This document shows positions 1-64,000 of a DNA stretch of 64,000 bases, one piece after another. Location of the stretch: contig NZ_RQWN01000005.1 of the NCBI RefSeq assembly GCF_003977755.1, forward strand, positions 62,001 through 126,000, in the 5' to 3' direction. The notes beneath the pieces were generated by a model. That model searched no databases. It was not told where the DNA came from and saw nothing but the letters and a program-made list of their open reading frames with translations. The first letter of the stretch is position 1; each line of letters opens with the position of its first letter. The position numbers and the translations under genes were made by a program. Source of the DNA: Haloterrigena salifodinae (GTDB taxonomy: Archaea > Halobacteriota > Halobacteria > Halobacteriales > Natrialbaceae).

Positions 1-230
1 GGACGACCGAGCAGGGTGGCGACGACGGCGCCGCCGGTGGCGACGACTTCGCGGATCGAATTCTCGAGGTACTCCAGCGTCGCGGCGTCCTCGACTGGGA
101 CGAACTCGTCGACGCCTTAGTCGACGACATCGAGGCCGACCTCGACGCAGAACTCCAGCGGTTGCAGGACGAAAACCAGATCCGCTACAGCGGCCGCGAC
201 GGCGGCTACGTGGTGACCGACGATGAGTGA
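1..230 (+). CDS. C-terminal part of an unidentified acidic protein (5' end outside window)
   Basis: An open frame enters from the left edge (codons from base 3) and stops with TGA at 228-230. The visible 75 residues hold a short helical, wHTH-like stretch (RILEVLQRRGVLDWDELVDA), an acidic helix rich in leucine and a C-terminal YSGRDGGYVV strand, which together resemble the tail of a winged-helix protein. Its stop overlaps the start of the recombinase by 8 bases (ATGAGTGA), so the two are very probably co-transcribed and translationally coupled. The family cannot be named from this fragment. Confidence 0.7.
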   Translation, partial: TTEQGGDDGAAGGDDFADRILEVLQRRGVLDWDELVDALVDDIEADLDAELQRLQDENQIRYSGRDGGYVVTDDE

Positions 231-1260
231 GGGCCGTCAGGAACCGAACACGGTCGAATACTTCCTGCAGGACATCGAGCACCACGGTCGAAACGAACGG
301 ACCGCAGCGGCCTACGAACGGGTCCTCTCGGACTACGAAGCGTTCCTTACCGAGCGGTTCGAGAAGACGCCGCCGGAGGCGAGCTACCGGGACTGCATGG
401 CCTGGGTTCACGAACTCCGAGCCACGCACTCCGAAAGCACCGTCGCGACGTACGCTTCGTATCTCAACCGGTTCTACAGCTACCTCGAGCGGGTCGGACA
501 CACCGACGAGAACCCGATGACGGTCGTCTTAGAGGAGATGAACGAGTCGATCGAGTCGAACCCGACCCGACGGGACGTAACGCTGCCCGAGATGCGATCG
601 TTCGTCGGAGAGATTCGCCACCCGCTACATCGGGCTATCGTAACGACGCTGCTGAAGACCGGGATCAGGGCTGGAGAGCTCTGTAACCTGGACCTGATCG
701 ACCTCCACCTTGACCACGAGGCCCAGACTTGGCAGCCGCGGGCCCACATCGCCGGCCGCCCGGATTCGCTGTTTATCGCGACCGAACACACCTACGGACG
801 CGAATCCGGCGGCGAACGCCGGACGGCATCGAACAAACGGAAACGCGAGACCGTCGTCCCGATCGACGAAGAATTGAAGGAGGTGTTGATCCGGTGGCTC
901 GCCGTGCGTCCGGATACGCCCTCGAGTGCACCGTCAGCCCCCGCTACGGGGCCGCTGTTCGTCGGCACCGCCGACAGCTGGGGCGAGCGACTCACGCCGG
1001 ATATCGTCCACCACGTGGTCGAAGGCTATGCGAGGGACCGCGGCTGGTACCGCACCGGCGGCGGCGCCGCGGAGAACGTGACGCCCCACTACTTCCGGCA
1101 CTTCTTCACGACCCACCTCCGTGATCGGACGGGCGACCGCGGGATCGTCCAGTACCTCCGGGGCGATGTCGCCAGCGACGTGATCGATACCTACACCCAT
1201 AACTGGGGCGACCGGGTCCGGGAAACCTACCTCGAGCATATCTACTCCGTGACGCCCTGA
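223..1260 (+). CDS. Tyrosine recombinase / integrase (XerC/D-like)
   Basis: This 345-residue protein has the two-domain layout of tyrosine recombinases. An N-terminal SAM-like core-binding domain (about residues 10-110) is followed by a catalytic domain. The catalytic residues are visible: Arg149 in TGIRAGELCNL, the His289-x-x-Arg292 pair in HYFRHFF and the nucleophile Tyr324 in DTYTHNW. A basic loop near residues 200-210 is typical of the beta-hairpin region. No att site, excisionase or virus gene lies beside it, and it overlaps the upstream gene. A resident chromosomal recombinase, possibly a chromosome-dimer (XerA-like) or DNA-maintenance enzyme, is therefore more likely than a provirus integrase. 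The exact role is inferred. Confidence 0.88.
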   Translation: MSEGRQEPNTVEYFLQDIEHHGRNERTAAAYERVLSDYEAFLTERFEKTPPEASYRDCMAWVHELRATHSESTVATYASYLNRFYSYLERVGHTDENPMTVVLEEMNESIESNPTRRDVTLPEMRSFVGEIRHPLHRAIVTTLLKTGIRAGELCNLDLIDLHLDHEAQTWQPRAHIAGRPDSLFIATEHTYGRESGGERRTASNKRKRETVVPIDEELKEVLIRWLAVRPDTPSSAPSAPATGPLFVGTADSWGERLTPDIVHHVVEGYARDRGWYRTGGGAAENVTPHYFRHFFTTHLRDRTGDRGIVQYLRGDVASDVIDTYTHNWGDRVRETYLEHIYSVTP

Positions 1261-1362
1261 AATCGCTCGTCTCGCAGCGGTGACTAGTTATCGTGCCGAT
1301 GACCCGCTGACGGTTGCTACCGGCGAATCTCGTCATACTGCTCGAGATATTGATTGAGATTT

Positions 1363-1376
1363 ACTACTATAGTAGT
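1363..1376. repeat. 14-bp perfect palindrome in AT-rich gap
   Basis: ACTACTATAGTAGT is its own reverse complement. It lies in the otherwise empty gap 1261-1525 between the recombinase and the convergent HisG-like gene, and the surrounding 100 bases are much richer in A+T than the genes. It could be a protein binding site or part of a termination region. Only the symmetry itself is seen. Confidence 0.4.
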
Positions 1377-1525
1377 TGTCTATACTGTCTGGAATCGGTC
1401 TGATGAACTGTATGTAGCTATATCTAATCAGAGCTAATCGAAACCGAACCTTCGACCCCAATATTCGGAAAATCGGACGCTAGAGAGCAATACGCGGCCG
1501 TCCGTCTCGAGAAGCAGCCGTCGAG

Positions 1526-2461
1526 TCAGGTCTCGACCGCAAGTTCCGTCTTCAGGTCGGCTCCGTTCAACAGCGCTCGAACGGCCGCCGCGGTGTCGGT
1601 TACTTCTGGTTTCGTCTCGAGCAGGACGGTCTCACTGGGGAACAGCTGTTCGCCCAGTAGGAGTCCGTGCTCCCGAGCCGTCGACCCCGTCACGGTCAGG
1701 TAGACCCCGAGTCCGGTGTCGGCGATCGCGGCTTCCTCCTCGTGGCCCTCCGCGGGATACTCGAAACCGACATCGTCGAGGGTACGGGTGCCGAGGACGG
1801 CCTGGACGAGTCGCTCGTACCGCGGTTCGATACACAGCGGTCCCTCGTAGGACTCGAGGAACGACCGGTCGAGCGACTCGCCCGACGGGGCGACATCGGG
1901 TGTGGCCATCAGCGTGTGGTAGACGGTATCGCCGAGGCCGGTGACCACGCGGACGTCCGTGTCCGCGGGGTCGATCCGGGCGTTGATATCGGCGATCCGA
2001 TCCAGCGGCTCCGGGCGGAGTTCGACGACCTCCTCGAGAATGAGATCAGCGCTGTCGAACCCGAGCGCGAACTCGTGGGTCCGCAGCGCTCGAAACGGTT
2101 CCTCGCGGCCAATCAACTGGATGGCCGCGTCGTCGGGGACGCCGTCGACGCCCTCGAGCGGGATCGTGACGCTGTCGAAGACGATCCGGCGGGGTTTCCC
2201 GGCGCGGTCGTCGCGCAACAGGGTGTACTCCGGTTCGGTGGGATCGTCGACGGCGCTGTAGTCGGCGAGACGATGGTACACGTGTTCTTCGGCGCCGGGT
2301 TCAGAATCGACCGTTCCCTTCGTGACCGCCTTCTCGTGGCGGAGCGTCGACGTGATGTCGTCCGCGAGCTCCGGGACGTCGAGTCGACGCGCGAGTCGGT
2401 CCAGCACCGACTCGAGGGGTCGTCCTTTCCGTGGCACTGCGATCGGGATCGTCTCGCCCAT
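1526..2461 (-). CDS. HisG-like (ATP phosphoribosyltransferase-related) protein of unknown function
   Basis: The 311-residue product starts with IPIAVPRKGRPLESVLDRLA, which resembles the N-terminal strand and PKGR loop of HisG. Residues of about 195-215 (VRVVTGLGDTVYHTLMATPD) could match a second strand-loop of that fold. A block at about residues 40-90 does not match HisG, and no clear PRPP-binding signature is seen, so activity in histidine biosynthesis is doubtful. A haloarchaeal paralogue with another role is more likely. It lies 63 bases after the acidic coiled-coil gene on the same strand and probably shares its transcript. The gene is well supported; the fold assignment is tentative. 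Confidence 0.55.
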   Translation of the reverse strand: MGETIPIAVPRKGRPLESVLDRLARRLDVPELADDITSTLRHEKAVTKGTVDSEPGAEEHVYHRLADYSAVDDPTEPEYTLLRDDRAGKPRRIVFDSVTIPLEGVDGVPDDAAIQLIGREEPFRALRTHEFALGFDSADLILEEVVELRPEPLDRIADINARIDPADTDVRVVTGLGDTVYHTLMATPDVAPSGESLDRSFLESYEGPLCIEPRYERLVQAVLGTRTLDDVGFEYPAEGHEEEAAIADTGLGVYLTVTGSTAREHGLLLGEQLFPSETVLLETKPEVTDTAAAVRALLNGADLKTELAVET

Positions 2462-2524
2462 CGCTCCGTTCTCGACCGTCGACGGATAAACGAGTTGCGT
2501 TTCCAGCAGAACGTCGAACCCGGG

Positions 2525-4462
2525 TTACTCGGAGAACATCGAGCCGAGCTGGTCGCGCCAGTCCTGAATGTCCGTGACCTCGGCGCGGACGTCCTCGATG
2601 TCGTCTTCGAGGTCGTCGACCTCGCCCTCGAGATCGCCGACGTTGTCGGCGACCTCATCGAGATCGTCCGAAACGTCCTCGACGTCCGCTTCGACTGTTC
2701 CGACGTCTCTCTCGAGTTCGGTCACGTCGGTCGAGAGCTCGTCGACGTCTCCGTCGACGGCCGCAACGTCGTCCTCGAGGTCACCAACCTCGCTCTCGAC
2801 AGTCGTAACGTCCTCGGAGACCGCGTCGAGATCGGTCTCGACGTCGTCGAGCCGTCCCTCGTTGTCCTCGACCCGAGTATCCATCGCGTCGAACTCGTCT
2901 TCGAGCGCCGCGAGATCCGACTGAAGCTCCTCGATGAGTTCCTCGCCGGTACCGTTCTCCTCGAGGAACGATTCCAGGGCGTCGGCATAGGCGAGAACCT
3001 CCTCGACGCGCGACTGGAGATGGTCGACCTTCGCGATCTCCGGGCCCGACGGCTCGAGGTCGAGCGCGGAGCGAAGGGCCGCCAGATCGTCGTCCTCGAG
3101 TTCGTCCTCGCGAATCTCGGTTGCGAGGCGGGCGCCGATCGATCCCTCGACGGGTGCGACGGACTCGGGTTCCGCGTCGTCGGCGTCCGCTGTCGACGTC
3201 GGTGCGGGGGCCGGCTCGGCGTCGGATTCGCTCGCTTCCGCCTCGTCGTCCTTGAACGAGGTCGCCGCGTCGTCGGTTTCGTTCGACCCCACCTCGAGTG
3301 CGTCCTCGTCGTCGACCTCGTCAGTAGTCTGGGCGTCCGTTTCGTCGCCCTCGTCGTCGACCTCGTCAGTAGTCTGGGCGTCCGTTTCGTCGCCCTCGTC
3401 GTCGGTCACGTTCGGCTCGGAAGCGTCGGCGTCCGTGTCGGCCACGGCAGACTCGGGAGCGCCGTCATCCGTCTCGGCGGTGTCCTCGTCGGCCCCGTCG
3501 GCTCCGAGGTCGATCTCCGGCGCGTCGGCATCGTCGTCCGCCTCATCGGTGCCGGCCGCGGCGGCCTCGAGATCGAGTTCGATCTCAGGTTCGTCGGCGT
3601 CGCCGTCGTCTTCGTCCGCTGCAGGCCCCTCGTCGCTCTTGTCAGTCTCGTCGGTACCGAGGTCGATTTCGACGCCCTCGTCCTCGTCGGCCTCGTCGTC
3701 GGTATCCACAGCCGTCTCTTCGGTACCGGGAATCTCCTCTTCCCCGAAGCCGAGGTCGATATCCGGCGCGTCCTCGGCGTCGTCCTCATCGACGACCGAG
3801 TCGTCGGGTTCGGGATCAACGTCGTCGAGGTTCAGATCGAGGCCGGACGACTCGTCGACGGAGTCGTCTTCGGGGGTCTCGTCCTCGACGTCGTCAGCAC
3901 CGTCTTCCTCGGCCTCGGCGGCATCGGCCTCGGTATCGTCGGTCTCAGCGTCCGCGGCGTCGTCCGCCTCGAGGCCGGGTACCGCCTCCGAGTCGCCGGC
4001 GATCATGTCCTTGACGGGTTGATTCCGGTCTTCGGAGACGATGTTGCCGATGACGTCGTCGTCGACTTCCTCGGCCTCGGAGTCACTCTCGGCGTCGGAG
4101 CTGACCTCGACGAGTTCCGGCTTCGTCAGGAACTCGGCGGCCTCGCTCTCGTCTTCGATTCGGATGCCGTAGACCGTTACGAGCTGTTCGTTCGCGTCGA
4201 GGCTGCCGGTGAACTCGACGTGGTTGTCCTGGAACGCGGTCCAGTCGTCGCTGTGATACTCGGGGTGAAACCCGACCTTGTCCATCGGGAACGATTCCGG
4301 GATCTCCTCGGAGAGACGAAACTCGACCTGATCCTCGCGCTCCGATTCGATCTCGAACCGGATGGCAGGGACGGGAAACTCGTCCGCCGCAAACGTCTTC
4401 CGAACGGACAACCCGTCGGCGCTGACTTCGACTTCGTCGTCCGTGTCGGCGGTGCTACTCAT
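2525..4462 (-). CDS. Highly acidic protein with C-terminal coiled coil, unknown function
   Basis: The 645 residues fall into three parts. Residues 1 to about 120 are a globular beta-rich domain. About 120-420 is a low-complexity Asp/Glu/Ala/Thr linker containing two exact 15-residue repeats (GDETDAQTTDEVDDE). About 450-640 is a long heptad-like coiled coil with many LEDDV/VETDL turns, of the sort seen in SMC-like or scaffold proteins. There is no signal peptide or membrane segment, so it is probably cytoplasmic. A TATA-like element 27 bases upstream supports this start. The antisense strand carries a long mirror frame that is only the reflection of this acidic codon pattern. I do not recognise the family. 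Confidence 0.85.
   Translation of the reverse strand: MSSTADTDDEVEVSADGLSVRKTFAADEFPVPAIRFEIESEREDQVEFRLSEEIPESFPMDKVGFHPEYHSDDWTAFQDNHVEFTGSLDANEQLVTVYGIRIEDESEAAEFLTKPELVEVSSDAESDSEAEEVDDDVIGNIVSEDRNQPVKDMIAGDSEAVPGLEADDAADAETDDTEADAAEAEEDGADDVEDETPEDDSVDESSGLDLNLDDVDPEPDDSVVDEDDAEDAPDIDLGFGEEEIPGTEETAVDTDDEADEDEGVEIDLGTDETDKSDEGPAADEDDGDADEPEIELDLEAAAAGTDEADDDADAPEIDLGADGADEDTAETDDGAPESAVADTDADASEPNVTDDEGDETDAQTTDEVDDEGDETDAQTTDEVDDEDALEVGSNETDDAATSFKDDEAEASESDAEPAPAPTSTADADDAEPESVAPVEGSIGARLATEIREDELEDDDLAALRSALDLEPSGPEIAKVDHLQSRVEEVLAYADALESFLEENGTGEELIEELQSDLAALEDEFDAMDTRVEDNEGRLDDVETDLDAVSEDVTTVESEVGDLEDDVAAVDGDVDELSTDVTELERDVGTVEADVEDVSDDLDEVADNVGDLEGEVDDLEDDIEDVRAEVTDIQDWRDQLGSMFSE
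3304..3393. repeat. 45-bp perfect tandem repeat, two copies, in the acidic gene
   Basis: Bases 3304-3348 and 3349-3393 are identical, and a partial third copy begins at 3394. Each unit encodes 15 residues of the acidic linker, so copy number can change without a frameshift. The exact identity at third codon positions points to a recent duplication. Confidence 0.85.
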
Positions 4463-4485
4463 GAGGCCAACGTTACCACAGCATT

Positions 4486-4493
4486 ACTATAAA
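4486..4493 (-). promoter_or_regulatory. TATA-like box of the acidic coiled-coil gene
   Basis: On the minus strand the sequence reads TTTATAGT, centred about 27 bases before the ATG at 4462. This spacing is what a leaderless haloarchaeal transcript would show. Confidence 0.55.
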
Positions 4494-4547
4494 TGATACG
4501 GACAATATCAGATCTGGTTCACGAATTCAGCGCCCGGCGACGACGAT

Positions 4548-5378
4548 CTAGAGATCGAGCCGATCGCCGATTTCGACGATCTCCAGTTCTCGCGGGTAGT
4601 CGAAGCTCTTGGCGTGGTGGTGGAGGACTTTCGGGTCGGAGGTGAGTCGCTTCCACATGTCCCAGTGACTCGGCAGCAGTCGATCGAGTTCGAGCGCCTC
4701 GGCGGCCTCGACGATCTGGTTCTCGTCGTTGTACCAGCGCGTCCGCTTGGGCTCGCCGGTCTCCTTGTCGGGGATCATTCCGACGGTGCCGAACGCGAGG
4801 ATCCCGAGGTCGATGTCATACTCCTCGCCGAGTCGCTCGAACTCGTCGCTCGGCTTCGTATCACCGCCGTGGAAGATCGTTCCGGCCTCGTGTTCGAAGA
4901 CGTAGCTGACCGGCTGGGTCGAGTCGGGGTCGTGGGCCGCCTCGACGTGGACCGTGAACTCGCCGATCTCGATCGTGTCGCCCTCGCTCACGTCAACGAA
5001 CTGGTCGTCGTCGAGTTCCCACTCGTCGGTCCAGTTCTCCTCGCGAGTCACCGCGAGGCTGTCGTCGGGCGCGTATAACGGCGAGCCAGTCGACTCGAGG
5101 ATCGGCGCCTGGCTCTCGCCGTGAACGTGGTCGGAGTGTTCGTGGGTCGCGAGCACGGCGTCGGCCTCGGTGACGTCTTCGGGGTCGAACGGGACGGGGA
5201 TCATCCGGATCGTCCGCGGCGGCGTGCCCAGCCCGAGGTACGGATCGATGTAGATCGTCGTCCCCTCGCGTCCCTTGAGGACGAAGCCGTTGCAGCCGAG
5301 ATACCAGATCCCGACGCTATCGGGCGAGGCGTCTTCGATGTCGCGGACGAGCCAGTCTCCCCAATCGCTTTGGACCAT
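4548..5378 (-). CDS. MBL-fold metal-dependent hydrolase (UlaG-like)
   Basis: The 276-residue protein carries the metallo-beta-lactamase signature HEHSDH at residues 79-84 (His79, His81, Asp83, His84). Further metal-site candidates lie in AAHDPDSTQPV, FHGGDTKPSDEF and LPSHWDMW. The closest known pattern is the L-ascorbate-6-phosphate lactonase (UlaG)/YtnP-like branch of MBL proteins. The substrate cannot be told from sequence. It has no signal peptide and is probably cytoplasmic. It is transcribed alone; the next gene downstream on this strand starts 86 bases away. Confidence 0.85.
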   Translation of the reverse strand: MVQSDWGDWLVRDIEDASPDSVGIWYLGCNGFVLKGREGTTIYIDPYLGLGTPPRTIRMIPVPFDPEDVTEADAVLATHEHSDHVHGESQAPILESTGSPLYAPDDSLAVTREENWTDEWELDDDQFVDVSEGDTIEIGEFTVHVEAAHDPDSTQPVSYVFEHEAGTIFHGGDTKPSDEFERLGEEYDIDLGILAFGTVGMIPDKETGEPKRTRWYNDENQIVEAAEALELDRLLPSHWDMWKRLTSDPKVLHHHAKSFDYPRELEIVEIGDRLDL

Positions 5379-5576
5379 GTGCCAGGGTGGGAGGACCGAC
5401 TGGGTAAGTGTTATTGTCTCGATGGACGCGAGCCGACGCGAGTCTAACGGGGAGCGGAAGCCGGAAACGAAGAGTAATCGGTGGTGTCGCGATCGAGACG
5501 TGACGGTTGATGCGGGCTATTAGGCTGGCGTGAGACGTTCGACCGACTCGAGGATGCCGTCGATGGAGCAGATTCG

Positions 5577-6791
5577 CTACAGCGGAATCTCGAACGCGTC
5601 GGCCGCGTCGGTCACGTCCCGGCCGTCGAGTCGCGAGCCCAGCAGCTGTCGCATGAGCACGACGAGCCCGTTCCCCGGCCCCTCGCCGAGGATCGCCGTC
5701 TCGTCGTACTCGTCGCCGCCGGCCGGCGTTCCGAAGGTTCCGAGCATCACCGCCTCGCGATCGGCGAACACGAGCCGACCGACCGATTCGCCGTTCGCCG
5801 GCAGGTCGAGCCAGTCGAGCTGGGGTTCCCAGAGGGTCGCCTCCGGCGCCCGTTCGCGAACGAGTTCGCGCACGCGCGGGTCTTGCGAGCCGACGTAGAC
5901 GTCGACGCCCCGGTCGATCGCGTCCTCGACCCGACGGATGCAGCCCTCTTCGAGCAGCCCCGTCGTCGTGAACATCATGAACAGTTCGTCGTCGGCCCGC
6001 TCGCACAGCGACTGGCCGGTCGCGATGATCCGATCGCGACCTTCGAGCGTGCGAACGCCCTCGTCGGTCGCCGATCGGTCGTCATCGGCGTCGCGGTCGT
6101 CCGCAGTCTCGCCGGCGCCGTCGTCTCGGGCCTCGAGCCACTCGATGCGGAGGTCCGGGTGGCCCTCGTAGGAGACGGTCTCGCTCTCGCCGTCGTAGCC
6201 GATCAGCCCGGCGTCGTTCAGCAGCGGGAGGTGGACGTGGCGCAGCGAGAGTCGAACCTTGTCGACGCGCTCCTGGGACACCTCGCGCTCGGCCGTCCCG
6301 CCCTCGCGGGCCGCGACGTCCCGAGCGAGCGTCTCGGCCGTGATCGGGTGGTACTGGTTGGCCAGCACGGTAAGGATCGTCCGTCGTCGCGCATCGGCGA
6401 GCGCGGCGAACAGCCCGTCGAGGTCGGTCTCGTAATCGGTCCTTTCGCGCCCGAGGAGGGCCACGAGTTCAGCGTCGTCGAACAGCGGGTGGTCGGCCGC
6501 GACGAGTCGGTCGTCGCCCGTCTCGACGAGGACGCCGGCCTCGAGTAGGGCGGGCAGGACGCGGTGGGTACAGTCGAGGCGCGCGCGTCGGTGGTCGTCC
6601 TCGGAGACTTCCGCGAGCGGTTTATCGTCGGTTACCGCCGCAAGCTCGTAGGCAAGATCCGTTTTCGCGATTCCGTCCGGCGATCGCTCGCGGACGATCC
6701 GAAGGGCTTCGCGACGGGTTCCGTCCGCAAGCGCGTCGAAAACCTCGTCTTGAGATATCGATCGGCTGCTGACACCAGGATTACTCATCAA
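5577..6791 (-). CDS. Haloarchaeal HTH transcriptional regulator with duplicated DUF7344-type winged helix and TrmB-like C-terminus
   Basis: Residues 12-95 (EVFDALADGTRREALRIV...) and about 125-220 (GLFAALADARRRTILTVL...) are two copies of the winged-helix domain common in haloarchaeal regulators. An acidic linker near 230-250 leads to a C-terminal domain (about 260-404). That domain resembles the sensor part of TrmB/OrrF-type proteins (DRGVDVYVGSQDPRVRELV, GRLVFADREAVMLGTFG). It is expected to bind DNA as a dimer and sense a small ligand, but neither site nor ligand is known. The start could be at either of two adjacent Met codons. Its upstream region faces the superoxide dismutase gene. Confidence 0.82.
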   Translation of the reverse strand: MMSNPGVSSRSISQDEVFDALADGTRREALRIVRERSPDGIAKTDLAYELAAVTDDKPLAEVSEDDHRRARLDCTHRVLPALLEAGVLVETGDDRLVAADHPLFDDAELVALLGRERTDYETDLDGLFAALADARRRTILTVLANQYHPITAETLARDVAAREGGTAEREVSQERVDKVRLSLRHVHLPLLNDAGLIGYDGESETVSYEGHPDLRIEWLEARDDGAGETADDRDADDDRSATDEGVRTLEGRDRIIATGQSLCERADDELFMMFTTTGLLEEGCIRRVEDAIDRGVDVYVGSQDPRVRELVRERAPEATLWEPQLDWLDLPANGESVGRLVFADREAVMLGTFGTPAGGDEYDETAILGEGPGNGLVVLMRQLLGSRLDGRDVTDAADAFEIPL

Positions 6792-7094
6792 CTACTGGTC
6801 TGTGTTAGTGGGGCTAAAGAACTGCTCCAAACCACTTTGGAATCAGTGCGAGATTACCCATATTTTACTGAATATCTCCGCTAGAAGTCTAAATTCCCGT
6901 TAATAGTAGTACGGTATTTCGATATCGGCTCCATAATAGGATGTTTGTTACTGTATGTCCCCCCTTGCGGGACTATCGTGAACGGACTGTTTCATCGGTA
7001 ATTACCCAATCTCGCCTGCGACCGACTGCCACGTGAGACGCCGTCGAGTGCCGGGATAACGTTGACGACGCTTTCTCGCGGGAACATATATTGC
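6792..7094. other. Divergent intergenic region between the HTH regulator and the SOD gene
   Basis: These 303 bases separate two divergent genes. The part next to the regulator is AT-rich (around 6855-6920, with TTTTACTGAATAT and TTAATAGTAGTAC) and probably holds the promoters. I see no convincing gene and no strong inverted repeat. Confidence 0.6.
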
Positions 7095-7874
7095 ATGTCA
7101 AACGGCCAATTGGATGCCGGATTCCGACGACGAAACGTCTTAGAAACGATCGGCGGCACGGCCGCTATCGCGTTGCTCGGTACGGGTGCGACGACGGTAT
7201 CGGCGGCCGCGGACGACGATGAGGCAGCCGTAACCGGGGGTTATCCGCGATATCGACTGCCCGACCTCCCGTACGCGTACGACGCGCTCGAGCCGCACAT
7301 CGACGAGCGGATTATGGAACTCCACCACAGTGAACACCACCAGTCGTACGTCGACAGCACGAACGCAGCACTCGAGGCGTTCGAATCGATGCGATCGTCC
7401 GGCGAGTTCGACGGTATCCGGGCCGCGAAGCGCGACTTCTCGTTCAACCTCTCCGGCCACGTCAACCACACCGTCTTCTGGGAAAGCATGAGCCCCGACG
7501 GCGGCGGCGATCCCGAGGGCGACCTTGCGGCGGCGCTCGAGTCGCAGTTCGGCTCGTTCGAGGCGTTCCAGGCGGAGTTCGCCGCGACCGCGAACGCGGT
7601 CGAGGGCGACGGCTGGGCGATGCTCTTCTACGAACCGCTGGCCGGCGCGCTCGTCGTCGGACAGGTCGAGGACCAGAACGAACTCGCCCACCAGCGCGCG
7701 GTGCCGATCCTCGCGCTCGACGTTTGGGAGCACGCCTATTACCTCCAGTACGAGAACGATCGCGAGGCCTACGTCGAGGCGTGGTGGAACGTCGTCGACT
7801 GGGGCGGCGTCGGGAAGCGATACGAACTGCTCACGGAGACGGCCGGGGCCGAACTCGAGGCTGATGGGGTGTGA
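7095..7874 (+). CDS. Tat-exported Fe/Mn superoxide dismutase
   Basis: From this ATG the product is 259 residues. The first 40 form a twin-arginine signal (RRRNVLETIGG followed by an Ala/Leu/Thr hydrophobic stretch ending VSAAAD). A full iron/manganese superoxide dismutase follows. By alignment with E. coli SodA the metal ligands are His77, His125, Asp209 and His213, within ELHHSEHH, HVNHTVFW and DVWEH. It should turn superoxide into peroxide and oxygen outside the membrane, whereas most haloarchaeal SODs lack a leader. An in-frame start 33 bases upstream would spoil the signal peptide, so 7095 is preferred. It is probably transcribed alone, with the convergent dph2 44 bases away. Confidence 0.92.
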   Translation: MSNGQLDAGFRRRNVLETIGGTAAIALLGTGATTVSAAADDDEAAVTGGYPRYRLPDLPYAYDALEPHIDERIMELHHSEHHQSYVDSTNAALEAFESMRSSGEFDGIRAAKRDFSFNLSGHVNHTVFWESMSPDGGGDPEGDLAAALESQFGSFEAFQAEFAATANAVEGDGWAMLFYEPLAGALVVGQVEDQNELAHQRAVPILALDVWEHAYYLQYENDREAYVEAWWNVVDWGGVGKRYELLTETAGAELEADGV

Positions 7875-7917
7875 TCTAGCTGAAGAGCGGAGAATCGAAA
7901 AACGGGACTAAGACCGC

Positions 7918-8967
7918 CTACCAGGTTCCGTGGAACGTGTCGAAGGAGAGGTCCTCGAGGGACTTGTTGCCGACGGCAATCTCGTATTCGCCGGGCGTGA
8001 GCATCGGCTTGTGGAACTGCGGGCCGTCGTCGGTCGTGATCCGCGGACAGCCCGTGTTAACGAACGCGTCCATGTCGAAGTTGCGCAGGCGGTCCGGCGT
8101 CACCTCGTCCATCGTGATGAGGTAGGCGTCGTCGTTGTCCGCGAGGATCTCCTGGGCCTGTTCCCAGCGGCCCTGGCCGATCTTGGTACAGAAGATGACG
8201 CCCCACTTCTCGGCGTCCATCGCGCGGTGGACGGCACCGTACCGTTGCTTCATGAACTTCTCGGTATCGGCGACGGTGACGACGTTGTTGACGGGGTCGG
8301 CGATGACGACGTGTTTCTCGGGGTACTCCATCGCCAGGCCGAGCGGGTGGAACTTTCCGCCGCCGACGTAGAGGACCTGATCCGCTGGCACGTCCGCACT
8401 CGCGTAGTTACAACCGAGCACCTGCCCCTCGTGGGTCAGCCGCTCGTCGCCGCGACGGCTGTGGACGTCGTAGCCTCGCTCCTCGAGGAACTCGCTCATC
8501 TCCTCGTAGCGGTTCATGTGCTGGGCCGTTGTCACGAGGCCGACGTCTTCGGTCTCCTCGGGCGGCTCCAGAGTGTCGAGGGCCTCCTCCATGATCGGCG
8601 TGACCTCGACGTTCGAGAACAGCGGCACGTAGATCACCTTGTCCGTGTTCTTCATCGGCGAGTGGCCGAAGTGGACGAACACGTCGGTGCGCTTCATCAG
8701 ATAGGTGTCGAGGTCGCAGGCGCCGTAACAGGGCTGGCCCGAGAGCATGAACGTCACGTCGTCGTCGGACAGTTCGCGGAGGTCGTCGGCGACGGCCGGG
8801 CCGCGCCGTTTCAGTCCCTCCGGGAACTGCAGGCCGACCTTCTTGGCGTCGCGCTCCTCGATGGCGTCGACGATCTGCTCGAGTTCGTAGTCCCACTCGC
8901 GGTCGTGTTTGAGCTGCATTCCGGTGTTCCGGAGGTCCCCCTCGGTGTACTCCGACTCCTGACTCAT
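7918..8967 (-). CDS. dph2: 2-(3-amino-3-carboxypropyl)histidine synthase (archaeal Dph2)
   Basis: This radical-SAM-like enzyme makes the first step of diphthamide on translation elongation factor 2, moving a 3-amino-3-carboxypropyl group from SAM to a histidine. The 349-residue length fits the archaeal homodimer. The three cluster-binding cysteines expected for the family are visible: one of Cys80/Cys84 in QPCYGACD, Cys186 in VLGCNYAS and Cys307 in NTGCPRI. The LQFPEGL motif near residue 47 is also characteristic. It acts in the cytoplasm and appears to be a single-gene unit. Confidence 0.95.
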   Translation of the reverse strand: MSQESEYTEGDLRNTGMQLKHDREWDYELEQIVDAIEERDAKKVGLQFPEGLKRRGPAVADDLRELSDDDVTFMLSGQPCYGACDLDTYLMKRTDVFVHFGHSPMKNTDKVIYVPLFSNVEVTPIMEEALDTLEPPEETEDVGLVTTAQHMNRYEEMSEFLEERGYDVHSRRGDERLTHEGQVLGCNYASADVPADQVLYVGGGKFHPLGLAMEYPEKHVVIADPVNNVVTVADTEKFMKQRYGAVHRAMDAEKWGVIFCTKIGQGRWEQAQEILADNDDAYLITMDEVTPDRLRNFDMDAFVNTGCPRITTDDGPQFHKPMLTPGEYEIAVGNKSLEDLSFDTFHGTW

Positions 8968-9213
8968 TATCCGTCATAGCGGCCACGGACGTAAAACGGC
9001 CGCGCTTTTCGACCCGTCGTCGAACGGCCCCGAGCGGGGTCCGTTGGCAGCGATACTGAGATAGTGTATGGTGGTGCGTGCACGTTCCCGTGCGGGCGCG
9101 TGAAAGAGAAAATCAGTTGCGATCGGTGGCGCCGATGTGCCCTCAGAACCCCGCAGAAACGGATTGGTTTCGCGACCCAACAGTCATAGTACTGGAGTAT
9201 AAACGGAAAGCTA

Positions 9214-10113
9214 ATGTCAGCGGAACAGTCTCCAGACGGATTTCTCTTCGACCTCTACCGTCGGTACATCGGCGAACCGGAGGATCGAACCGACGTCTAT
9301 GTCGGCTTCGGTCTGTTTCTCGGCGGCATCGGCCTGGCAAGCATCGCGCTGTTGCTCTTCTTGTGGAGCAGTACGTTCGAAGCCCGCAGCGCGGCCCACA
9401 TAACGTGGGCCGAACCCGCGTACGGTATCGTCATGATCGCACTCCCGCTTCTCATGCTGGGAATCGTGGTCCTGTTACCCTCCGAGCGCCGGGTGCTGTA
9501 CACGTCGATAGCGGGCGTTATCATCACGCTCGTGGCCGTCGGCGGCTTTCTGTACGCCTATCCCGACGACTGGAACGGCTACGGAGCCGACTACACGGCG
9601 CAGGTCGTCGCGCTCTACGCGATCGGTCTCGCCGGCCTGACGGCGTCGACCGGCGCGGCGCTGATCGCCCACTACCTCGATATGGCCCGGCGCGTCGAGG
9701 CCGTCGAAACTGACGACGAGGACGAGGAAGACGAACTCACCGATGCCGACGTTCGGGGCGACATCGACGAGGCGATGGAGGACGTCGAACTCTCCTGGGG
9801 CGGCGTCCAGAAGACCGAACACAAGCGTCTGAGCTTCTCCGAGGACGAGTTGGACGAGGTCTCGATCGACGCCGACGCCGGGACGAAGACGACTCGTTCG
9901 ACCGGTGTCGACGCGCAGGTCGCCGGGCTCAAGGGACTGAAAGGCGGCGAGACGAAGACGACCACCTCGCAATCGACGGTCGACGATCAGACGGCGAAAC
10001 TGAGGGAACTCCGCGAGCAGCAGCGGGCCGAGGAGATGGCGACGGCCGACGACGACGGCTCGCCGCTGTCCGGCCTGCTCAACCGATTGCGTCAACTGCT
10101 GGGTCGGGAGTAA
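9214..10113 (+). CDS. Membrane protein with acidic cytoplasmic tail (DUF7139-like), upstream of the actin gene
   Basis: Of 299 residues, the first 160 or so contain about four membrane segments (for example FLGGIGLASIALLLFLW, IVMIALPLLMLGIVVLL and YTSIAGVIITLVAVGGFLYAY). A long hydrophilic tail follows, with a very acidic start and a Lys/Thr-rich stretch (KGLKGGETKTTTSQS). No enzymatic motif is seen. It precedes the actin homologue by 98 bases on the same strand, although that gene has its own TATA box. A membrane partner or anchor for the actin is a reasonable guess and no more than that. Confidence 0.75.
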   Translation: MSAEQSPDGFLFDLYRRYIGEPEDRTDVYVGFGLFLGGIGLASIALLLFLWSSTFEARSAAHITWAEPAYGIVMIALPLLMLGIVVLLPSERRVLYTSIAGVIITLVAVGGFLYAYPDDWNGYGADYTAQVVALYAIGLAGLTASTGAALIAHYLDMARRVEAVETDDEDEEDELTDADVRGDIDEAMEDVELSWGGVQKTEHKRLSFSEDELDEVSIDADAGTKTTRSTGVDAQVAGLKGLKGGETKTTTSQSTVDDQTAKLRELREQQRAEEMATADDDGSPLSGLLNRLRQLLGRE

Positions 10114-10181
10114 TCCTTCGCTACCCAAAGTTAAAATATTCTTACTACCACGTAGTTTGAGATGTAAGGAATTCACATAGA

Positions 10182-10188
10182 TTTATAA
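10182..10188 (+). promoter_or_regulatory. TATA box of the actin-homologue gene
   Basis: TTTATAA lies with its centre about 27 bases before the ATG at 10212, in an AT-rich gap (10114-10211). This predicts a leaderless transcript and independent expression from the membrane-protein gene upstream. Confidence 0.65.
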
Positions 10189-10211
10189 TCCGTGGGCCAC
10201 CTTGGCCAACT

Positions 10212-11237
10212 ATGGCGAAAGGCCTAGACGTTGGAACGATGAACATCCTGTCAGCACAACAGGATGGGAACGATACGGTATTCGTGCAGCAGCGCAACTC
10301 CTTCGTGGAAATCGAGTACTCGGATATGGCCGAGCAAATGCTCTCGCGGAGCGAAGTTCTCCATATCCGGAAGGATGACAAGGTGTACGTCGTCGGCGAC
10401 GACGCACTCAATTTCGCGAACATTTTCAACAAGGAAACTCGTCGACCGATGAAACACGGGATCCTCTCGAACGACGAGAAGAGCGCGATCCCGATGATGA
10501 AGCTCATCATCGAGCAGGTCGTCGGCGAGCCCGCGTATCCGGACGAGAAGCTCTACTTCTCTTCCCCGGCTGATCCGATCGACTCGGATCTCTCGACGCT
10601 GTACCACCAGAAGACGATCGAGTCGTTCCTCGACGACATGGGATACGACTCCGAACCGATCAACGAAGGGATGTCCGTCATCTACAGCGAACTCGCGGAC
10701 AACAACTTCACCGGGCTGGGCATCAGCTTCGGCGCCGGCATGACGAACGTCTGTCTGGCCTACTACGCGGTGCCCGTCATGAAGTTCTCCGTCGCCCGCG
10801 GCGGCGACTGGGTCGACGAGCAGGCCGCCCGCGCGACGGGCACGCCCGTCGACAAGGTTACCTCCATCAAGGAGGACGACTTCGAACTCGACTTCACGAC
10901 CGATGTCGGCGGCGTCGAGGGCGCACTCTCGATCTATTACGAGAACCTACTCGACTACGTCATCGAGAACATCGTCAAGGAAGTCGACGAGGAGGACGTC
11001 GAGGAAGGGCTGGACGTCCCCGTCGTCGTCACCGGCGGCACCTCGAGCCCCAGCGGCTTCGAGGCGCTGTTCCGTGACCACTTGGAGGACGCCAACATTC
11101 CGTTCTCGATTAGCGGCGTCACGCACGCGAACGAACCCCTCTACAGCGTCGCACGCGGTGGCCTCGTCGCCGCCCGATCCGACGAGGACGTCGACCACGA
11201 AGCCGACGACGTCGAAGCGGAAGCCGAAGCCGAATAA
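10212..11237 (+). CDS. Archaeal actin-family ATPase (salactin/volactin-like)
   Basis: The 341-residue protein shows the actin/HSP70 ATPase layout. A phosphate-1 loop GLDVGTMN sits at residues 4-11. A phosphate-2 loop [13 protein letters not shown] lies near 173-185, and an adenosine-region motif [14 protein letters not shown] near 273-286. The length and the short acidic tail match the single-domain haloarchaeal actins described as salactin in Halobacterium and volactin in Haloferax. Those form dynamic filaments with roles in cell division or shape. That this is the orthologue is a judgement from recall, not from alignment. It is expected to be cytoplasmic and ATP-dependent. Confidence 0.82.
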
Positions 11238-11325
11238 CTCGTCTCCGTTCTTTCCGTTCGATTCTTCCCCCAGAGCCCGTCGTCTCGACGCACTCGGCTC
11301 GAGTTCGACGGCCCCCTACCGGCGG

Positions 11326-11508
11326 TTAGCTCTCGTAAAACCGGTTGAACGCGTCGCGCCAGGATTCCGGCTCCTCCCCCTCACGGATATGCTCGACAGG
11401 GATGTCCGCGAATCCACAGTGGGGACACATGGTCGTCGAGACGTCGCCCAACGAAAGTTCCTCGAGCGAGCCCTGACACCGTGGACAGTTCATATCCGAC
11501 TCACTCAC
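11326..11508 (-). CDS. Small zinc-ribbon protein (zf-TFIIB type)
   Basis: This 60-residue protein has two knuckles, CPRCQGSLEEL and CPHCGFAD, separated by about 20 residues, as in TFIIB-type zinc ribbons. Its C-terminal half is helical (ESWRDAFNRFYES). Small proteins of this kind are common in haloarchaea and usually of unknown role. It converges on the actin gene, and no gene in front of it shares its strand closely. Confidence 0.8.
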   Translation of the reverse strand: MSESDMNCPRCQGSLEELSLGDVSTTMCPHCGFADIPVEHIREGEEPESWRDAFNRFYES

Positions 11509-11657
11509 ACGGACTCTCCTTAACTCTATTCGAAACTATCACGAAAAAGTACATTTTCGACCGTCGGAAGCGCCGGCTCGTCGCCGAGCGGACGGACGTT
11601 ATATTACTACTGAACATTTACAAAGGTTTTTGTATGCAACTAGTGTATCCCCTCGCA

Positions 11658-12059
11658 ATGAGCACGTCATCGTCTCCCGAACTCGAATCGACGATCGACC
11701 GCTGTCGACCCGCCGACGCCACCCCCGTCACGATCGAGGCCGAGTCGCTGGAGTCGACGGCACCGGAGTACCTGCGCGATCTGAAACGCGAACTCACCGA
11801 CGAGGCCCTAGTTCCGGCCCGCCTCTCCGTCGACGCCTGTTTCGACGAGGACTGCTCGCTGGCGACCCAGGACGAGATTGATCGCGTGCGCGGCTACGTG
11901 CGGGCGGGCTCGTTCCTTGGCGTCGGGAGCGTAACGGTTCGCATCGACGACGTCGCCGATCCGGCGAAGGTCCGCCCCGCACTCGCGGCGTGTGCCGAAC
12001 GGGCCGAACGCGAGGGGCTCGCACTCGAACTCGAGGGGCCTATTACGATCGACGCCTAA
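11658..12059 (+). CDS. Conserved hypothetical protein preceding the METTL5-like gene
   Basis: The start at 11658 (MSTSSSPELES) gives 133 residues. An upstream in-frame Met at 11634 is possible but adds a peptide unlike the rest. The sequence looks like a compact alpha/beta domain (VTIEAESLESTAPEYL, GVGSVTVRIDDVADPAKV, ALELEGPITIDA). It has no cysteine motif beyond CFDEDC, no signal and no membrane segment. It ends 9 bases before the methyltransferase gene and is surely in the same operon, so a link to rRNA or translation is plausible. I do not recognise the family. Confidence 0.78.
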   Translation: MSTSSSPELESTIDRCRPADATPVTIEAESLESTAPEYLRDLKRELTDEALVPARLSVDACFDEDCSLATQDEIDRVRGYVRAGSFLGVGSVTVRIDDVADPAKVRPALAACAERAEREGLALELEGPITIDA

Positions 12060-12068
12060 CGCGTCGGC

Positions 12069-12707
12069 ATGTCAGGGCCGTCGCGGCGCACGCTCGCTCG
12101 AGCGCTCGAAGCGCTCGCCGATTTTGCCGATCCGTCACCCTCCCTCGAGCAGTATCTCACGCCGCCGGAGATCGCCGCCCACATCGCCCACCAGGCGCGG
12201 ATGCAGGGCGACCTCGAGGGGTGGACCGTCGATCTCGGGACCGGAACCGGGATGCTCGCGATCGCCGCCTCGCTGGCCGGCGCCGAGGGCGTCGTCGGGA
12301 TCGACGTCGACCCCGAGGCCCTCGCGCTGGCCCGGACCAACGCCGCCCGGATCGACGAGGCGGGTAGCGACGGCCCGCTCGAGTGGGTCCGCGGCGACGC
12401 TGCCGAACCGCCGCTGTCGCCGCCCGTCGACGGCGACGTCACTGTCCTCTCGAACCCGCCCTTCGGCGCCCAGCGCGGGAACCGCCACGCCGACCGCGAG
12501 TTCCTCGAGACCGCCCGCTCGATCGCAAGCGTCTCCTATACGATCCACAACGAAGGGAGCCAGGCGTTCGTCGAGTCGTACGCGGCCGACGCCGGCGCCG
12601 ACGTGACCCACGCGTTCCGTGCCGAGTTCCCGATCGCGAAACGGTTCGAGTTTCACACCGAGGCGGAGACGACGCTCGAGGCGGAAGTGTTCCGGATCGA
12701 GTGGTAA
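12069..12707 (+). CDS. METTL5-family nucleic-acid adenine methyltransferase
   Basis: The 212-residue protein has the class I SAM-binding motif LGTGTGMLAI near residues 57-66 and the acidic end of strand 2 in GIDVDPEAL. The catalytic NPPFGAQ motif near residue 130 is the mark of N6-adenine methyltransferases of the METTL5 type. LEQYLTPPEIAAHI near the N-terminus is also typical of this branch. METTL5 in eukaryotes modifies one adenosine of small-subunit rRNA, and the archaeal proteins are thought to act similarly. It is encoded directly behind a hypothetical gene in a two-gene operon. Confidence 0.9.
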   Translation: MSGPSRRTLARALEALADFADPSPSLEQYLTPPEIAAHIAHQARMQGDLEGWTVDLGTGTGMLAIAASLAGAEGVVGIDVDPEALALARTNAARIDEAGSDGPLEWVRGDAAEPPLSPPVDGDVTVLSNPPFGAQRGNRHADREFLETARSIASVSYTIHNEGSQAFVESYAADAGADVTHAFRAEFPIAKRFEFHTEAETTLEAEVFRIEW

Positions 12708-12781
12708 GTGGCTGATTCGTAACGGGAGATATTCGCGTCTGTACTGAAGCCGTATGTTCAGCAGAGAACACTGAACAGAAG

Positions 12782-13092
12782 CGTTCTGCTATCGTGGCAA
12801 CAGGGAGTTGCCACGCCCTCCCCACCCGATTTGCTCGTTTCATCTGCTCACGGGCGCTTCGCGCCCGTTCGCATGGTCTGCGGGACCTTCGGTCCCGCAC
12901 TACTCGCTCATCCACTGGAAGACGCTTCGCGCCTTCCAAGCTGCTGAAAATCGGAGATTTTCGCATCACGAGACGGCTTCGCCGTCTCGAACGACTTCGT
13001 TCGTTTCACTCACGAAGACCTCGCACGAGTTTCGACTGCGGTTCGCCGGTGGCTCACCGCAGTCCAGCGCGCGCCACTGCACGTCGGATGGT
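12782..13092 (+). repeat. Dispersed intergenic repeat, copy A (expanded, hairpin-rich)
   Basis: This copy begins with TTCTGCT and a perfect hairpin GTGGCAAC (12794-12801) / GTTGCCAC (12807-12814), followed by CCCTCCCCA. It ends with CCAGCGCGCGCCACTGCACG. Between the ends are a series of small perfect stem-loops with TTCG-type centres, such as GGGCGCTTCGCGCCC and GACGGCTTCGCCGTC. It fills nearly all of the gap 12708-13123 between the methyltransferase and the ABC permease genes. No credible reading frame is present. Related copies lie elsewhere in the window. Confidence 0.75.
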
Positions 13093-13123
13093 CGCATGGG
13101 AACGATAACGACTCAGCCGACCG

Positions 13124-14374
13124 TCAGGCCTCGAGGCGCTCGAGGCTCGCGTACCGACCGGCCCGCCAGCCCGTCAGGAGCGCGACGACGGTCCCGACGA
13201 TGATCGCTAGGGCGAACCCGACGGCGTACACCTCGAGGGGGGTCCGCAGGAGCGACTCGAAGCCGACAACCGTCGCCGTGAGGCGGTTGAGTCCGCGCGT
13301 GAGCAACGGCGTGGCGGCGAGTCCGACGAGTCCGCCGACGATCCCGATGACCAGCCCCTGGACGCCGATCGTCCCCGCGAGGACCCACCGCGAGAGGCCG
13401 ACCGCCCGGAGCGCGGCGAGTTCGTCCCGCTGCTGGTAGGCCACGAGGGCGAACAGGTTGACCGTCAGGACGATGCCGCCGACCAGCGAGAGCCCGACCA
13501 GCGTCGCGCCGCTGGCGAGGACGAGCGGCCGTTCTTCGACCATCGACCCGATCTGCTCGTCGCTCGTGCGGACGTCGTAGCCGGGATACGCCGCGTCCAG
13601 GTCCTCGGCGACGGCGTCGCGGTCGGCCCCGTCCTCGACGCTGGCCGTGACGAACGTCGCCCGGTCGGTGCCGGTCGTTCCGGCGACCGCCTGCAGGTCG
13701 GTCAGCGGCACCGTCTCGACGTCCGTTCCGAGGAACTGCGAGTAGTAGGACGCGATGCCGACGACGGTGAACTCGTTGTCCCGGGCCGTCTGACGGCTGG
13801 TCCCGATGGAGACCGTATCGCCGACCGAGACGTCCAGCGACTCGGCCGTGCTGGGGTCGAGCACGATCTCCTCCGTCGTCGGTTCGGTCGGCCGGTCGGC
13901 GGCGGAGTAGTTGCCGTCCGAGTGATTCATCTCGGTCTCGAACCCGCCGCCGGCCTCGAAGCCGAAGCCGTCGTGGGTCTCGTGGACCCCGACCGCCGAC
14001 GTCCGCACCGCGTCGTCGCCCGTCGCGACGTAGAGTTCGTGCATCGCAATCGGCGAGGCGGAGCTGACGTCGTCGCGCTGGGTCATTTCGGCCGACATCG
14101 CGTGAGCGCCGACGATCGGGTTGGCCGTGTCGCTGGATCCGGGATCGATCGATTCGCTCGTGACCCAGATGTCCCGGCCGGCGTTCTCGAGGCCGTTCTC
14201 TCCCGTTTCGACGACGCCGACGCCGAGACTCGCCAGCAGCGTCACCGACAGCACGGCCAGTGCCACCGCGAGGACGGTCAGCGCGGTCCGGCCGGGCGAG
14301 CGGCGAAGCTGTGCGAACGCCAACCCGACGACGGCCCGCGTCCGAACCGCCGCGCGGCGCAGTTGCGGGCTCAT
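13124..14374 (-). CDS. FtsX-like ABC transporter permease
   Basis: The 416-residue protein has one N-terminal membrane segment (about 27-52) and a large extracytoplasmic domain of about 210 residues. Three C-terminal membrane segments follow, which is the MacB/LolC-type FtsX layout. The last third (LAALRAVGLSRWVLAGTIGVQGLVIG) is the conserved coupling region. Its start overlaps the end of the next permease by 4 bases (ATGA). With the other permease and the ATPase it forms a heteromeric exporter or mechanotransmission complex of unknown substrate. Confidence 0.88.
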   Translation of the reverse strand: MSPQLRRAAVRTRAVVGLAFAQLRRSPGRTALTVLAVALAVLSVTLLASLGVGVVETGENGLENAGRDIWVTSESIDPGSSDTANPIVGAHAMSAEMTQRDDVSSASPIAMHELYVATGDDAVRTSAVGVHETHDGFGFEAGGGFETEMNHSDGNYSAADRPTEPTTEEIVLDPSTAESLDVSVGDTVSIGTSRQTARDNEFTVVGIASYYSQFLGTDVETVPLTDLQAVAGTTGTDRATFVTASVEDGADRDAVAEDLDAAYPGYDVRTSDEQIGSMVEERPLVLASGATLVGLSLVGGIVLTVNLFALVAYQQRDELAALRAVGLSRWVLAGTIGVQGLVIGIVGGLVGLAATPLLTRGLNRLTATVVGFESLLRTPLEVYAVGFALAIIVGTVVALLTGWRAGRYASLERLEA

Positions 14375-15645
14375 CGCCCCACCTCCGTCAGGACGGACGT
14401 ACGAGCCGCGACGACGAGCGGGTAGGGGACGGCCACCAGTCCCGCAACGAGCGCGACGCCGATGGCGTAGGGAACGAACAGCGGATGGAGCTCGGCGACG
14501 GCGCCCGGCGAGACGGTCGCGGTGGCAATCCTGTTGACGACGTAAATTCCGCCCGCGCCGAGTGCGACCCCTACGAGCGCGCCGCAGACGGTCGTCAACA
14601 GCGTCGAGACGGCGACGATCGCGAGCCGGCTTCGGGTCGTGAAGCCGACCGACTCGAGGACGGCCAGCGTCCGCCGGTCCTCGTTGACGGTCATCCCCAT
14701 CGTCGTCGCGACGAACGAGGCGCAGATCACCACGCCGACGACCAGCGCGAGCAGGCTCGTCGCGAAGGCCAGTTCATCCTCGAACAGCGAGGAGGGGTTG
14801 GTTCGGTCGACCGACTGGACCGTCTCCTCGGGATAGGCGTCGGCGGCGGCCGACTCCGCGGCAGCGCCGTCGCCCCACACCAGCACCTGATCGGCCAGTT
14901 CGCCGTCGGACGCCCCGGTCAGCGCCTGCAGTTCGCTCAGGTGGACCAGCCCGACCGGCGTCTCGGTCTCGCTGTCGCCGGCCGTCTCGACCGCGGCGAC
15001 CGTCGACGACGGCGCCGCGCCGTCGGGCAACTGCTCGCCGCCCGGCGTGAGCTCGTCGCCGGCCTCGGCCTCGAGTCGATCGGCCGCGGCCGCCGAGAGC
15101 ACGATTTCGCCCCGACGCGGGCCGTCGTACGAGCCGTCGGCGTAGTGGGGATCGCCGGACTCGAGTTCGTCCGTGGGGAGCCCGGCGACGGTCCGCGATT
15201 CGTCGTCGGGAACGACGCCAACGAGCAGGATGCGCTTCGACTCGCCGTCGGCCGACTCGAGCGCGACTGGTTCGACGAGCACCGGCGATGCGTGGGCGAC
15301 GCCGTCCCGATTCCGGATCCGCTCGGCGCGCGCATTCGCCTCGCCGAGCTGGGGTTTCTCGACGCCGTCGACCGCCGCGAGGGAGTCGCTTTCCGCGGGG
15401 GCGACGCGGACGTCGGCGTCGTCCTGATCGACGGTGGCGCCGTCGGCGAGCCCCAGCGCGACCCCGGTGACGACGATCAGGAGGGCGATGGTCAGCGCGA
15501 CGGCGGCCGTCGTCGCCGCGAGTCGCCGCGATTTGGTCCCCGTCGCGCGCTTCCAGAGGCGGACGACCGAGACGGTGACGACCCCCCACCAGCGGGCGCG
15601 GCGGGTGCCCGCGGTCGTCGTCTCGAACCGATCGTCACCTGCCAT
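14371..15645 (-). CDS. FtsX-like ABC transporter permease
   Basis: The 424-residue product has the same topology as its partner. A first membrane segment lies near residues 45-68 (LAATTAAVALTIALLIVVTGVALG), then a periplasm-side domain, then three segments near 285-410. The conserved RTLAVLESVGFTTRSRLAIVAVSTLL region is clear. Its first 11 bases overlap the end of the ATP-binding gene. Substrate and cellular role are unknown. LolCDE and MacAB-like systems move lipoproteins, lipids or peptides in bacteria, and the archaeal versions are uncharacterised. Confidence 0.88.
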   Translation of the reverse strand: MAGDDRFETTTAGTRRARWWGVVTVSVVRLWKRATGTKSRRLAATTAAVALTIALLIVVTGVALGLADGATVDQDDADVRVAPAESDSLAAVDGVEKPQLGEANARAERIRNRDGVAHASPVLVEPVALESADGESKRILLVGVVPDDESRTVAGLPTDELESGDPHYADGSYDGPRRGEIVLSAAAADRLEAEAGDELTPGGEQLPDGAAPSSTVAAVETAGDSETETPVGLVHLSELQALTGASDGELADQVLVWGDGAAAESAAADAYPEETVQSVDRTNPSSLFEDELAFATSLLALVVGVVICASFVATTMGMTVNEDRRTLAVLESVGFTTRSRLAIVAVSTLLTTVCGALVGVALGAGGIYVVNRIATATVSPGAVAELHPLFVPYAIGVALVAGLVAVPYPLVVAARTSVLTEVGR

Positions 15646-16405
15646 CGTCGACCACCCGCCCGTCGCGAAGCGTGACCACGCGGTTGGCGACGGCCAGCGT
15701 CGAGTCGTCGTGGGAGGCGACCAGCACAGTCCGGTCGCGTCCGATGTCCGTCAGGAGGTCGAGCACGTCCGCGCCGGTCGCCGTGTCGAGTTCCCCCGTC
15801 GGTTCGTCGGCGACGATCACGTCCGGATCCGTCACCAGCGCCCGGGCGATCGCGACGCGCTGGCGTTCGCCGCCGCTGAGTTCGCCCGGAGAGTGGTCGA
15901 TCCGGTCGCCGAGACCGACCTGCTCGAGCAGCGACTCGGCCCGCTGGCGGCGCGTCGATCTGTTGATCCCGGCCTGCACGAGAGGGAGGGCGACGTTCGC
16001 ACGGGCCGACAGCGACGGCAGGAGGTGAAACCGCTGGAAGACGATGCCGACGTGATGGCGCCGCAAGCGCGTTCGCTCGCGGTCCGAAAGCGACGTGAGG
16101 TCGGCGGTATCGAGCAGCTGGATCCGTCCCGCGGTCGGCACCAACAGCCCGCTGACCGCGTGCAGGATCGTCGACTTGCCGCTGCCGCTCGGTCCCTCGA
16201 GACCGACGGTCTCGCCCGCGCCCACGTCGAGCGTGACGTCTCGCAGCGCCGTCACCGTCCGGTCCTCGCTCGAGCGACCGCGGCCGCCGCTCGAGCCGTA
16301 CTCGTGGGTGACGTCCTCGAGGCGAACGGCCGTCGGCGATTCGCGCTCGTCGGTGGTCGTCGGGCCGGCCTGGGGGGTCGTCCGCCGGAGTGCATGGTCG
16401 CTCAT
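15635..16405 (-). CDS. ABC transporter ATP-binding protein (LolD/MacB type)
   Basis: The protein contains Walker A GPSGSGKST, the Q-loop in VFQRFHLLPSL, signature LSGGERQRV, Walker B VIVADEPT and the switch histidine in VASHDD. These features define the nucleotide-binding subunit that pairs with the two FtsX-like permeases encoded next. The chosen start (MSDHALRR) gives 256 residues. An in-frame ATG 33 bases upstream is also possible. The three genes overlap and form one operon. Confidence 0.9.
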   Translation of the reverse strand: MSDHALRRTTPQAGPTTTDERESPTAVRLEDVTHEYGSSGGRGRSSEDRTVTALRDVTLDVGAGETVGLEGPSGSGKSTILHAVSGLLVPTAGRIQLLDTADLTSLSDRERTRLRRHHVGIVFQRFHLLPSLSARANVALPLVQAGINRSTRRQRAESLLEQVGLGDRIDHSPGELSGGERQRVAIARALVTDPDVIVADEPTGELDTATGADVLDLLTDIGRDRTVLVASHDDSTLAVANRVVTLRDGRVVDDGR

Positions 16406-16704
16406 CGGTCCGTAGGTCAACTCGATCGAACCGACCACTCAGCGGGTCATTGTTCCTCTCCGGCTTCTCGAGGCCACGCGGTCGTTAACGGACGTTGTGA
16501 TCGTTGCAAGAACGTCTTCGCGAACGCACCGTTATCGAGCCCTGACCGTTCGAGAACGCGAGCGATACGCGCTCGAGACCCAGTCCGGTCGATCGAAACG
16601 TGAACGTACTGCGGACTGTCGTCCATACGAACCGATTTACGGGACCGGCGACGCTGCTTCGAGGCGGTACTGGAGAAACGGGCTGATCGCGCTATTTGTC
16701 GGTC

Positions 16705-18534
16705 CTAGCTGTACGTCTCTTGGGTCGCGACCGCGACCTTGGTCCCGTCGGCGCTCGCGTAGATCGTGTCGTCGACCCGCTCGAACGTGAGTCCGCCCGC
16801 CGTCTCCGACTCGCCGTCGGCGGGCATCGGCGTCGTCCCGACGGTCTCGCCCGCCTGCGTCTCGACCTCGAGGACGAACTCGCCGTCTCGGGACTCGATC
16901 GTGACGTTGCGATCGTCGATGCGGACGTCCGCCCGCGCCCCCTCGGACTCGTGGGCGAGCCGTCGGTCTTCCCCCTCGGGCCAGATCTCGACTTGATAGA
17001 CGGTGTCGTTGCCGACCGGCTCCCAGCCGGTCCGCTCGACGTGGACGGTCTCGCGCCAGCCCGGGCCGCCGACGACGACCCCGGCGTCGCCGGTGAATGC
17101 GAGCCGGTTGGCCGGCACCACCTCCACCCAGATCTGGCGCTCCGTGCTCGAGACGATCACCCCGCTGGACTCGATCGAGATGGCCTCCGCGAGCGGTCCC
17201 ACCTGGACCGGCGAGACCTTCTGGTTCTCGACTCCTTCGGCGTACTGGATCGTGTAGTCATCGATCTGGACGGCCGACTCGGAGGCCTCGGTCGCGTCAT
17301 CGAGCACGAAGAGGTTGACCGGGACCGCCGCGCCGGCGACGACGGCGAAGACGGCCAACACGGCGAACAGCGCCGTCTTGCGCCGCGTGACCGACGAGAG
17401 ACGCGTCGACCCCCGGTCGGTCGCCGCCGTCGCGATCTCGCCGATCCGCTCGAGGGGCGAGGTCGACGACCGATCGCTGCCGCGGGCGATCTCGAACGGC
17501 CGAGCGACGGGCGACCTAGAACCCGAGCCGCGGAGTCGAGCGAGGCGACGCTCGAGTCGGTCGGGGACGACCGGGCGATCCGAGGCCGTTATCGCGATCG
17601 TGACGACGAGCGCGAGGACGACGACGACCAGAACGCCGGGGCCCTGGAAGAGGTAGTAGACGTTCGCGCTGCCGAACCAGTAGATCTGCCACAGACCCTG
17701 AGCGAAGCCGAACAGCAGGATTGCGATCCAGACCCGAAGCGCGTCGGGACGGCGTCCCCGCTGCCGGAGGAGTCCGATCGCGAGGACGAGTCCGATGAAG
17801 AATCCCAGCGCGTGGCCCTGAATGGCGATGCCCGCCCACGAGGGCGCCGACGGGGCCCGCGGCTGGGCCACGTAGACGCCGATCGGCGTCTGGAGTGCGC
17901 GATAGAGCGTCAGCAGTGCGCTCTGCACACCGAGCACGCCGATGAGCGTCACGATCGGATAGTGGACGAGCGAAAAGGCTGCGAAGGCGAAGACGATCCC
18001 CGAGAAGCCGATGACGGGACCGAGCGCGAACAGGCTCGAGCCGATCGTGATCGCGACGACGATCAGCGGGAAGACTACCAGCGCGCGGATCCACGGGTTG
18101 GTCCGCCACGACGTCGCCGCCGTCTCGCCCCGTCCGTCGGGGTAGTGGCCCCAGGCGTACTCCGCAATCGGCGCGACGACGACGGCGCCGGCGAGGTTCC
18201 CGATGAGGTGTCCCGGGCCGGCGTGGGAGAACGACGCCGTTAGCATTCCCAGCGGATAGAAGTACGAATACGCGCGGTAGGGGAGCGTTACCGGGCTTCC
18301 GAACGCGGTGATTCCGTCCTGGACGAACAGGTAGATGCAGTAGACCAGCGCGATCACGAGCAACGATCCCCACGGGACGCCCAGGACGAGTCGCGAGCGG
18401 GCGACGTCGCCCCAGCGGCGGGCGGGGCTGTGGAGTCTGCGGACGACAGCGACGGAGGCGAGCACCGATGCCACCATAAACAGCGGGACGACGACCGACA
18501 GCGCGATCGTCAGGAGGGCCTCCTGCGAGAGCAT
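16705..18534 (-). CDS. Rhomboid-family intramembrane serine protease with extra C-terminal domain
   Basis: Residues 50-300 hold a rhomboid core. It has HLIGN at 109-113, the nucleophile Ser178 in GFSG, and the partner His241 in GHALGFFIG. Several membrane segments surround these residues. After about residue 335 comes a basic linker, another membrane segment near 395-420 and about 190 residues of beta-rich extracytoplasmic sequence, which ordinary rhomboids lack. The total of 609 residues is about twice the usual size. The start at 18534 begins directly with the first membrane segment; longer in-frame starts add a charged leader. Substrates are unknown. Confidence 0.85.
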
Positions 18535-18691
18535 ATCCAGTGGTTCGGCCGCGGCTGTATATTGGTTTAGGTTCTCCCTATCGCGGGTCGTGCAATCGCC
18601 GATCACGCACGCGCGGTCGACCCCGTCGCCGACCGCCGTCCCTCGAGCCCGAACAGAAAGCTACAAGCGGCCGACGACCGGAACGGTGGAC

Positions 18692-18976
18692 ATGGAACTG
18701 CGGGTCACCGAGAGCACCGACACCGAACTTTCGATCGAGATCGCTGGCGAGGATCACACCTTCATGAACGTCCTCAAGGGCGCACTGCTCGAGCACGAGA
18801 ACGTCAGCGCGGCCACCTACGACGTCAACCCCGAACAGTCGGGTGGCCAGACCGAACCCATCCTCACGATCAAGACCGAGGGCGGCGTCGATCCGCTCGA
18901 GGCCCTCGAGGATGCGGCAGTCAACGTCCGCGAGAAGGCCATCTCCTTCCGCGAGGCGTTCGAAGCGGCCGCCTGA
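18692..18976 (+). CDS. rpo11: DNA-directed RNA polymerase subunit Rpo11 (L)
   Basis: The 94-residue product has the RpoL/Rpb11 sequence [17 protein letters not shown], the signature [19 protein letters not shown] and the C-terminal helix [20 protein letters not shown]. This subunit pairs with Rpo3 to form the assembly platform of archaeal RNA polymerase, like the bacterial alpha dimer. The start at 18692 matches the family's N-terminus exactly; upstream in-frame codons do not. It reads away from the rhomboid gene. Confidence 0.96.
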
Positions 18977-19127
18977 ACAGGAGCTTCGACACTCGATCTC
19001 GGGGGCTCGAGTCCTCGTCTTCTCGCCGGAAACGTCTCTCGAGGTAGATCACGCTCCGTCCGGACGGGATCGGAACGTCCAACAGCTCACTATAGCGCCG
19101 CGTCCCCCACCACTCAGGCCAACTACT

Positions 19128-19163
19128 GTGCGGTGGCGCGCGCTGATCCTCATGGTGCAGAAC
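19128..19163 (-). repeat. Dispersed intergenic repeat, copy F (end fragment)
   Basis: TGTGCGGTGGCGCGCGCTG (19128-19146) is the reverse complement of the terminal block found in copies A and C and is the same as the start of copy D. The rest of the unit is missing or decayed. It sits in the 201-base gap between rpo11 and the zinc-ribbon/CAP gene. Confidence 0.6.
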
Positions 19164-19177
19164 GAAACGGCGTTCGC

Positions 19178-20071
19178 CTAGCAGGCTGCGTAGTGGACGT
19201 AGACTGACCCCTCGACGACGTGTAAGTCGAGCCCCTCGCGCTCGAGTTCGGGATCCGTGACCGCGTCGCTGGTCTCGAGCCCGCCGGCGATCTCGTCGGC
19301 GAGGGCGGCCTCGTCGTCGTAGTCGTCGATCGATAGCGGCGGGGTCAACTGACCGCTGGTGCCTGCGCTCCCGCAACCGACGCCGAAATCGCTCGGCTGG
19401 ACCCCCTCCGATTCCGTGCCGTCGTGCTCGCTCGCCACGTACGCTCGGTTGTTGTACTCGGCGTAGGCCGCGAGTCCGTCGTCGTACGAGCGCGAGCTAT
19501 CGCGCTCGGTCTCGAGTCGGTCGTGAACCTCGAGTTCGGTCGCCTCGAGGTCGATCCCCGCGGCCTGGCTGCCCGACCCCGGCGCGTCGGGCGGCGACGG
19601 TTCGCCGACGCCCGGAATGATCGACAGCGGTACGACACCGGTCGCGAACAGTGCGGCGACCACGACGATGGCCGCCAGAATCGGCGCGTACGGCTTGGCC
19701 ACCTCGAGCCAACTGGACGTCTCGAGTTCGCCGTCGACATCGTCGTAGTTCTGTTCGATCTTCTCCAAGTCGTGGTTACCGCAGCGCGAACACGGCGGAT
19801 TGTACTTGACGTGGTCACGACCGCAGTCCTGACACCGCCAGACGTAGGTGGTGCCAGTGTCGACCGTTTCCGTCTCGGTCACGCCGGTGTCGACGGCGGG
19901 GTCACGGTCGCTCGAGGCCGCCCTCGAGGACTCGCTTCGCTCGGCCTCTGTCTCGTCTTCGCCCTCGCCCTCGCGGATGACCGCCTTCTCGAAGGTATTG
20001 TGTCCGCAGTTATCACAGGGAGGGTCGTCTTCCGCGTGAGGTTTGCCACACCACGTGCACCGCCACTTCAC
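19178..20071 (-). CDS. Membrane protein with two N-terminal zinc ribbons and an extracytoplasmic CAP-like domain
   Basis: Residues 5-23 (CTWCGKPHAEDDPPCDNC) and 79-97 (CQDCGRDHVKYNPPCSRC) are two near-identical zinc ribbons, separated by an acidic linker. A single membrane segment follows at about 129-153 (PILAAIVVVAALFATGVVPLSII). The C-terminal part contains EVHDRLETERDSSRSYDDGLAAYAEYNNRAYV, which resembles the start of a CAP/SCP domain, but the usual histidine-rich site is not obvious. The ribbons should be cytoplasmic and the CAP part outside. The role is unknown. Confidence 0.78.
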   Translation of the reverse strand: MKWRCTWCGKPHAEDDPPCDNCGHNTFEKAVIREGEGEDETEAERSESSRAASSDRDPAVDTGVTETETVDTGTTYVWRCQDCGRDHVKYNPPCSRCGNHDLEKIEQNYDDVDGELETSSWLEVAKPYAPILAAIVVVAALFATGVVPLSIIPGVGEPSPPDAPGSGSQAAGIDLEATELEVHDRLETERDSSRSYDDGLAAYAEYNNRAYVASEHDGTESEGVQPSDFGVGCGSAGTSGQLTPPLSIDDYDDEAALADEIAGGLETSDAVTDPELEREGLDLHVVEGSVYVHYAAC

Positions 20072-20136
20072 TGGTCGTAACGCACGACTGTGTCGATATA
20101 AGCGTGTTGGAAGTCGAAACGAACGGCCTGAGTTGC

Positions 20137-20230
20137 CTCGCTCACCGGCTCACGGCCGACTGCCATTCACCGTTTCGTTCGCTCGCGAATCAGAGTCGAA
20201 CCGGAACGTTCCGGTCGTCCAGATACTCCG
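20137..20230 (-). repeat. Diverged duplicate of the hisF 3' end
   Basis: These 94 bases match 20298-20391 at an offset of exactly 161 bases, with scattered substitutions. The copy includes the last codons of hisF: it would read EYLDDRNVPVRL-stop against [12 protein letters not shown]-stop in the true gene. It has no upstream part and cannot make a protein. The rest of the gap 20072-20350 holds no gene. Confidence 0.8.
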
Positions 20231-20350
20231 TTCCCACCTTTTTCCGCTCGGGTTCGTTCCACTCACCACTCGCGCAAAAATCTGGACCAAAAAGCCGCTT
20301 GCTCACTGGCTCACGGCCGACAGCCGTTCGCCGGTTCGTTCGCTCGCGGT

Positions 20351-21163
20351 TCAGAGTCGAACCGGGACGCCCCGCTCGTCCAGATACTCCTTGGTCTCCT
20401 CGATCGAGTACTCGTCGAAGTGGAAGATCGAGGCCGCGAGGCCGGCGTCGGCGCCGGCTTCCGTGAACACGTCGTACATGTCCTCGGGGCCGCCACAGCC
20501 AGAGGAGGCGATGACGGGCGTGTCGACGGCGTCGCAGACCGCCTCCGTCAGCGGCAGGTCGTAGCCGTCCTTGGTGCCGTCCTTGTCGATCGAGTTGACG
20601 AACAGTTCGCCCGCGCCGCGGGACTCGGCCTCCTGTGCCCACTCGAGGACGTCGACGCCGGTTCCCTCTCGGCCGCCCTTCTTGGTGCACTCGAACCAGC
20701 AGGACTCGCCGTCGATCTCGACGTAGTGTTCGCCCCCTTCGTCGAACCGCCGTCTGGCGTCGACGCTGATGACGATACACTGGTTGCCGAAGGCCTTGGC
20801 GCCCTCGTTGATCAGTTCGGGGCGCTCGAGCGCGCCGGTGGTGATCGAGACCTTGTCGGCGCCGGCCCGCAGCGTCTCCTTGATGTCGTCGGTGGTGCGG
20901 ATGCCGCCGCCGACCGTGAGGGGGATAAAGACCTCGTCGGCGACGCGCTCGACGACGTCGAGCATCGTCTCGCGACCCTCCGCGGAGGCGGTGATGTCAA
21001 GGAAGACGAACTCGTCGGCGCCAGACTCGTTGTACGCCTTGGCCATCTCCACCGGATCGCCGGTGTACTTCAGGTCCTCGAAGTTGACGCCGGTGTAGAC
21101 CGCCGGGTTCCCGTCCTCGTCCAAGTCCACGTCGATACACGGGATGATTCGCTTTGTCAGCAT
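20351..21163 (-). CDS. hisF: Imidazole glycerol phosphate synthase, cyclase subunit HisF
   Basis: The 270-residue (beta/alpha)8 barrel makes imidazole glycerol phosphate and AICAR from PRFAR and ammonia supplied by HisH. It begins [12 protein letters not shown] with the catalytic Asp11. The second catalytic aspartate lies in VISVDARR, and the phosphate loops are visible as [11 protein letters not shown] and ASSGCGG. No other histidine gene is adjacent, so the pathway is dispersed in this genome. The 3' end of the gene is duplicated in diverged form 161 bases downstream. Confidence 0.97.
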
Positions 21164-21309
21164 GTGGTCGTTGTGCGAGCCTTGGAACCCGGGATAGTAA
21201 AGTGGTCCCCATCGGCGTCTCGAGCGACGGACGGCTCGCTTCCTCGAGCGATAGCTCGCTCGAACCGTCTGGCCGGCGAGTTGTCACCGCAACCGCCGCG
21301 GTACCGTTC

Positions 21310-22674
21310 TCAGGCCGACCGCAGTCGCTCCCGGAACGCCTCGACTGCGTCGGGAAGCGCCTCGAGTTGGGCCCGGATGCGCGCGTAATTGCCGTACTCG
21401 GTGAACAATGAAACGACGACCTCGGGATCGTTGTCCGCGGCCCGGCGGACGCTGTCGTCGGTCCACTCGAGCGACCGGAGCGTCTCCGCGAGGACGTACG
21501 CGCCGATCGACGGCTCGGACACCCACGCGCCGGCCGACGCGGCTGCCTCGATTGCGGCCGTTCGCTCCGCGCGGATCTCCGCGGCCGATTCGGGCGTCGC
21601 CAGCGTCCCGTCGTCGATTCGACCGCGCACGCGCTCGAAAGCCCGGTACCGAACCTCGAACCGGGCGGCCTCGTAGAGCGCGATACCGGTGGTTCCGTCC
21701 TCGATCGCCAGTCTCAGGCCGTCCCTCGCGCTCGAGACCGAATCCACCGTCCGCCAGAGCATCTGCTCTACGTGCTGGTCGAGCTCTCTGTCGACGATGC
21801 CGTCGAGCCAGTCCTCGTCGGATCGATCGGGGACGGTGACGCTTTCGACGCGTTCGGTCGACGCCTCGAGCGTTGCGTCGAAGACCGGCGTCAGATCGGT
21901 CGGTGCGTCGGTTTCCTCGTCGAAGCGCTCTGCGAGGTGCTCCCAGACGGTTTTCGTCGCCGCCGCGAACTCAACGTCGCCGGCACCGTCGCCGATATCG
22001 ATGACGGTAGGATCGTCGTCGTCGATCGCCCACTGATGCCGGCCGAGTTGGTCCGCCGCGCGCCGGAGGTCCGATTCCTGGCGCGCGTAGAACAGCGCCG
22101 CCCGGAGCAGTTCGTCCGCGGCGTCAGCGCCCCGATAGTCGATCGACTCGAGTCGATCGCGAACGCTCGAGCGGGTCTCGGTACACTCCTCGCGCAGGTC
22201 CGCGACGATCGCTTCGTTCTCGTCTTCGATGGCGGCGAGCGTGGTCGTCGCCGCCCGCGCGGCGTCGCGCGCCTCGCGGGTCGTCCGCAGCGCGCGGTAG
22301 CGATCGTCGCCGGTCGCTTTGGCGGCCTCGTCGCGGTAGTCGCGGGCCTCGTCCCGTCGATCTGCGATCGACTGCCGAACGACGCCGTTGGGGACCGTCT
22401 GGGCCTCGAGCGGGTCCGGAACGTCCGCCAGTAGCGTCTCGACGCGCTCGAGGCCATCGTCGATGGCGTTCGACGCCGGACCCACCGGCGCCGGCCATTC
22501 GATCTCTGGCAGCTCGGTCCCGTCGGCGAGCACGTCGGCCGCGTCGGCCGCGGTGAACGACGATCCGCCGTCGTCGGTCCACGAGAGAGCGCTACAGCCA
22601 GCGAGCGCGGCGCTTCCGGTCGCGGCGAGTCCCGCGAGGAACCGCCGGCGACGGCTGTGGCCGCAGTCGCTCAT
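21310..22674 (-). CDS. Tat-exported lipoprotein of unknown function
   Basis: The 454-residue precursor starts with a twin-arginine signal (SRRRRFLAGLAATGSAALAGC) ending in a lipobox LAGC, so it should be lipid-anchored outside the membrane. The mature part is Ala/Glu/Arg-rich and almost wholly helical, without cysteines that suggest metal binding. Its start overlaps the stop of the second lipoprotein gene (ATGA, 22671-22674), showing a coupled two-gene operon. I do not recognise the family. Confidence 0.8.
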   Translation of the reverse strand: MSDCGHSRRRRFLAGLAATGSAALAGCSALSWTDDGGSSFTAADAADVLADGTELPEIEWPAPVGPASNAIDDGLERVETLLADVPDPLEAQTVPNGVVRQSIADRRDEARDYRDEAAKATGDDRYRALRTTREARDAARAATTTLAAIEDENEAIVADLREECTETRSSVRDRLESIDYRGADAADELLRAALFYARQESDLRRAADQLGRHQWAIDDDDPTVIDIGDGAGDVEFAAATKTVWEHLAERFDEETDAPTDLTPVFDATLEASTERVESVTVPDRSDEDWLDGIVDRELDQHVEQMLWRTVDSVSSARDGLRLAIEDGTTGIALYEAARFEVRYRAFERVRGRIDDGTLATPESAAEIRAERTAAIEAAASAGAWVSEPSIGAYVLAETLRSLEWTDDSVRRAADNDPEVVVSLFTEYGNYARIRAQLEALPDAVEAFRERLRSA

Positions 22675-23375
22675 CGCGGTACCTCCGCGCTCGGAGCGTC
22701 AGTGTCGTTGGTTTCGGTTCCGTCCATCTTGTTCGCCGCGGAGCCGTTCCTACCGCCGGCGTCGCTCGGACAGGTGGTGCGTTCGGAACTTCCTCGACTC
22801 GAGGGGGGATCGTCGTACGGGCGGTGGACGCGGACGAACACCGCTTCCGTGACGGTCCTGTCCGCCTCGCACGGCTCCATCGGGGATTTCAGCGCTCGAC
22901 AGTAGTTCGTCCGGAACTCGCCATCGGCCGCGCTGACGCTCAGCAGCCGTCGGCGATAGCAGTCGTCGATCGACCGCTGGTCGACGTAGATCGATTCGCC
23001 GTCGAAATCGGTCTCCTCGACGAACGCTCGAGCGGCGTCGACGTCGTCGTCCGCGGCGGCGCCGGTGAACCACAGCGCTGCGGCGTCGTCCTCGTCGGTG
23101 ACGAAGAAATCGGCCAGATAGCGCGGCGCCCGTTTCTCTTCGTCGGCTTCCGCGGCGTCCTCGCTCGAGTAGGCGACGGGCGTATCATCCGTCGAGCGGA
23201 TCGACAACGACTCGTACTCGTGGGTCGACTCGAGCGTGCCTCCCTCGGAGGTGGAGTGGCCGGAGACCGATTCGCCTTCGCTGAACTCGATGCAGCCGGC
23301 GAACGCGGCCGAAAGACAGCCGCCGCTCGCTGCGAGCAGCCGCCGGCGAGAGAGCGATGTGGAGGGCATCGACAC
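22671..23375 (-). CDS. Tat-exported lipoprotein of unknown function, partner of the preceding gene
   Basis: The 234-residue precursor has a Tat signal (LSRRRLLAASGGCLSAAFAGC) with lipobox FAGC at about residues 25-28. The mature part is acidic. It has cysteine pairs spread through DDCYRRR, TNYCRAL and EPCEADR that could form disulphides outside the cell. It is the first gene of a two-gene unit with the larger lipoprotein. No known domain is evident. Confidence 0.78.
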   Translation of the reverse strand: MSMPSTSLSRRRLLAASGGCLSAAFAGCIEFSEGESVSGHSTSEGGTLESTHEYESLSIRSTDDTPVAYSSEDAAEADEEKRAPRYLADFFVTDEDDAAALWFTGAAADDDVDAARAFVEETDFDGESIYVDQRSIDDCYRRRLLSVSAADGEFRTNYCRALKSPMEPCEADRTVTEAVFVRVHRPYDDPPSSRGSSERTTCPSDAGGRNGSAANKMDGTETNDTDAPSAEVPR

Positions 23376-23565
23376 CGAATTGGTAGTCTAACTGTAAATA
23401 CATACTGATTGACTGTATTTAGGAGCGCGATTCTCCGACCGACGCTTTTCGTCGCGAGACGGCGAGTCGCGCCCAACGACCTTCGATGACCGCGAGGGAT
23501 GAGCGAAGCGCCTGCTCGTCGACGAGAGAGGTGTCTTTAAGGCGGTGAGTCGGCAACAGCCGAGT

Positions 23566-23748
23566 ATGGCAGACGACACGAACCAGACGGCAGACGGCGA
23601 TACGGGCGCCGACGTCGGCCACGATCTCGAGGCCGAGCGGACGACCGCACCGATGAGTGACTACGGGATGCGCGAGGTCGGAATCGGCCTCGTCGTCGCA
23701 CTCCTCGGTCTGGCCGTCGCGTTCGGAATCCCGTTGCTCACGGTTTGA
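23566..23748 (+). CDS. Small single-pass membrane protein (DUF7550-like)
   Basis: This 60-residue protein has an acidic N-terminus (MADDTNQTADGDTGADVGHD), the block ERTTAPMSDYGMREVGIG and one membrane helix (VVALLGLAVAFGIPLLTV). Short proteins with ER-T-APM followed by a single helix are widespread in haloarchaea. The DUF number is from memory and uncertain. An in-frame Met 21 bases upstream is possible. Confidence 0.7.
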   Translation: MADDTNQTADGDTGADVGHDLEAERTTAPMSDYGMREVGIGLVVALLGLAVAFGIPLLTV

Positions 23749-23778
23749 CTGAGTCGTCGAGAGCGAAAATCGGCGGCG

Positions 23779-24006
23779 TTAAAAGACGTATTCGTCGTCG
23801 TGACCCATCATACCGTCGTCTTCGAGGCCAGTACCACCGCTCGTCCCCTCTTCCTCGTCCATCGGTCCGCTGGTCTTGTAGGCTTTGATCCCCGTCGAAA
23901 GGAGGTCTTCGATCGCCTCCTCGCGGTTGACGAACTCGCCGCGCTCGACCATCTGGGCGATCTGCATCTCGAGGTGTTCCGGGATGGTGATCTCTACTTT
24001 CGGCAT
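23779..24006 (-). CDS. Ribbon-helix-helix (CopG/MetJ-type) DNA-binding protein
   Basis: The 75-residue product begins PKVEITIPEHLEMQIAQMVERGEFVNREEAIEDLL, which is a ribbon followed by two helices as in CopG-type repressors. A flexible acidic tail follows. The N-terminal strand VEITIP would form the DNA-binding beta sheet in a dimer. Its target is unknown. It converges on the small membrane-protein gene with 30 bases between them. Confidence 0.82.
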   Translation of the reverse strand: MPKVEITIPEHLEMQIAQMVERGEFVNREEAIEDLLSTGIKAYKTSGPMDEEEGTSGGTGLEDDGMMGHDDEYVF

Positions 24007-24317
24007 CTGATTCGGCTTTCGGCGAGGGGGTATTTAGGTCTGACGGGGACACCACACGCCGCGGATCATTCCCTGATCGGCGATCCTCCCGCCGCCGATC
24101 GTGGCCGTCGTCACCGTTCGCGAATCCGGGGTTCGGTCGTCTCGAGTTCGCTGTGGCCGGTCTCGAGTCGGGAGGTCGTCCGTCTCAGCGCGACTGACTT
24201 CTCGACGAACCTCGCTATCGACGGTCGGTAGTATCCGTCTAGAAAGGACCGCTGACAGCGCCGCAGTCGCTTCGCAGCGATTGAATCGCGGTCGTACCGC
24301 GGGTCGATTTCGATCCG
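24007..24317. other. Gene-free interval of 311 bases
   Basis: The interval lies upstream of the ribbon-helix-helix gene and downstream of the 99-residue membrane-protein gene on the minus strand. The short frames in it have no start signal or recognisable sequence. I see no repeat copy, hairpin or RNA gene. The first 40 bases next to 24007 presumably hold the promoter of the ribbon-helix-helix gene. Confidence 0.55.
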
Positions 24318-24617
24318 TTACCGGTTACCCATCATGGAGTCGAACGCGTTCTTCAGCGTCGTCCCCGGCTGGGTGATCGACTGAAGCTGGTTGAGCATCT
24401 TCCGCTGGTTGAAGTAGCTCGCGAACGCGAGGATGGTCGGCGGCCAGAGCCCGATGAACGTTCCCAACTCTCGCTCGCCTCGAAGGAAGAAGTAGTACAG
24501 CGAGAGTCCGACGGATGCGGCCGACGCGACAAACGCGGGGCCCATGGCTTCTTCGCCGACTTCTTCTGCTGACTGTTCGGTGACTTCCTGTTCGGCTATC
24601 TGCTGTCTACTTGCCAT
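24318..24617 (-). CDS. Small two-helix membrane protein, unknown function
   Basis: The start at 24617 (MASRQQIAEQ) gives 99 residues. Two hydrophobic segments are visible (MGPAFVASAASVGLSLYYFFL and LGTFIGLWPPTILAFASYF). They are followed by a basic, helical C-terminus (NQRKMLNQLQSITQPG). It may be a haloarchaeal housekeeping membrane protein, but no function can be inferred. It stands alone, divergent from the sulfite-oxidase-fold gene. Confidence 0.75.
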   Translation of the reverse strand: MASRQQIAEQEVTEQSAEEVGEEAMGPAFVASAASVGLSLYYFFLRGERELGTFIGLWPPTILAFASYFNQRKMLNQLQSITQPGTTLKNAFDSMMGNR

Positions 24618-24873
24618 ACAGGTAAGCGTGGTCGAGACTGTACTAAGGGATGGCGAGGGTTTCGCGAGGAAGCCCCTGAATTGTGATGTCGGACCGACTG
24701 TTACAGTTCGTTTCACCCCCGCCACCGTCCCGGAAATACGAGCTTACGTGTCGACGATCGTTTCATTCGAGCGGTGTGTCTCGGTCACACGCGACACGTC
24801 GATGGATGGGTTGTCGGCCCAGTCCGTCCGCTGGAGGCGTCACATCTACCTGCGTCGGGACGTACGCACGCGT

Positions 24874-25524
24874 ATGAGCAACGATGACGCGACCGACGTT
24901 ACGGAACTCTACCGCGAGTTCGGCGACGAGCGGCTGCCGCCCGGGCAGCGGGAAACTTCGGCGTTTCCGGTGCTCTCGAAGAGCGGGACGCCCGACTGGG
25001 ATCCCGAGACGTGGGAGTTCACCGTCACCGGCGCCGTCGACGAGGAACTCTCGCTCTCGTGGGACGAGTTCCGCGACCTGCCAAGCGAGACTCAACAGCA
25101 GGATTTCCACTGCGTCACCGGCTGGAGCAAGTTCGACTGCCGGTTCACGGGCGTTTCCTTCCCAACCCTCGCCGAGCGCGCGGGCGTCATCGACGACGTC
25201 GACGAGCGACGCTCGTCGGGCAACCGGACGGAGTCCGGTCAGGCGGTCCACGTCATGTTCTCGGCGCTGGACGGATACACCACCGATCTCCCTCTCGAGG
25301 ACTGCATGCGTGAGGAGGTCCTGTTCGCGTGGGCCTACGACGGCGAGCCCCTCCCCGAGGACCACGGCGGCCCGCTGCGGGTTGTCACGCCCCACAAGTA
25401 CGCCTACAAGGGGGCGAAGTGGGTCGACGGCATCGAATTCCTCACCGAGACCCAGCGAGGCTACTGGGAGAAACGCGGCTACTCGGAGACGGCGAACCCG
25501 TGGGAGGAAGAACGGTACAGCTAG
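24874..25524 (+). CDS. Molybdopterin-dependent oxidoreductase of the sulfite-oxidase fold (YedY/MsrP-like)
   Basis: The 216-residue protein has the fold's molybdenum-ligating cysteine, Cys80 in DFHCVTGWS. Other family motifs are YTTDLPLEDC and GGPLRVVTPHKYAYKGAKWV. No signal peptide is seen, unlike most YedY/MsrP enzymes, so it should be cytoplasmic or peripherally bound. The length fits a single molybdopterin domain with no heme or dimer domain. The redox partner and substrate are unknown. The ATG at 24874 is chosen because upstream in-frame sequence is unlike protein. Confidence 0.88.
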   Translation: MSNDDATDVTELYREFGDERLPPGQRETSAFPVLSKSGTPDWDPETWEFTVTGAVDEELSLSWDEFRDLPSETQQQDFHCVTGWSKFDCRFTGVSFPTLAERAGVIDDVDERRSSGNRTESGQAVHVMFSALDGYTTDLPLEDCMREEVLFAWAYDGEPLPEDHGGPLRVVTPHKYAYKGAKWVDGIEFLTETQRGYWEKRGYSETANPWEEERYS

Positions 25525-25609
25525 GCGCGAGCGGGGATCGGTAGCGGAGAGCGCGGGCCGGCGCCCGGGATAGTTAGGCTGAAGGCGCGGCGGTCCTGAA
25601 CTGCGTTCG

Positions 25610-26965
25610 ATGGATCGAACGTCGGGTGAGCGTCGGCTCGCGAGTGATTCTGACTCGCTGCTAAGCGCCGACGCGACCCCCCTCGTCAGCGCCAGCCGGA
25701 AACTCGAGGACGTGTCGTTCGGCGCGGTCGTCGACGCCGACGACGAGTCGCGAGTGCTCTGGTCGACGCCCGACGGACTGGAGATCGTCGGCCGAGGCGT
25801 CGCCGCTCGCCTCACGGCCGACGGAACCGAGCGGTTCGACCGACTCCGGGCCCGCGCGAACCGGGCGTTCGACGGCCTCGAACACGACGGTCCACGCGTC
25901 GCCCGACCGCGGGCCTTCGGCGGCCTCTCCTTTCACGACGGCCACGAACCGACACCGCCGTGGACCGGATTTCGGGCGGGTGAGTTCGTCGTTCCGCAGA
26001 TACTGGTCGTTCGGAGCGGCGCGGACACCTGGCTGACGGCCGTCGCGTCGGACCACGAGACGCCGGCGGATCGACTCGAGCGCTGGACCGACCGGCTCCG
26101 GGAGCTGCCGTCGATGCGACCGAGCGGCGACGGCCCCGGCGTCGAATCGACCCGGCGAACCACGTCGCGCGCGGACTGGACCGCCCAGGTCGAGACCGCC
26201 CTCGAGCGGATCGACCGGGGCGAGCTCACCAAGGTCGTCCTCGCGCAGGCGCTGTCGGTCGACCTCGAGGGACCGGTCGACGTCCCCGAGACGCTCGAGC
26301 GGCTGCGCCGCCGGTACCCGAACTGTTACCGGTTCCTGATCGGTCGCGAAGACGGCGGCACGTTCTTCGGCGCGCCGCCGGAACGGCTCGTCTCCAAGCG
26401 CGGCGACCGCGTCGAGACGGAAGCACTCGCGGGATCGATGCCACGCGGCGAAACACCCGAAGCCGACCGGGCCTACGCCGACGAGATGCGCGACAGCGAG
26501 AAGTTTCAGCGCGAACACGGCCTCGTCGCCGACGCGATCCGCGAGCAACTCGAACCGCTCACGAGCGACCTGACGATCGACGAGCGGACGCTCAGGCGAC
26601 TGGCGAACATTCAACACCTGCAGACGCCGATCGAAGCGACCCTCGAGGGCGATCGCCACGTTCTGGAAATCGTCGAGGCGCTGCACCCGACCCCGGCGGT
26701 CGGGGGCGTGCCGCCCGCGGCGGCCTGGGAAACGATCCGCGACGCCGAGACGTTCGATCGCGGCTGGTACGCGGCGCCGATCGGTTGGTTCGACGCCGCC
26801 GGCGACGGCGAGTTCGCGGTCGGCCTCCGCTCGGGGATCGCGACCGACGAGACGGTCACGCTCTTCGCGGGCAGCGGCATCGTCGCCGACAGCGACCCCG
26901 ACGAGGAGTGGGAGGAGGTACAGCTGAAGTTCCGACCGATCCTCGACGAACTGGACGACCGATGA
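25610..26965 (+). CDS. menF: Isochorismate synthase
   Basis: This 451-residue chorismate-using enzyme turns chorismate into isochorismate, the entry step of menaquinone synthesis. The C-terminal chorismate-binding domain shows TKVVLAQALSVDL, the Ala/Gly-rich block AGSMPRGETPEADR, the helix EKFQREHGLV and the metal-binding end HPTPAVGGVPP ... GSGIVADSDPDEEWEEV. Its stop overlaps the menD start by 4 bases (ATGA), confirming the assignment by context. It is expected in the cytoplasm. Confidence 0.94.
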   Translation: MDRTSGERRLASDSDSLLSADATPLVSASRKLEDVSFGAVVDADDESRVLWSTPDGLEIVGRGVAARLTADGTERFDRLRARANRAFDGLEHDGPRVARPRAFGGLSFHDGHEPTPPWTGFRAGEFVVPQILVVRSGADTWLTAVASDHETPADRLERWTDRLRELPSMRPSGDGPGVESTRRTTSRADWTAQVETALERIDRGELTKVVLAQALSVDLEGPVDVPETLERLRRRYPNCYRFLIGREDGGTFFGAPPERLVSKRGDRVETEALAGSMPRGETPEADRAYADEMRDSEKFQREHGLVADAIREQLEPLTSDLTIDERTLRRLANIQHLQTPIEATLEGDRHVLEIVEALHPTPAVGGVPPAAAWETIRDAETFDRGWYAAPIGWFDAAGDGEFAVGLRSGIATDETVTLFAGSGIVADSDPDEEWEEVQLKFRPILDELDDR

Positions 26966-28764
26966 GCGCACCGAACCGCGCGACGCTGTGGGGCCGCGTG
27001 CTCGTCGACGAACTCGCGAAGGCCGGCCTCGAGGCGGTCTGTATCGCTCCCGGAAGCCGGTCGACGCCGCTGACGGTCGCCTTCGCCGCACACGAGGAGA
27101 TCGACGTCTACTCCCACCTCGACGAGCGCTCGGCGGCGTACTTCGCGCTCGGGCGAGCGCGCCGGACCGGCGAGCCGACGGCGCTGGTTTCGACCTCCGG
27201 GACGGCGACCGCGAACTTTCATCCGGCCGTGATGGAGGCCGATCAGGCGCGCGTCCCGCTGCTCGTTCTCACGGCGGACCGCCCGCACGAACTCCGGGAC
27301 AGCGGCGCGAATCAGACGGTCGACCAGGTCAAACTCTACGGCGACGCGGTCCGCTGGGACGCTGAACTCCCCGATCCCGAAGCCGACGAGCGCAAGGTGC
27401 GGAGTCTCCGGACGACTGCCGCCCGTGCGCTGTCCGAGACGGGCGGCGTCGATCCCGGTCCCGTCCACCTGAACTGTCCGTTCCGCAAGCCCCTCGAGCC
27501 GATCGAGGTGCCCGACGCCGTCCCCGACACGTTCGCGGAGACGCTCGCCGGACGCGGACGCGACGGCGCGTTCGTCGACACCGAGTCGGGAACGCGGTCG
27601 CTCGCGGACGCGCAATACGACGGCCTCGTCCGGACGCTCGAGGACGCCGACCGACCGCTGATCGTCGCAGGGCCAGCGGATCCTGCCGATCTGTCCGTGC
27701 TCGATCCCGACCGCGTCGCGACCGTCGCCGAGCGCGTCGGCGCGCCGATCCTCGCGGATCCGCTCTCGAACCTGCGGTTCGGCCCGCACGTCGACCGGGA
27801 GTCCGCGACGGGGCCGGTGTACGGCGGCTACGACGCCTACGTCGACACCCTGCCGGAGCCCGACGCCGTCGTTCGGTTCGGCGCGTCCCCGACCTCGAAA
27901 CCCCTGCGACACGCGCTGCGGGATTCGGACGCTCGTCAGTTCCTGCTCGACCCCGCGGGCGACTGGCGCGAGGCGACGTTCACCGCGACGGACCTGCTGG
28001 CCGCGTCGCCGGGGCCCGTCTTCGAGGGGCTGTGCGAACGCCTCGAGACGGACGCCGGAGCAAAGACGGGCTCCGAAAACGAGTGGCTGGCCGCGTTTGC
28101 CGCCGCGGAGCGTCGCCACTGGGCGGTTCGGGACGCGGCCCTCGAGTCGGCATCCCTCGAATCCGAGCCGTTCGAAGGGGCCGTTCTCGCCGACGTCTTC
28201 GAGGAGGCGCCCGATCCCGCGACGATCTTCGTGTCCAACAGCATGCCGATCCGGGACGCCGACCGGTTCGGTCGGCCCCGCGACGCCGACCTAACGGTGC
28301 TGTCAAATCGCGGCGCCAGCGGGATCGACGGGATCACGAGCACGGCGCTCGGCGCCGGCAGCACGACCGACGAGCCGCTGGTGCTCGTCACCGGCGATCT
28401 GGCCTTCTACCACGATTCCAACGGGCTGCTCGCCGTCGACCGCTGCGGCGTCGACGCCACGATCGTCCTGCTGGACAACGACGGCGGCGGCATCTTCCAC
28501 GAACTCCCGATCGAGGAGTTCGAACCCCCTTTCACGGACCAGTTCAAGACGCCCCACGGCCTCGAGTTCGACGCGCTGGCAGATTTCTACGACCTCGCGT
28601 TCGAGCGCGTCGCCCCCGTCGACTTCGCGAGCGCGTATCGGCGGTCGCTCGAGTCCGAGGGAACGCAGGTGCTCGCCGTCGAATTCGACTCCGAGGCGAG
28701 CCATCGGCGGCGGGACGCGCTCGCGGAACGGATTCGCGAGGAGCTTCGAGGCGAGGGCGAGTAG
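26962..28764 (+). CDS. menD: 2-succinyl-5-enolpyruvyl-6-hydroxy-3-cyclohexene-1-carboxylate synthase (SEPHCHC synthase)
   Basis: This 600-residue thiamine-diphosphate enzyme joins 2-oxoglutarate to isochorismate. The N-terminal domain has IAPGSRSTPL, DERSAAYFALG and VSTSGTATANFHPAV with the catalytic glutamate region. The C-terminal ThDP/metal motif lies in VTGDLAFYHDSNGLLAV ... LLDNDGGGIFHELP. It starts inside the menF stop codon and is translationally coupled to it. The next men gene is 4.4 kb further on. Confidence 0.95.
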   Translation: MSAPNRATLWGRVLVDELAKAGLEAVCIAPGSRSTPLTVAFAAHEEIDVYSHLDERSAAYFALGRARRTGEPTALVSTSGTATANFHPAVMEADQARVPLLVLTADRPHELRDSGANQTVDQVKLYGDAVRWDAELPDPEADERKVRSLRTTAARALSETGGVDPGPVHLNCPFRKPLEPIEVPDAVPDTFAETLAGRGRDGAFVDTESGTRSLADAQYDGLVRTLEDADRPLIVAGPADPADLSVLDPDRVATVAERVGAPILADPLSNLRFGPHVDRESATGPVYGGYDAYVDTLPEPDAVVRFGASPTSKPLRHALRDSDARQFLLDPAGDWREATFTATDLLAASPGPVFEGLCERLETDAGAKTGSENEWLAAFAAAERRHWAVRDAALESASLESEPFEGAVLADVFEEAPDPATIFVSNSMPIRDADRFGRPRDADLTVLSNRGASGIDGITSTALGAGSTTDEPLVLVTGDLAFYHDSNGLLAVDRCGVDATIVLLDNDGGGIFHELPIEEFEPPFTDQFKTPHGLEFDALADFYDLAFERVAPVDFASAYRRSLESEGTQVLAVEFDSEASHRRRDALAERIREELRGEGE

Positions 28765-28798
28765 TTTCGTCACAGCGTTTCCGGTTGTCCATTCCTAC

Positions 28799-28923
28799 AG
28801 TGGCGCACGCTGTGCCGCGGTTCACCGCGGCACGAATACGTGCGAGGGATGAGTGAGCGAAGTGAACGAACGAATCGGCTGGGGAGGGCGTGGTGATTCT
28901 CCGTTGCCAGCGCGAGCAGAACG
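28799..28923 (-). repeat. Dispersed intergenic repeat, copy B (inverted relative to copy A)
   Basis: Read on the minus strand it gives TTCTGCTCGCGCTGGCAACGG, then CCACGCCCTCCCCAGCCGATTCG, CTCATCCCTCGCACG, and ends CAGCGTGCGCCACTG. The inner part holds a perfect hairpin GTGCCGCGGTTCACCGCGGCAC. It follows menD and lies before the convergent J-domain gene, filling most of the 231-base gap. Confidence 0.7.
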
Positions 28924-28995
28924 TTTCAGTTTCCGGTTTTCGCGAAATAGAACCAGAATCATTACGCCTACAACCAACTGAACCGAACGGAACGC

Positions 28996-30078
28996 TTAGG
29001 GACGAAGTGCCCACCAGAGCGCGAGAGCGTAGCCAAAGGGGATCCAGGCGAAGCCGAGCGCGACCAGCCCGACCAGCGAGAACGATGAGACGGGGTCCAT
29101 CCACACCATCCCAATCGGGAACAGCAGGCTCCAAGAGCCGAACAGCACGGCCGCGACCCGCGGTCTAGTGAGCAAGTATCCGACGAGACCGAGCGTACAG
29201 ACGACGACGATGGCCTTGACCGGCGCCGAGAACACCGGCGTCAGCGCTACCGCGATGAACACCGGATAGAGCAGCCAGCAACAGCCGATCGTCACCGCCG
29301 TCGAGTACTCGAGGGACTGGCCCTCCCACTCGAGGTCAACGTCGTCCGTCCAGTCGTGGACGGCGTACTGGAACGCCGACGCCTCGGCGTCGACATCGGC
29401 ACCGGTAGCCGTCGCGGTCGACCCACTGCGTGTCGAGGTTGCCGACGCCGTCGTCTCGTCGCCGAACGACCACCCGCCCGTCGCCCGCTGTCGGGTCCGC
29501 TGCCGGCGTCGCCGCTTGCGCTGTCGCGCGTGATGGCTCTCGGTTCGCGCGCCGCGTTGAGATCCGGAGCGGTCCGAGTCGGTCCGACTCGAACCAGTGG
29601 CGCTTCGACCTCCGGCCCGACCTCGGTCGCTCTTCGATTCCGTTCTCGAGTTCGTCCGCTGCGTTGTTCTCGATCCCGTCGCGTTCGCGCTCGCATCGGT
29701 ACTCGAATCGCTGGTCGTCGACGCGTTTGCTGCGTTCGACGACGATGCGTTTGAGCCAGCCGTTGACGCGTTCGACGCAGTCCTTCTCGACGTGTCCGAC
29801 CCGTCGGTCGACGCACTCGAGTCGTCCCCAGTCTCCCCAGCGGAGTGGTCGGCGAGACGGACGTAGGACTCGTGGCCCAGTCGGTCGTACCGGGCCCGCT
29901 CGGTGCCGTCAGTCAGCACCGATTCCGCCGTCGAGACGCGCTTGAACTGCTCGGCGGCGTCGGGCGCGTCGTTGTGGTCCGGATGGGTCTCGAGGACGCG
30001 CTCGCGGTAGGCGGTTTGAATCTCCTCGCGAGTCGCGTCCGAATCGACCTCGAGGACGTCGTAGTACGTCTCGCCCAT
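28996..30078 (-). CDS. Membrane-anchored J-domain (DnaJ-like) protein
   Basis: Residues 4-70 form a J domain with the HPD motif at 32-34 (ETHPDHND). A very long Ser/Thr/Asp- and Arg-rich linker (about 75-225) follows. The C-terminal part has about four hydrophobic segments (for example TIGCCWLLYPVFIAVALTPVF and VLFGSWSLLFPIGMVWM). Standard DnaJ lacks this layout, so it is probably a membrane-tethered co-chaperone that recruits DnaK locally. The linker is low in complexity. It runs opposite to the men genes around it and is not part of their operon. Confidence 0.82.
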   Translation of the reverse strand: MGETYYDVLEVDSDATREEIQTAYRERVLETHPDHNDAPDAAEQFKRVSTAESVLTDGTERARYDRLGHESYVRLADHSAGETGDDSSASTDGSDTSRRTASNASTAGSNASSSNAANASTTSDSSTDASANATGSRTTQRTNSRTESKSDRGRAGGRSATGSSRTDSDRSGSQRGARTESHHARQRKRRRRQRTRQRATGGWSFGDETTASATSTRSGSTATATGADVDAEASAFQYAVHDWTDDVDLEWEGQSLEYSTAVTIGCCWLLYPVFIAVALTPVFSAPVKAIVVVCTLGLVGYLLTRPRVAAVLFGSWSLLFPIGMVWMDPVSSFSLVGLVALGFAWIPFGYALALWWALRP

Positions 30079-30520
30079 CGCCTTCGGAGTCGAACGGCCG
30101 GCTGAAAAACCAATCGGCTTAGATGATCGCCGTCAGAGTCCGGGTTGGAAACTGAAAGTGGCGTCTCGGTACGTCGTTTCTCGGACTGATGTATCGTATA
30201 GCGCTATATCAAATAGGGCGTTGGATCGAGACGGCGTGTCGACTCTCTGGCGACGATATCGGACTCCTGAGCGTCTGGAGGCGTCGAACTCGGTTGACGG
30301 ATGCGAACCGTGCCGGATTCAGATTCAGCGTACGATCGAGACGCGACTCGAGGCCGGTGGCCCGAGCGATCGCCGCCACGTGATTCGGATCGGCGTGCGG
30401 CGCTCGGAGCGAAGCCACTAACCACCCATCAGTACTGATACGTTCCGGACCGGATACAGAGAAATTCAATAGTAGATATATTATAAGAAACTATGGCCGA
30501 CACACCGACAGTGACGTGCG
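30079..30520. other. Gene-free divergent interval upstream of the beta-helix gene
   Basis: These 442 bases separate the divergent J-domain and beta-helix genes. Short frames exist in several phases but none has a start signal or plausible protein. A TATA-like TTATAA lies at 30481-30486, 35-40 bases before the ATG at 30521, in an AT-rich stretch (30460-30490). I see no repeat-family copy here. Confidence 0.55.
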
Positions 30521-31879
30521 ATGTCCAACGACACCGACGTCACCAGCGGCCGGCGGTTCGGACAGTCGACGCGACGAACGTTCCTCGGCGGCCTCGGAGC
30601 GACCGCCGGAATCGGCGCGTTGACCGGACTCGGCGAGGCGCGAGGACGCGGCGGTGACGCGCTCTCGAGTGCGAGCTACTCCGTCGTCCGCAGCGACGGT
30701 CGCGGACCGAACGGCAACGGGGCGACGGGCCGCGGCGGGTGGTGGAACCGCGGTTCGGGACGCGATCGCGACAAGGGCGGCGCCGGCTCCCTCGTCCTCG
30801 AGGCCGGGTCCGGTCGCGTCGCGTTCTCGACCGACGGCACCGCCGACGAGGCGTTCCAGTACGCCTTCGACGAACTCGCCTCGAGCGGCGGCACCGTCGT
30901 CGCGGGCGGCGGCGACTTCCCGTTCGGCGGTCCGGCCACGATCGGCGACGACACGGCGCTGGTCGGCCAGCAGGGAACGCGGTTCGTCGTCGCCGACGGG
31001 GAAGACCCCGCGACAACCGACGAACCGTCGGGCCACGACCTGATCCGCGTCCGCGGCGACGATGCGACGGTCGCCAATATCGAGTTCGACGCGAACGGAA
31101 CACAACTCGACAACCACGCGATTCAGGCCGACGACTGCGACGGCCTGCTGGTGGCGAACAACCACACCGTCGACGGCTTCCAGATGGCGATCTCGTTTTC
31201 GCGGTGTACGAACGTGCAGATCGTCGGCAACGAGGTGCTCGATCCCAACTGGTACGGCATCACCGCTCGAGCCGCGCCGACCGGCGGCGAGCGGGATCTG
31301 CGCCGCTCCGAGAACGTCGTCGTCGCGCGCAACTACGTCGCCGGCGTGACCTACAACAACATCGCCACCTACAACGTCAGCAACTTCTCCGTCTACGGCA
31401 ACGTCGTCGAGGACGGCGGCCACAGCCTCATCGCCTGCTCGCCCGCCCAGCAGGGCGCGATCGTCGGGAACGTCTGCCGGGACCTCGAGGAGTACGCCCC
31501 TGACCCCGGCGGCGAGGCGGGCATCGAGATCGAGTACAAGGAGACCCACGTCCGCGAGGAGATCGCCGGCACGCCGCTGGCGCGCTCGTACGACATCACG
31601 ATCTCGGGTAATCAGGTCGACAACTGTCCGGTCGGGATCCTCGCTCGGACCGTCCCCGCCGACGCCGACGACGAGGCCGCCCGCGAGGCGGAGCGGCCCT
31701 ACAGTTTCACCGTAACCGGGAACGCGATCAACGACGCCGCGGACGCCGGCATCCGGATCCGCTCCGGCGAGGCGGGCGTCGTTGCGACGAACACCGTTCG
31801 AAATAGTCCTGTGCCGATCGAGATCGACGAGACCTACGCCGTCGACATCCAGCAGGGACTGAACGCGACTCGAGAGTAA
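30521..31879 (+). CDS. Tat-exported right-handed beta-helix protein
   Basis: The 452-residue precursor has a Tat signal (RRTFLGGLGATAGIGALTGLGEA). From about residue 100 it shows beta-helix rungs rich in Asn and Val, such as ANIEFDANGTQLDNHAIQ, GLLVANNHTVDGFQMAI, VVARNYVAGVTYNNIATYNV and VTGNAINDAADAGIRIRSGEAG. This is the pattern of pectate-lyase-like or carbohydrate-binding parallel beta helices and of TIGR03808-like Tat proteins. Catalytic residues are not identified, so polysaccharide binding or lyase activity is only possible. No lipobox is seen, so it is probably secreted free. Confidence 0.82.
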   Translation: MSNDTDVTSGRRFGQSTRRTFLGGLGATAGIGALTGLGEARGRGGDALSSASYSVVRSDGRGPNGNGATGRGGWWNRGSGRDRDKGGAGSLVLEAGSGRVAFSTDGTADEAFQYAFDELASSGGTVVAGGGDFPFGGPATIGDDTALVGQQGTRFVVADGEDPATTDEPSGHDLIRVRGDDATVANIEFDANGTQLDNHAIQADDCDGLLVANNHTVDGFQMAISFSRCTNVQIVGNEVLDPNWYGITARAAPTGGERDLRRSENVVVARNYVAGVTYNNIATYNVSNFSVYGNVVEDGGHSLIACSPAQQGAIVGNVCRDLEEYAPDPGGEAGIEIEYKETHVREEIAGTPLARSYDITISGNQVDNCPVGILARTVPADADDEAAREAERPYSFTVTGNAINDAADAGIRIRSGEAGVVATNTVRNSPVPIEIDETYAVDIQQGLNATRE

Positions 31880-31927
31880 TCCCGCGATCTCGACCGTCCC
31901 TCGAGGGCGGCCTCGACACTTATACCG

Positions 31928-32812
31928 TTATTTCGCTGTGCCAGTTTGCCCGGCGAAGGGGCCACCGTCCCAGCCGCGAACGCGGGATCGCAGTCTCCAC
32001 TCGAGGAGCGCGAGCAGGGACAAGGCGACCGAGAGGAAGCAGAACAGAACCTCCGGATGCGCGTGGCGCTCCGGGGAGGGCTGCGGCGGAAACACCGTGC
32101 CCTCGACGATACTCGCCGTCCAGTAGGTGTAGAGGGCCATCGGTGTGACCAGTCCTCTCGTCAGCAGCGCGGTGAGGGCGATCACCGTGGCGATACACCC
32201 CGGGACGAGAATCGTGAGAACGGTCCATATATCGGATTGGTAGTACGCACCGGTGGAACTCAGTAGCCCGATACCGAGCCCGACGAGGAGGCCGCTTCCG
32301 AGGACCACTGCCCGGAGCTGCGATCGGGACAGCGGGAGCGTCGGAAGGTGCTGAAGCCGTTCGTTGCCGAGACCGTAGCCGCGCCGGAGCGCGAACTCGG
32401 CGACGCCGGCGACCAGCAGCAGCGAGAGCCACGCGTACCACGACTTCGCGTAGTTCGACGCGTAGAACGGACCCTCGACCAGGGCCCCCCAAAGCATGGG
32501 GGTTTCCTCAGGGAACGGCGCCGTCAGAACGGTGTGCACGACGCCGACGAGCAACGCGGCGAACCCGCCGGCAGGCGCGAGCAGTCTCGTGGCGGTCGTC
32601 GCGAACAGCGGGACGAATCCGAGCGCGAACACGCCGAGCCAGACGTGGGGCGCGTCGGCGACCGAGCCGATCGTCGCCGGGTTGAGGGCCGTCTCTCGTC
32701 CCGGCTCGAAAAACGGTGACCCCACGCGCTCGAGTAACTCGCGGGTCACCGTGACGTTCGCGAGGCCGCCGAGCAGTCCAGCAATGACCGATGCGATGAG
32801 CGAACGGTTCAT
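31928..32812 (-). CDS. Polytopic membrane protein of unknown function
   Basis: From ATG 32812 (MNRSLIASV) the product is 294 residues with about seven hydrophobic segments. Examples are VWLGVFALGFVPLFATTA, LVGVVHTVLTAPF and VVLGSGLLVGLGIGLL. No transporter signature or catalytic motif is evident. A longer start 24 bases upstream adds only a short hydrophilic leader. It runs opposite to the men genes and seems to be transcribed alone. Confidence 0.75.
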   Translation of the reverse strand: MNRSLIASVIAGLLGGLANVTVTRELLERVGSPFFEPGRETALNPATIGSVADAPHVWLGVFALGFVPLFATTATRLLAPAGGFAALLVGVVHTVLTAPFPEETPMLWGALVEGPFYASNYAKSWYAWLSLLLVAGVAEFALRRGYGLGNERLQHLPTLPLSRSQLRAVVLGSGLLVGLGIGLLSSTGAYYQSDIWTVLTILVPGCIATVIALTALLTRGLVTPMALYTYWTASIVEGTVFPPQPSPERHAHPEVLFCFLSVALSLLALLEWRLRSRVRGWDGGPFAGQTGTAK

Positions 32813-33185
32813 GCTGAACCATGCTCCGTCCGGCACGATCGACCGATCCGTTCGACCGCTCTATCGACGTGTTCGACCGGACTGTCGAATCGCTCGACCG
32901 CACTGCTGGACCATTCGGCGGCGCCGTCGAACGGGCAGATCACACTGTCCGCTGTCGTCCGTATATCCGTGCTAGTCGGAGGGCAAGCGAACATTCATTC
33001 TGACGATCTCTTGTTAGCAGAAAAACCATATCGATATCTCGACCTGCACGTTCCTATCGATCGGCGAGCTCCACCGCGGCTCGAGGACCATGTCCCCGGT
33101 GAGACGGGCCTCGAGTCATTCAGTCGCTCAGTCGCTCGAGCGCGACGCGAACCTATTTCACGGACCGCGGACCAACGTCGAGCCA
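32813..33185. other. Gene-free interval upstream of menB
   Basis: These 373 bases separate the divergent membrane-protein and menB genes. The part 32830-32935 is made of loosely repeated TCGACCG-like hexamers and gives spurious frames in several phases. The frame open upstream of menB (from 33090) is rejected because its residues do not match the enzyme's N-terminus. No RNA gene or repeat copy is seen. Confidence 0.55.
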
Positions 33186-34130
33186 ATGGTTTCGGAACTG
33201 TTCGACCCCGAGCGCTGGGAGCCGGTCGCGGAACTGAACGACGAGTTCAGCGACATCACCTACCATCGAGCGGTCGACTCCGGCACGGTCCGGATCGCCT
33301 TCGACCGGCCCGACGTGCGCAACGCCTTCCGGCCGGGCACCGTCGACGAACTGTACGACGCCCTGGATCACGCCAAGCGCCAGACCGACGTCGGCTGCAT
33401 CCTGCTGACCGGCAACGGGCCGTCCTCGAAGGACGGCGGCTGGGCGTTCTGCTCCGGCGGCGATCAGACGGTCCGCGGTGAGGACGGGTATCAGTACGGG
33501 GGTGACGAGGAGAGCGAGGCGCTTCGCGCCTCGGAAGACGCGAGCGGGCAGAGCCCGCGAGCGCGAGCCTCGGAGCAGGGACGGTTGCACATCCTCGAGG
33601 TCCAGCGTCTCATCCGCCACATTCCGAAGGTCGTCGTCGCCGTGGTGCCGGGATGGGCCGTCGGCGGCGGCCACTCGCTGCACGTCGTCTGCGACCTCAC
33701 ACTCGCGAGCGAAGAGCACGCGAAGTTCCTCCAGACCGACCCCGACGTGGCGAGCTACGACGCCGGCTTCGGCTCGGCCTATCTCGCAAAGCAGATCGGC
33801 CAGAAGAAGGCCCGCGAAGTCTTCTTCCTCGGGAAAACGTACGATGCCGACGAGGCCGCGGAGATGGGAATGGTCAACGAAGCGGTCCCCCACGAGGAGC
33901 TCGAGGAGACAGCCCTCGAGTGGGGCGAGCGCATCAACGCCAAGAGCCCGACGGCGATGCGGATGCTCAAGTACGCCTTCAACATGACCGACGACGGAAT
34001 GATCGGCCAGCAGGTCTTCGCCGGCGAGGCGACGCGACTGGGCTATATGACCGACGAGGCCAAGGAGGGCCGGGACGCCTTCGTCGAAGGCCGCGATCCC
34101 GATTTCGACGACTTTCCGTGGCACTACTGA
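33186..34130 (+). CDS. menB: 1,4-dihydroxy-2-naphthoyl-CoA synthase
   Basis: The 314-residue crotonase-fold enzyme closes the second ring of the naphthoquinone from o-succinylbenzoyl-CoA. Family motifs are present: FDRPDVRNAFRP, FCSGGDQTVRG (oxyanion hole), VVPGWAVGGGHSLHVVCDLT, and the C-terminal FNMTDDGM and FAGEATRLGYMTDEAKEG. A stretch of about 25 residues after GYQYGG is extra relative to the bacterial enzyme. It is encoded by small perfect DNA hairpins and lies in the flexible loop after the SGGDQ motif. The start at 33186 gives the usual N-terminus. Confidence 0.94.
   Translation: MVSELFDPERWEPVAELNDEFSDITYHRAVDSGTVRIAFDRPDVRNAFRPGTVDELYDALDHAKRQTDVGCILLTGNGPSSKDGGWAFCSGGDQTVRGEDGYQYGGDEESEALRASEDASGQSPRARASEQGRLHILEVQRLIRHIPKVVVAVVPGWAVGGGHSLHVVCDLTLASEEHAKFLQTDPDVASYDAGFGSAYLAKQIGQKKAREVFFLGKTYDADEAAEMGMVNEAVPHEELEETALEWGERINAKSPTAMRMLKYAFNMTDDGMIGQQVFAGEATRLGYMTDEAKEGRDAFVEGRDPDFDDFPWHY
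33515..33558 (+). repeat. Hairpin insertion inside menB
   Basis: Two perfect stem-loops lie head to tail. The first is CGAGGCGC-TTC-GCGCCTCG (33515-33533) and the second is GCGGGC-AGA-GCCCGC (33544-33558). They encode part of the extra loop residues (SEALRASEDASGQSPRARAS). The first has the same CGCTTCGCG centre as the small hairpins of the intergenic repeat copy A. Insertion of a mobile hairpin-type repeat into a tolerant loop is inferred. Confidence 0.6.
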
Positions 34131-34263
34131 GCGCCTGATCGATCCGATTCGCCGTCGGTGACTGTCTCGGATCGGATCGTAACTGTACGGGAGGCGACTC
34201 AACTCGGTCGAGCGCGCGTTTCATTCGTCGGTTTCGACGCCACTCAGCCCTCAGCCGTACTGC

Positions 34264-34352
34264 TACTGCTGGCAACGGGGATGCCACGTCCTCCCCAATT
34301 GATTCGCTTAGGCGGTCACCAGCGCGCGCCACCGCACGCCGGATCCACCACT
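34264..34352 (+). repeat. Dispersed intergenic repeat, copy C (short)
   Basis: TACTGCTGGCAACGGGGATGCCACGTCCTCCCCA is followed by a shortened middle (ATTGATTCGCTTAGG) and the end block CCAGCGCGCGCCACCGCACG. It lies in the 347-base gap 34131-34477 between menB and the DyP-like gene, in the same orientation as copy A. No gene is seen in the gap. Confidence 0.7.
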
Positions 34353-34477
34353 GGCGAGACGTCCCTGTTCGAGTGGGAGCGATTCCGTGTACACTGATAA
34401 CACTCCTTGAGCCGGTTGGTTCGACCCTGCGATTAGGGGAGAAAATCATTTGAGCGTCGGCGCCCGACTTCCGACCA

Positions 34478-35743
34478 GTGACACTTCCCGATCGGTCCGC
34501 GCTGTCTCGCCGGGACTACTTCCGGGCGCTGGTGGCCGTCGGCGGCGCGTCGGCACTCAGTGCTTGCCTCTCCGAGGACAGCGACGAAGAAGTCGACGTC
34601 CCCTCCGGAACCGACGATCCCGACTCGCTGCCGGCGCGACAGCACGCCTGGAACGAGTTTCTCTCGACGGACGACGACGGGAACGTTCAATTGCCGGAAC
34701 ACCACGTGCTGGTGGCGCTGTCGCTCTCGACCGAGCCGTCCGACGACGCTCGAGCGCAGGTCGAGGATGCGCTTCGAACCCTCGAACGCGCCTACGAGTG
34801 GAGCAACGAGGGGTTGGTCTTCACGATCGGCTACACGCCGGCGTACTTCGACCGGTTCGACGGATCGCTGCCCGACTCGATCGACCTTCCCGATCCGGAG
34901 CCGATCGTCGGCGACGCCGACAGGTTCGACGAGTTCGACGCCGTCCTCCACCTCGCCAGCGACCACCCGGAGGTTACCCTCGAGGCCGAGCAGGGGCTGT
35001 TCGGCGAGCGCGACGAGTACAACGGCCTCGGGATCGAGACGGATCTGACGGGCGTCTTCGAGCGCGTCGACGAGCGGCGCCGGACCGGCTTCATCGGGGC
35101 GGGGCTTCCTGCCAACCACACCAATCTCGACGGCGTTCCGGAGTCGATTCCCGACGAGGCGCCGTCGCTGATGGGCTTTCGGTCGGGATTCGCCGAGAGC
35201 CAGGCCCCCGAGGATCGCGTGACGATCACGGAGGGGCCGTTCGCAGAGGCGACGACCCAGCACGTCTCCTCGATGGGGCTCAACCTCCGGCAGTGGTTCG
35301 AACAGGACAGCCAGGACCAGCGCGTCCAGAAGATGTTCAGCCCGGTACACGCCGACGAGAATGCAGTCGGCACGACCGGCGAGAAACTGACGACGACCAA
35401 CGGACTGACCGACGAGCGCATCGCGGCGACCGAAGCCGACGCCAGCGACCGCGGCGTCGTCGGCCACGCCCAGAAGGCCGCCCGCGGACGCGAAGACGGG
35501 AAGCCGCCGCTGTTGCGACGCGACTTCAGCACGGTCGACGACGACCAGCCGGGAGTCCACTTCCTCGCTCTCCAGGAGAGGATCGAGGAGTTCGTCCGCG
35601 TGCGGCAGGCGATGGAGGGCGCCGACCTCAACGTGACTAACCTCAACAACGGCATCACCGGCTACATCTTCGTCGACCGACGCGGGAATTACCTGCTCCC
35701 GCCGCGGTCGCTGCGGGCGTTGCCGCCGGCGAATCCTGACTAG
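34478..35743 (+). CDS. Tat lipoprotein distantly resembling DyP-type peroxidases (DUF7405-like)
   Basis: The 421-residue precursor starts with GTG and has a Tat signal ending in a lipobox (LSRRDYFRALVAVGGASALSAC). The mature part, with repeated blocks such as HHVLVALSLS and GVHFLALQ, suggests the two-domain ferredoxin-like fold of dye-decolourising peroxidases. The usual GxxDG heme-site motif appears as GFRSG, so the acid is missing, and heme binding is uncertain. Its neighbour is an iron-transport-like lipoprotein. This recalls the EfeB/EfeO pair of bacterial ferrous iron uptake, but no EfeU-type permease is adjacent. Confidence 0.72.
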   Translation: MTLPDRSALSRRDYFRALVAVGGASALSACLSEDSDEEVDVPSGTDDPDSLPARQHAWNEFLSTDDDGNVQLPEHHVLVALSLSTEPSDDARAQVEDALRTLERAYEWSNEGLVFTIGYTPAYFDRFDGSLPDSIDLPDPEPIVGDADRFDEFDAVLHLASDHPEVTLEAEQGLFGERDEYNGLGIETDLTGVFERVDERRRTGFIGAGLPANHTNLDGVPESIPDEAPSLMGFRSGFAESQAPEDRVTITEGPFAEATTQHVSSMGLNLRQWFEQDSQDQRVQKMFSPVHADENAVGTTGEKLTTTNGLTDERIAATEADASDRGVVGHAQKAARGREDGKPPLLRRDFSTVDDDQPGVHFLALQERIEEFVRVRQAMEGADLNVTNLNNGITGYIFVDRRGNYLLPPRSLRALPPANPD

Positions 35744-35786
35744 ACGACTCGAGGACGAGACCGACAGACGACTCACGACCATCCAC

Positions 35787-37001
35787 ATGGACCACGAAAT
35801 CGATCGACGGACGTTCGTCGGCTGGACGGGAGCGGCGACCGGCGCGCTCGCGCTGGCGGGCTGTCTGGGCGAGGACGGCGACGACGACGGAAACGGCGGC
35901 GAGCAGAACGAAACCGACGAGGAACCGAACGAGACCGTCGACGTCGCGCCTCCGTTCCCCGAAATCGAGGACAAACCGGACGCGGTATACGTGCCGACCC
36001 ACCGCGAGTCGATGCGGGCCCTCGAGCCGATCGCAGCCGGCGACTACCGGCTCGCGCCGATGCTGTCGTACCCCCACCCGTTCTGGACCGTGACCGGCGA
36101 CGGCGAGGACGACGTCCAGCACGTCACGCCCGAGCAGATGCGGGGCGTCCACATGATGTTCACCCTCCGGGACGCCGAGACGGGCGTCGTTCTGCCGATC
36201 GACAGCGGCGTCGTCGTCAGACTCTCTCGGGACGGCGAGCGGGTCGGATCTTCGCAGTCGATGTGGTCGATGCTCTCCCAGGAGATGGGTTTTCACTTCG
36301 GCGACAACGTCCCCCTCGAGGACGACGGCACCTATACGGTCGAGGTCGAACTGCCACCGCTGTCGGCGCGAACGACCGGCGACCTCGCGGGTCGGTTCGA
36401 CGAGCGCGAGACCGTGACCTTCGAGTTCGACTACGATCAGGAGTTTCGCAAGTCAGTCACGGACATCGAATACTTCGACGAGCAGCGGTGGGGCGAACGC
36501 GGCGCCCTCGAGCCGCCGGACCAGGGCGAGATGCCCTACTCCCAGCTCCCCGAAGTCGACGCGTTCCCCGGGACGCTCCTCGTCGACCCCGACGGCGAGC
36601 GACCCGACACGACAGCGGACCTGCCGCGGAGCGGCGACGCGGCGTTTCTCGCGACTGCCATCGGGCCGGACCATCGGCTGGCCGACGGCGACAATCCGTA
36701 TCTGCTCGTCTCGCCGCGGACGCCGTACAACCGCGTCCCGCTTCCGAACATGAGCCTCGAGGCGACGGTCGAACGCGACGGGAGGTCCGTCACCGACGAC
36801 CCCGTTTCCCTCGAGCAGACCATCGACGGCGAGTACGGGCTCCACTACGGCGCGTCGCTCGAGGGCGTCGATCTCCGGGCCGGCGATACGGTGACGCTGA
36901 CGATCCGGTCGCCACCGCAGGTCGCCCGCCATCAGGGGTACGATACGGCCTTCCTCGAGATGCCGCCGATCGAACTGCGGGTGCCGGAGGCCGATGCCTG
37001 A
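35787..37001 (+). CDS. Tat lipoprotein related to P19-type iron-transport proteins (DUF7350-like)
   Basis: The 404-residue precursor has a Tat signal and lipobox (DRRTFVGWTGAATGALALAGC) followed by an acidic Asn/Glu linker. The mature part contains MLSYPHPFWTV, VHMMFTLRDAETG and SMWSMLSQEMGFHFGDNVPLEDDGTYTVEV. This Met/His-rich pattern resembles the periplasmic metal-binding P19 family. It lies 43 bases after the DyP-like gene and overlaps the next gene by 8 bases, so all three are probably one operon. A role in metal capture at the cell surface is inferred. Confidence 0.78.
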   Translation: MDHEIDRRTFVGWTGAATGALALAGCLGEDGDDDGNGGEQNETDEEPNETVDVAPPFPEIEDKPDAVYVPTHRESMRALEPIAAGDYRLAPMLSYPHPFWTVTGDGEDDVQHVTPEQMRGVHMMFTLRDAETGVVLPIDSGVVVRLSRDGERVGSSQSMWSMLSQEMGFHFGDNVPLEDDGTYTVEVELPPLSARTTGDLAGRFDERETVTFEFDYDQEFRKSVTDIEYFDEQRWGERGALEPPDQGEMPYSQLPEVDAFPGTLLVDPDGERPDTTADLPRSGDAAFLATAIGPDHRLADGDNPYLLVSPRTPYNRVPLPNMSLEATVERDGRSVTDDPVSLEQTIDGEYGLHYGASLEGVDLRAGDTVTLTIRSPPQVARHQGYDTAFLEMPPIELRVPEADA

Positions 37002-37701
37002 GAGCCGGATTGCGGCCGTCCTCTCGGCCGCGCTGGCGGCCGTCGTCGCCTGCGGGCTCCTCTTCGCCCCGCTCGCGTTCGTCCCCGCGCCGGCCGGCGC
37101 CATCGACAGCGCGACGCTGCTGTACTTCGACTCCGAGGGGTTCAACGACGACACGACCGAGATCGACGTCGCGCCCGGCGAGACCGTGACGCTCGATCTC
37201 GTGGCGAGCACACACGGCAACCCCGCGGGCAACGGGATCAGCGGGCTCTCCTACGCGATCGAGTACGATCCCGACGTGCTCACCGTGACCGACGTCCAAC
37301 AGGGATCGATGCTGGCTGGCGGGGACGAGGGCGGGAACGCCACGGTCGACGGCGACGTCGAGATCGACGACGAAGCCGGCGTGATTACGGTCGAGCAGGA
37401 GCGAACCCCGCCGGGGAACGGCACGACGGGAACCGGACCGACGGCGACGATCTCCCTCGAGGTCAGTGAGGACGCGCCGACGACCAACGAGACCCTCGCG
37501 ATCACGGACGAGTCGGCGATGTTCCCGAGCGGCTATCCGGTCGATCCGGTCGAACGTAACGCGACGCTGGTCGTCGACGGCGCCGCGGGCGACGAGAGCG
37601 ACGGCGGCCTCGAGGATCCCGTCCCCGGACTGACGCCGCTGACCGGAGTGGCCGGGGTGGCCGGTCTCGGCGCGGTGCTCTGGCTGCGGGCCCGACGGTA
37701 G
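36994..37701 (+). CDS. Secreted cohesin-domain protein with C-terminal membrane anchor
   Basis: The 235-residue product has an N-terminal signal (AAVLSAALAAVVACGLLFAPLAF). It has a cohesin-like beta-sandwich at about 40-200, including EIDVAPGETVTLDLVAS, LSYAIEYDPDVLTVTDV and GPTATISLEV. A C-terminal PGLTPLTGVAGVAGLGAVLWLRARR tail follows, which resembles PGF-CTERM-type sorting signals or a simple anchor. Such proteins are common at the haloarchaeal surface. Its start lies inside the iron-transport-like gene, so it is probably made with it. Confidence 0.82.
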   Translation: MPESRIAAVLSAALAAVVACGLLFAPLAFVPAPAGAIDSATLLYFDSEGFNDDTTEIDVAPGETVTLDLVASTHGNPAGNGISGLSYAIEYDPDVLTVTDVQQGSMLAGGDEGGNATVDGDVEIDDEAGVITVEQERTPPGNGTTGTGPTATISLEVSEDAPTTNETLAITDESAMFPSGYPVDPVERNATLVVDGAAGDESDGGLEDPVPGLTPLTGVAGVAGLGAVLWLRARR

Positions 37702-37772
37702 CGGCGATCGATCCGACTTTCGATCGATCGCAATGCCAACGTTGACACTTCCGCGAGTGGGACACTCGAGCA

Positions 37773-38714
37773 ATGAGTACGGCCGAGGTCGATATCTCAC
37801 GGACAAAGGCGTGGTTGATGGCCGCACGCCCGCAGACGCTGCCCGCGGCCGCGGCGCCGGTGATCGTCGGGACGGGAGTCGCGCTCCACGAGGGCGTGTT
37901 CGCCCCGCTGCCGGCGCTGCTGGCGTTCGTCGGCGCGGCGCTGATTCAGATCGGGACCAACTTCGCGAACGACTACTACGACGCGATCAAGGGAGCCGAC
38001 ACTGACGACAGGGAGGGGTTCACGCGGGTGACCCAGGCGGGGATCATCTCCCCGGAACAGGTGAAGCTGGCGACGTTCGTCACCTTCACGCTGGCGATCC
38101 TGTCGGGAACCTACCTCGTCTACGTCGGGGGCCTGCCGATCCTCGTCGTCGGGCTGGCGAGCGTCGTCTGCGGCTGGGCCTACACCGGCGGCCCCTATCC
38201 GCTGGGCTACCACGGTCTCGGGGACCTGTTCGTCTTCGTCTTCTTTGGACTCGTCGCCGTCATGGGGACGTTCTACGTCCAGGCTGCGGCGACCGTCGCC
38301 GAACCGCTGACGACGGCGATCCCCGACGGAACCGTCACCCGCGAGGCGTTCTTCGCGAGCCTCCCGGTCGCCGGCATCTCGACGAGCATCATCGTGGTCA
38401 ACAACATCCGCGACCTCGAGACCGACGCCGAGACCGGCAAACGGACGCTAGCGGTTCGGATCGGCTACCGCTGGAGCCGCGTCGAGTACGCCGCGCTGCT
38501 CGGGCTCGCCTACCTCGTGCCGCCGTGGCTCTGGCTGGCCGAGGGGTTCGGCCCGCGCGTGTTGCTGCCCCTCGCCTCGCTGCCCTACGCGGCCGTCGTC
38601 GCCCGCACGGTCTGTACGCGGACCGACGGCGAGGCGCTGAACCCGGCACTCGAGGGAACCGGCAAACTGCTGGCGATCTACGCGATCCTGTTCGCCGCGG
38701 GGGTGGCGACGTAG
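37773..38714 (+). CDS. menA: 1,4-dihydroxy-2-naphthoate polyprenyltransferase
   Basis: This UbiA-family membrane enzyme attaches the isoprenoid chain to dihydroxynaphthoate. The 313 residues contain the two aspartate-rich Mg-prenyl-diphosphate motifs, NFANDYYDAIKG near residue 70 and NNIRDLETDAETGKRTL near 210. About eight membrane segments are visible. MAARPQTLPAAAAPVIVG at the N-terminus is characteristic of MenA. It is the first of three closely packed men genes. Confidence 0.95.
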   Translation: MSTAEVDISRTKAWLMAARPQTLPAAAAPVIVGTGVALHEGVFAPLPALLAFVGAALIQIGTNFANDYYDAIKGADTDDREGFTRVTQAGIISPEQVKLATFVTFTLAILSGTYLVYVGGLPILVVGLASVVCGWAYTGGPYPLGYHGLGDLFVFVFFGLVAVMGTFYVQAAATVAEPLTTAIPDGTVTREAFFASLPVAGISTSIIVVNNIRDLETDAETGKRTLAVRIGYRWSRVEYAALLGLAYLVPPWLWLAEGFGPRVLLPLASLPYAAVVARTVCTRTDGEALNPALEGTGKLLAIYAILFAAGVAT

Positions 38715-38715
38715 C

Positions 38716-39789
38716 ATGTCCGACGACCGAGAGCTCGACCTCGAGTACCGACCGTTTTCGCTCGATCTCGCGGATCCGCTCGAGACGGCCGACGGGACGA
38801 TCGACTCGCGCAACGGCTTCCTCGTTCGGATCACCGACCGGGGGGCCGACGACAGCCCCGTGGGCTACGGCGAGGCCACGCCGCTGCCGGGCTGGACGGA
38901 GTCCCACGCCGACTGCGAGGCGGCACTGGCGCGGGCTGCCGAGGAGATCGAGGCCGGATCGGCCGCGGCGATCGAGGCGGTCGACGAACAGGTCGCGGCC
39001 AGACACGCGGTCGGCCTCGCGTTAACGGATCTGACCGCGAGACGCGAGTCGACGCCGCTGTACCGGTACATCGGACAGGGACCGATGGTCGGCCGGGTGC
39101 CGGTCAACGCGACCATCGGCGACGGTTCGACGGTCGAGACCGTCCGGGAGGCTACCGACGCCGTCGACCGCGGGTTCAATTGCTGCAAGCTGAAAGCCGG
39201 CCGGCGGAGCGTCGAGGAGGATATCGAACGGGTTCGGCGCGTCCGCGAGGCCGTCGGCCCCAACGTCGAACTGCGGGTCGACGCCAACGAGGGCTGGACG
39301 TACGAGGAGGCGGCGACAGCGCTCGAGGCCGCCGCCGAGTTCGACGTGTCGCTGCTCGAGCAGCCGCTTCCCGCGGGGGCCCTCGAGGGGCACGCGGACC
39401 TCCGCGCGGACGATCGAGGGGAGGGCGTCGACATCGCGCTCGACGAGGGGCTGCTCGAACACGGCGTCGACGCGATCTGCGACGCCGAGGCGGCCGACGC
39501 CCTCGTCCTGAAGCCGATGGCGCTGGGCGGCGTCGACGTCGCCCGAACGGTCGCAGCGTGGGTGAGCGAGCTCGACATCGACCCGATCGTGACGACGACG
39601 ATCGACGCCGTCGTCGCCCGGACGGGGGCGGTCCACCTGGCCGCGTCGGTCCCCGACGTGTCGGCCTGCGGGCTGGCCACTGCGGACCTGCTCGCGGACG
39701 ACCTCGGCAAGGATCCCGTCCTCCTCGAGAAGGGGTCGGCGGTCGTCCCGCAGACGAAGGGACTGGGCGTCGAGGGGGTGTGGGAGTGA
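38716..39789 (+). CDS. menC: o-Succinylbenzoate synthase
   Basis: The 357-residue enolase-superfamily enzyme dehydrates SEPHCHC-derived SHCHC to o-succinylbenzoate. The barrel lysine lies in CCKLKAG, and metal-binding acids in ELRVDANEGW, SLLEQPL and ALDEGLLEHG. A second lysine, in VLKPMALGG, completes the site. It starts one base after the menA stop, and its stop overlaps the menE start. The start codon fits the family's N-terminal capping domain. Confidence 0.93.
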   Translation: MSDDRELDLEYRPFSLDLADPLETADGTIDSRNGFLVRITDRGADDSPVGYGEATPLPGWTESHADCEAALARAAEEIEAGSAAAIEAVDEQVAARHAVGLALTDLTARRESTPLYRYIGQGPMVGRVPVNATIGDGSTVETVREATDAVDRGFNCCKLKAGRRSVEEDIERVRRVREAVGPNVELRVDANEGWTYEEAATALEAAAEFDVSLLEQPLPAGALEGHADLRADDRGEGVDIALDEGLLEHGVDAICDAEAADALVLKPMALGGVDVARTVAAWVSELDIDPIVTTTIDAVVARTGAVHLAASVPDVSACGLATADLLADDLGKDPVLLEKGSAVVPQTKGLGVEGVWE

Positions 39790-41369
39790 CCCTCGAACCG
39801 GTCGACTGGCCGACGCGTGATCTGCTCGCCCACCGCGCGTCGACGACGCCGGACGCGACGGCCGTGATCGACGCCGACGCGGACGAGTCGTGGACGTTCG
39901 GCGAGTTCGATCGGCGAGTCGACGCCGTCGCCGCCGGCCTCGAGTCGCTCCTCGCCGACTCCAACGGTCGATTCGACGACCTCGCCCGACTAGGCGTGTT
40001 GATGGAGACGCGCGTCGAATTTGCCGAGCTCTACTTCGCAGCGATGCGCCGCGGCGTCACAGTCGTCCCGCTGAACGTCCGCGAGACGGCCGCCGAACTC
40101 GAGTCGAAGGTTCGACGAACTGATCTCGATGCGCTCATCTGCGAAGCCGGGACGGCGGAACTCGCCGCGGAAGTCGCGGACTGTCCGATCGCCTCGGTCG
40201 ATGAGCCCGAACGCGGGGGCGCGGATTCGCTCCGCTCGAATAGCGGGCTGACGCCGGAGTCGGATCTGGAACCGGCCGTCCTCGAGTCCGATCGGACCCA
40301 CCTACTCATGTTCACTTCGGGGACCTCGGGCGAGCCGAAGATCGTTCGGCTGACTCTCGGGAATCTCGTCTCGAGCGCGAACGCGTCGGCCTTCCGACTC
40401 GGCGTCGCGCCCGACGATCGGTGGCTCTGCTGTCTCCCGATGTACCACATGGGCGGGCTGGCGCCGGTCGTCCGCTCGACGCTCTACGGGACGCCCGTGG
40501 TGATCCAGCGAGAGTTCGATCCGGCGGCGACCGCGCGGATCATCGACGAGTACGATATCACGGGCGTCTCGCTCGTCCCGACGATGTGCAAGCGGCTGCT
40601 CGATGCCGGCTGGTCGCCGCCGGACTCGCTGCGCTTCGTCCTGTTGGGCGGCGCACCCGCCTCGAGCGAGTTGCTCGAGCGCTGTCGCGAGGCCGGCGTG
40701 CCGGTCCACCCGACCTACGGGATGACCGAGACGGCCTCCCAGATCGCGACGGCGACGCCGGAGGAGGTGACGACCCACGAGGGAACGGTCGGTCGTCCGC
40801 TCGTCTGTACGGACGTAACGGTCGTCGACGAGAGCGGTGAGCCGTGTCCGGCGGGGGAGTCCGGCGAACTCGTCGTCGCCGGGCCGACGGTGACGGCGGG
40901 CTACCTCTCCGACGCGGAGACCGAGGCGGCCTTCGGCGAGCACGGCCTGCACACCGGCGACATCGGCTACCGCGACGAGGGCGGCCGGCTCTGGGTTCTC
41001 AACCGCCGAAGCGACCGGATCGTCACCGGCGGCGAGAACGTCGATCCCGGCGAAGTGATCGCGGCGCTGCGCTCCCACCCGGCGGTCGAGGCGGCGGCGG
41101 TGGTCGGCCTCAAGGACCGGGAGTGGGGCGAACGCGTAGCGGCGCTGGTCGTCCCCACTGACGGCGTCGAGACCGGCGCCAGCGGGACCAATGCGATCGA
41201 CCTCGAGTCGCTGCTCACCCGTTGTGGCGAGCGGCTCGCCGGCTTCAAGCAACCGAAGACGATCGGATTCGCCGACGAACTCCCTCGAACGGCGTCGGGA
41301 ACCGTCGACCGCGAGGGGGTTCGCGAGCGCCTGCTCGAGGACGGCATCGACGTGGCCGAATCGACCTAA
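39786..41369 (+). CDS. menE: o-Succinylbenzoate-CoA ligase
   Basis: This ANL-superfamily acyl-CoA ligase activates o-succinylbenzoate with ATP and CoA. Key motifs are LLMFTSGTSGEPKIVRLT (P-loop-like), PTYGMTETASQI, HTGDIGYRDEG and the C-terminal lysine region FKQPKTIGFADELPRTASGTVDR. A GTG start at 39786 overlaps the menC TGA (GTGA), giving 527 residues. A second GTG two codons upstream is also possible. It ends the plus-strand men set. Confidence 0.94.
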   Translation: MTLEPVDWPTRDLLAHRASTTPDATAVIDADADESWTFGEFDRRVDAVAAGLESLLADSNGRFDDLARLGVLMETRVEFAELYFAAMRRGVTVVPLNVRETAAELESKVRRTDLDALICEAGTAELAAEVADCPIASVDEPERGGADSLRSNSGLTPESDLEPAVLESDRTHLLMFTSGTSGEPKIVRLTLGNLVSSANASAFRLGVAPDDRWLCCLPMYHMGGLAPVVRSTLYGTPVVIQREFDPAATARIIDEYDITGVSLVPTMCKRLLDAGWSPPDSLRFVLLGGAPASSELLERCREAGVPVHPTYGMTETASQIATATPEEVTTHEGTVGRPLVCTDVTVVDESGEPCPAGESGELVVAGPTVTAGYLSDAETEAAFGEHGLHTGDIGYRDEGGRLWVLNRRSDRIVTGGENVDPGEVIAALRSHPAVEAAAVVGLKDREWGERVAALVVPTDGVETGASGTNAIDLESLLTRCGERLAGFKQPKTIGFADELPRTASGTVDREGVRERLLEDGIDVAEST

Positions 41370-41411
41370 GGTCGGTCACTGGTTCGAACCCGGGCCGCCC
41401 CGCGGCGTCAC

Positions 41412-43007
41412 TCAATCGTCGTCGGTGACGCTTCGGGTAGCTGGCTGCGGATGGGGCGGCTGAGGATCCGGTTTGGACGTTTCGTCGTCGTCCTCGCGGA
41501 CGTAGTCCCGGGCGACGACGTAGCTCCCGTACAGAACGAGCAAGAGGAACAGCGAGAACGGGAGCGCCATCGTCACCGAGAGCGACTCGATAGCGCTGAA
41601 CTCCTCGAGCCTGAGCGACATCATTCCGAACACTGCGAGCAGCCCGCCCCACCACGCGCGGTTTCGCGCGTTCGGATTCTCGTCGCCGAGCGTGATGGCC
41701 GAAATCATGAACACTGCCGAGTCGAGCGACGTGATGATGTAGCCGGCGATGATGAAGACGAACAGCACCGCGAGCACCGTTCCGAACGGGGTGATCTGGA
41801 GCGCTTTCGCGATAGCTGCGGGATTGCCCGCCGAGGCCATCGCCGCCGCGACCGGTTCCTGGTAGCCCGGCGCGAGCACCCATCCGCCGATGAGCCCGTG
41901 CTGGATCCACGTGAAGACCGTCGGGACCACGACGAGCACGGCGAACATCTCCCGGATGGTCCGGCCTTTCGAGACACGGGCGACGAAGCTCCCGACGAAG
42001 ATGCTCCAGGCGGCCCACCAGGCCCACCAGAAGCCGGTCCAGTTGGCCGCCCAGTTCCCCTCGGCTCCTGGCGCGGTGTACAGCGTCAGGCGGAACAGAT
42101 TGCTGAGCCAGACACCCGTCGCGTCCAGACTCAGCTCGAGCATGTAGAGGGTCGGTCCGACCACCACGAGCAGGGCCATCGCGACGCCGATGAGCACCAC
42201 CGTCGCGCGTGCCGCGTTGCGGATCCCTTTCCGGAGACCGAGCCAGATGTCGCCGAGGAAAACGATACCGATGAGGGCGAACACCGCGTAGGTCAGGACC
42301 GTCGCATCGAGTCCGAATACGCTACTGAGGATCGCGGACATTGTCTGTGCGCTGAAGCCGAGCGTCGTCGAGATGCCGCCGATCGTGGCGATCAGCGCCG
42401 CCAGATCGACCAGCCAGTAGAGCCCTGGGATACGGTCTTCGTCGACGATGCCAGCGAGCATCGAACTGATCTTGTAGTCGCCGACGCCGTCCGTGTAGAC
42501 CACGATCCCGAAGGCGATCGCAACGGGGAGATACCACATCGCCAGTCCCGGGAACACCTCGTGAATGAACATAAAGGCCAGCGCCATCGCCTCGACTGAC
42601 GCACCCTGGACGGGGGCGGGATCCGGCGGCGGATGCTGGACGATAGAAACCGGTTCCGCGACGCCCCAGATGAGAACCGAGGCACCGAACCCGACGGTGA
42701 ACACCATCGACAGCCACGAGAAGAGGCCAAACTCCGGTTCGGCGTCGGGACCGCCGATACGAAGTCGACCGTACCTCGAGACCGTGAAGGCGAAAACGGC
42801 AACGAGCAGGACGAATCCGAGGAGGATGAACCACCAGCCGAAGTAGGTGAGCACCCAGCCCTTCGCGCCGGTGAGCGCGCTACTCATCGCCGCCGGACGC
42901 AGGAAGCCGACCGCGCCGAGCGAGAGCATCACGCCCATCGTCACGGCGAAGAGGGCTCGTTCCGGCCAGGACGCCTCCTCGAGCCCGAGGAGTTCCGCCG
43001 CGTTCAT
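41412..43007 (-). CDS. BCCT-family transporter (glycine betaine/choline type)
   Basis: The 531-residue protein has about twelve membrane segments and the family signature GFGASVLIWGVAEP. The tryptophan-rich segment 8 region WTGFWWAWWAAWSIFVGSFVARVSKGRTIREM is also present. These carriers import quaternary ammonium compounds, often as osmoprotectants, driven by sodium or proton gradients. Substrate is not clear from the sequence, though betaine is common in haloarchaea. It is convergent with menE, is transcribed alone and is divergent from the NRDE gene. Confidence 0.93.
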   Translation of the reverse strand: MNAAELLGLEEASWPERALFAVTMGVMLSLGAVGFLRPAAMSSALTGAKGWVLTYFGWWFILLGFVLLVAVFAFTVSRYGRLRIGGPDAEPEFGLFSWLSMVFTVGFGASVLIWGVAEPVSIVQHPPPDPAPVQGASVEAMALAFMFIHEVFPGLAMWYLPVAIAFGIVVYTDGVGDYKISSMLAGIVDEDRIPGLYWLVDLAALIATIGGISTTLGFSAQTMSAILSSVFGLDATVLTYAVFALIGIVFLGDIWLGLRKGIRNAARATVVLIGVAMALLVVVGPTLYMLELSLDATGVWLSNLFRLTLYTAPGAEGNWAANWTGFWWAWWAAWSIFVGSFVARVSKGRTIREMFAVLVVVPTVFTWIQHGLIGGWVLAPGYQEPVAAAMASAGNPAAIAKALQITPFGTVLAVLFVFIIAGYIITSLDSAVFMISAITLGDENPNARNRAWWGGLLAVFGMMSLRLEEFSAIESLSVTMALPFSLFLLLVLYGSYVVARDYVREDDDETSKPDPQPPHPQPATRSVTDDD

Positions 43008-43253
43008 CGCTCGGTCCCCCCGATACGACCGTCTCTTAAGCAGTTATTCGACTGCGCACTGCCGTCACTCGCAGGCTCGCGAGTCACCATTAGATGTGTC
43101 TCCAATCCCACGGTTAGTTCTTCAAGTACTCTTCGTCTCAACCGCTGGTGGAGAGGTGTTATCATATCTCTCGAAGCGGGCCACGGCGAGGGAGCGCCGA
43201 AACGGATTGCCGCCGGAACGGAAGTTAAATCGCTGGCGTCCCTATCGCGAGTC

Positions 43254-44036
43254 GTGTGTACACTGACCCTCGCCTGGCAGGTCTTCGAGGATGCGCCGGT
43301 CGCGGTTGCCGCCAACCGCGACGAGGCGGTCGGCCGCGAGTCGCTCCCACCAGACGTCTACCACGAGGAGCCGCTGGTGGTCGCGCCCAGAGACGCCGAG
43401 GCCGGCGGAACGTGGATCGGATACAACGAGCACGGCGTCTTCGCGGGGATCACGAACAAGTGGACCGACGCCGATCTCGCGGGGGAGCGCTCGCGAGGTC
43501 TGCTCGTCGCCGACGTTCTCGAGGCGACGTCGGCCGCCGAAGCCGGTGCGATCGTCGAAGCCCAGACGGACGACTACGAGTACGACGGATTCTACCTCGT
43601 CGTCGCCGACGAGACGGACGCGTACTGTTACTACTGGGACAGCTCCCTCGAGCGGATCGACTTCGACCCCGGCGTCCACGTCGTGGTCAACGTGGCAGTC
43701 GACGAGACGGTCGACGTTCCTGACTTCCGAGCGGACGCGGGACGAACGCAGGCCGCCAACGCCCGCGGGGTTCGCGAGGCACTGGCGGTCGACGGCGACG
43801 CCGCTGACGGCGAATCGGTCGACGAGTGGCTCGAGCGGGCCGGCGAGGTCTTGGGCGACCACGAGTACGGCGTCTGCATCCACCACAACGGGTTCGGGAC
43901 GCGGTCGTCGTCGCTGATCGCGCTCGGTCCTGCGGGGCCTCGCTACGAGTTCGCACCGGGGCCGCCCTGCGAGACGGCGTACGAACCCGTACCCGTCTCC
44001 CTCGAGACCGGTCTCGCCTCAGAGGGGCGGGAATAA
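43254..44036 (+). CDS. NRDE-family (TANGO2-like) protein
   Basis: The start is a GTG, giving MCTLTLAWQVFEDAPVAVAANRDE. Cys2 is the position expected for an N-terminal nucleophile after Met removal, and NRDE is the family motif. A TATA-like TTAAAT lies at 43225-43230, 24-29 bases upstream, which supports this start over longer frames. The 260-residue size fits bacterial and archaeal NRDE proteins. Their biochemical function is poorly known; the eukaryotic relative TANGO2 has been linked to heme and lipid metabolism. Confidence 0.88.
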   Translation: MCTLTLAWQVFEDAPVAVAANRDEAVGRESLPPDVYHEEPLVVAPRDAEAGGTWIGYNEHGVFAGITNKWTDADLAGERSRGLLVADVLEATSAAEAGAIVEAQTDDYEYDGFYLVVADETDAYCYYWDSSLERIDFDPGVHVVVNVAVDETVDVPDFRADAGRTQAANARGVREALAVDGDAADGESVDEWLERAGEVLGDHEYGVCIHHNGFGTRSSSLIALGPAGPRYEFAPGPPCETAYEPVPVSLETGLASEGRE

Positions 44037-44179
44037 CGCACGCCGGCTCACTGGTTCTCGAGCGACCGCCGGCGGACCGAACCGGGGAGCGGTAGATTCA
44101 TGCGCCTCCATCTATCTCATACGCACATGGACGCACTCCTGCCGCTAGCGACGAGTACGGAGAGGTGGTCACCGTGAGC

Positions 44180-44524
44180 ATGTCGACAGCCGAAGCGGAA
44201 CTCTCCGAGGACGAGCGCGCCGGGCTCGAACTCGTTCGCGAGACCGGCGGCATCCACCAGAGCGACTTCTGGAAGGAACTGGGCGTCTCCTCGCGAAAGG
44301 GCAGCCGAATCGTCGAGTCGCTGGTCGAGAAGGAACTCGTCGACCGAGAGGACACGGTCTACGACGGTCACAACACCTACTACATCGCGCCGACCGCTCG
44401 AGACCTGGATTTCACGCTGCTGATGGCCGGCGACATGCTCTCGCCGTTTATCGGCGAGGAGGAGGTCGATCCCAACAGCGACGCCTTCTCGCAGTGGATC
44501 ATGAACCTCGCTTACGAGGACTAG
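44180..44524 (+). CDS. Winged-helix HTH protein
   Basis: The start at 44180 gives 114 residues, and a GTG 15 bases earlier is also possible. The HTH is seen in IHQSDFWKELGVSSRKGSRIVESLVEKELVDRE, followed by a wing-like strand (NTYYIAP). The helical C-terminus (LMAGDMLSPFIGEEE ... QWIMNLAYED) may be a dimerisation part. A tiny frame at 44127-44177 ends two bases before this ATG. The target is unknown. Confidence 0.8.
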   Translation: MSTAEAELSEDERAGLELVRETGGIHQSDFWKELGVSSRKGSRIVESLVEKELVDREDTVYDGHNTYYIAPTARDLDFTLLMAGDMLSPFIGEEEVDPNSDAFSQWIMNLAYED

Positions 44525-44580
44525 CGACCGACCGCGACTCGAGTACTCGCTTTTCGACGGACCCGATTGCCAAGCGACGG

Positions 44581-44994
44581 CTACTCGTAGGGATCGAACT
44601 GCTCGATGAGGACGAACGGATCCCGCTCGCGGTTGTAGTAGGGGACGTCGCCGTCGATGGCCTCGATGAGACGGCGGTGAACCTCGCGTGCGGCTCGGCC
44701 CTCGTCCGGCTCTAAGTGGTGTCGACCTCGCATGTCGTTCCAGAACCCGCCGTCGAGCCAGAGCAGCGTTTCGTCGTTGGACTGGTAGACGACCTCTCCC
44801 TCCTCGGTCAGCCCCTCGATCGCGAGCTGGCGTCCCGATAGCTGCGCTCGCGCGAGGACGGCCACGAGCTGGCGCCGCGAGACCGGCGCGTGCAGCGCGA
44901 TCTCGTCGATCGTCTCCCCGAAGTAGCCTTCGACGAGATCGCACGCCCGAGAGAACTCGTCGAACTCGACCTGTTGATTGTGTGTAATTTGCAT
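44581..44994 (-). CDS. Conserved hypothetical protein
   Basis: The 137-residue product from ATG 44994 (MQITHNQQVEF) is soluble, acidic and free of cysteines. It has an N-terminal helical part (DEIALHAPVSRRQLVAVLARAQ) and a C-terminal mixed part (YNRERDPFVLIEQFDPYE). A TATA-like TTTTTATAC lies about 50 bases upstream on this strand. The longer in-frame start adds 15 unrelated residues and is less likely. I do not recognise the family. Confidence 0.72.
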   Translation of the reverse strand: MQITHNQQVEFDEFSRACDLVEGYFGETIDEIALHAPVSRRQLVAVLARAQLSGRQLAIEGLTEEGEVVYQSNDETLLWLDGGFWNDMRGRHHLEPDEGRAAREVHRRLIEAIDGDVPYYNRERDPFVLIEQFDPYE

Positions 44995-45085
44995 TGAACG
45001 GTCACCGAGAGATCGGTTAGCTATGGGTACTGTTAGCAAAATTAGTATAAAAAGCTATCCTCCGACTCGAGATGTGAGTCGCGGC

Positions 45086-46360
45086 TCAGGCCAGCGCGCT
45101 CGCGGCGCGGATCAGCCGCCGTTCGCCGAACGCGGGGCCGACCAGCTGGAGTCCGACTGGGAGGCCGTCGGTCTCGCCGGCCGGCACCGAGATTGCGGGG
45201 AGGTCGGCCAGATTGACCGGAACCGTGTTCGCGTCGGCGAGGTACATCTGGAGCGGGTCGTCGAGGCTCTCGCCGAGTTCAAACGGCGGGACGGGCATCG
45301 TCGGGCTGGCGAGCACGTCGGCCTCCGACAGCGCCTCGTCGAAATCCTGTTTGACCCACGCGCGGGCGTCCTGGGCCTTCTTGTAGTACTTGTCGTGGTA
45401 GCCCGCCGAGAGGGCGTAGGTGCCAAGCAGGATGCGACGCTTGACCTCGTCGCCGAACCCTTCCTCGCGGGTCTGCGCGAAGGTTTCGTTCCAGTTGCCC
45501 TCGGCATCGGCCGAGTGGCCGTAGCGGACGCCGTCGAACCGCGCCAGGTTGGAGGAAGCCTCGGACATCGCGATCACGTAGTAGGCCTCGACGGCGTGTT
45601 CGACGGAGGGTAGGGAGACCTCGTGGTACTCCGCGCCGCGGTCCTCTAACTCGGCGACGGCGTCCCAGAAGGTCTCAACGACGCCCTCGTCGGCGCCCTC
45701 GAGCAGTTCGGTTGGGACGCCGATCTGCAGGCCGTCGACGTCGCCCGTCGCGGCGTCGGCGTAGGTCTCGCCCTCCTCGAGAGGCAGTTCGCGCGTCGTC
45801 GCGTCCCGCTCGTCGTCGCCGGCGATGACGTCGAGCAACTGCGCGGCGTCCTTGACGGTCTCGCCGAAGGGACCGATCTGCTCTAAGCTGTTGGCGTAGG
45901 CGACGAGCCCGTACCGGGAGACCAGCCCGTAGGTAGGCTTGATCCCGACGACACCGCAGAAGGCGGCGGGACAGCGGACCGAGCCGCCGGTGTCCGAGCC
46001 CAGCGCGACGTCGGCCTCGCCGGCGGCGACCGCGGCCGCCGAACCGCCGGAGGAGCCGCCGGGAACGCGACCGGGTGCGGCGGGGTTGTCGACCGAGCCG
46101 AAGTGGGAGGTCTCGTTGGTCGTCCCCATCCCGAACTCGTCCATGTTAGCCTTCCCGACGATGGTCGCACCGGCCTCCTTGAGGCGGGAGACGACCGTCG
46201 CGTCGTAAGGCGGGACGTACTCGGCGAGCATCTTCGAGCCGCAGGTCGTCCGGACGCCCTCGGTCGAGATGTTGTCCTTGACCGCGACGGTCGTTCCCGA
46301 AAGCGGCCCGTCGTCGGCCCCCTCGATTCGCTCCTCGGTGATGTAGATGTTCTCCGACAT
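45086..46360 (-). CDS. gatA: Asp-tRNA(Asn)/Glu-tRNA(Gln) amidotransferase subunit A
   Basis: This 424-residue amidase releases ammonia from glutamine or asparagine for transamidation of mischarged tRNA. The catalytic lysine is Lys28 in AVKDN, the cis-serine is in GGSSGGSAAAVAAG and the nucleophile serine in LGSDTGGSVRCPAAFCG. The length is shorter than most bacterial GatA (about 480), which is usual in haloarchaea. It starts 2 bases after gatC; gatB is not in this window. Confidence 0.96.
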   Translation of the reverse strand: MSENIYITEERIEGADDGPLSGTTVAVKDNISTEGVRTTCGSKMLAEYVPPYDATVVSRLKEAGATIVGKANMDEFGMGTTNETSHFGSVDNPAAPGRVPGGSSGGSAAAVAAGEADVALGSDTGGSVRCPAAFCGVVGIKPTYGLVSRYGLVAYANSLEQIGPFGETVKDAAQLLDVIAGDDERDATTRELPLEEGETYADAATGDVDGLQIGVPTELLEGADEGVVETFWDAVAELEDRGAEYHEVSLPSVEHAVEAYYVIAMSEASSNLARFDGVRYGHSADAEGNWNETFAQTREEGFGDEVKRRILLGTYALSAGYHDKYYKKAQDARAWVKQDFDEALSEADVLASPTMPVPPFELGESLDDPLQMYLADANTVPVNLADLPAISVPAGETDGLPVGLQLVGPAFGERRLIRAASALA

Positions 46361-46362
46361 GA

Positions 46363-46641
46363 TCAGGATACGTTCGGTCCTTTGAAGTAGCCGTCCTCGG
46401 TCTCCGAGGCGTTCTCGAGGGCCGCCTCGCGGTCCAGCGAGTCGCGTTCCTCGTCCGGGCGCATCACGTTCGTGAGGTCGGCCTCGCGGTCGACCTCGGG
46501 CACCTCGTCTAGCGTCTCGAAGTACTCGAGGATGTCCGCGAACTGTCGCGCGAACCGGTCGACCTCGTTGTCGTCGAGGTCGACGCGAGCGAGTCCCGCG
46601 ACGTGGCGGACCTCCTCGGGGCTGACGGCGTCGTCGCTCAT
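46363..46641 (-). CDS. gatC: Asp-tRNA(Asn)/Glu-tRNA(Gln) amidotransferase subunit C
   Basis: The 92-residue subunit has the family sequence VRHVAGLARVDLDDNEVDRFARQFADILEYFETLDEV. The conserved end follows, with an N-M-R-P-D-E-like motif (TNVMRPDEERDS). It wraps around the GatA/GatB interface and stabilises the complex. It is the first gene of a two-gene operon with gatA. Confidence 0.95.
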   Translation of the reverse strand: MSDDAVSPEEVRHVAGLARVDLDDNEVDRFARQFADILEYFETLDEVPEVDREADLTNVMRPDEERDSLDREAALENASETEDGYFKGPNVS

Positions 46642-46855
46642 GGTTGCTCGAACCGGCGGGCGGAGAGTAAGGGTTTCGATACCGTCGTTACGGATCGACG
46701 CCGGAGAGCGGGGTCTCGACCCGATCGGGGCTCCGCCGGCCGTCGATCACGGCCGATCGTCAATACCGGCTTGACTCGAGTTATTACGCCACTAACCGAT
46801 ACGAACCGAATATAGTAACTGTATACTGAAAACCATCAGCACCGACTTGTCGCGT

Positions 46856-46981
46856 ATGAACTGCGACAACTGCCGATCCGAGGAGGTCGCTTACACGCTG
46901 ACGACCCATGTCGCGGACGCGCCGGACGAGCAGGTCGAACTGCACTTCTGCTCGAGCGAGTGCCTCCGCGTCTGGACGTAG
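46856..46981 (+). CDS. 41-residue zinc-binding microprotein (DUF7576-like)
   Basis: The frame ATG 46856 to TAG 46979-46981 encodes 41 residues with four cysteines: CDNC near the start and CSSEC near the end (HFCSSECLRVW). This is the layout of small haloarchaeal zinc-finger proteins. The AT-rich stretch 46810-46835 (TATAGTAACTGTATACTG) lies at promoter distance. It is not inside any other gene. Such microproteins affect traits like biofilm formation or growth in Haloferax, but the role here is unknown. Confidence 0.75.
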   Translation: MNCDNCRSEEVAYTLTTHVADAPDEQVELHFCSSECLRVWT

Positions 46982-47080
46982 CGCAGGGTTACCGGATCGA
47001 CCGTCGGAGCCCGATCTGACGCGCCGACTCGCGGCGGTCGTCCCCAAACCGGTATCACGCTCTCCGTCGTCGGTCGAGGT

Positions 47081-47995
47081 ATGGCTACGATGCCGTCGAC
47101 GCGGGCCGGGACGGACGCGGAGCTATTGTCGACGGTCGACGCGGAATCGACCGTTCGGGAAGTCAACGGGGTCCGGTTGCACGTCGTCGCCGCAGGCGAC
47201 GAGAACGACCCGCTCGTCGTCTTGTTGCACGGGTTCCCCGAGTTCTGGTACGGTTGGCACCACCAACTCGAGCCGCTCGTCGAGGCCGGCTACCGCGTGC
47301 TCGTGCCCGATCAACGAGGGTACAACCTGAGCGAGAAGCCAGAGGCGCTGCGGGCCTATCGAATCAGCGAGTGCACGCGGGATATCGCCCGCCTGATCGC
47401 GACGGAGGGACGGGACAGCGCGCGCGTCGTCGGCCACGATTGGGGCGGCATGGTCGCCTGGGATCTCGCGCTTCGGTACCCGTCGGCGGTCGATCGGCTC
47501 GCGATCGTCAACGCGCCGCATCCGACGGTCTACCGACAGCACCTGCTGTCGGACCCCGAGCAGTTGCGGCGCAGTTGGTACGCGGCCGCGATCCAGCTTC
47601 CGTGGCTGCCCGAACTGGCCTTCGGGGCGGCCGATTTCCGACTGCTCGAGCGCGCGCTCCGGGAGACGGCCGCTCCGGGGACGTTCACCGACGCGGAACT
47701 GGACCGGTATCGCCGCGCCTGGGCTCGGCCGAACGCGCTGACCGGGATGCTCGACTGGTACCGGGCGGCCGCTCGCGCTCCCTCGCCGCCGCCTCGAGAG
47801 CGGGTCGACGCCCCGACGACGATCGTCTGGGGCGAGGACGACGCCGCGCTGACGCCGTCGCTCGCGGTCGACAGCGACCAACGGTGTCGCCGGAGTCGCC
47901 TCGAACTCCTGCCGGAGACGAGCCACTGGGTGCAACACGAACGGCCGACCCGACTGACGGAACTGTTGCTCGAGGCGTTCGAAAACGGCGCGTAG
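47081..47995 (+). CDS. Alpha/beta hydrolase of the epoxide hydrolase / haloalkane dehalogenase type
   Basis: The 304-residue protein shows the oxyanion motif HGFPEFWYGW from residue 50, a nucleophile elbow GHDWGG with Asp120, and an acid in WGEDDAAL. The catalytic histidine is in SHWVQHE. The aspartate nucleophile and the HGFPE motif favour epoxide hydrolase over esterase. A cap domain of about 80 residues (140-225) lies between strands 6 and 7. It is soluble and transcribed alone; the substrate is unknown. Confidence 0.88.
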   Translation: MATMPSTRAGTDAELLSTVDAESTVREVNGVRLHVVAAGDENDPLVVLLHGFPEFWYGWHHQLEPLVEAGYRVLVPDQRGYNLSEKPEALRAYRISECTRDIARLIATEGRDSARVVGHDWGGMVAWDLALRYPSAVDRLAIVNAPHPTVYRQHLLSDPEQLRRSWYAAAIQLPWLPELAFGAADFRLLERALRETAAPGTFTDAELDRYRRAWARPNALTGMLDWYRAAARAPSPPPRERVDAPTTIVWGEDDAALTPSLAVDSDQRCRRSRLELLPETSHWVQHERPTRLTELLLEAFENGA

Positions 47996-48043
47996 TCGCG
48001 GTCACGGTCACGGTCGCGGTCGTGATCGCGCCCGTCGAATCAG

Positions 48044-48364
48044 TTACGGCCGCCAGATCACGGTCACGACCTCGTCGCCGGACTGCGTCCGGCTGCTCGA
48101 GGGACTTCGTCCCTCGCTGTCATCGGACATCTCGTCGCCCTCGACGGTCTCGTACGCGTAGCCGCGGTCGTCGAGTTTTGGGAAGAGGAACTGCGGGACG
48201 CGGTCGTTGCGCTGGACGAGGACGGTCTCGTCGGGCAACTCGACCAGTTTCTCGAGGGTGTTTTTGAGCGGTTCCGGCGGGCCGAGCGACCGCACGTCGA
48301 TCACCGTCCGCGGTCGATCGCTCGGCGCATCGGTGCTATCGACGACAGTAGCGAGCGATTGCAT
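48044..48364 (-). CDS. DUF2249 (SirA/TusA-like fold) protein
   Basis: The 106-residue product from ATG 48364 contains TVIDVRSLGPPEPLKNTLEKLVELPDETVLVQRNDRVPQFLFPKLDDRGY. This is the DUF2249 pattern of a SirA-like domain with a DVR-x-LxPPEP entry. An acidic insertion near its C-terminus precedes the last strand (VVTVIWRP). DUF2249 genes cluster with anaerobic respiration genes in haloarchaea; the molecular role is unknown. An operator-like near-palindrome lies 39 bases upstream. Confidence 0.85.
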   Translation of the reverse strand: MQSLATVVDSTDAPSDRPRTVIDVRSLGPPEPLKNTLEKLVELPDETVLVQRNDRVPQFLFPKLDDRGYAYETVEGDEMSDDSEGRSPSSSRTQSGDEVVTVIWRP

Positions 48365-48402
48365 ACGCGTTCGTTCGCGGCGACGGGACCTCGTTTTCGT
48401 CC

Positions 48403-48414
48403 CGTACGTGTTCG
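48403..48414. promoter_or_regulatory. CGAA-N4-TTCG-like operator of the first DUF2249 gene (one mismatch)
   Basis: CGTACGTGTTCG differs at one base from CGAACGTGTTCG. Its near edge is 39 bases from the start at 48364. The other sites in this block have the same spacing. Confidence 0.6.
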
Positions 48415-48553
48415 GTCGGAGACCGGGAAGGTGACGCGTGAGATGACACAAAAGGGATGGAGCAGGCGGTTCCGCGACGGTCGTGACGGCCGGCACTGGC
48501 AGGGATCGAGCGAGCCGGCCGAGTCGGGACGAGCGACGCGGGTCGGCGGCCGA

Positions 48554-48787
48554 CTACGCCTCGACCTTGGGAAACCGGGCGACGAACTCGTCGGACTCGA
48601 CGCGTTCGACCTCGTAGCCGTCGGCGTCGAACGCGTCGACTTCCGCCTGGAACTCGTAGAACAACGGCTTCGGCTCGTGATCGTTGACGATCGTCAGCGC
48701 CTCGCCAGGCTCGAGTTCCTCGAAGGCGTCGTGAATCTTGGGGTGGCGGTTCATCGGCGGCACGTCCCTGACGTCGAGTCGTGTCAT
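48554..48787 (-). CDS. DUF2249 (SirA/TusA-like fold) protein
   Basis: The 77-residue protein is a minimal DUF2249 domain: TRLDVRDVPPMNRHPKIHDAFEELEPGEALTIVNDHEPKPLFYEFQAE followed by a C-terminal strand. The HEPKPL motif is the most conserved part of this family. It starts at ATG 48787. It lies with two similar genes on the same strand, but each has its own operator, so they are separate transcripts under common control. Confidence 0.88.
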   Translation of the reverse strand: MTRLDVRDVPPMNRHPKIHDAFEELEPGEALTIVNDHEPKPLFYEFQAEVDAFDADGYEVERVESDEFVARFPKVEA

Positions 48788-48827
48788 ACGGATAGTGGTG
48801 GGTATCGCGATCGCATGGGTGTTCGCA

Positions 48828-48839
48828 CGAACGTGTTCG
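48828..48839. promoter_or_regulatory. CGAA-N4-TTCG operator of the second DUF2249 gene
   Basis: CGAACGTGTTCG is a 12-base inverted repeat with one central mismatch pair. Its near edge is 41 bases from the start codon at 48787, the place just upstream of a leaderless gene's BRE/TATA region. Confidence 0.72.
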
Positions 48840-48863
48840 CACGCAACCGGCGAATCGTCGCGC

Positions 48864-49148
48864 CTAGGCGTGCTCGATAACGACGTGCCAGGCGCCGTCG
48901 CGCCGCTCGGTTTCGCGGCTCGCGGCATCGCCGCTCGCTCCCTCCGAGGTCTCGCTGCGCTCGACCTCGTGCTCGAACCCGCGGGTCTCGAGGACCTCGT
49001 AGAGCGGCTTCGGTTCGAAGGGCGCGATCAGGTGGAGTCGGCCATCTGCCGGGAGCTCCTCGAGGGCGGCGACGATGTCGTCGAACGGCGGACCGTCGAT
49101 CTCGCGGACGTCGAGGATCGTCTCGGAAGCAGTGGAATCGGTTGCCAT
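48864..49148 (-). CDS. DUF2249 (SirA/TusA-like fold) protein
   Basis: The 94-residue product reads TILDVREIDGPPFDDIVAALEELPADGRLHLIAPFEPKPLYEVLETRGFEHEVE, with the family's DVR and EPKPL motifs. A Ser/Glu/Arg-rich loop then leads to a last strand (WHVVIEHA). It is the third of three DUF2249 genes and the one nearest the divergent regulator. The function is unknown. Confidence 0.88.
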   Translation of the reverse strand: MATDSTASETILDVREIDGPPFDDIVAALEELPADGRLHLIAPFEPKPLYEVLETRGFEHEVERSETSEGASGDAASRETERRDGAWHVVIEHA

Positions 49149-49186
49149 AGGTCGACTGTGGGGCGGAACGGGCGTGGCTATTCGGG

Positions 49187-49198
49187 CGAACGTGTTCG
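49187..49198. promoter_or_regulatory. CGAA-N4-TTCG operator of the third DUF2249 gene
   Basis: CGAACGTGTTCG, identical to the site before the second DUF2249 gene, has its near edge 39 bases from the start at 49148. It lies in the 134-base region shared with the divergent regulator gene. Confidence 0.72.
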
Positions 49199-49208
49199 AT
49201 TCGACGGT

Positions 49209-49227
49209 GTTCCCACGGCTTGGGAAC
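49209..49227. repeat. Inverted repeat in the divergent promoter region
   Basis: GTTCCCA and TGGGAAC form perfect 7-base arms around CGGCT. The repeat sits between the two operators of the divergent genes at 49148 and 49283. It could be a second protein site or a hairpin. Confidence 0.5.
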
Positions 49228-49232
49228 TACGG

Positions 49233-49244
49233 CGAATATATTCG
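49233..49244. promoter_or_regulatory. CGAA-N4-TTCG operator of the Bat-type regulator gene
   Basis: CGAATATATTCG is a perfect palindrome whose near edge is 38 bases before the ATG at 49283. A related degenerate site GGAACACGTTCG (49270-49281) abuts the start codon and could serve autorepression. Confidence 0.68.
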
Positions 49245-49282
49245 ACGGTACGAGGATATACTGTCGAACGGAACACGTTCGT

Positions 49283-49954
49283 ATGGCTCAGGCGACACTC
49301 ACTATCACGATGCCCGAACAGATCTGGATACAGCAGCTCTCGACGGCGTATCCGGGGGCGACCTTTCGGGTACTGGCGGCCGTTCCCGGCTCCGATACGG
49401 GATTCGCGCTTGTCCGCATCGCCGGTCCCGACGTCGCGGACATCGTCGAGGACATGCGCGGCCACGATCAGCTCACCGAACTCTCGCTCGCCCAGTACAG
49501 CGACAACGAGGTGACGGTCCACTTCGAGACGACGGACCCCCTGCTACTGTTCTCCTCGCGGGACTCGGGGATGCCGATCGAACTCCCCGTCGAGATCGTC
49601 GACGGCGAGGCGACCATCGAGGTGACCGGATCGCGGGATCGGCTGGCCGAACTCGCCGAACAGCTCGAGCACTTCGGGCTGCAGTACCGGATCGAACACG
49701 TCCGCGAACGGCTCCACGAGAGCCAACTGCTCTCGGACCGCCAGCTCGAGGTGGTCGTCGCCGCCGTCGAGGAAGGCTACTACGACACCCCTCGAGAGTC
49801 CTCGTTGACGGAACTCGCCGAGCAGTTGGATATCGCGAAGTCGACCTGTAGCGAGACCCTCCACCGGGCCGAGGAGGCGATCATCAAGCGATTCGTCGAG
49901 GATCTACCGGGCGTCGAGGGGGACACCCTCGAGGAACAGCTCGCGACGCGTTAG
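49283..49954 (+). CDS. Bat-type (HTH-10) transcriptional regulator, DmsR/NarO-like
   Basis: The 223-residue protein ends in a bacterio-opsin-activator HTH domain, with LLSDRQLEVVVAAVEEGYYDTPRESSLTELAEQLDIAKSTCSETLHRAEEAIIKRFV at about 150-210. The N-terminal 140 residues form a two-part alpha/beta sensor-like region. The only cysteine is in the HTH, so no cysteine-based oxygen sensor is visible. NarO and DmsR of Haloferax and Halobacterium have the same HTH and control anaerobic respiration genes. Its position among sites of NarO-motif type makes it the probable local regulator. Confidence 0.85.
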   Translation: MAQATLTITMPEQIWIQQLSTAYPGATFRVLAAVPGSDTGFALVRIAGPDVADIVEDMRGHDQLTELSLAQYSDNEVTVHFETTDPLLLFSSRDSGMPIELPVEIVDGEATIEVTGSRDRLAELAEQLEHFGLQYRIEHVRERLHESQLLSDRQLEVVVAAVEEGYYDTPRESSLTELAEQLDIAKSTCSETLHRAEEAIIKRFVEDLPGVEGDTLEEQLATR

Positions 49955-50274
49955 TCGTCTCGGGGCGCCAACACGAGTAGCGCCGTCGCGTCGGTTCGGG
50001 CCTCGGGTGCGATCTCCTGTCGCCCATCGAACCTGAGTACCTCTCCCGCCTCGAGCACGTACTCCTCGTCGCCGAGCCGCATCTCGAGGGTCCCCTCGAG
50101 GACGTGACAGACGATCGTGCGTTCGGGATGTCGATGCGACGGCACGCCCTCGCCAGCGGCGAGTTCGAGTCGCACCGTCCGTGGCTCGTCGAACACGTGC
50201 GCGTGGGGCGTCTCCACGAGGTCGTCGAGGCGTCGGCGTTCCGTCCGCGTCGTCAGTTGATCGATGTCGGTCAT
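49951..50274 (-). CDS. Small single-domain cupin protein
   Basis: The 107-residue protein has a cupin barrel with metal-site candidates in GVPSHRHPERTIVCHVLEGTLEM and a later GEVLRFDGRQEI strand pair. His, His and Glu fit cupin motif 1, while motif 2 lacks the usual histidine. Its 3' end overlaps that of the convergent regulator gene by 4 bases. A CGAA-N4-TTCG site is placed 41 bases from its start. The ligand is unknown. Confidence 0.85.
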   Translation of the reverse strand: MTDIDQLTTRTERRRLDDLVETPHAHVFDEPRTVRLELAAGEGVPSHRHPERTIVCHVLEGTLEMRLGDEEYVLEAGEVLRFDGRQEIAPEARTDATALLVLAPRDD

Positions 50275-50314
50275 ACGGTTACTGTGTTGGGACGGACATC
50301 TGTGAGAACTGCCG

Positions 50315-50326
50315 CGAACAGGTTCG
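50315..50326. promoter_or_regulatory. CGAA-N4-TTCG operator of the cupin gene
   Basis: CGAACAGGTTCG matches the shared motif. Its near edge is 41 bases upstream of the cupin start at 50274. Confidence 0.65.
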
Positions 50327-50673
50327 GCGATCCATATACCGGCCGATATCTCGACTCCGAACTGTGACGAACTCGATCGCGTTCGAAAAACTTCTGCGGA
50401 GTTTTCGAGGGAATTTCACCTCCGTCATATCAGCCGTCTATACTACCGCGCGATTCGGAATGCAGGCTGGAACAAGTGAAAGCTATTAAGTCACGTATTA
50501 TATCCACGAACATGTTCGCGTCGATTCTCACGCGATGGAAATCGGCTCTATATTTCAACGTCGTCTAGTTGTGAGTCCGGGGTAGAGGATCCATATATGA
50601 CCATATTAACGTGCGTGTCGGCGTGTAATCGCTTTGCATCGTACGGATTCTCGTCCAGAGGTGTTCTCACGGC
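50327..50673. other. Leader and promoter region of the Fe-S/NrfD operon
   Basis: The interval between the cupin operator and the operon is free of genes. It carries the operon's operator (50507-50518). AT-rich elements follow (CTATATTTC near 50547-50555 and CATATATGACCATATTA near 50591-50607). A frame of 16 codons from ATG 50535 is not supported. A 5' leader of up to about 115 bases is implied if the operator spacing seen elsewhere holds. Confidence 0.5.
50507..50518. promoter_or_regulatory. CGAA-N4-TTCG operator of the Fe-S/NrfD operon
   Basis: CGAACATGTTCG is a perfect palindrome 155 bases before the ATG at 50674. The other sites of this block lie 38-41 bases before their starts, so this operon probably has a longer leader. 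Confidence 0.62.
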
Positions 50674-52347
50674 ATGAGCACGGACGATGAATCTTTCCAC
50701 CCGCTCGGTCAGGAGTGGGAGGGCGAGCTCGAGAATATGCTCGACGATACCGAGTACGATACGGATCTCGGTATGCAGATGGCCCAGGACGCAATGCGGG
50801 TCACGAAGGGCGAGCTCTCCGAAGCCGAATTCCACGAGATGTATCACGACGACGTGATGGAGGAATTCGGCGAGGACCAGCGTCCTACCCAGGAAGCCTT
50901 CGAAGCGGCTCAGGAGGAAGCCAAGGGGACCGTCTCCCGCATGCTCTCCGCGTTCGACGGCGACGGCGAGGAGAGTCGCCGGGACGTCATGAAGAAGATG
51001 GGCGTCGGTGCGGCCGCCGTCGGAATGGGTGCGTTCGGGGGCACCATCGACGGGAAACCCTCGCTCTCCGGGGAGGGGGAGGGCCACGGTGGCGGCCACT
51101 CCCAGGCGGAGCAGAACGAGGACCTGCAGTGGGGGATGACCATCGACCTCGAGCGCTGCGACGGCTGTCTCTCCTGTATGGAGGCCTGCGCCAGCGAGAA
51201 CGACCTGGACCAGGGCGTCAACTGGATGTACGTCATGGCCTTCGAGGACGAGCTCACGTCCGGCGGCTCTCCGGCACCCGACAACATCGTCGGCGGAACG
51301 AGCGACCACAATATGCTCGTCCGGCCGTGCCAGCACTGTACGGACGCCCCCTGTGAGAAGGTGTGTCCGACCACGGCCCGTCACACCCGCGACAAGGACG
51401 GGCTGGTGCTGACCGACTACGACGTCTGTATCGGTTGCCGATACTGTCAGGTCGCCTGTCCGTACGGCGTCAACTACTTCCAGTGGGACGAACCCGACGT
51501 GCCCCACGAAGAAATCACCGGAGACGGCGTGGAAGTCGACGATCCCAAAGAGATCACCCACGCCGAGTACGAGAACGGCACCGAACGGTGGGTCGACAGC
51601 CGCTCGCCCCGAGGCACGATGAGCAAGTGTACGATGTGCCCGTCGATGCAGGACGGCCGACAGGGCGAAGAACGGGTCGGGACGACCGCCTGTGAACGCG
51701 CCTGTCCGCCGAACGCGATTCAGTTCGGGAACGTCAAAGACGAACACAGCGACGCCTACCAGCACGGCGAACACCCGAGCAAGAGCCGCGCGATCATCGA
51801 GATCAGCGGCGGCGTGCCGGATCCCGGGACGATCGACGAGCAGCTCAGCGACGGTGCCGACTTAGAGACCGTACTCAACAACGAGGAACTCGATCTCGAC
51901 GCCGAAGTGGTCAGCATCATGAAGGCGATCGGTATCGCCAGCGAGGGGCTCGGATCCGGCGACGAGGAGAACAACAGTATCCTCGAGGGCGAGGAGACGA
52001 TCCTCGAGTCGCTCAACGCGCTCGAACAGTACGTCGACCTCGAGAGCGAGGCGGCGCTGACGGAACTCCGACTAGGCGACGGCGAAGAGGACGACGCCAA
52101 CGCTCGACTCCGGGAGTTCGCCGGCAACCCCAGCTCGAAGTTCAAGCTGCTCGAGGACATCGGGACGCACCCGAACATCACGTACATCGGTCAGGAACCC
52201 GGTCCGGAAGCCGAGCAGGTCGAAGGGCCGTCGGAGTACAGCGATATCTCCTACGAGCGTTCGGACGGCTCCGAAGTCGATCTGGTCGACAAGCGCCAGG
52301 AGATCCTTGACGAGGGGACCGTCGGTGACGTTGGGTGGTCGCTGTGA
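50674..52347 (+). CDS. Four-cluster ferredoxin-type electron-transfer subunit (PsrB/DmsB/HybA-like)
   Basis: The 557-residue protein has sixteen cysteines for four [4Fe-4S] clusters: 162/165/168/172, 219/222/227/231, 252/255/258/262 and 319/322/340/344. A twin-arginine-like motif (SRRDVMKKMGVGAAAVGMGAFGG) begins at residue 101, after an unusual 100-residue acidic N-terminal domain. The C-terminal 200 residues are a further helical extension absent from DmsB. It should pass electrons between a catalytic partner and the NrfD-type quinone subunit encoded next. Its stop overlaps that gene by 4 bases. Confidence 0.9.
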   Translation: MSTDDESFHPLGQEWEGELENMLDDTEYDTDLGMQMAQDAMRVTKGELSEAEFHEMYHDDVMEEFGEDQRPTQEAFEAAQEEAKGTVSRMLSAFDGDGEESRRDVMKKMGVGAAAVGMGAFGGTIDGKPSLSGEGEGHGGGHSQAEQNEDLQWGMTIDLERCDGCLSCMEACASENDLDQGVNWMYVMAFEDELTSGGSPAPDNIVGGTSDHNMLVRPCQHCTDAPCEKVCPTTARHTRDKDGLVLTDYDVCIGCRYCQVACPYGVNYFQWDEPDVPHEEITGDGVEVDDPKEITHAEYENGTERWVDSRSPRGTMSKCTMCPSMQDGRQGEERVGTTACERACPPNAIQFGNVKDEHSDAYQHGEHPSKSRAIIEISGGVPDPGTIDEQLSDGADLETVLNNEELDLDAEVVSIMKAIGIASEGLGSGDEENNSILEGEETILESLNALEQYVDLESEAALTELRLGDGEEDDANARLREFAGNPSSKFKLLEDIGTHPNITYIGQEPGPEAEQVEGPSEYSDISYERSDGSEVDLVDKRQEILDEGTVGDVGWSL

Positions 52348-53705
52348 GCACGAAACTGCCCACGGAGGAGGACATCCTCCGGCCGATCAACACCCTCACG
52401 AAGAAGTACTTCATCCTGTACGGGATCGCCTCGCTGGCGCTGCTGGCGTTCCTCGTGGGCTGGGCGTACCAGCTCCAGAAGGGACTGATCGTCACTGGTC
52501 TCGGCGACTGGGGGTCCGGCGGCGGTTCGACCTGGGGCCTGTACATCGGGGCGTTCATCTGGTGGGTCGGTGTGGCACACGGCGGGATCATCCTCTCGGC
52601 CGCCGTTCGCCTGCTCGGCATGGATCGATACATGCCGATCGCCCGACTCGCGGAGATGACCACGATCGGCGGCCTCTCGGCAGCCGGATTCTACATTCTG
52701 GTCCACATGGGTCGTCCGGACCGGATGGTCACGAGCGTGCTGGGTCACTACCACATCACGGTTAACAACTCGCCGCTGGTGTGGGACGTGACCGTCATCA
52801 CGGCGTACTTCGTGCTGTCGGCGACGTACCTCGGTCTGACGCTTCGCTACGACGTGAGCCGACTGCGCGACGACCTTCCGGACCGCTTCGAGCCGATCTA
52901 CAAGCTGATGACGATCGGCTACACCGAGGAGGAAGACGAGGTCATCGACCGGATGGTCTGGTGGCTCGCAGCGGCGGTCATCATCATGGCTCCGCTCCTG
53001 CTCCACGGCGGCGTCATTCCGTGGCTGTTCGCGCTGCTCCCGGCGATGCCCGCCTGGTCCGGCGGCATTCAGGGGCCGATGTTCCTCGCTATCGCGCTGA
53101 TGTCGGCGATTAGCGGCGTGACCATCATCTCCTACTCGTTCCGCCGCGCCTACGACTGGGAGCACATTATCACCGACGACATCTTCCGCGGCCTGCTGCT
53201 GTGGCTGGGCTTCTTCACCCTGCTGTTCCTGTGGTTCCAGCTCCAGTCCGTCCTCAACGGCGTATTCATGGGGCCGCTCGCGAGCCAACACGCGGCCGAG
53301 GCGAAGATGGCGCATCCGGCCTATCAGGTCGCGATGACGATGATCTTCGGCACGCTCGTGTACATCTTCCTGCAGGGAATTCGGCCGTCGCTGTTCAGCA
53401 AGAAACGGGCACTCCTCGCCAGCGGGATCATCCTGACGGGAACGCTGACCGAGAAGGTCCTGTTCGTCGTCGAAGGGTTCATGGACCCCGTGTTCAACAT
53501 CTACGCGGCGACGCCCGGGTCCTACTTCCCGAGTCTGATCGAGTGGATGTCGCTCGCCGGAACGGCTGGTCTAGTCGCACTGCTGTTCCTCAACCTCTCG
53601 AAGCTCGTTCCCGTGGTCGAACTCCACGCCGTCGAACACATGCGTGGCGAGCACGGTCACGACGAGGACGATGAACACGCTACGGAACCGGAGGTGAAGG
53701 CCTAA
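52344..53705 (+). CDS. NrfD/PsrC-type membrane quinone-binding subunit
   Basis: From GTG 52344 (which overlaps the previous stop, GTGA) the product is 453 residues with about nine or ten membrane segments. The segment VGVAHGGIILSAAVRLLGMDRYMPIARLAEM and the block GGLSAAGFYILVHMGRPDRM belong to the NrfD/PsrC family. That family exchanges electrons with the quinone pool and has no heme. An earlier in-frame GTG at 52335 is possible. The tail is His/Asp/Glu-rich (EHGHDEDDEH). Confidence 0.92.
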   Translation: MSTKLPTEEDILRPINTLTKKYFILYGIASLALLAFLVGWAYQLQKGLIVTGLGDWGSGGGSTWGLYIGAFIWWVGVAHGGIILSAAVRLLGMDRYMPIARLAEMTTIGGLSAAGFYILVHMGRPDRMVTSVLGHYHITVNNSPLVWDVTVITAYFVLSATYLGLTLRYDVSRLRDDLPDRFEPIYKLMTIGYTEEEDEVIDRMVWWLAAAVIIMAPLLLHGGVIPWLFALLPAMPAWSGGIQGPMFLAIALMSAISGVTIISYSFRRAYDWEHIITDDIFRGLLLWLGFFTLLFLWFQLQSVLNGVFMGPLASQHAAEAKMAHPAYQVAMTMIFGTLVYIFLQGIRPSLFSKKRALLASGIILTGTLTEKVLFVVEGFMDPVFNIYAATPGSYFPSLIEWMSLAGTAGLVALLFLNLSKLVPVVELHAVEHMRGEHGHDEDDEHATEPEVKA

Positions 53706-54007
53706 TGTCACTGTTGAGTCTCTCACAGCAACTCCTCTACCACGGCTACAACGGTACCGAAGGGTGGACCGGGTTCGTCAACGAGGGGACCTGGGTCATC
53801 TTCGCGATCGTCCTGGTCCCGGTCTACATCATGCTGGTCGCGTGGTTTACCGGCGAACCGCGCGATACGAAAACCGGACTGCTCGGTATGGGCTACCTCG
53901 TCGGGCTGACGACGTCGATGTGGGTCGGCATGTTCGTGCTGACCGTGATCATCGGGCTGGTCTTCTACGGCGGCGCGCCGGAACCGGTCGCCGCTCCCGG
54001 CCCGTAA
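53705..54007 (+). CDS. Small membrane subunit of the NrfD module (copy 1)
   Basis: The 100-residue protein overlaps the previous stop by one base (TAATG). It contains three membrane segments (WVIFAIVLVPVYIMLVAWFTG, LLGMGYLVGLTTSMWVG and MFVLTVIIGLVFYGG). Its ends and spacing match the paralogue at 54150 almost residue by residue (HGYNGTEGWTGFVNEGTW against HGYEGTQGWTGFANEGTW). It is probably a stabilising subunit of the membrane complex. No known family name can be given. Confidence 0.82.
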   Translation: MSLLSLSQQLLYHGYNGTEGWTGFVNEGTWVIFAIVLVPVYIMLVAWFTGEPRDTKTGLLGMGYLVGLTTSMWVGMFVLTVIIGLVFYGGAPEPVAAPGP

Positions 54008-54039
54008 CGACCGCTCGACGCTCCGATTTCGCGATTCGC

Positions 54040-54045
54040 TTTTTT
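54040..54045 (+). terminator. T-run after the first small membrane subunit gene
   Basis: TTTTTT follows a GC-rich stretch 33 bases after the stop codon. Archaeal transcription can end on such runs, but no strong hairpin precedes it and readthrough into the paralogue is possible. Confidence 0.35.
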
Positions 54046-54149
54046 AGTCGCTCGTCATCGACGTCTGCGAGCGACGAATTCGAAGTGCGCTATGATAACC
54101 ATGCACAGGCAGGGGAAACCACGACCCCGTCGAACGGAAAACCTCCCCT

Positions 54150-54434
54150 ATGACGCTCGTCGACGCGCTAGCGACGGTCCTCTATCACGGATACGAGGGG
54201 ACGCAGGGCTGGACCGGCTTCGCTAACGAGGGGACCTGGATCATCTTCGCGGTTATTCTGGTTCCGGTCTACGTGATGCTCGTCGCGTGGTTCGTCGGCA
54301 CCCCGCGGGATACGAGGACGGGACTGCTCGGCGTCTCCTACCTCGTCGGAATCACCACGTCGATGTGGGTTTCAATGCTCGTTCTCACGGTGATACTCGG
54401 GCTCGTCTTCTTCGGCGAACTACCGGGGCAGTAA
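54150..54434 (+). CDS. Small membrane subunit of the NrfD module (copy 2, paralogue)
   Basis: The 94-residue product is a diverged duplicate of the gene at 53705. It has the same three membrane segments and the same motif VAWFVGTPRDTRTGLLG. It differs mostly at the ends. A gap of 142 bases with a T-run separates the copies, so it may have separate expression. Its role is presumably the same as that of copy 1. Confidence 0.8.
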   Translation: MTLVDALATVLYHGYEGTQGWTGFANEGTWIIFAVILVPVYVMLVAWFVGTPRDTRTGLLGVSYLVGITTSMWVSMLVLTVILGLVFFGELPGQ

Positions 54435-54567
54435 CGACCGGCGATATCGATCCGTACGGTGTCCCAATCCCCTCGACTGACGCCGGAATCGACGCCAGCG
54501 GCGGGGCTCGAGTTTCGAACCATCACACGTATCCCGTTCCGATGCCTTACGTGCAGTAACATCCGCT

Positions 54568-55659
54568 ATGAGCATCACAGAGCACGAACTCAAGATCAAA
54601 CTCGAGGACATCGAGGATCCGGATCTCGGCGACGATATCGTCTCGCTCGGCCTGGTCAACGACGTCCGTATCGAGGACGAAACGGCGCGGATCGACCTCG
54701 CGCTGAACGCGCCCTACGCGCCCGCCGAGATGGAGCTGGGCAACCGGATCCGCGAGGTCTGTGACGAGGCCGGCCTCGAGGCCGATCTGCGAGCCCACGT
54801 CGGCGAGGAACATGGCTTCGACGACGAGGTCCTCCCGCGGGTCCGCAACGTCATCGCCGTCGCCTCCGGGAAGGGCGGGGTCGGCAAGACGACGGTCGCC
54901 GCCAACATCGCGGCCGGCCTCGAGAAGCGCGGCGCGATGGTCGGTCTGCTCGACGCCGACATCCACGGGCCGAACATCCCGCGGATCCTCCCGCCCGAGA
55001 GCGAACCAGGCGTCACGCCCAACGAGGACATCGTCCCGCCCCGCTCGGACGGCGTCCGCGTTATCAGCATGGGCATGCTGACCGAAGACGAGGACGACCC
55101 CGCGATCCTCCGCGGCCCGATGGTCAACAAGTTCATGCTGAAGTTCCTCGAGGGCGTCGAGTGGGGTCGCCTTGACTACCTCGTCGTCGACCTGCCGCCG
55201 GGGACGGGCGACGCGACGCTGAACCTGCTCCAGTCGATGCCCGTCACCGGTGCGGTCGTCGTCACGACGCCCCAGGAGATGTCTCTGGACGACACCCGAA
55301 AGGGGATTCAGATGTTCCAGAAGCACGACACGCCCGTGCTGGGCGTCGTCGAGAACATGAGCTCGTTCATCTGTCCGTCCTGTGGCGACCAGCACGGCCT
55401 GTTCGGCACCGAGGGGGCACAGACGATCGTCGACAAGTACGACACGCCGCTGCTCGGTCAGATCCCGATCCACCCCGACTTCGGCGCCGAGGGCAGCGAG
55501 GGCGCGCTCGTCAAGGACGAGACGAGCGAGGTACAGGAGACCCTCGCGGACCTCGTCGCGGACGTCTCCGACCGCGTCGGGATGACCAATCGACAGCGGG
55601 TCGCCGACAACACTGAGGGCAGTCCGGACAACCAACTCCCGACCGAGACCGAAGACTAA
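54568..55659 (+). CDS. Mrp/ApbC-family Fe-S cluster carrier ATPase
   Basis: Residues 1-85 form a MIP18/DUF59 domain (DLGDDIVSLGLVNDVRI). The deviant Walker A GKGGVGKTT follows at 101-109. Further NTPase motifs are seen in LLDADIHGPNIP and VDLPPGTGDATL. A CPSC pair in FICPSCGDQHG can bind a [4Fe-4S] cluster between subunits. The 363-residue protein is a scaffold or carrier for Fe-S cluster assembly. Its place beside the four-cluster electron carrier may be meaningful. Confidence 0.93.
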   Translation: MSITEHELKIKLEDIEDPDLGDDIVSLGLVNDVRIEDETARIDLALNAPYAPAEMELGNRIREVCDEAGLEADLRAHVGEEHGFDDEVLPRVRNVIAVASGKGGVGKTTVAANIAAGLEKRGAMVGLLDADIHGPNIPRILPPESEPGVTPNEDIVPPRSDGVRVISMGMLTEDEDDPAILRGPMVNKFMLKFLEGVEWGRLDYLVVDLPPGTGDATLNLLQSMPVTGAVVVTTPQEMSLDDTRKGIQMFQKHDTPVLGVVENMSSFICPSCGDQHGLFGTEGAQTIVDKYDTPLLGQIPIHPDFGAEGSEGALVKDETSEVQETLADLVADVSDRVGMTNRQRVADNTEGSPDNQLPTETED

Positions 55660-55717
55660 CGACTCGAGGACCGTTCGATCGACGACGCCGTTCGAGATGC
55701 GATACGTCCGCGCTGCG

Positions 55718-55972
55718 TCACGGCGCGGGCTCTTCTTCGACCTCCCACTCGAGGGTCACCGTAATCTCCTCCCGGGGTCCCCCGAGCATCGGCGATCGTT
55801 CCTGGACTTCGATTCCGTAGTCGACTTCGGGCGTCGGCGAGAGCGTCAACATCTTGTTCCCCACCCGTACCTCGGCGGGGCCCTGGTCGCGCAGTTCGCG
55901 AGCGAGTTCCTGAACGAGGTCCGCGGCCTCCTCTCGCGTCACGGTTTGTTCGGTGGCGGTTTTCTCAGCCAT
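55718..55972 (-). CDS. Amphi-Trp domain protein
   Basis: The 84-residue product from ATG 55972 has an N-terminal helix (TVTREEAADLVQELARELRDQG) and a strand pair ending EITVTLEWEVEEE. This pattern is known as the amphi-Trp domain. A TATA-like TTTACATC lies about 25 bases upstream, so the longer in-frame start is rejected. These proteins are small, soluble and of unknown function. Confidence 0.82.
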   Translation of the reverse strand: MAEKTATEQTVTREEAADLVQELARELRDQGPAEVRVGNKMLTLSPTPEVDYGIEVQERSPMLGGPREEITVTLEWEVEEEPAP

Positions 55973-56075
55973 GGCTGAACGGCCACCGAGCGGATGTAAA
56001 TAGATTGGCTGGGAATCGGCAGGCAGGGCCGGCCTCAAGGGCGTTCCCCCGGCGAGCTATCACCGCTCGAGAGCG

Positions 56076-57266
56076 TCAGGAGTCCGTCGGCGGTTCGGGC
56101 GCCTCGACGTCGGGCGTCAGCGAGCGGACGTACTTCGTCACGTGGTCGTCGATGCGGCGCTTGTAGCCAGCCTGTCTGGCGAGGCGGTCGAGTTCGCGGG
56201 CGACGAGGCTCCCGTACTGGACGGCCTTCTTCTCCCTCGAGACGATCTCCTCGGGGAGGTAGTCGGCTGCGACGCGTCGAAGCGCGCGCTTCCGCTCGTC
56301 CTCGTCGGCCAGCAGCGAATCCGGGAGCCGTAGCGCCGCGTCGACGACGGTATCATGTAAGAGCGGCGCGACCGGCTCGAGCCCGGTCGCCTCGATCGCG
56401 CGGACGTCCCGGGGGAGCTGGTCGGGCAGGGAGGCGATCTGCTCGCGCACCGCGGCCCGCGTCGTCTCGGCGTCGACCCGGTGATCGAGGCGGACGACCT
56501 TCTCGTAGCCGCCGAACAGTTCGTCGGCACCCTGGCCGATCGCCAGCGCGTCGAAGCCGTCGGCCGCGACGCGCTCGCCGACCAGGTACAGCGGCAGCGC
56601 GATCTGGACGTCCATCGCGTTCGTGCGCCCGGTCGCCGCCGCGACGCGGGGGACGGCCCGCTCTAAATCGGCCGGCTCGAGGTCGACGACGGTCAGTTCC
56701 CGTCCCATCGCGTCGGCGGCGGTCCGGGCGGCCTCGACGTCGTGGCTGTCGGGGAAGCCGACGACGTACAGCGGCGCGTCGAGCAGTTCGGCGACCAGCG
56801 CCGAGTCGACGCCGCCGGAGAAGGCGACGGCGATCTCTCGATCGGCGGCGAGCGCGTCGGCCGCGGCGGTCTCGATCGCGTCGGAGAGGGCCTCGAGTGC
56901 CGCCTCGGGATCGCTCTCGGGCGTCGGGTCGGGAAGCGTCCAGCGGCGCTCGGGCGCGGCGCCAGGGCCAGCGAGATCGAGCGTCGTTCCCGCCGGCAGG
57001 AGTTCCGGCGCCTCGAGCGCGCCGGGTTCGAAGGCCCACTCGTGGGTCTCGCGGACTTCGCCGGCGTCGTTCGTGCTCGGCGTGGCGCGTCCGCCGGTCT
57101 CGAGTCCGGCCTCACCGTCGGTCTCGATGTAGACCGGCACGCGGCCGAGGACATCCCGGACGAGCGTTCCTTCGAACTCCCCGGCGAAGCCGCTCGTCCC
57201 GGGGAGGGAAACGCCGCTCTCGAGGGCTGCGCGGACGGTGTCGGAATCGGCGCCGCACAGCGTCAT
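56076..57266 (-). CDS. Asparagine-synthase-family protein with degenerate glutaminase half
   Basis: The C-terminal part is an ATP-pyrophosphatase domain with SGGVDS at 150-155, GQGADELFGGYEK and the basic block RKRALRRVAADYLPEEIVSREKKAVQYGS. The N-terminal 110 residues replace the usual class II glutaminase: the protein begins MTLCGADSDT, and Cys2 is missing. It may use free ammonia or an unrelated partner. Its start overlaps the PHP gene by 4 bases, showing coupled expression. Confidence 0.85.
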   Translation of the reverse strand: MTLCGADSDTVRAALESGVSLPGTSGFAGEFEGTLVRDVLGRVPVYIETDGEAGLETGGRATPSTNDAGEVRETHEWAFEPGALEAPELLPAGTTLDLAGPGAAPERRWTLPDPTPESDPEAALEALSDAIETAAADALAADREIAVAFSGGVDSALVAELLDAPLYVVGFPDSHDVEAARTAADAMGRELTVVDLEPADLERAVPRVAAATGRTNAMDVQIALPLYLVGERVAADGFDALAIGQGADELFGGYEKVVRLDHRVDAETTRAAVREQIASLPDQLPRDVRAIEATGLEPVAPLLHDTVVDAALRLPDSLLADEDERKRALRRVAADYLPEEIVSREKKAVQYGSLVARELDRLARQAGYKRRIDDHVTKYVRSLTPDVEAPEPPTDS

Positions 57267-57949
57267 CGGAACAGCCCGAGCATGGTGTTTCTGACGCGGC
57301 GGGTGACGCCGCCGGCGGCCTGCCGGAAGCTGATGTGCCAGGGCGTCCGTTTGCCTTCGACGGTGGTCCGTCCCTCGCGGATCGCCTCGAGGACGGCGTC
57401 GACGGAGCGTTCGTCAGCGTCGACGCGGGTGACCGCCTGACCGACCATCTCGCTGATGTGGGCGTCGCTGCCGGCGGTCATCGGCAGGTCGTGGTCGCGG
57501 GCGAACCGTTCGGCCTGGCGGTTCGCGCGGCCGGTCAGGAGCCGGGAGTTGTAGACCTCGATGGCGTCTCCCCGGGCGAGTTCCTCGCGAGAGATGCGGG
57601 CCATCACGCCGTGGCGCGACTCCTGGAAGGGGTGTGGGATGACGGCCAGTCCGTCCTGTTCCCAGATCGCTTCGAGCGTCGATTCGTAGGAGAGCCCCGG
57701 CGGGACGGCCTCCTCGAGGCCGAAGCCCAGAATGTGACCGGCCTTGCTCGAGATCTCCATGCCGGGGATCCCGAGCAGCCCGTAGTCGGCGGCGCGTTCG
57801 GCGGCCTCGAGGCTCGCGTCGATCTCGTCGTGGTCGGTGACGGCAATCGCGTCCAACCCGACGGCGTCGGCCTGTTCGAGGATGAGTTCGACCGGGTCGC
57901 GGCCGTCGTAGGACAGCGACGAATGAGTGTGGAGTTCAACCGACAGCAC
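57263..57949 (-). CDS. PHP-domain metal-dependent phosphoesterase
   Basis: The 228-residue protein carries the PHP motifs VELHTHSSLSYDG at 4-16, AVTDHDEIDA near 37-46, PGMEISSKAG, VIPHPFQESRHG and TAGSDAHISEM. These bind two or three metals. Relatives cleave phosphate esters, including nucleoside phosphates. It is the first gene of a two-gene unit with the asparagine-synthase-like gene, suggesting a joint pathway of unknown product. Confidence 0.9.
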   Translation of the reverse strand: MLSVELHTHSSLSYDGRDPVELILEQADAVGLDAIAVTDHDEIDASLEAAERAADYGLLGIPGMEISSKAGHILGFGLEEAVPPGLSYESTLEAIWEQDGLAVIPHPFQESRHGVMARISREELARGDAIEVYNSRLLTGRANRQAERFARDHDLPMTAGSDAHISEMVGQAVTRVDADERSVDAVLEAIREGRTTVEGKRTPWHISFRQAAGGVTRRVRNTMLGLFR

Positions 57950-58084
57950 GTGTCTGTCTCGGCGTTAGGGTGGATCGATCAAAAACACCTCGGTCCGCCC
58001 GGACGAGTCGCGTCGTCCGTGACTATCGATTGTGAGCGTAACCGGGTTTCGTGAGGTTCCGTCTCACTCGAGACGCCACGACGA

Positions 58085-58219
58085 CGTGCGGTGGCGCGCG
58101 CTGTCCTGCGCCGAACGGTGAGTGAGGCGCAGGTCGAAGCTGCGCGAGGGATGAGCGAACGGAGTGAGCGAGTCGGTTGGGGTAGAGGAGGAACTCCTCG
58201 CTGCCACGGTAGCAGAACG
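58085..58219 (-). repeat. Dispersed intergenic repeat, copy D
   Basis: The plus strand reads GTGCGGTGGCGCGCGCTG, then GCGAGGGATGAGCGAACGGAGTGAGCG and AGTCGGTTGGGG, and ends CTGCCACGGTAGCAGAAC. The order is the reverse of copy A. A palindrome-like GAGGAACTCCTC lies at the centre of the last part. Confidence 0.72.
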
Positions 58220-58320
58220 CTCGTTTTCGTGTTCGGTCGTTCCGATCTATGTTCAATTCACACGTACTGATGGGACTGACTGTTCTACTCGAGACGACCG
58301 AGATGAAACGGGTGGACTTC

Positions 58321-58445
58321 TTCTGCTGGCAACTGGGACTCGCCGCTCCCTCCCCAGCCGATCCACTTACTCGCTTTCCCTCGCACGATTTCAGCGACTG
58401 GCCTCGCTATCACTCGGCCAGTTGCCAGCGCACGCCATGCACGAA
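58321..58445 (+). repeat. Dispersed intergenic repeat, copy E
   Basis: TTCTGCTGGCAACTGGGACT, then CCCTCCCCAGCCGATCC, CCCTCGCACGATTTCAGCGACTGG, and the end TTGCCAGCGCACGCCATGCACG. It has the same orientation as copy A and is inverted relative to the nearby copy D. Confidence 0.7.
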
Positions 58446-58604
58446 TAGGACGTCTGCTTGAGTGAGATGAGACGCAACGAAACGGCTCCGAGCTCGGATG
58501 CTGACTCGGCCGTGATCGAGCGACGTGAATCGAAACGGAAGAGAAGGCCCTCTGGAGCGACGGAACGCCGTCTACGGGACGCTACGAGCGGATCGACGCA
58601 GTCG

Positions 58605-59051
58605 TCAGTCGTCGGTGTCCAGTTCGACTAGCTCGAGCGCGCGGTCGAGGTGGCAGACGTCGTGTGGCGGGTCGCCGAGGATCTCGCGGATGCGATACTC
58701 CGTGTCGAACTCGGCTCCGTCGGGTTCGCAGTACTCGTGGCTGGGACACTCGACGTAGGGACAGGGGCCGGGGAGGCTGGTCTTGCTGCCGGCGAAGGCG
58801 CCCTTCGACGTGATGTTCGCGCGCACGTCGGCGGGTTCGACTTCGACGGCGCGGACGCCCCCGTCATGCATGGCGCACTCTAAGGTCTGGGCGTTCTCTC
58901 GGACGGACGTGATGCGGTACTTGGTGCCGGACTCGAGATTGAGACACTGGCTTCGGTAGGGACAGCCGGCGCAGGCGTCGGCCTCGCCGTGGTAGACGAA
59001 CTCGGTTCCCGGTTCGGCCAGCCGGGTTCCGACGAGCGTGACGGTCGACAT
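58605..59051 (-). CDS. UPF0179 family protein
   Basis: The 148-residue protein from ATG 59051 has the UPF0179 cysteine pattern: CAGCPYRSQCLNL near 26-36, ECAMHDGG, and GPCPYVECPSHEYCEP near 95-110. A final CHLDR follows near the C-terminus. Enough cysteines are present for an Fe-S cluster or zinc. The family is confined to archaea and has no assigned function. Confidence 0.88.
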   Translation of the reverse strand: MSTVTLVGTRLAEPGTEFVYHGEADACAGCPYRSQCLNLESGTKYRITSVRENAQTLECAMHDGGVRAVEVEPADVRANITSKGAFAGSKTSLPGPCPYVECPSHEYCEPDGAEFDTEYRIREILGDPPHDVCHLDRALELVELDTDD

Positions 59052-59167
59052 AGCACTACGTAGTCGGCGCCAGCGGTTAAGACTCACGCGTTAGCGGATC
59101 CGATGCCGGCGGAACCCGACCGTCGCTGACGGCCCGCTGCGATCGATCGGTGAAACCTATCGCGCGT

Positions 59168-59611
59168 TCACTCTCCGGAAGCGGTCTCCGCGTCGTCCCC
59201 GCTCGTCAGCTCGTCCAGCCGCTCGAAGTACGTTTCGCGCGGGACCTGGTAGAGCCCGCGGTAGTCGATCTCGCCGCCGTCGAACGCCCACGCGAGTTCG
59301 CCGACTCGCTCGAGCGCCGCCTCCCGCGTCGCGAACCGTTCGGTGTCGGCCGAGACGTCGGGCTCGAGGTAGAGGTTGACGTACCAGTCGTCGTCGGCCG
59401 TACTGGTTGGGTTGGTTCCGGGCCGGCGCGTCCGCTTCCCGTGTGTCAGGTAGAGCGTGGGTAGACAGGCCGCCGGGAAGGCGTCGCCGTCGAAGACGTC
59501 CGGCCGGTAGGCGAGCACGAGTCGGCCGTCCTCACTTCGATTCCAGACGTCCCAACCGTCCGGAAGCGGTGATAGCGCGTCGGAATCGGCGTCGACAGCC
59601 GGGTCGGTCAT
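59168..59611 (-). CDS. DUF5820-like protein
   Basis: The 147-residue soluble protein from ATG 59611 contains PLPDGWDVWNRSEDGRLVLAYRP, DDDWYVNLYLEPDVSADTERF and a C-terminal helix (PRETYFERLDELTSG). Tryptophan-rich strands suggest a compact beta domain. The family number is from memory. It lies 116 bases upstream of the UPF0179 gene on the same strand, and the function is unknown. Confidence 0.75.
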   Translation of the reverse strand: MTDPAVDADSDALSPLPDGWDVWNRSEDGRLVLAYRPDVFDGDAFPAACLPTLYLTHGKRTRRPGTNPTSTADDDWYVNLYLEPDVSADTERFATREAALERVGELAWAFDGGEIDYRGLYQVPRETYFERLDELTSGDDAETASGE

Positions 59612-60240
59612 GGGCGATGTTACGGACGGCACTCATAAAGCCTCGTCGTCGGACGCCGATTCGGCGGCGATCATCCCGGATTTGTGTGAATGCGGCGACA
59701 GGACCGTGTCGCGCGAGCCGCGCGACCAGCGCGCGCGAGCGCGACTGGCCATTGCTGGCCGGTGGTTTATGCCGCTGACCTCCGAAGATGAGGTGTGGTA
59801 TCGAGTATCATAATACGATACTGGTAGAATTTGCCCGTAATAAAGTCCCGGTAAATACCTTTTGGGGCCAAGGCTAAGTAGCTGGATTACTCACTCATTA
59901 AATACTATCGGTATCCGTTCGCCGGGCCGATCCACTCCGCGCCCGTCCCCGGCGCACCGTTGCCCGAGTCCTCGACGCGCTCGATGCGCAACGGAGAGTG
60001 GTACACGATCACACATGACACGACAGACCGCCGCCCGCCGCCGTTCGGTCCGTTCCGGGAGCGCCCCGCTCTCGGAGCGACGCGACGGCGGTAGCGACGT
60101 CGTGCTGTCGGGTGACGCGGTTCGACGGATTCCGACGGTTCGGCCACGACGCCACGGCTGGTCGAACGACGTCCGCGCGACTGACGGTCCGTGTGACAAC
60201 GGACGCTGCAGACGGGGGACCCGTAACTGGCAATGATACC
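59612..60240. other. Long upstream region of the PrkA pair
   Basis: These 629 bases lie between the divergent DUF5820-like and PrkA genes. The middle (59795-59920) is AT-rich with TATA-like stretches, so transcription of the kinase operon may start there and leave a leader of about 300 bases. The GC-rich 3' half gives arginine-rich frames in several phases that do not look like protein. Confidence 0.6.
59798..59821. repeat. Inverted repeat in the PrkA upstream region
   Basis: GTATCG and CGATAC form arms around a 12-base centre that contains GTAT-CATA-ATAC, a second inverted pair. The 24-base element is AT-rich and stands alone between GC-rich sequences. A regulator site is a reasonable guess. 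Confidence 0.5.
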
Positions 60241-62313
60241 ATGACCGGTGACATCGAGACACTCGAGACGCTCAGCACGGATTACAAGGAATCGATGCCC
60301 GCAGACCTGCGGGAGACCAAGTCCTTCGACTGGTACCTAGAAGAGTGCTACGAGGACCCGAAGATCACCCGCAACGCCCACCAGCGCGTCGCGGACATGT
60401 TCGACTACTACGGGACGACCTACGACGAGACCGAGGGCGTCGTCGAGTACCTCCTCGCGAGCGAGGATCCGCTGAACGACGGTGAAAACACCTTCTACGG
60501 ACGGGTGATTCACCAGTCGATCCACGAGTTCGTGAACAAGGTCAAGTCGGGCGCCCGACGGCTCGGCCCCGAGCGGCGTATCAAGCTGCTGCTCGGCCCG
60601 GTCGGTTCCGGGAAGTCCCACTTCGACAAGCAGGTCCGCAAGTACTTCGAGGACTACACGCTCCGCGAGGAGGGCCGGATGTACACGTTCCGGTGGACCA
60701 ACCTCTGTGACGTCATCCAGGATCAGGACCCCGCGGACGACACCGTCCGGTCCCCGATGAACCAGGATCCCCTCGTCTTGCTACCGTTGGAGCAACGCCA
60801 GCGCGTGATCGACGATCTCAACGAGAATCTCGACGCGCCCTACACGATCCAGAACGAGCAGGCGCTGGATCCGGAAAGCGAGTTCTACATGGACAAGCTG
60901 CTGGCCTACTACGACGACGACCTCCAGCAGGTCTTAGAGAACCACGTCGAGATCGTCCGGTTCGTCGCCGACGAGAACAAGCGCCAGGGACTGGAGACCT
61001 TCGAGCCAAAGGACAAGAAGAACCAAGACGAGACTGAGCTGACTGGCGACGTCAACTACTCGAAGATCGCCATCTACGGCGAGTCGGACCCGCGCGCGTT
61101 CGACTACTCGGGGGCGTTCTGTAACGCCAACCGCGGCATCTTCTCCGGCGAGGAGCTGCTGAAACTCCAGCGAGAGTTCCTCTACGACTTCCTGCACGCG
61201 ACCCAGGAGCAGACGATCAAGCCGAAGAATAACCCGCGGATCGACATCGACCAGGTGATCGTCGGGCGGACGAACATGCCCGAGTACAAGGACAAGAAGG
61301 GCGACGAGAAGATGGAAGCCTTCAACGACCGCACCAAGCGGATCGACTTCCCGTACGTCCTCTCCTACGAGGACGAGGCCGAAATCTACAACAAGATGCT
61401 TTCCAACGCCGACGTCCCCGACATCAACGTCGAGCCCCACACGCTCGAGATGGCGGGGCTGTTCGGCGTCCTCACGCGCGTCGAGGAGCCCGACACCGAG
61501 ACGATCGATCTGCTCTCGAAGGCCAAAGCCTACAACGGCGAGATCGACGAGGGCGACGACATCGACACGAAGAAGCTTCGTGAAGAGGCCGCCGAGAAGG
61601 CCGAGATCGGCGAGGGCATGGTCGGCGTCTCGCCCCGGTTCATCGGCGACGAGATCGCCGAGGCCATCATGGACTCGAAACACCGCCAGCGCGGGTTCCT
61701 CTCGCCGCTGACGGTGTTCAACTTCTTCGAGGAGAACTTAGAGCACCACGGCTCCATCCCCGAAGACAACTTCGAGAAGTACTACCGCTACCTCGAGACG
61801 GTCCGCGAGGAGTACAAGGAGCGGGCCATCGAGGACGTCCGCCACGCGCTGGCCTACGACATCGACGAGATCCAGCGCCAGGGCGAGAAGTACATGGACC
61901 ACGTAATGGCCTACATCGACGACGACACCATCGAGGACGACCTCACAGGCCGCGAACAGGAGCCCGACGAAACGTTCCTGCGCTCCGTCGAGGAGAAACT
62001 CGACATCCCCGAGGACCGCAAGGAGGACTTCCGCCAGGAGGTCTCCAACTGGGTCTCCCGCCGGGCCCGCGAGGGCGAGGCGTTCAACCCGCAGGACAAC
62101 GAGCGCCTGCGCCGCGCCCTAGAGCGCAAGCTCTGGGAGGACAAAAAGCACAACATCAACTTCTCCGCGCTGGTCAGCGCCAACGAGTTCGACGACGACG
62201 AGCGCTCCGCGTGGATCGACGCCCTGATGGAACAGGGCTACTCCGAGGCGGGCGCCAAGGAGGTCCTGGAGTTCGCCGGCGCGGAGGTCGCCAAAGCGGA
62301 GATGGACGACTAA
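60241..62313 (+). CDS. PrkA-family serine protein kinase
   Basis: The 690-residue protein has a Walker A motif GPVGSGKS at 119-126, and a AAA-like NTPase core with GPERRIKLLLGPVGSGKSHF. The PrkA C-terminal domain follows (SPRFIGDEIAEAIMDSKHRQRGFLSPLTVFNFFEE). PrkA proteins are associated with stress, sporulation or nitrogen starvation in bacteria. Haloarchaea usually carry two adjacent copies. ATG 60241 is chosen because the longer frame adds arginine-rich noise. Confidence 0.92.
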   Translation: MTGDIETLETLSTDYKESMPADLRETKSFDWYLEECYEDPKITRNAHQRVADMFDYYGTTYDETEGVVEYLLASEDPLNDGENTFYGRVIHQSIHEFVNKVKSGARRLGPERRIKLLLGPVGSGKSHFDKQVRKYFEDYTLREEGRMYTFRWTNLCDVIQDQDPADDTVRSPMNQDPLVLLPLEQRQRVIDDLNENLDAPYTIQNEQALDPESEFYMDKLLAYYDDDLQQVLENHVEIVRFVADENKRQGLETFEPKDKKNQDETELTGDVNYSKIAIYGESDPRAFDYSGAFCNANRGIFSGEELLKLQREFLYDFLHATQEQTIKPKNNPRIDIDQVIVGRTNMPEYKDKKGDEKMEAFNDRTKRIDFPYVLSYEDEAEIYNKMLSNADVPDINVEPHTLEMAGLFGVLTRVEEPDTETIDLLSKAKAYNGEIDEGDDIDTKKLREEAAEKAEIGEGMVGVSPRFIGDEIAEAIMDSKHRQRGFLSPLTVFNFFEENLEHHGSIPEDNFEKYYRYLETVREEYKERAIEDVRHALAYDIDEIQRQGEKYMDHVMAYIDDDTIEDDLTGREQEPDETFLRSVEEKLDIPEDRKEDFRQEVSNWVSRRAREGEAFNPQDNERLRRALERKLWEDKKHNINFSALVSANEFDDDERSAWIDALMEQGYSEAGAKEVLEFAGAEVAKAEMDD

Positions 62314-62337
62314 CATGATCGGGGTCGACTAACATGA
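62307..62337 (+). repeat. 12-base direct repeat across the prkA1-prkA2 junction
   Basis: CGACTAACATGA occurs at 62307-62318 and 62326-62337. The first copy includes the stop of the first kinase gene, the second the start of the second gene. A five-codon frame (ATG ATC GGG GTC GAC TAA, 62315-62332) lies between them. Confidence 0.75.
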
Positions 62338-64000
62338 CGGGCGACGACTACGTCACCGAGGCCGATCGGACCCTCGAGGAGACCTACGAGGAGCCGATGG
62401 ATCTCGCGACCTACGTCGATCGGATCTTCGAGAATCCGACCATCGCCTCCCACGCCTCGAAGTACCTGCTCGAGGCGATCGAGGTCGCCGGCACCCGAAC
62501 GGTCGTCGAGGAGGGCGAGGAGAAGGAGCGCTACCGCTTCTTCGACGATCCGCACAACGACGGCGAACACGCGATCCTCGGCAACACCGAGGTCTTAAAC
62601 GGGTTCGTCGACGACCTCCGCTCGATCGCGGCGGGGCGGGCGAAAGACGAGAAGATCATCTGGTTCGAGGGACCCACGGCGACGGGCAAGTCCGAACTCA
62701 AGCGCTGTCTGGTCAACGGATTACGCGAGTACTCGAAGACCCCCGAAGGACGGCGCTACACAGTCGAGTGGAACGTCACGACCGCCGAGGCCGACGACCG
62801 CGGGCTGAGCTACGGCAGCGGTGATCCGACCGCGACGGACGACCAGCACTGGTACGAGAGTCCCGTCCAGACTCACCCGCTGTCGGTGTTCCCCCAGAAC
62901 GTCCGCGAGCGGTTGCTCGAGGACTTGAACGCCGAACTCGACGACCACGTCCCCGTCCAGGTCGACGCGGAACTCGACCCCTTCTCCCGGGAGGCCTACG
63001 ATTTCTTAGAAGAGCGCTACCGCCGGGAGGGCGAGGAGGAACTGTTCTCGGCGATCACCGACGACGCCCACCTCCGCGTGAAGAACTACGTCGTCGACGT
63101 CGGCCAGGGCGTCGGCGTCCTCCACTCGGAGGACGAGGGCCGACCGAAGGAACGGCTCGTCGGCTCCTGGATGCACGGCATGCTCCAGGAACTGGACTCT
63201 CGCGGGCGCAAGAACCCGCAGGCGTTCAGCTACGACGGCGTGCTCTCACAGGGCAACGGCGTCCTCACGATCGTCGAGGACGCGGCCCAACACGCCGACC
63301 TCCTGCAGAAGCTGCTGAACGTCCCCGACGAGCAGTCCGTCAAGCTGGACAAGGGGATCGGGATGGACGTCGACTCCCAACTGCTGATCATCTCGAATCC
63401 CGACCTCGAGGCCCAGCTCAACCAGCACTCCGACCGCAATGGCATGGATCCCCTGAAAGCCCTCAAGCGCCGGCTGGACAAACACCAGTTCGGCTACCTG
63501 ACGAACCTCTCGCTGGAGTGTGAACTCATCCGGCGCGAACTGACCAACGAGACCTCAGTCTGGGAGGCCGAGAGCTACGACGAACTCGAGGATCGCATCC
63601 GCGAACCGGTGTCGGTGACGGTAAAGGATCAGGACGGCGAGACGCACACGCGGGAGTTCGCGCCCCACGCGATCGAGGCGGCCGGCCTGTACGCGGTCGT
63701 CACGCGCCTCGACGAGGAGAACCTCCCCAACGGGCTGGATCTCGTCGACAAGGCCCTGATCTATGACCAGGGCTACCTCCAGGAGGGCGACTCCCGCCGC
63801 GAGAAGGACGACTTCGACTTCGACGGCGAGGCCCACGACGGCGAACACGGCATCCCGGTGACCTACACGCGGGACACCCTCGCCGAACTGCTCCAGACCG
63901 AGCGGGATCGCCACCACCCCGACCTGCCGGTCGAGAACGTCGTCATGCCCCGGGACGTCCTGAACGCGATGGCCGAAGGACTGGCCGACGCTCCCGTCTT
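62334..64000 (+). CDS. Second PrkA-family serine protein kinase (3' end outside window)
   Basis: The frame from ATG 62334 stays open to the window edge, giving 555 residues so far. It has Walker A GPTATGKSE near residue 111 and the PrkA blocks HPLSVFPQNVRERL, LVGSWMHGMLQELDSRGRKNPQAF and LSQGNGVLTIVEDAAQHADLLQKLLN. It is only loosely similar to the first kinase, as is usual for the haloarchaeal PrkA1/PrkA2 pair. The gene follows the first kinase by 20 bases and is in the same operon. Confidence 0.9.
   Translation, partial: MTGDDYVTEADRTLEETYEEPMDLATYVDRIFENPTIASHASKYLLEAIEVAGTRTVVEEGEEKERYRFFDDPHNDGEHAILGNTEVLNGFVDDLRSIAAGRAKDEKIIWFEGPTATGKSELKRCLVNGLREYSKTPEGRRYTVEWNVTTAEADDRGLSYGSGDPTATDDQHWYESPVQTHPLSVFPQNVRERLLEDLNAELDDHVPVQVDAELDPFSREAYDFLEERYRREGEEELFSAITDDAHLRVKNYVVDVGQGVGVLHSEDEGRPKERLVGSWMHGMLQELDSRGRKNPQAFSYDGVLSQGNGVLTIVEDAAQHADLLQKLLNVPDEQSVKLDKGIGMDVDSQLLIISNPDLEAQLNQHSDRNGMDPLKALKRRLDKHQFGYLTNLSLECELIRRELTNETSVWEAESYDELEDRIREPVSVTVKDQDGETHTREFAPHAIEAAGLYAVVTRLDEENLPNGLDLVDKALIYDQGYLQEGDSRREKDDFDFDGEAHDGEHGIPVTYTRDTLAELLQTERDRHHPDLPVENVVMPRDVLNAMAEGLADAPV

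Follow-up and report, generated by a model that had tools for sequence, protein, structure and literature searches.

The window analysed here, a 64,000-nucleotide stretch of the Haloterrigena salifodinae genome, contains a cassette of three genes encoding an exported DUF7405 protein of the DyP superfamily, an exported protein that combines a P19-like domain with a DUF7350 domain, and an anchored protein with a single cohesin domain (Table 1). The DUF7405 and P19-DUF7350 proteins form a pair that is likely to function in metal handling, with copper a likelier substrate than iron. We tentatively propose, with somewhat less than even confidence, that they constitute an extracytoplasmic haloarchaeal system for the capture and oxidation of copper(I).

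Table 1. Features of the cassette, in positions of the window
Feature	Position	Strand	Remarks
TATA-like element, candidate promoter of the cassette	34443..34450	+	A/T conservation across related loci
DUF7405 DyP-superfamily Tat lipoprotein	34478..35743	+	GTG start, 421 aa; Pfam PF24152 E 1.3e-145
P19-DUF7350 Tat lipoprotein	35787..37001	+	404 aa; PF24041 E 7.4e-55, PF10634 E 7.7e-6
Single-cohesin anchored protein	36994..37701	+	235 aa; PF00963 E 4.9e-10

The initial annotation had described two Tat lipoproteins followed by an overlapping gene for an anchored cohesin protein, and this description holds for all three genes and their positions. Direct reading of the two lipoproteins finds the RR motifs RRDYF and RRTF, followed by the lipobox cysteines LSAC and LAGC, respectively. 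The cohesin protein has a signal peptide and a C-terminal hydrophobic stretch with RARR at its end, and the start of its gene overlaps the end of the P19-DUF7350 gene by 8 nt. In the P19-DUF7350 protein the P19-like domain spans approximately residues 73–223 and the DUF7350 domain approximately residues 272–397, the latter being Ig-like in the AlphaFold model (pLDDT 88.9). When 28 related loci were aligned at the start codon of DUF7405 (GTG in 27 of them and ATG in one), positions −35/−34 and −30 to −28 proved to be 82–100% A/T. The cassette is probably transcribed from its own promoter, which would yield a probably leaderless transcript. The gene upstream is menB and the next genes downstream read as menA-like and menC-like from their sequences, in agreement with the earlier remark that no permease is adjacent.

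The two lipoprotein families are widespread and tend to occur together. Among 292 haloarchaeal genomes, DUF7405 was found in 261 and DUF7350 in 254, and 11 and 18, respectively, of the genomes without a match were counted as such from their absence from the match rows. Comparison of the two genome lists by hand showed both families in 253 genomes, neither in 30, DUF7405 alone in 8 and DUF7350 alone in 1; the co-occurrence is significant with p = 2e-32 by Fisher's test, phylogeny being ignored. Haloferax volcanii is among the species that have both. Gene order was compared in 81 loci, namely our own and the 80 that rank highest, out of 205, in similarity to the window, a sample in which Natrialbaceae are overweighted. 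A P19 gene lies downstream of DUF7405 on the same strand in 62 of these loci, and in 54 of the 62 its frame opens within 250 nt. The arrangement is far beyond chance, and the linked exported EfeB- and P19-related genes recognized in the initial annotation turn out to be a pair common to most haloarchaea and probably engaged in metal handling. Annotations in the sequence records call several relatives of the cassette proteins "iron transporter" or "Dyp-type peroxidase", names that speak against copper.

DUF7405 (PF24152) was the sole family matched in a Pfam scan of the 421-aa protein, yet the PDB structures matched by its AlphaFold model (pLDDT 88.5) are DyP peroxidases (Foldseek E 2.5e-15), the best being Sphingomonas EfeB (Z 27.0, rmsd 3.1, 314 residues aligned), which bears out the earlier characterization as distantly DyP-like. 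H330 and R347, kept in 43 of 43 DUF7405 sequences, align with H329 and R347 of E. coli EfeB in a weak hhalign alignment (probability 8%, E 0.004); we take these EfeB residues to be the proximal heme His and the distal Arg. The replacement of GxxDG by GFRSG, also recognized initially, is located at residues 233–237, with Ser236 at the position of the Asp. Column counts give Ser at this position in 41 of 43 sequences and Asn in 2, a separate alignment has Ala in 9 of 12 rows, and a pattern search found no Asp in the 77 readable of the 81 loci (own plus best 80 of 205). The Pfam profile Dyp_perox_C matches 22 of 43 DUF7405 members at E ≤ 1 (best 1e-7), our own protein not being one of them. The canonical DyP profile PF20628 yields 12 matches over the cut-off in 10 of 61 genomes, all at 30.6 bits or less, and has no match in our own genome; at least 7 of the 12 matches fall on DUF7405 genes. 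Of nine DyPs compared, a PCuAC-linked one scores best against DUF7405 (13.6 bits with the HMM, hhalign E 1.6e-8), but in a tree DUF7405 forms one long branch apart from the other DyPs, and we therefore make no claim of a close kinship with the DyPs of copper clusters.

The N-terminal domain of the P19-DUF7350 protein (residues 73–222) has the fold of FetP, P19 and Tp34 in structure comparison, with the highest score for FetP (Z 12.7), and the FtrA profile matches the protein with E 2.5e-8. The initial label "iron-transport-like" is thus true of this domain, which also carries the PF10634 match. Residues of the metal site were mapped through HMMER alignments to PDB sequences, the HLEAD part from FtrA alone. 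In the FtrA motif PMVAxDGPH, the Met aligns with M162 and the His with H170; we assume this His to be a copper-site residue, and a copper role of the P19 Met is backed by the title of a PDB entry for copper-bound M88I. M124, T126 and M167 take the places of the acidic residues in HLEAD and DGPH. In C. jejuni P19, Glu44, Asp46 and Asp92 hold Mn as an iron analog (PMC9174327), and by spacing we equate these three, of four ligands named there (the fourth being Glu3), with the acidic residues of the two motifs. M124, M162, M167, H97, H122 and H170 are invariant in 51 of 51 sequences, while position 126 is Thr in 35, Ser in 8, Val in 4 and Ala in 3 of the 51. The exchange of acidic iron-site residues for Met at two positions in every sequence argues for copper and against iron.

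Fourteen of 46 P19 proteins contain a His-rich linker, 13 of the 14 coming from loci with a cohesin gene; the linker of our own protein has no His. A P19-DUF7350 paralog elsewhere in the genome adjoins genes for SCO1, for a redoxin and for a membrane protein whose sequence looks CcdA-like. SCO1 beside such genes is not a general rule, since just 2 of 33 loci have it within ~1.5 kb of a P19-DUF7350 gene. Four more SCO matches are the P19 ORF itself, probably through the His-rich linker. Other copper context is provided by Natrinema thermotolerans, where a cupredoxin-domain protein follows DUF7405, and by Paenarthrobacter and Dietzia, where PCu(A)C adjoins a DyP gene and a DyP fragment, respectively; no cohesin was found in two ORFs upstream in the Paenarthrobacter CopC-PCuAC-DyP cluster. 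PCuAC was over the cut-off in 0 of 61 relatives.

These results lead us to suggest the following mechanism. Both lipoproteins would be exported by the Tat pathway and stay anchored at the outside of the membrane. Metal, most likely Cu(I), would be bound by the P19-DUF7350 protein at a site of Met and His residues that derives from the site in P19. DUF7405 may bind heme via His330. Having Arg347 and lacking the distal Asp, it could slowly oxidise Cu(I) to Cu(II) using peroxide or oxygen, and the oxidised metal would then be handed to cuproproteins at the surface or held in a harmless form. In the Natrialbaceae and some Halorubrum-like archaea, the cohesin protein coupled to the pair would probably act close to the membrane, as a docking partner or a metal accessory.

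The main rival to the copper reading is iron uptake resembling that by EfeB and P19/FtrA, where DUF7405 would oxidise Fe(II) or strip heme, the P19-DUF7350 protein would capture iron, and an importer other than FTR1 would take it up. We regard this as possible and on balance rather unlikely; the role of the importer might fall to a ZIP transporter, a DsbD_2-type membrane protein or an ABC importer. The DyP/EfeB and P19/FetP folds are consistent with iron, and P19 of bacteria serves iron uptake, with thioredoxins as partners (PMC10783030). Iron-type neighbours also exist, which counts against copper. In 8 loci a Dps-type gene lies divergent to DUF7405 (assigned from a scan of one member and, for the rest, by cluster), and among the 14 of 37 DUF7405 plasmid records that were examined 6 contain a metal island, 4 of these 6 with a DtxR/MntR/FeoA-type regulator, a multicopper oxidase and a ZIP-like transporter (families tested on one island). 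Cd/Zn models give the P-type ATPase of the plasmid island a higher score than Cu models do, a further point against copper. A DsbD_2 membrane protein gene overlaps the P19 gene in Halarchaeum, and one lies directly upstream of DUF7405 in loci L094 and L096. However, the FTR1 permease (PF03239) was over the cut-off in 0 of 61 relatives and has no match in our own genome, and the words "peroxidase" and "P19" are absent from the main text of a paper on the iron-starvation proteome of H. volcanii. With FTR1 over the cut-off in none of these genomes, we rejected a canonical EfeUOB or FetMP/FtrABCD system; the likeness to an EfeB–EfeO pair drawn in the initial annotation is not supported either, as, FTR1 aside, the second protein is P19-type and has Met and Thr where P19 has iron-site residues. 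A quite improbable alternative is that the pair protects against surface peroxide or oxidative stress, with DUF7405 clearing surface-made peroxide and the P19-like protein just keeping redox metal off. The DyP fold and the Dps-type neighbours at Natrinema-type loci would fit such a role, and the authors of the Streptomyces study also suggest that DtpA removes H2O2 (PMC4736821), but the catalytic Asp is missing in the 77 readable of 81 loci (again own plus best 80 of 205) and DUF7405 is usually paired with a protein of metal-binding type rather than with an oxidase.

It had been suggested initially that the cohesin protein could be a scaffold at the cell surface, which would gather the DyP-like and P19-like proteins via cohesin–dockerin contacts, an idea to which we now give hardly any credence. 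The third protein does have the cohesin fold, as indicated by PF00963 and by a match of a PDB scaffoldin cohesin to the 235-aa protein (E 0.0029); tight translational coupling is also compatible with a scaffold, adjacent P19 and cohesin gene calls overlapping by 4 nt in 19 of 22 cases; and binding is stated for some archaeal cohesin–dockerin pairs (PMC9012536). However, each of the proteins scanned has one cohesin stretch, Pfam finds no dockerin in the DUF7405 or P19-DUF7350 protein, and Dockerin_1 goes unmatched in 17 of the 29 genomes that carry the cohesin gene, two of these 17 being possibly incomplete MAGs. A search for dockerins elsewhere in our own genome did find a single match, in a PhoX-like protein whose gene is on a different contig, close to a second cohesin gene. 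Conservation of the cohesin gene beside the pair, the lack of which was named initially as a refuting observation, holds in part: 30 of 81 loci (own plus best 80 of 205), our own included, have a cohesin relative at this position, and nearly all of the 30 are from Natrialbaceae. One relative, at locus L117, has a PGF-CTERM anchor motif. On the dockerin counts we rejected a cellulosome-like scaffold; the cohesin gene is a family-level add-on and its product is probably not a dockerin receptor.

Little is known about copper and iron delivery outside the archaeal membrane. We found no literature on DUF7405, and searches on haloarchaea with dye-decolorizing peroxidase, on Haloferax with iron and P19, and on haloarchaeal cohesin with dockerin gave nothing related by title. 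If the copper reading is true, DUF7405 and DUF7350, families of unknown function common to most haloarchaea including H. volcanii, gain a function, and a carrier switches its metal through a swap of ligands. The cassette also bears on whether DyP proteins oxidise metal without the catalytic Asp, and on the role of single cohesin domains in dockerin-free organisms, a question raised by the copper-responsive cohesin of Streptomyces.

Compared with EfeUOB, the cassette shares with EfeB the DyP fold, Tat export and the aligned proximal His and distal Arg; it differs in the Ser in place of Asp, in a genome without an FTR1/EfeU match, and in a P19-type partner instead of the cupredoxin-M75 protein EfeO, M75 being absent from the three cassette proteins by Pfam. 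P19, FetP and FtrA share the fold of the N-terminal domain and the aligned Met and His of the copper site, whereas here the acidic iron-site residues have given way to Met and Thr, a C-terminal DUF7350 domain is added, some relatives have a His-rich linker, and the partner is DyP-like rather than FTR1. The third protein resembles the archaeal noncellulosomal cohesins in being an anchored archaeal protein with one cohesin domain. It differs in its translational coupling to the metal genes that precede it and in its retention by genomes that give no dockerin match.

The closest described parallel appears to be the sco-ecuc-SLI_4212-dtpA cluster of Streptomyces with its cohesin gene, in which we take ECuC to be a PCuAC-type protein. 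In S. lividans this copper-trafficking cluster contains a DyP and copper lipoproteins and is adjoined by a copper-responsive cohesin gene, and the defects of dtpA are rescued by Cu and not by Fe, Zn, Mn or Co (PMC4736821). The initial statement that no such assembly had been described is therefore not supported. Streptomyces plasmid DyPs were set aside as a source of the dtpA cluster, none of the four records examined having an annotated sco, ecuc or cohesin gene beside the DyP gene. Both cassettes bring together a Tat-exported DyP-superfamily protein, one or more lipoproteins of metal-binding type and a cohesin gene, the cohesins being likened by description. Here, the carrier is P19-DUF7350, and by Pfam neither Sco nor ECuC is among the three cassette proteins, SCO1 occurring beside the P19 paralog elsewhere in the genome; DUF7405 is without the GxxDG Asp, and nothing beside the cassette was recognised as corresponding to SLI_4212, the putative copper transporter. 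It is possible, though less likely than not, that a P19 iron carrier became a Cu(I) chaperone by exchange of acidic residues for Met and addition of an Ig-like domain, was paired with a class-wide DyP branch of metal oxidases that use heme, His and Arg without the distal Asp, and was joined by a cohesin in the Natrialbaceae, giving an archaeal counterpart of the Streptomyces DtpA–copper-chaperone–cohesin cluster in hosts seemingly without PCuAC and FTR1.

Of 292 haloarchaeal genomes, 261 carry DUF7405 and 254 carry DUF7350, with both families in 253 genomes, neither in 30, DUF7405 only in 8 and DUF7350 only in 1 (p = 2 × 10−32, phylogeny ignored). The association persists in one loss-rich genus, where the counts for the 26 genomes with genus shown are 9, 11, 5 and 1, respectively (p = 0.005). 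Among 81 loci (the window and the best 80 of 205 by similarity to it, with Natrialbaceae overweighted), 62 have the P19 gene downstream of DUF7405 and co-oriented with it, 4 show a different arrangement and 15 have no P19 gene nearby. The conserved pair is real and probably handles metal. The joint encoding of exported DyP-like, P19-like and cohesin-like proteins reported in the initial annotation is borne out by the trio at 34478–37701 and by the conservation of the pair.

The host genome is haloarchaeal, 4.96 Mb in size, and its nearest named relative among the matches listed is Haloterrigena salina (first gene 94% identical). As read from the sequence, the DUF7405 and P19-DUF7350 proteins each begin with a twin-arginine signal and, after it, a lipobox Cys; the cohesin protein has a signal peptide and a hydrophobic C-terminal tail. 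The upstream neighbour of the cassette is menB, and the next two genes downstream appear, by reading, to be menA- and menC-like. A separate promoter appears to serve the DUF7405 gene, since a TATA-like element is located 28–35 nt ahead of the start codon in 28 related loci; the start codon is GTG in 27 of these. A menB-cluster gene directly precedes DUF7405 on the same strand in 24 loci (window region 33090–38714), and a menA-like gene was found in 26 of the 81 loci.

Coordinates of the cassette and of related features (window positions, or local positions for fetched loci, L)
Feature	Position	Strand	Remark
DUF7405 gene	34478-35743	+	head to tail with next two
P19-DUF7350 gene	35787-37001	+	head to tail in trio
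Cohesin gene	36994-37701	+	last of head-to-tail trio
Dps-type gene divergent from DUF7405	L109:8235-8891 and 7 more loci		Natrinema-type genomes
Plasmid metal island	L157:3504-19227; also L152, L156, L158-L160		DUF7405 and two P19-DUF7350 genes
Second cohesin protein beside 5'-nucleotidase	L166:1784-4918		host genome, contig C2
PhoX-like protein with dockerin match	L166:13922-16564		host genome, contig C2; 9 kb beyond the region above, 14 kb from second cohesin gene

The only Pfam match of the first protein is DUF7405. Scanned singly, 22 of 43 relatives matched Dyp_perox_C (E up to 1, best 10−7); in 61 relatives no match to this profile exceeded 30.6 bits, and DUF7405 genes themselves account for 7 of the 12 matches. 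A structure search with the AlphaFold model (43 input sequences, pLDDT 88.5) returned DyP-type peroxidases in the listed rows, including Sphingomonas EfeB (Z 27.0, rmsd 3.1, 314 residues), and the top rows differ little. The hhalign alignment with E. coli EfeB is full-length but weak (probability 8%, E 0.004); it places H330 and R347, each conserved in 43/43 relatives, opposite EfeB H329 and R347, which we take to be the proximal His and distal Arg. The Asp of the GxxDG motif is replaced by Ser in 41 and Asn in 2 of the 43 relatives, and in an earlier alignment 9 of the 12 rows have Ala; none of the 77 loci (of 81) with a readable motif has Asp. DUF7405 is therefore a divergent branch of the DyP superfamily with a plausible heme site, and it is not classed as a DyP peroxidase proper. 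Published DyP studies disagree on this residue: according to the available part of one review (PMC8197335), Asp is essential in some DyP enzymes while Arg carries more weight in others.

Residues 73–223 of the second protein adopt the P19/FetP/FtrA fold (FetP Z 12.7 with the model; FtrA matched by the profile of this part, E 2.5 × 10−8), followed by the DUF7350 domain, modelled as all-strand and Ig-like. In C. jejuni P19, the acidic residues of the iron/Mn site are given as Glu3, Glu44, Asp46 and Asp92 in the accessible text of PMC9174327. Mapped by spacing, the last three correspond to M124, T126 and M167, with both Met conserved in 51 of 51 sequences. The copper-site Met and His (M162, H170) and the HLEAD His (H122) are retained. 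The haloarchaeal consensus has Arg opposite FtrA His151, which is the position mutated in 8vv6. The cluster of M124, M162, M167, H122, H170 and W160 would presumably suit a Cu(I) site. A His-rich linker (9–28 His) separates the two domains in 14 of 46 relatives; the interdomain linker of the window's own protein contains no His.

We tentatively favour copper as the metal handled by the pair, as a reading somewhat short of probable. It is suggested by the Met substitutions in the P19 site, by a P19-DUF7350 paralog in the host genome that neighbours SCO1, redoxin and CcdA-like genes (a limited association, with SCO1 beside such a gene in 2 of 33 loci), and by the precedent of the Streptomyces copper-trafficking cluster sco-ecuc-SLI_4212-dtpA, as far as the available part of its description goes (PMC4736821). 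The PCuAC profile was over the cut-off in 0 of 61 relatives, which leaves room for another copper carrier. Iron, a less likely possibility, would fit the EfeB and P19 ancestry, the Dps-type genes neighbouring DUF7405 and the nearby DtxR/MntR-type regulators, but FTR1 was over the cut-off in none of 61 relatives and two acidic iron-site residues of P19 are swapped for Met.

The Dps-type gene is divergent from DUF7405 in 8 of the 15 loci without a nearby P19 gene (one member scanned), and in N. thermotolerans a gene for a cupredoxin-domain protein comes after DUF7405. In six of 14 plasmid regions examined, DUF7405-P19-P19 forms part of a metal island that also encodes a heavy-metal P-type ATPase; four of the six have a CDF transporter in view, and four a DtxR/MntR-type regulator, a multicopper oxidase, a ZIP-like transporter and plastocyanin just upstream, with identities taken from record annotation and families tested on one island. 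In Halarchaeum, a DsbD_2 membrane protein gene overlaps the P19 gene. Just 5' of DUF7405 in one locus (L119:8042-8913) is a regulator combining an HVO_0163-type N-terminal HTH with an ArsR-like HTH, accompanied by a small DUF7471 protein; its cluster is present in 11 loci. Elsewhere (L075:7322-8671), the gene divergent from DUF7405 codes for a Tat lipoprotein whose beta-propeller matches are weak; its cluster occurs in four loci.

The third protein has one cohesin domain, and its gene is a lineage-specific add-on to the pair. Of the 81 loci, 30 have it behind the P19 gene; all are from Natrialbaceae except one Halorubrum (L141) and one Haloparvum (L117) record. The two genes overlap by 8 nt in the window and by 4 nt in 19 of the 22 pairs of gene calls. 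The conservation of the cohesin gene beside the pair holds in part: Natrialba asiatica, aegyptia and taiwanensis and Halopiger goleimassiliensis have the pair without it. The His-rich linker occurs in 13 of 18 relatives with the cohesin gene vs 1 of 28 without (Fisher p = 10−6, phylogeny ignored). A surface scaffold built on the cohesin, as initially proposed, is not upheld: 17 of 29 cohesin-gene genomes (2 of the 17 being MAGs that may be incomplete) have no Dockerin_1 match, and the metal cassette therefore needs no dockerin. The suggested search for dockerins elsewhere in the host genome did yield a single Dockerin_1 match (over the cut-off in one search, just under in another), but on a PhoX-like protein and not on a cassette partner; together with the second cohesin protein it is a better candidate for a true cohesin–dockerin pair. 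As 5'-nucleotidase and PhoX-like neighbours accompany cohesin genes or the cassette, which a 5'-nucleotidase-type gene immediately precedes in three loci (L112, L117, L141), the cohesin proteins here attend several exported enzymes. A 2.7-Mb haloarchaeal genome of the same order has 56 Dockerin_1 and 2 cohesin matches and neither DUF7405 nor DUF7350.

What is new here is that DUF7405 and DUF7350, two families without a known function, are paired across the class, that ligands of the P19 site have been swapped, that the DyP-type Asp is missing, and that the cassette resembles the Streptomyces cluster. On a Streptomyces plasmid, a beta-propeller lactonase-family gene adjoins DyP (L184:3863-6232). 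The assembly was initially considered undescribed, a view superseded by the Streptomyces cluster, which in the available portion of PMC4736821 already has a DyP, metal lipoproteins and a cohesin gene. PCu(A)C genes also neighbour a DyP gene, with CopC, in Paenarthrobacter and a DyP fragment in Dietzia. The combination of DyP, metal lipoprotein and cohesin is already known in bacteria, although the bacterial carrier families differ.
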